Below are positions 1 through 22,707 of a stretch of DNA of 22,707 bases, one piece after another. The notes beneath the pieces were generated by a model. That model had not been told where the DNA came from and made no database searches. It saw only the letters and a list, made by a program, of their open reading frames with translations. The DNA is taken from IMG/VR virus record IMGVR_UViG_3300033388_003690, positions 1 through 22,707 of that record. The stretch is one strand, 5' to 3'. The stretch's first letter is position 1; the number at the start of each line of letters is the position of its first letter. The translations under genes were made by a program, and so were the position numbers. The stretch comes from a virus.

Positions 1-3000
1 CTATTAGTTATAGCTACAGTATCGTCAAAATCAAGAACAGATATACCTTTTACAGGCGCATTAGGATCTCTAGCAACTTCTACAGCTTTTTGATAATCTT
101 TTAGAACTTTTATTTTATCAGCAACTGTTTTGCTGCGCATTACTTTTTTACCAAAAGTACTATCTAGATTCGCAGCGGCTTTTATTTTTAAAGGTAGTAT
201 TTTAGTTTTAAATACTTTAAACTCTGCTTTAGCTTGTTGTAATGTTATTTCACCTGTTAATACCTGCGTAATAAGCTCATTAGCTTTTTGCCCAGCAATA
301 TCAATACCAACTTCAGATTTTATATCTAATTTACCTACAAAGAACTCACCAATAGTCATTTTAGGTTTAATGAGTTTATAAGCAAAAGGGTTCGATGTGT
401 TATTAACACTATATCTAATCCAAGACGCAAGACCTGCTGGTAAAAAATCTAATTTACCTTGTTCTATTAATGGAATAACTGATTCATAATAAACTGGAGG
501 CATAGCTTCATTTAAACCTAGAGGTTTTAAAGCTATATCATCAGGATATCTTAAAGCTCCTTGAGCATAAGATTTTTCTATAATTTTAAATTCAGATTCA
601 ACTTGACCTTTTATAGCTGCGTCTAATAATTGCTTACCAACCTGAACAGCTGGCATCATATGCTCTTCTGTTACTTTAGTAACATCTATTTTACCTGTTA
701 CTGGGTTTATAGGATAAAAAACTGTTGGTGCTAAAAATCTTAACGGATGATTTTGATCAACAGTAGCATCTCTTAAAAATCTTTGAAATGCTGAAGCTGA
801 ATCTGGGTTTTTCTTTATATAAGATTGAATAGATAGAAATAAATCTTTTAATAAATTTAATCTTTTCTGTATTAAACCTGGATCATCAATAAATCTATTT
901 ATTGCTTTTTCATTTAAAATAGAACCAGTTTTACTGTATTTTATTCTACCTAGTGGACCTTTTTTATATTTAGCCGATATAGATGTTCTAAATCTATTTA
1001 CATTTCTAAATGTTAAACCAAAACCACCAGTCATGCCTTTTTCAAATAGATAACCAAATTTAGGATTTATTTTAATAAAGTCATCAATAGTTTCTACAAG
1101 AGTTCTACCTTGTGGCGTTGTTAAATCAAACTCTTTCTTTGGGTTGCCTTGTTTGTTTAAAATATTAGTTTCTACTTTTGTTAAATCAATTGGTTGTACT
1201 ACAAATTGACCTTTCTTAAAGTCTCTTGTAACATCTTGTTTTTGCTTTCTTTTAACTTGAGCTTTTTGTCTAGCACCTTCTGCTGGTGTTTTTTCACCTG
1301 CGGCAACTTGTTGGTCAATAGCTATTTCTATTGCATTTAAAGTTTGAAGTCTAGCTAAAAGTTCCATCCAACCCTTTGAAGCTTGAGCTGTACCTGACCT
1401 TGCGTCTTTTATATTACCCTTAGCATCCATGCCAAATACAGATAAAAAGTAAGGTAGATTTAATTTAGATGGATCTAGTTTATACTGTATCTGATTTTTA
1501 ACTTTATCACCTTTTATATAAAAAGCATCTAATAACTTTTGAGCTAATCTTCTACCTTCGCCACCTATTTTAACTGGACCACGTTTTGTTTGTACAACCT
1601 GTATATCAGCATTACCTTTTATTTGTTTCAACATTGCTAGCATAGCAGGTGCGTTGTTTTTTATAAACATTTGTATAGGTGTTACTTCACCTTTACGTAG
1701 ATTATCTTTAGGATTTAATATACGAGATACAGGTATTCCTAATTCATCAGCTATTTGCTGTGCAGCTGCCTCAGAAAAAGGTTTTAAATCTTTTAAAGTT
1801 ATACCACTTTCTAAATCTATTTCACCAGCTTTAATTTTATCAAGAACATTAGCAACAATTGCTTCTTTGTTAGATTTTTTAAGAACCTTAAAGGCATCAA
1901 CATCTATTTCTTTAACTGGAGTTGTAGTTGTTTCTACTTCTGTTTCAACAACACCCGCATCAACATCACCTAGCTCAGCTGTATCAAAAACAGTATCACT
2001 ATATAACTTACCTTGTTCAAATATAATATCTGCTCTATTACCTAATCTTGTTAAATATGTGGTTACCTTGCCTTTTGATGGATCAAAACCAGATCCTTCT
2101 TCAAAAAGCGGCGTTGTTTTACCTGACCAAGAAGCAATATCACCACCTAACATAAGTTCAATAATAGCTTGTTTTATTCCATTTTCATCTATACCTTTAA
2201 TACCTCTTCTTTCGTAACCAAGTACACCTTTTATTACACCAAAGTTATTTTCAACTAAAGCTTCCGCAGCTGCGTATCTTTCTTTAGGATCTCTTGATTT
2301 TAGTATGTTGACAAAGTCTTCATTAGTATAAATACCTTGATTATATAAATCTATAAAGTTTATACCTTGTGGTGATATAACTTGAGATCTTTTCTTGCCA
2401 GGTGCTGTTATAACAACTTCATCTTGCGTAAAAGCTTCACCTTGCCAAACATCACTATCAACTATTTTGTTTAAAGCATCAACTGATAACTCTTTATTAT
2501 TCCATGCATCAGCTAGTGTTTGGAAAAATTGTAAAGCTCCGTTTGGACCAGAAAAATCCATATTAAAATCTGGTTTATCACCAACTCCTTTTACAGCTTT
2601 ATTTACTCCGTAAGCTAAAACATTCCAAAAAGTTTTATCAGATGCTTTTTGTATATTTATTTTACGAGCTGAAAGTTCTTCTAAAAACTGTATTATAACT
2701 TCATCAGGTCTAGATCTATCAGCTTTAGCCATTATTCTAGTAAACGCCGTGGGTTCATTTTGAGCTAAATAGCTTAGTATACTATTAGCAACATTAGTAA
2801 ATGCTTTAGGATCAACTCCTAATGCTTCTGAGAACAATACATGATTAAACTCATGGAATACAGTTTCACTAGCTCTATTTGCTATTGAGTTTTGTTGTGA
2901 TACAATTACATCGTAAACTAGCTTAGTTTCACCTTTAGCATTTGTAACTTGAGTAACAAGCGTAGTACCATTCATTGTACCATCTTCAATAGCTTCTTTA

Positions 3001-6000
3001 AATTCAGCATACTCTTGATCAGCTTGTTCTTTAGTTAAACTGTTTTTATCATCAGCAACTCTTTTATCTAGCATTTTTTTATACTTAGATAAAACCTTTT
3101 TATTGTCTATACCTAATTCATAGCTTATATCTATACCTTTACCTTTTAAGCTTTGGAATAAAGCTAAACCTTTTTCTATATTAAGTTCAAACCTTTGTGT
3201 TGTGTGAATTTTTTCAGCTTCATCTTGTATTTGTTTGCCTGAAGGATTTTCTATTCCTTTTATTCTAAGACTTGATAAAGCATCAGCTTTTAATTTTTCT
3301 TGTTGTTTTTTAGGTAGAAGATTAAATGTTCTGGTAAATGCAGCGACATATTGATCTCGACCAGCAACTAAGCTTTCGAACTCTGCTCTTAAAGGTTCTA
3401 GTAAAGTTTCTTTTTCAGCTCTAGTTAATTCTGAATTATTATTTATTGTATCAGCTTGAGCTTGTAATGTAGCTAGTCTTTCCATTGCTGCTGAGTAAAT
3501 AGCAAAACCATCTGGATCTATATTTTCTAGCTTTTTATTTTGATCTATAAGTATAGCGTCGTTAGCTTGTTTTAATTCAAGTTGTTGAGCTTTTATTTTA
3601 AGTATTTGCTCAGGTGTTAAAGAACGTTTATAAGGTCTTACACCTGTTTTGTCAGGTTTAAATCTATAGTCATATAAACTTCTTTCAAGTATATTCCACT
3701 TTGCTAAATTATCTTTAAACTCTTGAGTCATTTTAGGTGTTGCCAAAGAGTTAAGTATAGCTCCAGTAATTAAAGGAGCACTGTACATTGTTTTAGCAAA
3801 AATCAAAGACATAAAACCTGCTTCACCTGTACCTTGTAACCAAGGTCTACCATCTATAATGTTTTGACCAACTTGAGTAACAGCTACTTCACCTGCAACA
3901 TCCATTCCAACAAGTCTAACAAACTCAGGAGCGCCAGCTACTCTTCTTCTCCACCAAGAACCTAAACCTGCTTCTAACTTTTCACCACCAACCGTTCCTC
4001 CCCATCTTGATTTTAATGATTTAAATATTTTCCAGGTTGGTAATATACCACCAGCATATTCTAATGTACTAAAACCAAAACCAGCTAAAGACATATCTAT
4101 ATGATCATAAGGTCTACCACCATTTTGCATTTCATTATAACGCTCTCCTTGATACATACCACCAGAACTCATAGAAGCTAACATCATTCCAACATATGGA
4201 TTACCTGTAACTACAGATCCACCTATCATTGTAGCGTAATAAGGAGCTAACTCAATACCTCTATCGAACAAATATTCACCCATGTTGCCAATACTATCAA
4301 AAGCGTTTTCAAATTGAACTGCTTTTTTATATCTTTCAGCTCTTCTTTTTTCGTATTCAATAACAAGGCTTTGAGCTTCAAGAAGTTCTGTTGTTAGCAC
4401 GTTTGGTTTATTATATCGGTCAACCATAGCTTCATCAGAATAATCCATATACATAGGTTGCCATCCACTTGCGAAAGTATCTAGTAAACTTAAAAGCTGC
4501 GTTCCTATACCCATCACGGTTTTAAGAGTAGATGTTGCAAAAGGTGTTGCTCCATCTCCAGTAAAATGCTTTTCTATATAACTATAATTTCTTTTTAACC
4601 AGTCTAACTCATATATATCAGTATTATAATCAGTTGATTTAGATATATATTTTTGATAATCTAATGCTACACCTTGGTATTGCAGTCTTAGCTCCTCCTT
4701 GTTTTCATTAGCAGCTGTTATACGCTTATTCAACAAGGTTATGGTGTTATTATATTGCTCAGCTAGATTAGTCACATTAAAACCATTAGCTTGACCTTCT
4801 TTTATTTGTTCATAAAGATCAACCAACTGTGCTTTATCTTTGTTTATAGCGTTTGTTAAAGCTTCTATTGTACGAGCGGTACCGCTATTTTCAAGTTTTT
4901 TAAATCTAGTTTCAAAATCAAATCTTTCTTTTAACTCTTTTCTACCTAATATATCACCTGTTTCTGGATCAAAATATCTTCTAGGCAGTTTACCACCATA
5001 TAAAACGGAATTATCTTCAATTCTATTATATACATATTGAGCTATTTGTAATCTTTGCTCTTCAGGAAGATTATCTAAATATTCAGTTTTTAGTTTATCA
5101 TGCTCTGCGGTAATTTTATCATTTCTAATGATAGTTCTAGCAAAAGCTTCAACTTCTTTTTGTGTAATAGGTTCTTTACTACCACTCTGCTGTCTATTAT
5201 ATTGTAGTATTTCTCTAGCTCTAGATAACTCTTCTTTGTATGGTTCAATTGTTTGAGTTATTGTTGTTGATGGAGTAATTCCTGTTAGTGAGCTACCACC
5301 GCCACCTGTTACAATTTCTTTTTCAATAGGTTCAAAACTTATAGAATTAGTAAATCTTTCTATTTCTAATTCTTTTTCATAACTTATATCTGTGCTATTT
5401 AAATAATCATCATATTTTTCAGCAACAGATCCTTCATAGTTATCTATTATTTCTATTTTATTACCAGCTTTTCTGTGAGCTTTTAAGTAATCTTCAAAGC
5501 TGTTTATTTTTTTAAAGCCAGTATCTTTATTTTCTATGGCTTTTCTAATTTTTCGAGCACTAACTACCTTATTGTTTACTTTAACTAAAGTTGTATCCTC
5601 TAATATACCGGGTGTTATTACTACTTCATCTAACTTTGATATATTTACAAGTTCGTCATTTTCTATAACATAAGTACCACCATCACCTTTTATACCATGT
5701 AAGTCTTCAGCTGGTAAATCGGGAGGATCTGGCGGTATAGGATTTTCAATATCAAAATCATCTACATTAAAATCAGGATTACCTATACCTAGTTTTTGAG
5801 CAATAACAGCCGATCTTAAAGGATCATCTTCAGCGCTGCTAAACTCTTTAGCGTTTAAAGGTTTTGAGTAAAAAATAGGTTCACCATTAGCATTTAATTG
5901 CATTTTATAAGAACCAGAGCCAATGTTATACTCTTTGTCTAGTTCAGGCATATTAGTAGCAGCAGCAATACCTCTAGTCTCCTCAGAAAAAGCTTCTAAA

Positions 6001-6353
6001 TTAAATATTATATCACCATCTCTAGTGGTGAAATAAGAATCCGATAAAGTATTTTCCGAAAGTGATTCCGTATCTTTTTTGTCTGACTCCACAACTGGAA
6101 TCGCATCTGCAGAGTCTTTTTCTTTTTTTGCGTCTTCGTTTACTTTAATAGCTCTTTTTTTAGAGTCTTCGCTATTAAAAGCGTCAGGGTTTAAATCACC
6201 GCTACCATCTTCTTTAAAGTAGCTAGGTTTTTTATCTTCTTCTTTTTTTAAAGGCTGATTAGCTTGTTTCCACTCTTTAACTTTAGCTTTAATTTCTTCT
6301 TTACCTAAACCTTGCTCTTGAAGTGAAGCAACATATTGTTGAAGTTCGTTCAT
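1..6353 (-). CDS. Giant polyvalent virion/ejection protein (partial, C-terminus beyond window)
   Basis: The frame is open from ATG at 6353 to the left edge, giving at least 2117 residues with no stop. The start lies 5 bases after the stop of the upstream gene and has the local AT-rich context (TTAAATG). Residues 1-150 are charged and Lys/Glu/Asp-rich. Gly/Ala-rich hydrophobic stretches near 702-732 and 843-870 could contact membrane. A helical, coiled-coil-like section covers about 880-1110. HEFNH at 1167-1171 is a zinc-metallopeptidase HExxH site, with Glu1176 close behind. Residues about 1345-1445 resemble sigma-70 regions 1.2-2 (LVENN..VIKG, then FDPSKG and TTYLTR). DFDDT at 2108-2112 is HAD motif I at the window edge. 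Position and size fit a T7 gp16-like internal protein ejected into the host. That role is inferred; the motifs are seen. I recall similar giant proteins from uncultured marine phages. I found no obvious transglycosylase motif. Confidence 0.8.
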   Translation of the reverse strand, partial: MNELQQYVASLQEQGLGKEEIKAKVKEWKQANQPLKKEEDKKPSYFKEDGSGDLNPDAFNSEDSKKRAIKVNEDAKKEKDSADAIPVVESDKKDTESLSENTLSDSYFTTRDGDIIFNLEAFSEETRGIAAATNMPELDKEYNIGSGSYKMQLNANGEPIFYSKPLNAKEFSSAEDDPLRSAVIAQKLGIGNPDFNVDDFDIENPIPPDPPDLPAEDLHGIKGDGGTYVIENDELVNISKLDEVVITPGILEDTTLVKVNNKVVSARKIRKAIENKDTGFKKINSFEDYLKAHRKAGNKIEIIDNYEGSVAEKYDDYLNSTDISYEKELEIERFTNSISFEPIEKEIVTGGGGSSLTGITPSTTITQTIEPYKEELSRAREILQYNRQQSGSKEPITQKEVEAFARTIIRNDKITAEHDKLKTEYLDNLPEEQRLQIAQYVYNRIEDNSVLYGGKLPRRYFDPETGDILGRKELKERFDFETRFKKLENSGTARTIEALTNAINKDKAQLVDLYEQIKEGQANGFNVTNLAEQYNNTITLLNKRITAANENKEELRLQYQGVALDYQKYISKSTDYNTDIYELDWLKRNYSYIEKHFTGDGATPFATSTLKTVMGIGTQLLSLLDTFASGWQPMYMDYSDEAMVDRYNKPNVLTTELLEAQSLVIEYEKRRAERYKKAVQFENAFDSIGNMGEYLFDRGIELAPYYATMIGGSVVTGNPYVGMMLASMSSGGMYQGERYNEMQNGGRPYDHIDMSLAGFGFSTLEYAGGILPTWKIFKSLKSRWGGTVGGEKLEAGLGSWWRRRVAGAPEFVRLVGMDVAGEVAVTQVGQNIIDGRPWLQGTGEAGFMSLIFAKTMYSAPLITGAILNSLATPKMTQEFKDNLAKWNILERSLYDYRFKPDKTGVRPYKRSLTPEQILKIKAQQLELKQANDAILIDQNKKLENIDPDGFAIYSAAMERLATLQAQADTINNNSELTRAEKETLLEPLRAEFESLVAGRDQYVAAFTRTFNLLPKKQQEKLKADALSSLRIKGIENPSGKQIQDEAEKIHTTQRFELNIEKGLALFQSLKGKGIDISYELGIDNKKVLSKYKKMLDKRVADDKNSLTKEQADQEYAEFKEAIEDGTMNGTTLVTQVTNAKGETKLVYDVIVSQQNSIANRASETVFHEFNHVLFSEALGVDPKAFTNVANSILSYLAQNEPTAFTRIMAKADRSRPDEVIIQFLEELSARKINIQKASDKTFWNVLAYGVNKAVKGVGDKPDFNMDFSGPNGALQFFQTLADAWNNKELSVDALNKIVDSDVWQGEAFTQDEVVITAPGKKRSQVISPQGINFIDLYNQGIYTNEDFVNILKSRDPKERYAAAEALVENNFGVIKGVLGYERRGIKGIDENGIKQAIIELMLGGDIASWSGKTTPLFEEGSGFDPSKGKVTTYLTRLGNRADIIFEQGKLYSDTVFDTAELGDVDAGVVETEVETTTTPVKEIDVDAFKVLKKSNKEAIVANVLDKIKAGEIDLESGITLKDLKPFSEAAAQQIADELGIPVSRILNPKDNLRKGEVTPIQMFIKNNAPAMLAMLKQIKGNADIQVVQTKRGPVKIGGEGRRLAQKLLDAFYIKGDKVKNQIQYKLDPSKLNLPYFLSVFGMDAKGNIKDARSGTAQASKGWMELLARLQTLNAIEIAIDQQVAAGEKTPAEGARQKAQVKRKQKQDVTRDFKKGQFVVQPIDLTKVETNILNKQGNPKKEFDLTTPQGRTLVETIDDFIKINPKFGYLFEKGMTGGFGLTFRNVNRFRTSISAKYKKGPLGRIKYSKTGSILNEKAINRFIDDPGLIQKRLNLLKDLFLSIQSYIKKNPDSASAFQRFLRDATVDQNHPLRFLAPTVFYPINPVTGKIDVTKVTEEHMMPAVQVGKQLLDAAIKGQVESEFKIIEKSYAQGALRYPDDIALKPLGLNEAMPPVYYESVIPLIEQGKLDFLPAGLASWIRYSVNNTSNPFAYKLIKPKMTIGEFFVGKLDIKSEVGIDIAGQKANELITQVLTGEITLQQAKAEFKVFKTKILPLKIKAAANLDSTFGKKVMRSKTVADKIKVLKDYQKAVEVARDPNAPVKGISVLDFDDTVAITN

Positions 6354-6358
6354 TTAAT

Positions 6359-7462
6359 TTAGTTTAATTCGTTGTCGTCTAAAAATTTTTGTGCTTTAGC
6401 TTTTTTGTCTTCTTCCAAGTCAAATACAGCGGCATCTGCTGTAACAACTGGAGGTTGATTTTCTGTAAATTGTTTTAAATAATTATTTAAAAAGTACTCT
6501 TTATATTTTTCTTCAAATAAAACTTTTTTATCTTGAGTTAAAGGTAACACTTTTTCATAATCCCATGCTTCACTACCAGCGTTTGCGTTTTGAACCATTT
6601 GATCATCTTCTTGATAGCTTGTACCTTTTGATATATAAACGTTCCAAGCAGCTACAGCATCTTGTTCTGAATTTAATAATCCAGCAACTTCAGCGTTTAT
6701 AAAAGGATTTGCTTTCTGCATGATTTTTTCAAAATCAAACTTTAAAACATTTTTACCTTTACCATTACCTAAATCTACAACCTCATAGTCGTAGTTTCCT
6801 TGGTCATCTTTTAATATAAATTCTTCTGATATTTTAGCGTTTGGAAGTAATTCACCTGTTTCTTTATTTATCATTTCTTGAGCAAAAACACCAACTTCAG
6901 TTAATAGCTTTAACATGTCTTTGTTTATGTCAGGAGTTGAAACTACTAGTGAAGTATCTGCGTCTAAAAGCGATTGTAATACAGCGCTATTTACAATAAA
7001 ATCTTTTTTAAAACCAGGACCAGAAAAAACTATCTCTTGACTTGAATCTTGTAGTAAATTAAGAGTAACTTCATAACCATCTGTTTTTGAAAAACCAGGT
7101 TTTTTAGTAAGAACACAATTAGCTACCATAAAAGCAGGATCATTATTTACGTCATAATTTTTTTCTTCTACTGTACTTAATTCACCTGATAAATTTTCCA
7201 TAAATGCTAAAGTTACATCAGGCGCTGTTTCTAATCTTCTTATTTGTTCATACTCAAAAGCACATGTATCATCAACACAACTATTATTTTGAATAGCTAG
7301 TTTTAATTTAGCATATATTCTGCCGGTTTCTCTATAAGCATTGTCAAACAAGCCAAAGTTTTGTTCTATTGGTTTAGCTAAATAATCTTTATTATAAGCC
7401 ATTGCATCACTTTGAAGCAGTTGCTGTATAATAAGATTCATTGTTATGTTACTATTTTCCAT
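6359..7462 (-). CDS. Unrecognised 367-residue virion-associated protein (gp15-position)
   Basis: I do not recognise a family. The protein is acidic and soluble, with no signal peptide or membrane segment. The N-terminal half is predicted mainly helical (MNLIIQQLLQ, then an ETGRIYAKLKLAIQ helix). There is a short Cys pair at C62 and C67, and the C-terminal quarter is charged and helical (KVLFEEKYKEYFLNNYLKQF). It sits between a gp14-like protein and the giant protein, 7 bases after the former's stop and 5 bases before the latter's start. By order this is where T7-like phages place the middle ejection protein (gp15), so an internal virion or ejection role is a reasonable inference. It is much shorter than T7 gp15 and shows no visible sequence kinship. 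The start has an A-rich leader (AAAATAAACATG). Confidence 0.75.
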   Translation of the reverse strand: MENSNITMNLIIQQLLQSDAMAYNKDYLAKPIEQNFGLFDNAYRETGRIYAKLKLAIQNNSCVDDTCAFEYEQIRRLETAPDVTLAFMENLSGELSTVEEKNYDVNNDPAFMVANCVLTKKPGFSKTDGYEVTLNLLQDSSQEIVFSGPGFKKDFIVNSAVLQSLLDADTSLVVSTPDINKDMLKLLTEVGVFAQEMINKETGELLPNAKISEEFILKDDQGNYDYEVVDLGNGKGKNVLKFDFEKIMQKANPFINAEVAGLLNSEQDAVAAWNVYISKGTSYQEDDQMVQNANAGSEAWDYEKVLPLTQDKKVLFEEKYKEYFLNNYLKQFTENQPPVVTADAAVFDLEEDKKAKAQKFLDDNELN

Positions 7463-7469
7463 GTTTATT

Positions 7470-8129
7470 TTAGTTTGATAATGCTGCTCCGGTTATATTA
7501 GTTAAACCACCTACCATACCAGTAATAGCTGATGTTTCATCTGCTCTTGCTTGAGCTTCAGCAGCAGCAGCTCCAGATATTTGAGATGAAATACGATCCA
7601 ACTGCTGTTGTTCTCTTCTTTCTCTTTGATTAAAAACAAATTGTTTACCAGCTACATCTGCTTGTTGTAATCTTGCTTGCTCTCCTACTAGTTGCTGATT
7701 TAATGTAGCTTCACCTTGAGCTCTAGCTCTTTCATTAGATGCTTCTTGTTGTTCTATACTAGCTGCAACACCTTGCTTACTTCTTAATGCTGCTTGAGCT
7801 AAAGCTGTGGCTCCACCGGCGCTAGCACCTGTGGCTCTCATAGTATCCAGCGTATTAGCTAGAGATATATCAGCTTCTTGTATTTTCATTTCAGCAGCCT
7901 GAGTAGCAACACCTAAATTAGCAAAAGGATTACTCATCATACTGCTTAAGTCAACTACACCAGCATATGGATTTATAATCTCTTGTCTATTTCTTTCAAG
8001 CTCAGTTAACTTAGCTTCAAGTTTAGCTTTTAAGGCCGCTGCTTTTCTCGCTGCTTTTTTTGCCTTACCGGCTCCAAATATACCAGAACCTATACTTAGT
8101 AGGCCGCCACCTACAGCTACATAACTCAT
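7470..8129 (-). CDS. T7 gp14-like internal virion (DNA ejection) protein
   Basis: This 219-residue protein opens with a Gly-rich hydrophobic stretch (VAVGGGLLSIGSGIFGAG, about residues 4-21), followed by a basic, Ala/Lys-rich helix (about 22-48) and an INPYAGV motif at 51-57. The rest is an Ala/Gln/Arg-rich, probably coiled-coil body to about residue 205, ending in a second Gly/Ala hydrophobic tail. This layout and size resemble T7 gp14 (about 196 residues) and related short ejection proteins of podoviruses, which insert in the host envelope at infection. Its ATG overlaps the stop of the cupin-like gene in an ATGA (8126-8129), implying translational coupling. The assignment is from composition and context and is moderately sure; a generic virion coiled-coil protein is the alternative. 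Confidence 0.7.
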   Translation of the reverse strand: MSYVAVGGGLLSIGSGIFGAGKAKKAARKAAALKAKLEAKLTELERNRQEIINPYAGVVDLSSMMSNPFANLGVATQAAEMKIQEADISLANTLDTMRATGASAGGATALAQAALRSKQGVAASIEQQEASNERARAQGEATLNQQLVGEQARLQQADVAGKQFVFNQRERREQQQLDRISSQISGAAAAEAQARADETSAITGMVGGLTNITGAALSN

Positions 8130-8587
8130 ATTTTATCTATTTTTTGTTTGTTTTCAAGTTGTAAATAATATTCATCATATGTATTAACAACATTATTTTT
8201 TTCTAATTTTTCAATATTTTTTTCATTTGAGGGATTAGCAAAAACATTAGTAAATATACACTCTTCTAGTGCATATACAGCTCTTTTAATACCTGGTCTT
8301 GATATTATAGTTTTTGGAGCTTCTATTGTTTGTCTTCCGTTTTCTTCATCTACTATTATCATTTTGCCTTTTAATAAAAAGCTTACATGTTCATGTAGAT
8401 GTATTTTCCCAATAGCAAAAATACCTTTTGGTATTGTTATTTCTCTTATATGCATGCCATCTGCGAAAGAGTTTTTAACAGGGCAGTTATCTGTGTCATT
8501 GAAAAACACAGAACCCTCAGGTAAATCGCGTAAACTCTCTTCAAAACTAACAATATTATTTCTTAGTTTCTTAGCTATTTTATTCAT
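8126..8587 (-). CDS. Cupin-fold small phage protein
   Basis: This is a 153-residue protein. Residues about 45-117 read as a single cupin barrel: HIREITIPKGIFAIGKIH, then HLHEH at 63-67, a turn Gly74, and a second motif with PG at 98-99 before KRAVYALEECIFTNVF. The His cluster (H63, H65, H67) could bind a metal, but the second-motif His is missing, so the site is incomplete. The ending 'PGIKRAVYA' after a 'GKIH.H.H' block is a pattern I recall from phage cupins that lie near head or tail genes. Its function there is unsettled: structural decoration or small-molecule/metal binding are options. It overlaps the next gene by 4 bases. The C-terminal 30 residues are charged and helical. Confidence 0.72.
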   Translation of the reverse strand: MNKIAKKLRNNIVSFEESLRDLPEGSVFFNDTDNCPVKNSFADGMHIREITIPKGIFAIGKIHLHEHVSFLLKGKMIIVDEENGRQTIEAPKTIISRPGIKRAVYALEECIFTNVFANPSNEKNIEKLEKNNVVNTYDEYYLQLENKQKIDKI

Positions 8588-8597
8588 TTAATTTAAT

Positions 8598-10562
8598 TTA
8601 AAAACCGTTATTAGCAGTGTATGTTGTGCTAACTTGGAACAATTGTTTTTCACCACCTGGATCTGTTGTTGTATCTGTAGACAGTGTTACGTTTGCATAA
8701 AAACCTTTTATACCAGCTATTTGCTCTTGACCAAAGTTTACTTCACCTGCGTTAAGTCTTGAATTATTACTTAAGCTAGCTACGTATTTATTTTCTTTTC
8801 TATTAAATCCTTCATAGTATTTATTTATAAAATTTGGATTAGATGTTCCAAAAACAGCTGGATAATCACTATTATTTACAAACAAACTAAAAGAAAGTTG
8901 AGCAAACTGCGCTATATCTAAATCTTGATTAACTACTAATATTCCAGTTGCTGGATCATAACTGTCTACAATTGTACCTAAAGCAACACCTAGCCCAGTA
9001 ACAGTGGAACCTACGGGTATTATAATTTGATTTGAATTATCATATATTCCAGATACGTTTTGTATAACTACAGTTGTAGTTGTTGAAGCTGCGTTAGCAG
9101 TTGCAGTTGCTTGAATATACGTATATTCACCTTCTTGATAACTAGGTATAGCACCTGTAGAATCAAAAGTCTCTATCCATGTTTGTGATGTTGTTGAAAA
9201 ATCATAACCTTTTGGATCTGATGTAATACCTGATCTATCTAATTGCCAGCCACTACTACCTTCATAAGATATAGTTAAGAAAGATTTAGATTTAACAGGA
9301 TTATCATTAACTACAAAGCTAACAGACGCTGGATATCTTCTACCATAAAAACTAGCTCTAGGTTCAGTTGGTGCATAGTGTTTATATAAACCTGAAGAAG
9401 CACCAAAAAACATTTTTAAATCACTTGTATATGTTCTTGGTGGTGATATAGTAACTTGATTTGTACCAGCGTCAAAACCAATAACAGTTCCAAGATTTGT
9501 AAGAGGTGTTGGACATGGTGCACTTAAACAACCAGTTACTTTCATGCCAGGAACTATATCACCGCTTACAGCTGTTAATTGAAATACAGTCATTGGTTGA
9601 GGTGCAGCTGCATTTCCAACTGTTTGTCCAAAAGCAAGTGTACTATCTAACGTTTTAACAGAGTAAAATTCATTTCTTAAGCTAAACATTTGATCTGGTT
9701 CGTAATCAAAAAAGCTAACCCAACCATTATATTTGCTATCATAAGATAACGTATAGAAGTTTCGCTCGTCTTTATTTAAAACTGGGTTACCCTGTAAAGA
9801 AGTTACATATTGTTTATTATGAACATCATAACCGCCAATAACATATCCTTCACTTATAGAATTATCAATAACTTCTAAAGATGTTCTAAAGAAATTCTTC
9901 ATGCCAAAATAAGATATTTCACTTATTCCAGAGCCATTTAATTCTAAAATAACATTATTATTTTTATCAGAAAAATATTGACTATATCCGTATTGAGCAA
10001 AACTTTCTGGATTTTTACTTATACCATATTCACCTATGTAAGGTTGCAAAGTGCCTATAACTAAATTACTTGAAGTAACAGCTCCGCCACCTTCAGCAGC
10101 ATATATAGCATCTTTATCAATAAGAGCTCTACTAACCTTTAGTTCTTGAAATACATTTAAATTTGAATCAGAAGCATAAAGTTTTTGTATTGAGCCATTT
10201 GAGGGATCTGCTGATTTAGTAATATCTTCACCTATAGAAAAAACATTGCTTTGATTTATACCTGTTCTTGAATTAAATATACCAGAGTATATTAAAGAGT
10301 TTCCTAAAAAAGACGCATCAGTTTCTTCCTCAACTATATAAGCTTTAACTCCAAAGTCAACAGAGGTATTATTGTAACCACCTGTTATTCTAGATTCTTC
10401 AATAACCCAGTTATTTTCGTCTACAGTACCAGGAACTACTTCATAACCGCCTAAATCTTCAGGTATACCTCTAGAACCGTTCCATATAGGCATCTCCGAA
10501 CCATTATTGGTTTTATGAAGAGTAAATGTGTTAAAGTATTTTATTTCAATTACAGCACCCAT
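8598..10562 (-). CDS. Tail-tip (muzzle-like) structural protein with inserted beta domains
   Basis: This 654-residue, beta-rich protein has Asn/Ser/Thr/Tyr-rich composition and no membrane segment. A conserved-looking core includes YNGWVSFFDYEPD (278-290), NEFYSVK (297-303), GLYKHYAP (391-398), a FYGRRY..SVSFVVND block (405-420), SFLTISYEGSSGW (427-439) and a C-terminal GIKGFYANV (617-625). I associate this set with the distal tail (muzzle) protein of crAss-like and marine podoviruses. Two beta domains (about 322-388 and 484-561) interrupt this core and resemble the repeats in the upstream 1617-residue gene. The ATG at 10562 follows an AT-only leader, 26 bases after the upstream stop. It is likely part of the tail tip that contacts the cell. 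The name is from recognition; the structural role is fairly sure. Confidence 0.72.
   Translation of the reverse strand: MGAVIEIKYFNTFTLHKTNNGSEMPIWNGSRGIPEDLGGYEVVPGTVDENNWVIEESRITGGYNNTSVDFGVKAYIVEEETDASFLGNSLIYSGIFNSRTGINQSNVFSIGEDITKSADPSNGSIQKLYASDSNLNVFQELKVSRALIDKDAIYAAEGGGAVTSSNLVIGTLQPYIGEYGISKNPESFAQYGYSQYFSDKNNNVILELNGSGISEISYFGMKNFFRTSLEVIDNSISEGYVIGGYDVHNKQYVTSLQGNPVLNKDERNFYTLSYDSKYNGWVSFFDYEPDQMFSLRNEFYSVKTLDSTLAFGQTVGNAAAPQPMTVFQLTAVSGDIVPGMKVTGCLSAPCPTPLTNLGTVIGFDAGTNQVTISPPRTYTSDLKMFFGASSGLYKHYAPTEPRASFYGRRYPASVSFVVNDNPVKSKSFLTISYEGSSGWQLDRSGITSDPKGYDFSTTSQTWIETFDSTGAIPSYQEGEYTYIQATATANAASTTTTVVIQNVSGIYDNSNQIIIPVGSTVTGLGVALGTIVDSYDPATGILVVNQDLDIAQFAQLSFSLFVNNSDYPAVFGTSNPNFINKYYEGFNRKENKYVASLSNNSRLNAGEVNFGQEQIAGIKGFYANVTLSTDTTTDPGGEKQLFQVSTTYTANNGF
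8880..9113 (-). repeat. Dispersed beta-domain, copy 7 (residues 484-561 of the 654-residue protein)
   Basis: The core reads IIIPVGSTVTGLGVALGT, then IVDSYDP, a short turn, ILVVNQ and a final LSFSLF strand. This is the clearest copy of the pattern 'hydrophobic-x-GxxVxGxG....GT-x-V....D....V-x-L/V......LxF' shared with the other copies. It begins after the EGEYTYIQ segment and ends before NNSDYPAVFG. Confidence 0.6.
9402..9599 (-). repeat. Dispersed beta-domain, copy 6 (residues 322-388 of the 654-residue protein)
   Basis: The core reads SGDIVPGMKVTG, a Cys-flanked loop (CLSAPC), NLGTVIGFD, NQVTISP and a closing LKMFFG strand. It separates NEFYSVK from GLYKHYAP, two pieces that look as if they belong next to each other. 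The two cysteines in the loop are peculiar to this copy. Confidence 0.6.
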
Positions 10563-10588
10563 GTTTATTATTATTACTTATTTTTTTA

Positions 10589-13500
10589 TTAAGTTACTAC
10601 AGCCCACGTATATTGATCTAATCCAAACTGTTCAGCATTAGCACTTATCTCTAATACACCACCTGGTGCTGATAAAATAGTTCCAGCCGAGCCAGGTGTT
10701 GGAACAACTGCATATGGTGAAACTCTCTCTGTCATTCCTGGTACACAATATGCTGGCGCTCCTAAAGGATTGAAATTACACTCAGCCGGCGTGCCATCTG
10801 TGCCAGCATTATATGGAACACCAGAAGGAAATGGCCAAACTTGAGAATACCTGCATGGTTGAGATCCACCAACACCACCATTAAACCACTCGTCAAAAGC
10901 AGCTACTTCAGTACCTCCAAATTTTAATTGTTGTATTCCAGTATTTTTATTTGCAAAATCAACTTGTAACACATTGTTTTCGTCAGCTAAATTTTCAACT
11001 AAACCTGAGTTCCAAGCACCAATAGGCGACCAAGTAGTACTGTGTCCAACAGGTGAGTTAGGAACACCTCCAAAATAACTGTAAAAATATAAAAAGCTGG
11101 AATAGCTAAAAGGTCCGTTATATATATACCAACCTTGAGACTCAGTAGGTCCACTTGTTACTTCAAAGAAGGTTACAAATTGAAAAGCTAAACTTGGAGT
11201 AGCTGTATTGTACCAATTTGGATTATAATTAGGAGAATCTGGTGGCAAGCTAATATCTCTAGTTAAAACTATTTTTTGATAAACATTTTCAACCGTAACA
11301 CCCATGTTTATTATTATATCTACTTCATCTGCAAAACTACCTCCTCCAGCATCTTGTACTTTTATTGTTAGATAATATGTTTCTACAGGAAGCGTGTTTA
11401 TAGCATTATTTACTAAGTTCCAAGTACCGTCTACGTTACCAGTTAGAGAAGTAGGTTGTATTATAAAAAAGTCAACCTCAGGACCATCTACAGATCCTTG
11501 GGTTTGAGAAATTATAGTACAATCACCGGCATTAAATATGCCTGAAAGTGGAAAAGTAGTATTAGCACTTCCATTTTGAGCTTCTATAGATGTTATAATT
11601 TCAGTCGCAGGAGTTGCTGTAAAAGTTTGACCATTAGTAGGCGTTGATATTGTAGGCGCTACATTTTGTAAAGCAATTTGTTCTTCAAAAATTGTTTCTA
11701 ATCCATTTACAACAGCTCTAAATGTAAAATTAAAAATTCTAGTATCTGGAACATAATTGTAAAATATTGTATCAAAGTATTGACTTGTAGTTTTTACATT
11801 GAATAAGTTACTAGAAGCAACTTGTGTTAGTACAAAATAATTGTTAACAAGTTGACCCAGGTTATCAAAAACACTAACTATTTCTAATGTTTCATCAATA
11901 TCAGCGTTGGGTACTATTTGACCAAAATTATCTAAAATACTAAAAGGAGCTGCAAATATTTCACCTCCTGAAGCAAGATCCTCAGCAAAAGGACTAGGAT
12001 TTAAACTACTAAGACTAGCCCCACCAGATTGACCATCTATTACAGCATTATTTATGTCTGATATTAAACCACTAGTAGATGACTCCCAGAATATATCTAA
12101 TAAACTTTCAACAGGTTCTGTTTCATAAACAGCAAGATATTGAAGTCCAGGCGTAGCGTCATTAACAATAGTTATTGGTTGATCTAAACTTACACTAACC
12201 GGTTTATTTACTTTTATTCTAGCTGGATTATAAAATTCTATGGTAACACCGTTAGAAATATTTATAACATTATTTAATGTTAAAACTGGATTAGGAGTAG
12301 CAGTAGCATCTATGTTTGTTATAACAGTTCCGGCAGGTATACTTGTTGCTGAAGCTGGATTTATAATTAAATCACCTACGGTTATTACAGGAGCAGGTGA
12401 ACCTATCGATGCAACTTCTACTTGATTACTAATTGAAGCTGCCGCTGTTGTTGTTGTTAAAACTAACTGTTCAGCAGTATAACCAGGAGTCTCAATTACT
12501 AAATCATCTGGAAAACCTGAACCTAAAACTTTGTCGCCTGGATTTATCGTAGCAGTATCACCAGCAACACTAGCTAATAATATTATATCAGTAGTACTAG
12601 CAACAGCAACTTGAGCACTTACTGTATCATAATTAGTTGTAGATATTTGACCTATTTTAGCGTGTGTACTTATTCTTGCTATTAGAGGGTTTGACTCTAA
12701 ATCATAAAATTGTGGAAAATAATCTGGTCTCGGCGCGTCGTCACCTATGGGTGTATAATCAAATAAATCTCTAACAGTTGATATAGTAGAAACTATATCA
12801 TTAAATCTTTCAGGGTAATATTGTTTATTAGAACTACCTAGATCAGTCGTAGGGTCAATTAAATTATCTGTGTTTTCAACTCGGCCAAATAATTTTACAG
12901 AACTTCTAAATTGTCTTTGCTCTGGTCCAACTTCATTTAAATCTCTTGGAACTTTGTTAATATTATCATTTATTAAAACAATATGAGATGTCGTGCCAAG
13001 CTCTAATGTAGGATCAGATGGATAAGATGCCATTATACCTGGTAAGTATACATTGTAATATTCTTGCTCTGTTTGTTTAACAACCACTTTATAAGAATAC
13101 CAACCTAATGGATTATAAGATGGTGAGGTAGGATCACCATTATAAACGCCAGGCGTTCCAGTTTCCGCGTTAAACGTTGAATCTATAGTTTGATTAAGCA
13201 AAAGCTTAATAGAATTACCAGGCCATTGAGATGGTACTATAGCCTCATCTATATATGGAGAGTAAATAGTAGAACCTGAAAAAGGTATTCCATTTACAGT
13301 TATTGTATCTTTATTATTTGAAAGTATAACAGAAGATGATCTACCGTATCTATCTGATAAAACAATACCTACTTGATAATTTCTATTTGATTTAACACTG
13401 TGGTTAGGATATTCTATAATACTAGTAGTTTTAGATGTATCTGATCCAGGTTGAAATAAAACAATATCAGCAGCAACTAAATTAGTAACAGCGTTGGTTA

Positions 13501-15442
13501 ATACAATATCCCAGTCACCGGGAGTTACCGCGTTTGGAGTTACAGAAACAACTTGAGTATCCGTTGGTATAATACCTGTGCCTACAACCAATGTTATAAA
13601 ATCACCTACATTAGGTGGCACAGTTCCTTTACGTATCGTTATAGTAGTTCCATTATAAGGACCACCAATAATATCTGCTTCTTCTGTTTTCAAATCAAAG
13701 TCTGATTTTGCAGAAACAGAAACATTGTAATTTAAAAACTTAGGTGGAGTATGTTTGTCTTGAAAATTACCGTATATAACCCTATTTCCTGAAACTTCTT
13801 GAGCTAAAGCTTTTACAGGAACTTTATCGTAAACTCTAATTAAATCTTTTTCTGGAAGTGTTTTAAATGGTTTTTTAGACTGATAATCAAAAACAAAATA
13901 ATCAGGATTATTTATATTTAAAACAACATTATCTACTAATGTTTGAGCTATATCAACTTCAATATCACCACCACTAGAAGGATTATTTGGATTTATTGGA
14001 TCAAATGAAACAACAACTGGTTTACCTGTTATACCAAAACCACTTACTATTCCACCTATTGGAACACCACCTTCTAAATTATCTACTGTTATAGTTGTGC
14101 TAGCTGTAACAGCTCCATCAACAGTAACAGTACCAGCTGATTGCTCTACATCAGCTATAACAACATTATCTATAACCTTTACAGCGGTAGAATCTGACTC
14201 CTTATATAATATATCTATTTCTTTTACTTTTAAACTATCTCGTAAATTATAGTTCTTAAAAGGTAGTGGTATTCTAAGCTTGATGTCGTTTACTTTATTT
14301 TTCATAAAAGAAACAACAGTACTTCTATACGTATCACTTTGATCCTCTATTTCGTTTAGATTATCTTTTTTAACATATAAAAAATAACCGTCTTGTTCTG
14401 GTATAAAAGCAGCTTGTGTAAATGGAGCAAATAAAGAATATTCGTTATCTTCAAATTTAAATCTATAACTAAATCTAGAAAATTTATCTTCTAAAAAATC
14501 TGGATCACCAGCAAAACTAGGATTATAATATGGATTAGGATTTAAAATAATATCACTTAATGTTGTTAAATCTGGAAATACACCACCTACTATAGTAAAT
14601 GTCCATACAGAAGTTACAGGATCATAAACAGCAGTATCAAGTGTCGCGCCAGATATAATAACTAATTCACCAGTGTCAAAAGTTGTATAACCTATTGTTG
14701 CGGCTGTTGGATATGAACCTCCAGGTTCAACTATATCACCAACAAAACTGTTAACATCTACAGTAGTAGCTCCAGCAGCCACTGGACTATCGACATTACC
14801 ATAACCACCATTTGGATAACTTTTTGAAACAACGTCTTTCATTGTTGATTCATAGTCATTATCATTAGGAGATAAATAACTTTCGTCATATAAATCAATA
14901 CAGTTGTAAGGATTATACTTAGCAACACTTATTTGATCTTCTGTTGTGTAATAATTTACATTTGCTTTAGCTTGACTAATATTTATAACTCTTGGTTGAT
15001 TTCTATTATCTGTCCAAAAAAGTAAATTCTCTAAAACATTTGATCCATATATAGGGTTTTCTCTTGAAAAATTTAAAAAAGACCCTTCAACAAGTATTGT
15101 AGACGTTTCGGTTTGAGAATTATATTGAATTATAAAATTATTAGCATTTGGAGAATATCTAATGTTTGGTTTATCAAACCAGTCTGTCCAAAACAAATAA
15201 ACATCACTTGTTTCGTTGTTAACACAATGACCTATACAATATAAATCGCTAACACCAGTTAAATCATCAATGTCTAATACATTAACATTACCTAAAATGT
15301 TTTCAAGAGATCCAGCGTTTTCTGTTTCAGAAGCACTTACTTGAACGTTTTTAGCAGTTCTATATTCTCCGTTTGGCATCAAACGAGAATCTAAGTCCTG
15401 ATTCATCTTGGACTTTATAAATGTATTTATAGATTTAGCCAT
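10589..15442 (-). CDS. Large multidomain tail protein (nozzle/stabilisation-type N-terminus, beta-domain repeats)
   Basis: This is a 1617-residue protein. Residues 12-50 (KMNQDLDSRLMPNGEYRTAK, then NVQVS..ET and LENILGN) form a start block I recall from tail nozzle/stabilisation proteins of marine podoviruses. Next come propeller-like strands with LFWTDW and LLFWTDNRNQPRVIN (140-154). Degenerate beta domains occur at about 217-302, 435-510, 594-664 and, in tandem, 942-1071. An Ig/cadherin-like segment spans about 1262-1382. The C-terminal 200 residues are aromatic- and Gly/Pro-rich with cysteines at about 1530, 1555 and 1566, suiting an exposed, possibly receptor-binding tip. No membrane segment or signal peptide is seen. 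The ATG is 6 bases after the upstream stop. A tail component is near certain; the exact part is inferred. Confidence 0.75.
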   Translation of the reverse strand: MAKSINTFIKSKMNQDLDSRLMPNGEYRTAKNVQVSASETENAGSLENILGNVNVLDIDDLTGVSDLYCIGHCVNNETSDVYLFWTDWFDKPNIRYSPNANNFIIQYNSQTETSTILVEGSFLNFSRENPIYGSNVLENLLFWTDNRNQPRVINISQAKANVNYYTTEDQISVAKYNPYNCIDLYDESYLSPNDNDYESTMKDVVSKSYPNGGYGNVDSPVAAGATTVDVNSFVGDIVEPGGSYPTAATIGYTTFDTGELVIISGATLDTAVYDPVTSVWTFTIVGGVFPDLTTLSDIILNPNPYYNPSFAGDPDFLEDKFSRFSYRFKFEDNEYSLFAPFTQAAFIPEQDGYFLYVKKDNLNEIEDQSDTYRSTVVSFMKNKVNDIKLRIPLPFKNYNLRDSLKVKEIDILYKESDSTAVKVIDNVVIADVEQSAGTVTVDGAVTASTTITVDNLEGGVPIGGIVSGFGITGKPVVVSFDPINPNNPSSGGDIEVDIAQTLVDNVVLNINNPDYFVFDYQSKKPFKTLPEKDLIRVYDKVPVKALAQEVSGNRVIYGNFQDKHTPPKFLNYNVSVSAKSDFDLKTEEADIIGGPYNGTTITIRKGTVPPNVGDFITLVVGTGIIPTDTQVVSVTPNAVTPGDWDIVLTNAVTNLVAADIVLFQPGSDTSKTTSIIEYPNHSVKSNRNYQVGIVLSDRYGRSSSVILSNNKDTITVNGIPFSGSTIYSPYIDEAIVPSQWPGNSIKLLLNQTIDSTFNAETGTPGVYNGDPTSPSYNPLGWYSYKVVVKQTEQEYYNVYLPGIMASYPSDPTLELGTTSHIVLINDNINKVPRDLNEVGPEQRQFRSSVKLFGRVENTDNLIDPTTDLGSSNKQYYPERFNDIVSTISTVRDLFDYTPIGDDAPRPDYFPQFYDLESNPLIARISTHAKIGQISTTNYDTVSAQVAVASTTDIILLASVAGDTATINPGDKVLGSGFPDDLVIETPGYTAEQLVLTTTTAAASISNQVEVASIGSPAPVITVGDLIINPASATSIPAGTVITNIDATATPNPVLTLNNVINISNGVTIEFYNPARIKVNKPVSVSLDQPITIVNDATPGLQYLAVYETEPVESLLDIFWESSTSGLISDINNAVIDGQSGGASLSSLNPSPFAEDLASGGEIFAAPFSILDNFGQIVPNADIDETLEIVSVFDNLGQLVNNYFVLTQVASSNLFNVKTTSQYFDTIFYNYVPDTRIFNFTFRAVVNGLETIFEEQIALQNVAPTISTPTNGQTFTATPATEIITSIEAQNGSANTTFPLSGIFNAGDCTIISQTQGSVDGPEVDFFIIQPTSLTGNVDGTWNLVNNAINTLPVETYYLTIKVQDAGGGSFADEVDIIINMGVTVENVYQKIVLTRDISLPPDSPNYNPNWYNTATPSLAFQFVTFFEVTSGPTESQGWYIYNGPFSYSSFLYFYSYFGGVPNSPVGHSTTWSPIGAWNSGLVENLADENNVLQVDFANKNTGIQQLKFGGTEVAAFDEWFNGGVGGSQPCRYSQVWPFPSGVPYNAGTDGTPAECNFNPLGAPAYCVPGMTERVSPYAVVPTPGSAGTILSAPGGVLEISANAEQFGLDQYTWAVVT
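12230..12430 (-). repeat. Dispersed beta-domain, copy 5 (residues 1005-1071)
   Basis: The core reads VITVGDLIINPASATSIPAG, then TVITNID, PVLTLNN and a final VTIEFY strand. It follows copy 4 with no linker, forming a tandem pair in the 1617-residue tail protein. Confidence 0.5.
12431..12619 (-). repeat. Dispersed beta-domain, copy 4 (residues 942-1004)
   Basis: The core reads ASTTDIILLASVAGD, TINPGDKVLGSGFPDD, LVIETPG, QLVLTTTTAAA and a closing strand running into the next copy. The 'PGDKVLGSGFPDD' piece matches the GxxVxGxG pattern best among the copies of this gene. Confidence 0.55.
13451..13663 (-). repeat. Dispersed beta-domain, copy 3 (residues 594-664)
   Basis: The core reads NGTTITIRKGTVPPNVGDFI, a short GTGIIPTDTQVVSV segment, then WDIVLTN and ADIVLF. 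It shares the 'VGD....G.GI...T.VV.V' order with the other copies. It interrupts a sequence otherwise concerned with framework strands. Confidence 0.5.
13913..14140 (-). repeat. Dispersed beta-domain, copy 2 (residues 435-510)
   Basis: The core reads ASTTITVDNLEGGVPIGGIV, SGFGITGKPVVVSFDP, a NPNNPSSGG loop, DIEVDIAQ and VVLNI. The 'STTITV' lead-in strand and 'G..VSGFGI' turn match copy 7 of the neighbouring gene. Confidence 0.55.
14537..14794 (-). repeat. Dispersed beta-domain, possible copy 1 (residues 217-302)
   Basis: The segment begins AAGATTVDVNSFVGD and continues with a longer loop, then TGELVIISGATLD, VYDPVTSVWTFTIVGGVF and SDIIL. It has the lead-in 'ATTVDV' strand and the closing strand, but the GxxVxGxG turn is weak. 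This is the least certain member. Confidence 0.35.
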
Positions 15443-15448
15443 TAAATT

Positions 15449-16687
15449 CTAGTGTTTTATCCATTTAGATTTACCTCTCATAACTTGGGTAAATTCTTCT
15501 AGTTTGATATTAGATAATCTTATTTTAGCATTACGCAATGCAGCGTATCTATCTTTTTTGTAACGCATAACTACATATTCTGGTACTCCAGCTCTAGTTG
15601 ACAACAAGTTGTATGAAATGCTTTTATACATAGCTTCTTCAGCCATTTTTGGAACTTTAGTATCTAAGTCATAAGCTAATCCATCTGATATGTATTCTAA
15701 TACTACAAGCTTATTGACACAGTTGCTAGAAAAAGTAAACTTACCCTCTCTTTCATTAATACCGAACCAACCATTTGCTTGTGAATATTGAGGATCTAAA
15801 CCATATAATCTACCCCAGTTAAATGGACCATTCATACCATAGTTTTCCCATGCCCATCCAAAATCTTCCCAGTCTCTATACCAAGTACCATTTATCAATT
15901 TAACGTTTGCATGTTTCCATCTATCTTCTGTTATCGATGTTCCTTCAGCGTTATTACCTAAACTGTCTTGTATAGGCACGCCAGCTTCGTCTTGAAGTAA
16001 ATTATAATATGTATTTGTAGTTAGGTTGTTAGTTGGATATAAAGGTCTTTTTACGCCAAAAGCATCAATGTATGACATGCTTACATAATTAACGTAGTCT
16101 TGAGGCATTATAACAGATAGTGAATCTGGAACTGTTAATTCAGATGATTTTATACTTTTTAAAGTGTCATAGCTAAATTCTTGTAGTGATCTTTTAGCAA
16201 AAAATAAAACATCAGATTTTTTAGCTGTTTGTATTAATTTACCATCACCAACGTACGCAACCATGTAATTGTCTATAATGTCATTTAAAGTAACATATTG
16301 ATAAGAACCGTAGTTGTTTTCAACAGTTTGACCAAAAGCTTTTTCATTAGCTGTTTGTCCATATTTTCCACCATCTAAAGATTTTAATTGAACAACTATA
16401 TAAGCATTAGCACCTGGCGGAGCTACTAGTTCTATTGTATTGTTTGTGACAATCATTTCAGTAACCCACTCAGACCAAGATCCAGCTAAACCTGTAGAAC
16501 TTGTATAAACTTTAAAATTATTTAAAACATATTCAGCATTTGTAGGATCCCAACTGTTAACATTGCCTAAAATTAAATCTGTATCAAATGTTGTTGGAAA
16601 TTGTTGATTTGGGTCATTTGTTCCATTTCCTCTGAATCCTTGTGATCCAGCGTAGTATTGTTGATTTGTTTCAGTTACTAAACTCAT
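15449..16687 (-). CDS. Tail connector/ring-like structural protein
   Basis: This is a 412-residue soluble protein. The N-terminal ~120 residues look like a beta sandwich (SWDPTNAEYVLNNFKVYTSS, then an IELVAPPGANAYIVVQLKS hairpin). The middle, about 130-210, contains AYVGDGKLIQTAKKSDVLFF, KRSLQEFSYDTLKSIK and VIMPQDYVNYVSMSYID. The C-terminus is basic and helical (RYAALRNAKIRLSNIKLEEF, then GKSKWIKH). I recall this middle and end from tail-connector or ring proteins of crAss-like and marine podoviruses, comparable in position to the T7 tail-tube adaptor gp11. The ATG has the TTAAATG context and follows the 271-residue gene's stop by 4 bases, so the two are probably translated together. The role is inferred from order and partial recognition. 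Confidence 0.7.
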   Translation of the reverse strand: MSLVTETNQQYYAGSQGFRGNGTNDPNQQFPTTFDTDLILGNVNSWDPTNAEYVLNNFKVYTSSTGLAGSWSEWVTEMIVTNNTIELVAPPGANAYIVVQLKSLDGGKYGQTANEKAFGQTVENNYGSYQYVTLNDIIDNYMVAYVGDGKLIQTAKKSDVLFFAKRSLQEFSYDTLKSIKSSELTVPDSLSVIMPQDYVNYVSMSYIDAFGVKRPLYPTNNLTTNTYYNLLQDEAGVPIQDSLGNNAEGTSITEDRWKHANVKLINGTWYRDWEDFGWAWENYGMNGPFNWGRLYGLDPQYSQANGWFGINEREGKFTFSSNCVNKLVVLEYISDGLAYDLDTKVPKMAEEAMYKSISYNLLSTRAGVPEYVVMRYKKDRYAALRNAKIRLSNIKLEEFTQVMRGKSKWIKH

Positions 16688-16691
16688 TTAA

Positions 16692-17507
16692 TTAAGATTT
16701 TTCGTTAGCTTCAACTTTAGCGGCTTCTTGAGCAGCTGTTTGTATTATAGTTGGATCATTTATTACAATACCAAAATACTTTAATATATTTGTTACTAAA
16801 TTTGTTTGCTCAGAAACATCTAAGCTAAAATTATTAGAAGACACTTGACTATATATATAGTTACCATATGTACCCGCTGTAAATCCCCATATTGGGTCTG
16901 ACGGTGATATAATAACACTAGCCGTAACTGAATCAGGAAGTGGAGAAGGTATAACTATGTAACCTGAACTAATATTGTAGCTTGCAGGATTAGCATAGCC
17001 ATAGTTGTAATATATAGGATATCTTGAAGTTGGTCTTGTTAGTTTAGATTTTTCTATTCTTGTATATTCTTTTTTACTAACTCTTTGAGCAACTGAGCTA
17101 ATTTGCGGGTTACCATTGTATATACATGTAACCTCACCTAGCAAATATATGGAGGGATTTAATACGCCTGTACTTGGATCTACTGTTGGATATGAAAAAC
17201 TAATACCATCGCTATAAACAGGGTTTTGACCTGGTGTAGTATTGTTTAATAATAGTGTAACCTCTTGAACAAAAGGCGCTAATCTATATGATAAATTATT
17301 AAATATATTAAAATACTCTGTATCATTTTGAGTATTGTTTTGATTTACTCTATTAACTTGGTTTCCATCTGGAAAATAAGAATTAAATATTTCAAGTTGA
17401 ACTTGTTTAGCTATGCTATTAAATTCAGCTGGAGGCGCATAACCTCTTTGCTCTTTGTTTAATATATACAAGACTGTTTGATATACTTCGTTTACGTTTA
17501 CCGCCAT
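16692..17507 (-). CDS. Tail ring/head-tail connector-like protein
   Basis: This is a 271-residue protein. The N-terminus (VNEVYQTVLYILNKEQRGY, then APPAEFNSIAKQVQLEIFNS) is a conserved-looking helical start I associate with ring proteins that sit between head and tail in crAss-like phages. Residues about 60-160 are beta-rich with a VAQRVSKKEYTRIEKSKLTR segment. The C-terminal helix (TNIL..FGI..NDPTIIQTA, then a Glu/Ala-rich tail) fits an oligomerising end. It is the first gene after the second intergenic hairpin, and its ATG lies 16 bases from the hairpin's outer stem. Alternatives are a generic neck protein or a T7 gp11-like adaptor. Neck/tail location is likely; the exact part is uncertain. 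Confidence 0.68.
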   Translation of the reverse strand: MAVNVNEVYQTVLYILNKEQRGYAPPAEFNSIAKQVQLEIFNSYFPDGNQVNRVNQNNTQNDTEYFNIFNNLSYRLAPFVQEVTLLLNNTTPGQNPVYSDGISFSYPTVDPSTGVLNPSIYLLGEVTCIYNGNPQISSVAQRVSKKEYTRIEKSKLTRPTSRYPIYYNYGYANPASYNISSGYIVIPSPLPDSVTASVIISPSDPIWGFTAGTYGNYIYSQVSSNNFSLDVSEQTNLVTNILKYFGIVINDPTIIQTAAQEAAKVEANEKS

Positions 17508-17523
17508 TTAATTCATTTTTTAT

Positions 17524-17562
17524 ATACTAAAAAGGCGGCCGAAACCGCCTATATATTAGTAT
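17524..17562 (-). terminator. Two-tier UUCG hairpin, likely intrinsic terminator
   Basis: On the minus-strand transcript the inner stem AGGCGGU/GCCGCCU (17533-17539 with 17544-17550) closes a UUCG loop. It is followed directly by a U run (complement of A at 17529-17533). An outer stem AUACUAA/UUAGUAU (17524-17530 with 17556-17562) can also form. It lies 9 bases beyond the stop of the 273-residue gene. The U run makes termination plausible; the outer stem competes with part of that run, so RNA processing is an alternative. Confidence 0.75.
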
Positions 17563-17571
17563 CACTTGTTT

Positions 17572-18393
17572 TTATAGTTTTTTATCTATAGATCGATAAA
17601 TTTCTACACCTTCATCTGTTTTTAAGAAAGCAGCAAAGGCTGAGAACGGGTTTTCATCAAAAGGTACGTTCATTAACTTTCTACCGTTTGATCCCCAAGT
17701 AAATGTTCTTTGATCTCCAGAAAGCTTAATTATACCAGCTTCTGAAGCTCTAATAGCAAAGTTTCTAAGTTGAACATTTTCGTCACTAGCTAATTCAATA
17801 AATAATCTTGGATTACGTCTAGCAAATAAAAGTAAATCTCTTTTTAGTTCTTTAGAATCTAAGTCATTTACTCCTGAGCCTAGTTCAACTCTAAGAATTG
17901 CTTCAGCTACATCTAACTCCATAGATCTAGCAGCATTCATAGCATCTATTTGCATATCTAAAACACTTAGCTCATCTTTAGCTATTTCTACTGAATTAAA
18001 CTCTTCATATATTTTACCTTTTAAAGGGTGGTATAATGATAAAAGTTTTTGTAAATTTTGCTTTGATTCAGGAACTACTAGTTTACCGTCTTTAAATACA
18101 ATATGTCCTAAAGTACACTCTCCTTTTTGTTCATCAACCAAAGGCGAGTCTTGATTTGTTGCGTATCGTATTTCTCTTTGTTTACCACTTGCTTTATCAA
18201 AATATAATAAAGAGTGCTTTTTAGTATGTTTACCAGGTATTGTATGTGTTAAAGGTGTTTTGTTTCCTTTTAAAAAATAAATTCTTTGTTTTATTTCCCA
18301 CTCTGGTTTTGTTTCTTTTTTTGGAGCAGTTTTAACTGCTACTTCTTGAGGTGCAACCTCAACAATTTCTTCTGCTTTAGCTTTTTTAGCCAT
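17572..18393 (-). CDS. Conserved-looking 273-residue head-module protein, function unknown
   Basis: The function is not recognised. Residues 1-30 are Lys/Ala/Glu/Val-rich and probably disordered. Residues 31-120 are mixed beta with EIKQRIYFLKG, PGKHTKKHSLLYFD and REIRYATNQDSPLVDE. About 125-235 is helical with LLSLYHPLKGKIYEEFNSVE, AARSMELDVAEAILRVELGS, ELKRDLLLFARRNPRLFIEL. The end has NVPFDENPFSAFAAFLKTDE. I recall similar proteins next to the capsid gene in marine phages, where they are unnamed. It sits alone between two hairpins, which suggests its own dosage control. Head decoration, head completion or a capsid-associated cargo protein are all possible. There is no enzyme motif or membrane segment. 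Its leader nearly matches that of the scaffold-like gene. Confidence 0.7.
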   Translation of the reverse strand: MAKKAKAEEIVEVAPQEVAVKTAPKKETKPEWEIKQRIYFLKGNKTPLTHTIPGKHTKKHSLLYFDKASGKQREIRYATNQDSPLVDEQKGECTLGHIVFKDGKLVVPESKQNLQKLLSLYHPLKGKIYEEFNSVEIAKDELSVLDMQIDAMNAARSMELDVAEAILRVELGSGVNDLDSKELKRDLLLFARRNPRLFIELASDENVQLRNFAIRASEAGIIKLSGDQRTFTWGSNGRKLMNVPFDENPFSAFAAFLKTDEGVEIYRSIDKKL

Positions 18394-18413
18394 AATATAA
18401 TAAAATTAAATAA
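18391..18413 (-). promoter_or_regulatory. AT-only leader shared with the scaffold-like gene
   Basis: From the ATG outward, 23 bases match those at 21168-21190 with one mismatch (transcript order ends TATTATATTATG, preceded by TTATTTAATT). No other gene here has this full leader. It could be a translation-enhancing A/U leader or overlap a phage late promoter. AT-rich DNA raises the chance of coincidence. Confidence 0.4.
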
Positions 18414-18417
18414 GTTA

Positions 18418-18450
18418 AAGGTATATGGGCGCCGAAGCGCCCTTTACCTT
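18418..18450 (-). terminator. Two-tier UUCG hairpin after the capsid gene
   Basis: On the transcript, inner stem GGGCGC/GCGCCC (18427-18432 with 18437-18442) closes a UUCG tetraloop. An outer stem AAGGUA/UACCUU (18418-18423 with 18445-18450) is separated from it by a small internal loop. It starts 8 bases after the capsid stop. The U-rich tract behind it (UAACUUAUUU) is weak, so partial termination or RNA processing that stabilises capsid mRNA are both possible. Confidence 0.65.
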
Positions 18451-18458
18451 ATGAATAA

Positions 18459-19940
18459 TTATACTCCTTTGAATAATACAAAGTTGTTAGCAGCTTGTGT
18501 TACTAAACATCTTTCTGATAGGAAGTTAACTTCCATAGCATCTAGAGTTGAAGTAAACGCACCACCAGCAGAACCAGTCAACCAAGACTTCATACGTCTG
18601 TCGTCAGCTTGAGAAGCTCTATAGCGAACATGTAAGAAAGGTCTACGGATGTTAGTTCCTAAGATTTGATCGTAAACTGTAGAAGTTCCAGCTGGTACTA
18701 ATACACCTTCGATTGAATTTACTCCGTCGATAGCACCTCTTGTAGAAGCATCGTTTAAGTATTTCCAATCAGTTTTGTAGAAGTCATAAGAACCTCTTCT
18801 GAATCCAGAGAATCCAAGATTAAGAGCCATTTCTTCTGAGTTTTCGAATAAACCGAAAGCAGTACCACCAGCGAATCCACCAGAAATACCAGCTAACATG
18901 TCATCAAAATCAAGAGAAGTTTGTCTCTGTAAGAAAAGCATGTTTTCTTCAATAGCACCTTGAGTATCTAAGTTTTTAAGAATAGCGTCAAATTCATCTA
19001 GTCCATTAGCAGCAGTAAATCCAGACTGTACATTACCTCTTGTAGTAATAGCAGCGAAAAGACCTTCTGAACCTGGATTAACACCAGCAGTAGCAGCAAC
19101 TTGGTTGTACTCAGCTTCTACCATAGACATTTCTAAATAATCTTCAAATCTTAATCTTGTTTCAGACTCAGCTTTTAAATACCATAGGTATCCAGAAGTT
19201 CCATCTTCAGTAGCAACTTCAACCCAACCGATTTGCGCCATATCAGAACCATTAACTACGTATTGGTTTCTTAGGATAATTGGTGAGTTAGAATACTGAG
19301 TAAAACTTGGATCTACAGAAACTCTTGCTTGGTTTTGTCCACCAGCAGCAAAAGCACCGTCCATGCTTTGTCCTTTTTGGTAGTCAGAACCATAAACAAA
19401 GATTTTTAATCCTGTAGCACTTAAACCAATAGCAGGAGCTGCACCAAATAAATCAAGATCAGAAAATCCTTGAACATTGATTACTTGAGCACCTAAAGCA
19501 GAACCAGCATAAGCACCAGAGTCAGTTACAATACCTTTAGCTTCTAGCCCTGTAGCAGGATCAAGAATAACAATAGTATCATTAATAGAGATCACATTGT
19601 TTACGCCGCCAGGTAAAGTTAAGTCAGCAGTTGTTCCTGCAGCATTAGCTCCAGCTACGCCGTCGTATGCAATATGTAATCTGTTTTGCTCAGACCAAAT
19701 TACTTGATCAGATGTCATTGGCATTTCAGCGCCAACCATTCGCAAGAATCCAGATAACGTTCTGTTTCCATAACGCTCTACTTCTTGTTCATAAACCTCT
19801 GGTAGGTACTGTTGAGCGAATGAATCGCCGCCATTACCAGGTCCAGCAGGACCACCAGCGTTAAATTGTAGGTAGTTACTATTCAATAACTCTTGTGTTT
19901 GAGATGGAATAATACTACCAAATTGAGGAATTAAACTCAT
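18459..19940 (-). CDS. Major capsid protein
   Basis: This 493-residue protein forms the icosahedral shell, probably with the HK97 fold used by tailed phages. The N-terminal arm is Gly/Asn/Gln-rich (QFNAGGPAGPGNGGDSF). It is followed by YLPEVYEQEVERYGNRTLSG and FLRMVGAEMPMTSDQVIWSE (about 46-86), a block I recall from capsid proteins of crAss-like and marine podoviruses. The middle is beta-rich and Gly/Ala-rich. The C-terminal third has FDDMLAGISGGFAGGTAFGL and a RPFLHVRYRASQ strand. The gene uses C-ending codons (AAC, TTC, TAC) more than its neighbours, fitting very high expression, and is followed by a hairpin. It lies 15 bases after the scaffold-like gene, the usual order. I saw no separate protease gene and no cleavage site. 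Confidence 0.88.
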   Translation of the reverse strand: MSLIPQFGSIIPSQTQELLNSNYLQFNAGGPAGPGNGGDSFAQQYLPEVYEQEVERYGNRTLSGFLRMVGAEMPMTSDQVIWSEQNRLHIAYDGVAGANAAGTTADLTLPGGVNNVISINDTIVILDPATGLEAKGIVTDSGAYAGSALGAQVINVQGFSDLDLFGAAPAIGLSATGLKIFVYGSDYQKGQSMDGAFAAGGQNQARVSVDPSFTQYSNSPIILRNQYVVNGSDMAQIGWVEVATEDGTSGYLWYLKAESETRLRFEDYLEMSMVEAEYNQVAATAGVNPGSEGLFAAITTRGNVQSGFTAANGLDEFDAILKNLDTQGAIEENMLFLQRQTSLDFDDMLAGISGGFAGGTAFGLFENSEEMALNLGFSGFRRGSYDFYKTDWKYLNDASTRGAIDGVNSIEGVLVPAGTSTVYDQILGTNIRRPFLHVRYRASQADDRRMKSWLTGSAGGAFTSTLDAMEVNFLSERCLVTQAANNFVLFKGV

Positions 19941-19955
19941 GATTAATAGTTTTAA

Positions 19956-21170
19956 TTAGTTAAATTTTCTTGTTTTTATTTTAAGTTTTGTAGAATCAGC
20001 ACCACTTATAGATCTAACCTTAAGACCATTTAGATACACTTCGCCCTGTGTAGAGCGTGCTTTAGAGTCGCTTAAATTTTTAGATTTATTAACAACGTCT
20101 TTAACCGCATCTGCCTTGCCCTGTTCATAAAAATGAGTGGCAATTCTGTCTACATTTTCAGCAGCATAAATAGCTTTATGATAACCATGAGTATCGCTAA
20201 CATTACCTTCTTTGTCAAGGAACTTCCCCACTAAGTTATTGATGTTGGATTGTTTTTCGGCTATTGCTTCAGTATTTTGAATATTATACTTAAATCTTTT
20301 ATCACCAACTTTTATATCGAAACCTTCGAAATTATTAGCAAATAAATCTTTAGTATTTTTTCTAAAATTATTATACTGTTGCGTTGCAATTTCTTGCTGC
20401 TTATTATATCGGTTGAAAAAGTCTATTGCTTTTTGTTGTTCTTGATTTACGCCCGGTCTCAACTTGATCTCGTCGTAGTATTTATTTTTCAAGTCCTCCA
20501 AATAGTTTTTGGCTTTTGCAACTTCTTCTTTGTACGCAATTTTTTTCTTGCGTATATCTTTTGGCTCGTCAAGATCTTCATCAAATGAAAAATCTTCTAG
20601 CAAAAGATCAATATCTTCACCTTCTAAATAAGGTTTATTTTTTTTGTAATATTCTTTTAATAATGTTTTATCATCAATGTTAGAATAATCTGCATTTAAA
20701 CGAGTATAATCTTCTATTGTCCCGCCCGTCTCTTTCATGAAGTTTACAAGTTTTTCTACATTTTCAGGTAGATCTACAACTGGTTGATCAATTGTTTTTA
20801 CTTGTTCTTCAACTTCTTGTTTTACTTCTTCTTTAACCTCGTCTTCGACTACTTCTTTGATCGGAGAAAACCCTTCAGTAGTCTCGTTGGACTCTTGTAC
20901 AGGTTCTCCCACCTCTGTGCTATCTCCGGATGGTTCTTCCACAGATACCTCCTTTGTTTCTCCGATTTGAACGGCATCTTCTTCTTGTTTTGGAATTATT
21001 ACTTTTTTAACATCTGGTTCTAGTTCTACTAAAGGTTCTTTTGGATTAATATTAACTTTAGTAACTGAATCCTCTTGTTTTTTGTTTAATTGCTTTGGTT
21101 TAGTTTTTTTACCTTTTAAACTAAACTCACCTTCCTGTTTAACAGGTTCATTTGTTTTTGTTTCTGACAT
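19956..21170 (-). CDS. Scaffold-like capsid assembly protein
   Basis: This is a 404-residue protein directly upstream of the capsid gene. Residues 1-140 are highly charged, low-complexity Glu/Val/Lys repeats (EDEVKEEVKQEVEEQVK), likely disordered. Residues 138-235 hold the recognisable block: LVNFMKETGGTIEDYTRLNA, LLKEYYKKNKPYLEG and KKKIAYKEEVAKAKNYLEDL, a helical segment typical of phage scaffolds in marine podoviruses. Helices continue to about 370, then a short basic tail (KLKIKTRKFN) that could bind capsid subunits, as basic scaffold C-termini do in P22-like and T7-like phages. It is absent from mature virions if it behaves like other scaffolds. The assignment rests on position, composition and partial recognition. 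Confidence 0.72.
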   Translation of the reverse strand: MSETKTNEPVKQEGEFSLKGKKTKPKQLNKKQEDSVTKVNINPKEPLVELEPDVKKVIIPKQEEDAVQIGETKEVSVEEPSGDSTEVGEPVQESNETTEGFSPIKEVVEDEVKEEVKQEVEEQVKTIDQPVVDLPENVEKLVNFMKETGGTIEDYTRLNADYSNIDDKTLLKEYYKKNKPYLEGEDIDLLLEDFSFDEDLDEPKDIRKKKIAYKEEVAKAKNYLEDLKNKYYDEIKLRPGVNQEQQKAIDFFNRYNKQQEIATQQYNNFRKNTKDLFANNFEGFDIKVGDKRFKYNIQNTEAIAEKQSNINNLVGKFLDKEGNVSDTHGYHKAIYAAENVDRIATHFYEQGKADAVKDVVNKSKNLSDSKARSTQGEVYLNGLKVRSISGADSTKLKIKTRKFN

Positions 21171-21190
21171 AATATAATATAATTAAATAA
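21168..21190 (-). promoter_or_regulatory. AT-only leader shared with the 273-residue head gene
   Basis: It matches the leader at 18391-18413 in 22 of 23 bases including the start codon. It lies in the 33-base portal/scaffold gap, which contains only A/T-rich sequence. Possible roles are ribosome recruitment without Shine-Dalgarno pairing, or part of a late promoter. Confidence 0.4.
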
Positions 21191-21203
21191 TTAATAATAC
21201 AGT

Positions 21204-22707
21204 TTAAGTAACTGTTGGTAAAGGTTGTAGACTTTCTTGTGTTTCAAAGTTAATAGGTCCTAAATCATTATTTCTTTGATTTATCATTTCACTCTGTTGA
21301 GTTGCTTGAAGTTTAGTTCTATTATCTTTTCTATCTTCTATTCTATTCTCTTTATCTTGCATAGCTTGAACATCCATTTGCTTCAACTGCATATCATAAT
21401 TAAATTGAGTTTGAAGTTTTTGTTGTTCTATCTGAGCTGCTATTTGCATTCTTTCAATTTCAAATTGACTTTTAGCTTTTTCATATTGTACATTAGCACC
21501 TGATATTGCTTCTTGTTTTTGTACTTCAGCTAATGCTGTTTGCTCTGCGGCTTGAGCCTGTGCTTGAGCTTGAGCTTGTATATTAGCTTGCTGATTAGCT
21601 TGATCACGCTCTGCTTTTTTCTTACGTTTAACTTTAAGCATTTGATTAGCTAATTTAAGATTTTTTATTTGTCTTAAATCTATAGCGTCTTCTAAATCAA
21701 TACCACCAGTTTTTAAAGCAACTTGTATATTTTCTTCTAATTTAGCTTCTTCTTCCTCGTCAGGCTCTAATTCTAAATAAATACCAAAATCATGAAGATT
21801 TAAGTTATTTATTTCTTGAAGAGTTCTAACGTTAAAAGTAGAAATTGAATTTTCTAGTGAAGCTTTTGTTAATGGAAACTGTAAAGCATCAGCTATTTTT
21901 AAAGATATATTTTCAGCTAATTTTAAAGTTAAATATAAACTAGACTGCTTAATGTGTCTTGTAGCAACATTAGAAGCATTAGCTGCTAATTTTTGCAACC
22001 CAACTAAAGTTGTTTTATCAGGTGTACTACCATCTCTAGCTTCGTTTAAACCTGTCACATCACGTATCATTTGTAAGTAATACTGATAAGTTTGAATTAA
22101 ACTTGCAATTTTAGCATTACCGCCACTACTTTGTAACTCTTGAATAGGTACTTTACCGTGATTAAAATCACCTTCTTGAGTCATAGATCTACCTACAATA
22201 CTACCAGTTTGAAAATACATATTTAATGCTTCAGCTGGATTGTAATTTGTACCGTTACCTAAATCAACTTCTGCTAAGCCGTCCATGTCTAGATAAACCC
22301 CGTCTGGTACCATACGTGATAAAACCTGCTGTAGTTTTAAATGCGTTAACTGAATCATATCAGCAAAACCAATACACTTACTTACAAGCGACTCTATTCT
22401 ACCTTTGTATATTCTAGGTGCGCATATAGCGTAATTCATTTCTACTTTTGTAGTGTCAGCATAAGGTCTAGACATGTTTTCTGCTAATTCCCATTTTAAC
22501 ATTGTGTCTGTACCTAAAACTTTAGCTCCACTATATAAAACCTCTATAGATCTTGAAACTCTTTCAAAGTTATCGTTTTCTGGTGGATCAAATGTATCTG
22601 GTTTTTCAATAGCTTTTAATAAACCTTGATCAGTCTGTTTTATTTTAAATACTTGATCATGATATGTTTTATAATCAAAATATAAAACTTGTACTGTATT
22701 TTCATCA
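21204..22707 (-). CDS. Portal protein (partial, N-terminus beyond window)
   Basis: The frame is open through the right edge, giving about 500 C-terminal residues. The ATG at 22502 is internal, because the in-frame sequence before it (FERVSRSIEVLYSGAKVLGT) continues the same conserved protein. The wing/stem region includes KWELAENMSRPYAD, LTHLKLQQVLSRMVPDG and RDVTGLNEARDGSTPDKTT, a portal signature I associate with crAss-like and marine podoviruses. The last ~130 residues are a Gln/Ala-rich coiled coil with a QAQAQAQAQAA run (about 21550-21580), as in the helical barrel ends of podovirus portals. Portals form the dodecameric DNA channel at one vertex. The gene is followed within 33 bases by the scaffold-like gene. 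The 5' part lies outside, so full length is unknown. Confidence 0.86.
   Translation of the reverse strand, partial: DENTVQVLYFDYKTYHDQVFKIKQTDQGLLKAIEKPDTFDPPENDNFERVSRSIEVLYSGAKVLGTDTMLKWELAENMSRPYADTTKVEMNYAICAPRIYKGRIESLVSKCIGFADMIQLTHLKLQQVLSRMVPDGVYLDMDGLAEVDLGNGTNYNPAEALNMYFQTGSIVGRSMTQEGDFNHGKVPIQELQSSGGNAKIASLIQTYQYYLQMIRDVTGLNEARDGSTPDKTTLVGLQKLAANASNVATRHIKQSSLYLTLKLAENISLKIADALQFPLTKASLENSISTFNVRTLQEINNLNLHDFGIYLELEPDEEEEAKLEENIQVALKTGGIDLEDAIDLRQIKNLKLANQMLKVKRKKKAERDQANQQANIQAQAQAQAQAAEQTALAEVQKQEAISGANVQYEKAKSQFEIERMQIAAQIEQQKLQTQFNYDMQLKQMDVQAMQDKENRIEDRKDNRTKLQATQQSEMINQRNNDLGPINFETQESLQPLPTVT

Follow-up and report, generated by a model that had tools for sequence, protein, structure and literature searches.

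A probable diverged sigma-70-like module embedded in the giant protein of a flavobacterial podovirus

Does a giant phage protein carry a piece related to bacterial sigma factors, and could such a piece reach the host together with the genome? The question is raised by a virus-derived stretch of 22,707 nucleotides (IMG/VR record IMGVR_UViG_3300033388_003690; hereafter the window), in which the original prediction, made by eye from the letters, placed a stretch resembling sigma-70 regions 1.2-2 inside a virion protein. Comparison with profiles, relatives and predicted structures indicates that this stretch is probably a diverged sigma-like module, and we lean towards its homology to sigma factors in some form.

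The giant protein and the conserved stretch

The giant open reading frame (ORF) closes a run of structural genes belonging to PHROG "virion structural protein" families, and its full-length relatives comprise 2944-3009 residues (Table 1). The probable major capsid protein of the window matches 85 phage records, whose named hosts are Flavobacterium, Cellulophaga or Maribacter, and the gene order matches that of Cellulophaga phage phi38:1 (Pervagoviridae); the window was therefore assigned to a flavobacterial podovirus clade of the Pervagoviridae type. The source phage is described as marine. The syntenic protein of phi38:1, gp101, is annotated as a structural protein; compared to the giant protein it is shorter (1691 residues) and lacks both the sigma-like and the helix-turn-helix (HTH) modules. 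The place of the gene and the annotation of relatives make it probable that the giant protein is part of the virion. It is very large, multidomain and encoded beside virion genes, as polyvalent proteins are, and is probably a polyvalent giant protein of this clade. A zincin-type motif precedes the sigma-like stretch, with the form HExxH in 10 of the 13 aligned rows and HExxxH in L004, L014 and L015; a Pfam search of the giant protein returned no peptidase match. The HAD/polynucleotide-kinase-like part continues past the end of the window. The word WSGKTT was considered as a Walker A motif and rejected, since only L004 has the A/G that such a motif requires five residues ahead of GK. A separate protein of 153 residues within the structural module (window 8126-8587), kept in relatives, looks cupin-like by eye and has no Pfam match.

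Table 1. Coordinates of the features discussed, in the window unless another contig is named
Feature	Position	Strand	Residues	Remarks
Giant protein ORF	6353..3	minus		2117 aa in the window, truncated at the end of the contig
Sigma-70 region 1.2-2.4-like module (probable)	2004..2372	minus	about 1328-1450	HMM-HMM match and conservation
Region 1.2-like helix FVNILKSR	2292..2315	minus	1347-1354	
Region 2.1-like long helix ERYAAAEALVENNFGVIKGVLGY	2214..2282	minus	1358-1380	helix in both models
Region 2.2-like helix NGIKQAIIELML	2148..2183	minus	1391-1402	
Family-specific, nearly invariant insert GGDIASWSGKTTPLFEEGSG	2088..2147	minus	1403-1422	alignments
Region 2.3/2.4-like segment FDPSKGKVTTYLTRLGNRADIIFEQGKL	2004..2087	minus	1423-1450	
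HTH-like segment, sigma region 3/4-like, FSEAAAQQIADELGIPVSRILNP	1710..1778	minus	1526-1548	
Zincin-type metallopeptidase motif HEFNH, conserved FLEEL downstream	2841..2855	minus	1167-1171	
DFDDT motif, start of HAD/polynucleotide-kinase-like part	18..32	minus	2108-2112	
Structural protein, probable major capsid protein	18459..19940	minus		PHROG 13704, E 6e-89
Conventional standalone sigma	L169:4465-5226 (G305)			253 aa; Pfam r2 E 3e-4, PHROG 351 E 6e-19
Early-promoter-like motif, 7 near-identical copies	G305 696, 59859, 60170, 60369, 60805, 61428, 62473			early arm
Early-promoter-like motif, 6 copies	G310 2819, 3132, 3447, 4112, 5115, 5898			all upstream of the G310 sigma gene

The minus-strand ORF contains, exactly as quoted, the words of the original prediction (FVNILKSR, ERYAAAEALVENNFGVIKGVLGY and, from residue 1423, FDPSKGKVTTYLTRLGNRA). 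The place was correct, although the unit is slightly larger than first drawn, and two of its features had been missed, namely the insert and the HTH-like segment downstream. Homologous giant proteins are divided over the stretch: it is conserved in 10 IMG/VR relatives, kept by every relative that covers the region, but the whole module is absent from the giant proteins of the cultured relatives phi38:1, Panino, elemoD and ctfjg026, as expected for exchangeable polyvalent-protein cargo. The family consensus reads ..DLVxIVR..YAAAEAxVExNFGxIKGxxGYERRGxKGxxxxGIKQAIIELIxGGDIAxWSGKTTPLFEEGEG(Y/F)NPxxxVTTYLxRLxNRxxIIFERAKDLGD, of which the insert GGDIASWSGKTTPLFEEGEG is the best-kept part. Four pairs gave dN/dS values of about 0.06-0.36, which indicates strong purifying selection on the module. 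No relatives of the module were found in GTDB genomes or INPHARED, and scans of the remaining IMG/VR records yielded no more distant members. Matches in Erythrobacter phage L02 (E 1), Vibrio LV6 and Pseudoalteromonas PH357 look like chance and were discarded as relatives.

Two further observations concern the integrity of the gene in relatives. In L012 and L025 the giant ORF is interrupted right after TLKDLKPF, near residue 1524; L177, from the contig of L012/L025, still matches beyond the break, indicating a frameshift that is either real or assembly-derived. In the HTH block (residues 1515-1690), the distant members L004 and L005 are far closer to each other than otherwise close pairs are, a pattern that suggests recombination within the giant gene.

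Profile and structural comparison with sigma factors

Pfam, PHROGs and NCBIfam searched with the window protein (E <= 10) gave no sigma match, and neither did Pfam searched with eight aligned members or a search of PDB sequences; Sigma70_r2 and other sigma family models do not recognise the module. We built a profile of sigma regions 1.2-2.4 from E. coli, phage and GTDB sigma factors and compared it by hhalign with the family alignment, which is shallow (Neff 1.7). The comparison gave a probability of 20% (P 0.0011, score 24.9) over 72 collinear columns that span regions 1.2-2.3 in the biologically right register, with ERYAAAEALVENNFGVIKGVLGY aligned to LVEANLRLVISIAKKY of RpoD and FDPSKGKVTTYLTRLGNRADIIFEQGKL to the region 2.3 stretch of RpoD, where an ECF-only sigma profile matches too. 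An earlier comparison with a seven-sequence sigma profile had given a probability of 2% in another register, and is superseded by the larger profile.

Several controls bear on this score. Among 100 segments tiling the giant alignment, the four highest scores all fall at the module (top 24.9), followed by 21.4 in an adjoining segment and then 18.0, a result that is only partly independent because the stretch had been picked by eye from the same sequence. Column shuffles never reach 24.9 (0/200; maximum 21.2), and decoy profiles of FtsX and of RpoH regions 3-4 score at most 12.9. An unfiltered sigma HMM run over 12 giant proteins (E <= 100) produced eight matches, all weak and all in the module; the domain of the window itself scores 4.9 bits, a value reached by 5 of 1000 residue shuffles. 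When sigma groups are taken separately, the module is matched in a consistent register by the sub-profiles of primary, ECF and phage sigmas, and not by those of RpoH and FliA. The proposed likeness to sigma factors is partly supported, by a collinear HMM-HMM match above chance with its best place exactly at the stretch, but it is weak, at a probability of 20% and without a library-level sigma match.

Scanned along the giant protein, the sigma region 3 and region 4 profiles score highest at the HTH-like segment directly downstream of the module, in matches of 18-26 columns. A direct comparison gave probabilities of 44% and 43%, respectively, over 18-23 columns (0/200 shuffles each), but HTH matches of such lengths are generic. 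The same segment shows a weak match to LPD22 (PF18834), which at E 0.06-0.13 was not accepted as its identity, and no sigma-like stretch was seen in the other LPD22 proteins examined.

AlphaFold2 models of 181 and 371 residues, computed from nine sequences, have low confidence (mean pLDDT of 58.7 and 68.0, respectively). At this confidence the helices are ordered as regions 1.2, 2.1, 2.2 and 2.3/2.4, and the insert GGDIASWSGKTTPLFEEGSG is a low-confidence loop in both models. Foldseek returned no match at E <= 0.001 with either model; for the 181-residue model, two SigA chains come in at ranks 2 and 14 of 350,542 without significance, and for the 371-residue model no sigma chains lie near the top. 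A BFVD fold search gave nothing significant. The sigma order of elements claimed at the outset is followed by the helices of these low-confidence models, with an insert of about 20 residues interrupting it between the 2.2- and 2.3-like helices.

Compared to the sigma-70 family (PF04542; RpoD, RpoS, ECF and phage sigmas), the module is alike in the order and approximate lengths of its predicted helices, in the LVExNF word at the 2.1-like position, in FDP-(V/F)xTY at the 2.3-like position and in the HTH-like segment downstream. It differs in falling below every family cut-off, in being embedded in a protein of about 2960 residues, and in the invariant insert GGDIASWSGKTTPLFEEG, which sigma factors do not have. 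In place of a continuous region 2.2 helix, the binder of the beta' clamp, the low-confidence model has a 13-residue helix followed by the insert. Primary sigmas have a WW dyad that is missing here, the sequence being VTTYLTRLGNR in the window and VTT(Y/F)(L/I)xRLxxR in relatives, whereas the aromatic of STY is kept across the family; ECF sigmas also lack WW. We do not file the module as a member of the sigma-70 family, because several defining features that were tested are absent from it.

A standalone sigma and an early motif in relatives

The relative G305, whose overlapping ends mark it as a complete circularised genome of 63 kb, encodes one conventional sigma in a divergently transcribed replication arm. 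Similar genes lie at G307:38452-39204 and G310:10076-10840, and their products are 82% identical between contigs; against INPHARED this sigma has no match at E <= 1e-3. In this phage group the module would thus stand beside a conventional sigma. A relation between the two was considered and set aside, as their pairwise profile score is 12. The DxDGD motif was not found in G305, and a search of it for a T7-type RNA polymerase gave zero matches, with the controls of that search silent too. The same genome encodes a GroEL-like chaperonin (L171:11654-13210; Cpn60 E 3e-55), and GroEL/GroES genes are also present in related flavobacterial phages.

An early-promoter-like motif, TACAAACAAAATA-N9-ACAGATAATATAA, recurs with fixed spacing, and all copies are on the early-gene strand; in G305 the seven copies are placed upstream of the arm encoding the standalone sigma. 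Copies are often followed by an ATG at a distance of 0-12 bases, pointing to very short leaders. On the other contigs, including the window, either the early arm is not covered or no copies were seen. The motif contains a TATAAT-like block and, in a promoter scan, is unlike TAnnTTTG, the Bacteroidota promoter type of these hosts. Unless the gene of the standalone sigma is also transcribed from its own promoter, its position downstream of the motif calls for a reader made beforehand, which could be injected or be the sigma of the host. The arrangement is compatible with a sigma-like module acting early, and is not proof of it; these promoters might instead be read by host sigma or by the standalone sigma of the phage. 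For late genes, the motif search turned up only TGTAAAAACCTCA, visible on reading the sequences and common to two leaders of G305 (near 47992-48061 and 59586-59860, minus strand) upstream of two late genes; it is a possible late-promoter element.

Possible roles of the module and known systems

Starting from the conserved module, its best sigma-profile match, and the promoter motif and standalone sigma gene of the relatives, we consider the most likely reading, at a probability of roughly 0.36, to be a strongly diverged sigma-70-like module, made of a 1.2-2 part and a region 3/4-like HTH, that sits in an injected polyvalent protein and acts on host polymerase at early promoters. The giant protein would probably be packaged and ejected with the genome. 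Perhaps cut loose by the zincin domain of the same protein, the sigma-like part would engage host RNA polymerase and direct it to the dedicated early promoters ahead of the synthesis of the standalone phage sigma. A virion-delivered sigma function of the module is plausible as a hypothesis. The most far-reaching reading, a virion-delivered sigma factor that, injected as part of the giant protein, would program host RNA polymerase for a dedicated set of early promoters ahead of all phage gene expression, appears rather doubtful.

Next in likelihood, and a serious competitor, is chance resemblance of helical sequence, in which an unrelated all-alpha domain of a polyvalent protein happens to be followed by a generic HTH. 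The 20% profile probability from so shallow an alignment, the absence of both a library match and a significant fold match, and the shortness of the HTH match all speak for it; that the module is the best sigma-profile place in the whole giant protein, at a score none of 200 column shuffles reaches, and that independent sigma subgroups give a common register, speak against it. The module may also be sigma-derived but repurposed, with the insert as its working part, for example as a binder or inhibitor of the polymerase clamp or as a DNA-binding part of ejection, without promoter reading. We regard this as unlikely: conservation peaks in the insert WSGKTTPLFEEGEG and not in the residues that sigma factors use in promoter melting, and a conventional sigma is separately encoded in the phage group, which both favour repurposing, but the dedicated early promoters upstream of that sigma would still need a reader. 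Very improbable, finally, is a giant protein that serves purely as a structural or ejection scaffold, its module having no role in transcription and host sigma-A reading the early motif. Such a scaffold would agree with the last place of the gene in the structural operon, the structural annotation of the phi38:1 counterpart and the TATAAT-like block, yet it sits poorly with the departure of the motif from the Bacteroidota type and with the strong purifying selection on the module.

Injection of entire RNA polymerases, or of enzymes that modify polymerase, is known from phages, and a search of the open-access literature found no report of an injected promoter-specificity (sigma) factor. If the preferred reading of a diverged, injected sigma-like module is true, an injected specificity factor would be a third way of starting phage transcription. 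The idea can be tested directly, since the complete relative provides a candidate virion factor and a later, separate sigma along with a defined early-promoter motif.

The giant protein resembles the polyvalent phage proteins (Iyer et al. 2017, PMC5512222), which are likewise giant, multidomain and encoded near virion genes, and has, as they do, an HExxH zincin-type motif (in most of the aligned rows), a HAD/kinase-like part and a weak LPD22 match. The word "sigma" does not occur in the text of PMC5512222, and the module is not among the domains described there. Virion RNA polymerases, such as gp50 of coliphage N4 and the tape-measure-fused RNA polymerase of Thermus phage P23-45 (PMC10770324), also place transcription machinery in a giant virion protein; here, by contrast, no polymerase was detected, and a specificity-factor-like piece would need the polymerase of the host. 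Phage sigmas, as in the phiEco32-like phages (PMC8948821; PHROG 351), redirect host polymerase, and the relatives studied here encode such a gene. Unlike the module, those sigmas are separate small proteins expressed after infection.

Follow-up and report, generated by a model that had tools for sequence, protein, structure and literature searches.

The muzzle locus

The window, by which we mean the whole analysed stretch of 22,707 nucleotides, is a 22.7-kb piece of DNA from an uncultured crAss-like phage. Two of its minus-strand genes carry seven candidate copies of a small beta domain, in the following called the module, all in frame and located where the initial annotation had placed them:

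10589..15442, minus strand: muzzle-N gene, 1617 aa, N-terminal part of the crAss-like muzzle (tail-tip) protein, with copies 1-5
8598..10562, minus strand: muzzle-C gene, 654 aa, second part of the muzzle, with copies 6-7

Residues 3-173 of muzzle-N match the Pfam family crAss_MUZ (PF25731, E = 5e-13, 48.6 bits at a cut-off of 27), and the protein also matches phrog_14478 (E = 2e-43). Muzzle-C matches crAss_MUZ_C (PF25729, E = 3e-7, 31.1 bits at a cut-off of 27) as well as positions 935-1151 of phrog_14478 (E = 3e-38), so that the two genes cover separate parts of this family. The genes adjoining them match the virion structural PHROGs 13977, 14543 and 13704, and the gene order is kept in relatives. 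Judged from these matches, a single crAss-like muzzle protein is split here, with its N-terminal part encoded by one gene and its C-terminal part by the other. Among relatives with a recognisable C part, the muzzle-C core is encoded by a separate ORF in 115 cases and by the same ORF in none, and a single muzzle ORF is found in the cultured Cellulophaga phage phi40:1, Tenacibaculum phage Gundel_1 and Flavobacterium phage elemoC. The crAss001 muzzle is likewise a single polypeptide, whereas that of the window clade is made from two genes; we treated the single polypeptide as a non-essential criterion of the family, the C part forming a Pfam family of its own. As the two genes represent one split muzzle, spread of the module "between genes" is here in part spread within a single tail-tip protein.

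Muzzle-C is followed, before the next structural gene, by a gene for a 153-aa protein (8126-8587, minus strand) matching phrog_12032 (short tail fiber), which is present in the window, L003 and L013 and missing in L001, L005, L006 and L007, and is thus a second variable adhesin-like part beside the muzzle. A 31-nt repeat that is 84% identical occurs at 10544-10574, where it covers the muzzle-C start, and at 11287-11317 inside muzzle-N. This and other short DNA repeats were judged to be unrelated to the module. The two genes contain no direct repeat longer than 31 nt, in line with the low DNA identity described earlier for the copies, and an Rfam search gave no match.

The seven copies and their homology

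The copies are as follows, with E-values from HMM searches:

14537..14821, minus strand: copy 1, site A, muzzle-N aa 208-302; probable divergent member of the module family
13907..14137, minus strand: copy 2, site B, muzzle-N aa 436-512; 2e-14, and 1e-11 from the copy-7 seed alone
13445..13687, minus strand: copy 3, site C, muzzle-N aa 586-666; 1e-8 from the copy-2 seed
12431..12622, minus strand: copy 4, site D1, muzzle-N aa 941-1004, first of a tandem pair; 2e-7 from the copy-2 seed
12224..12430, minus strand: copy 5, site D2, muzzle-N aa 1005-1073, second of the tandem pair; 9e-8 from the copy-7 seed
9387..9650, minus strand: copy 6, muzzle-C aa 305-392; 7e-10 from the copy-7 seed
8871..9119, minus strand: copy 7, muzzle-C aa 482-564; 9e-11 from the copy-2 seed

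The locations thus agree with the initial annotation, while the edges move by a few residues and copy 6 is better placed at approximately 9387-9650. The order of motifs it had listed reappears in the consensus T...GxI..GxxVxGxGIPxxTxVxS...T...LxF.

Pairwise protein identity between the copies of the window is low (about 20-33%), and single-sequence comparison is correspondingly weak, with only copies 2 and 7 matching clearly (approximately 30% over 76 aa, E = 4e-4). We therefore turn to iterated HMM searches, started from each copy alone; 79 IMG/VR muzzle loci were searched, and reversed proteins served as decoys. The copy-2 seed recovers copies 3 (1e-8), 4 (2e-7), 5 (1e-4) and 7 (9e-11), the copy-7 seed recovers copies 2, 3, 4, 5 and 6 (the latter at 7e-10), and the best reversed decoy in these two runs reaches 0.28. 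Seeds 1, 3, 4 and 6 alone find matches confined to their own site, and the linkage hence rests on the more typical copies. Profile-profile comparison, with profiles built from same-site relatives only and 21 backbone segments as controls, joins copies 3 and 5 (97%), 5 and 7 (96%), 2 and 7 (96%), 2 and 3 (94%), 2 and 6 (87%) and 4 and 5 (83%), which ties copies 2-7 together transitively. The controls score 20 or less, except for one (k11, 32) whose region holds modules in relatives. That copies 2-7 are one homologous domain family is therefore well supported at the level of sequence.

Copy 1 behaves differently, as its profile gives no direct join (best 31%, with copy 3) and the module HMM does not find it directly. 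The copy-1 HMM (7e-16) and the module HMM (1e-6) hit one and the same site-A segment in the relative L036, and this makes a diverged member the best reading of copy 1. From the L036 link and the strand order in the AlphaFold2 model (see below) it is a probable, divergent member of the module family. The initial proposal of one domain repeated about seven times in two adjacent tail genes consequently holds for copies 2-7, which HMMs and profiles join, and for copy 1 only in the sense of a divergent relative.

Predicted fold and database matches

An AlphaFold2 model of copy 7, computed from an alignment of 49 modules, has six strands at a pLDDT of 95. In the model of muzzle-N residues 1-1090, which is of moderate quality as a whole (pLDDT 75, pTM 0.66), mean pLDDT over the copies is about 71-92, and the strand order is repeated at copies 1-3 and is less regular at the tandem copies 4 and 5. 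According to these models the copies share one six-strand order. Unrelated folds among the segments, which would speak against a single repeated domain, are not what the models give.

No matching family for the module was found in Pfam, NCBIfam or the PDB sequences. Compared with Pfam-A, the 49 modules have no common family, the best value being 0.0099 for one member in an Ig-like comparison; the BACON Pfam model matches none of them at E up to 1, and querying the PDB by sequence with either the module or muzzle-N returned no useful match. In a Foldseek search against the PDB, the nearest structures are small beta domains from tail and capsid proteins of phages, along with beta barrels (best E 0.016), among them Arthrobacter phage Bridgette (8eci chain 1), the JBD30 baseplate (8rk3) and the tail tip of phage Chi (8vjh), further matches being an E1 enzyme and the F1-ATPase barrel. 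With TM about 0.5-0.58, E about 0.02-0.6 and no sequence similarity, these small beta barrels indicate a likeness of fold class and not membership. Among predicted viral proteins (BFVD), 11 fold matches lie below 0.001, including cyanophage fibres, a collar protein and an HK97-type capsid protein; a fold search with the muzzle-N model gave no match below 1e-3. Module-like folds are also seen in BFVD models of giant-virus proteins, namely a collagen-repeat protein of Indivirus and an endosialidase chaperone of Mimivirus LCMiAC01.

Presence and absence in relatives

The sites were mapped on an alignment of 77 proteins, and in these 77 relatives each of them is all-or-none, containing either a module of approximately 65-90 aa or a short linker. 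Site B measures 80-90 aa when filled (19 relatives) and 10-30 aa when empty (57 relatives), site C 74-89 aa (38 relatives) and 0-15 aa (34 relatives), respectively, and site D 6-18, 66-91 or 133-154 aa, corresponding to zero, one or two modules. Site A is empty (17 aa) in L027, L069 and L077. On a backbone tree built without the module columns, parsimony requires at least 16 changes in total, the fewest at sites A, B, C and D being 2, 3, 4 and 7, respectively. In muzzle-C, the copy-6 insert is confined to the closest relatives of the window and absent in 10 of the 15 proteins compared, and copy 6 is the most recent gain in the window. The copy-7 site holds zero, one or two modules in relatives, with a tandem pair in L007, L009 and L011. 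Modules at further sites are present in L008 and L015, and in L017 and L018 a third structural gene, which lies two positions upstream of muzzle-N, holds an additional module. Relatives were thus inspected for each copy, and they are not all alike but differ in copy content.

The cultured Maribacter phage Panino (L327:6078-7211) carries one module in its muzzle-C part (E = 4e-4), which is closest to copy 5 of the window clade at approximately 31% identity and offers a laboratory handle on the module.

How modules change

Two pairs of near relatives show modules changing within an otherwise conserved protein. L024 and L028, whose backbone proteins are 89% identical, differ by a clean, in-frame, module-sized presence/absence of 198 bp at site C; their DNA is otherwise mostly 75-90% identical, and the insert of L024 has diverged beyond what the module HMM can recognise. 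In L026 and L031 the DNA is approximately 95% identical on both sides of site D, drops to 46-59% across the module and then rises to 100%; the site-D modules are 36% identical, compared with 91% for the backbone, which shows a module exchanged through recombination. DNA identity of this pair dips at site A also, and L022 and L026 differ at site C too. The 7-mer GATCAAA flanks both sides of the site-C insert of L024 (about aa 517-590) that is missing from L028, which may be chance or a trace of deletion or insertion.

Overall, a module is closest to the same-site module of relatives in all except 13 of 145 cases, several of which arise from labelling, since the alignment partly swapped the labels D1 and D2 and pairs resting on those labels were ignored. 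The small number of off-site best matches indicates that movement between sites is rare. Within single phages, the muzzle-C module of L015 is 50% identical to the extra muzzle-N module, and the third-gene module of L017 is 44% identical to its site-B module. The modules are under purifying selection. In seven of eight pairs they nevertheless evolve more quickly than the backbone, with dN/dS of 0.13-0.35 versus 0.04-0.12, whereas the two are equal in L007/L009.

Module content is thus mostly inherited with the site, with occasional loss, gain and swap, and the copies within the window are old. The earlier view that they are old or exchanged from outside rather than fresh duplications is borne out as to their age, given identities of about 20-33%, and needs correction in that near relatives mostly inherit their copies with the site. 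That modules are present, absent or exchanged in virion genes is confirmed by the site lengths, the changes on the tree, the L024/L028 indel and the L026/L031 swap.

Occurrence beyond crAss-like muzzles

The octapeptide GTGIPAGT, searched as a DNA pattern that selects for motif-bearing copies, occurs in at least 120 viral contigs, and the HMM finds the module in 108 of the 120 listed. Among the matches listed, shuffling the flanks while keeping the octapeptide leaves 0-1 of 114 sequences scoring, versus 102 of 114 unshuffled, so the octapeptide is not sufficient for a match; masking the octapeptide lowers detection from 102 to 16 of 114, which shows that this motif carries much of the HMM signal. 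Among the listed viral matches the module is carried by virion proteins of several kinds, including those of the baseplate wedge, sheath, fibre, head closure and minor head. When genomes of bacteria and archaea were searched with the same pattern, 34 of the 120 matches listed had the module; carriers here include autotransporter-like proteins, proteins with lectin and cadherin domains, a GDSL lipase and a flagellin. As both sets consist of listed, motif-selected matches, these counts are not estimates of prevalence. Searches of cultured phages by tblastn with the consensus or with single modules gave none or one weak match (a stabilization protein), since the module is too short and simple for tblastn. 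One bacterial protein (L261:3989-5125) has a flagellin N-terminal domain and carries the module at approximately residues 176-239, a part that is usually variable in flagellins.

Relation to known accessory domains

Ig-like domains on tailed phages are small beta domains found in several kinds of virion proteins (Fraser et al., 2006, cited in PMC10385173 and PMC13370021). The module resembles them in being accessory, variable between close phages and present in virion proteins of unrelated phages, and phage Ig-like domains are thought to act at the virion surface. It differs from them in its placement, as it interrupts loops in many places along a single tail-tip protein, whereas Ig-like domains are strung at an end. 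As to fold, an Ig domain is a beta sandwich of seven or more strands; the module is modelled with six, and the best Foldseek matches are other small beta domains, with no Ig domain among them. The initial comparison with Ig-like insertions was therefore largely right about a spreading module, but Pfam and fold search give no support for an Ig-like domain, and the analogy is functional only. BACON domains of crAss-like phages form tandem repeats of a tail-associated beta domain that evolve by duplication and horizontal transfer of single domains (PMC6949934). Unlike BACON, the module lies in the muzzle itself, is scattered over different loops, never with more than two copies in a row, and has no match to the BACON Pfam model. 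In crAss001 the muzzle forms the tail tip, and according to PMC10172136 its length differs through insertions, which can influence surface properties; the passages covered describe the insertions (IG1/IG2, crass domain) in a general way and contain no recurrent exchangeable module. The likeness to our module is one by description. Promiscuous accessory beta domains of virions are hence already known (Ig-like, BACON), and the module belongs to neither by Pfam and works like them. No description of it was found in the open-licence literature, and an earlier report may exist elsewhere.

Interpretation

The muzzle of crAss-like phages is believed to contact the host surface and to restrain DNA release. 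We consider it likely that one six-stranded beta domain of approximately 65-90 aa sits in permissive loops of this protein and serves as an exchangeable surface decoration of the tail tip. The modules would decorate the exterior of the tail tip as folded units, and they may be tolerated because they bud from loops. Replacement of a module would alter the contacts or the exposure of the tail tip, while the scaffold that gates DNA release would stay conserved. A surface-binding role of the module is putative. Two observations weigh against this reading, namely the rarity of movement between sites and the moderate overall quality of the muzzle-N model.

The leading functional rival is that the modules are structural spacers or braces, which make the muzzle hexamer wider or stiffer and take no part in binding. 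This is rather unlikely. In its favour, IG domains belong to the crAss001 muzzle architecture (PMC10172136), the modules are under purifying selection and copies 2-5 are kept throughout the close clade of the window. Yet the sites are cleanly empty in many relatives with a conserved scaffold, and a 36%-identical module was swapped in with its surroundings unchanged, whereas a brace with fixed contacts should exchange less. Another possibility concerns history rather than function, namely that the copies are ancient duplications in one ancestor, inherited vertically ever since without real mobility. Same-site modules do cluster, the close clade shares one set of copies at sites A-D and DNA identity between the window copies is negligible. 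This explanation is nevertheless improbable in view of at least 16 presence changes on the tree, the swap and the clean indel between near relatives, and the presence of the module in a third gene as well as in unrelated virion proteins; vertical inheritance is contradicted for the whole clade and largely true for copies 2-5 of the window.

That the similarity is only convergence of Thr/Gly/Val-rich beta segments might be thought from the low pairwise identity (~20-33%) and the simple composition. Reversed sequences of the same composition never score, however, flank shuffling abolishes the match, beta-rich backbone controls do not match and the six-strand order is common to the copies. Convergence is therefore very improbable overall; it is rejected, as is simple composition, for copies 2-7, and not fully for copy 1.

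Returning to the exchangeable decoration, a wider reading can be offered tentatively, at somewhat less than an even chance: the module may be a plug-in domain, as yet without a name, that is very widespread in the virions of tailed phages and has a reach like that of phage Ig-like domains. It would move among the proteins of muzzle, baseplate, sheath, fibre and head and be shared with surface proteins of bacteria, and in marine crAss-like phages it would form an exchangeable surface array on the tail-tip gate. As the module is present, absent or swapped in near-identical phages, the role of muzzle insertions becomes directly testable, and with a named domain model annotators could recognise many unannotated virion proteins in environmental viruses.
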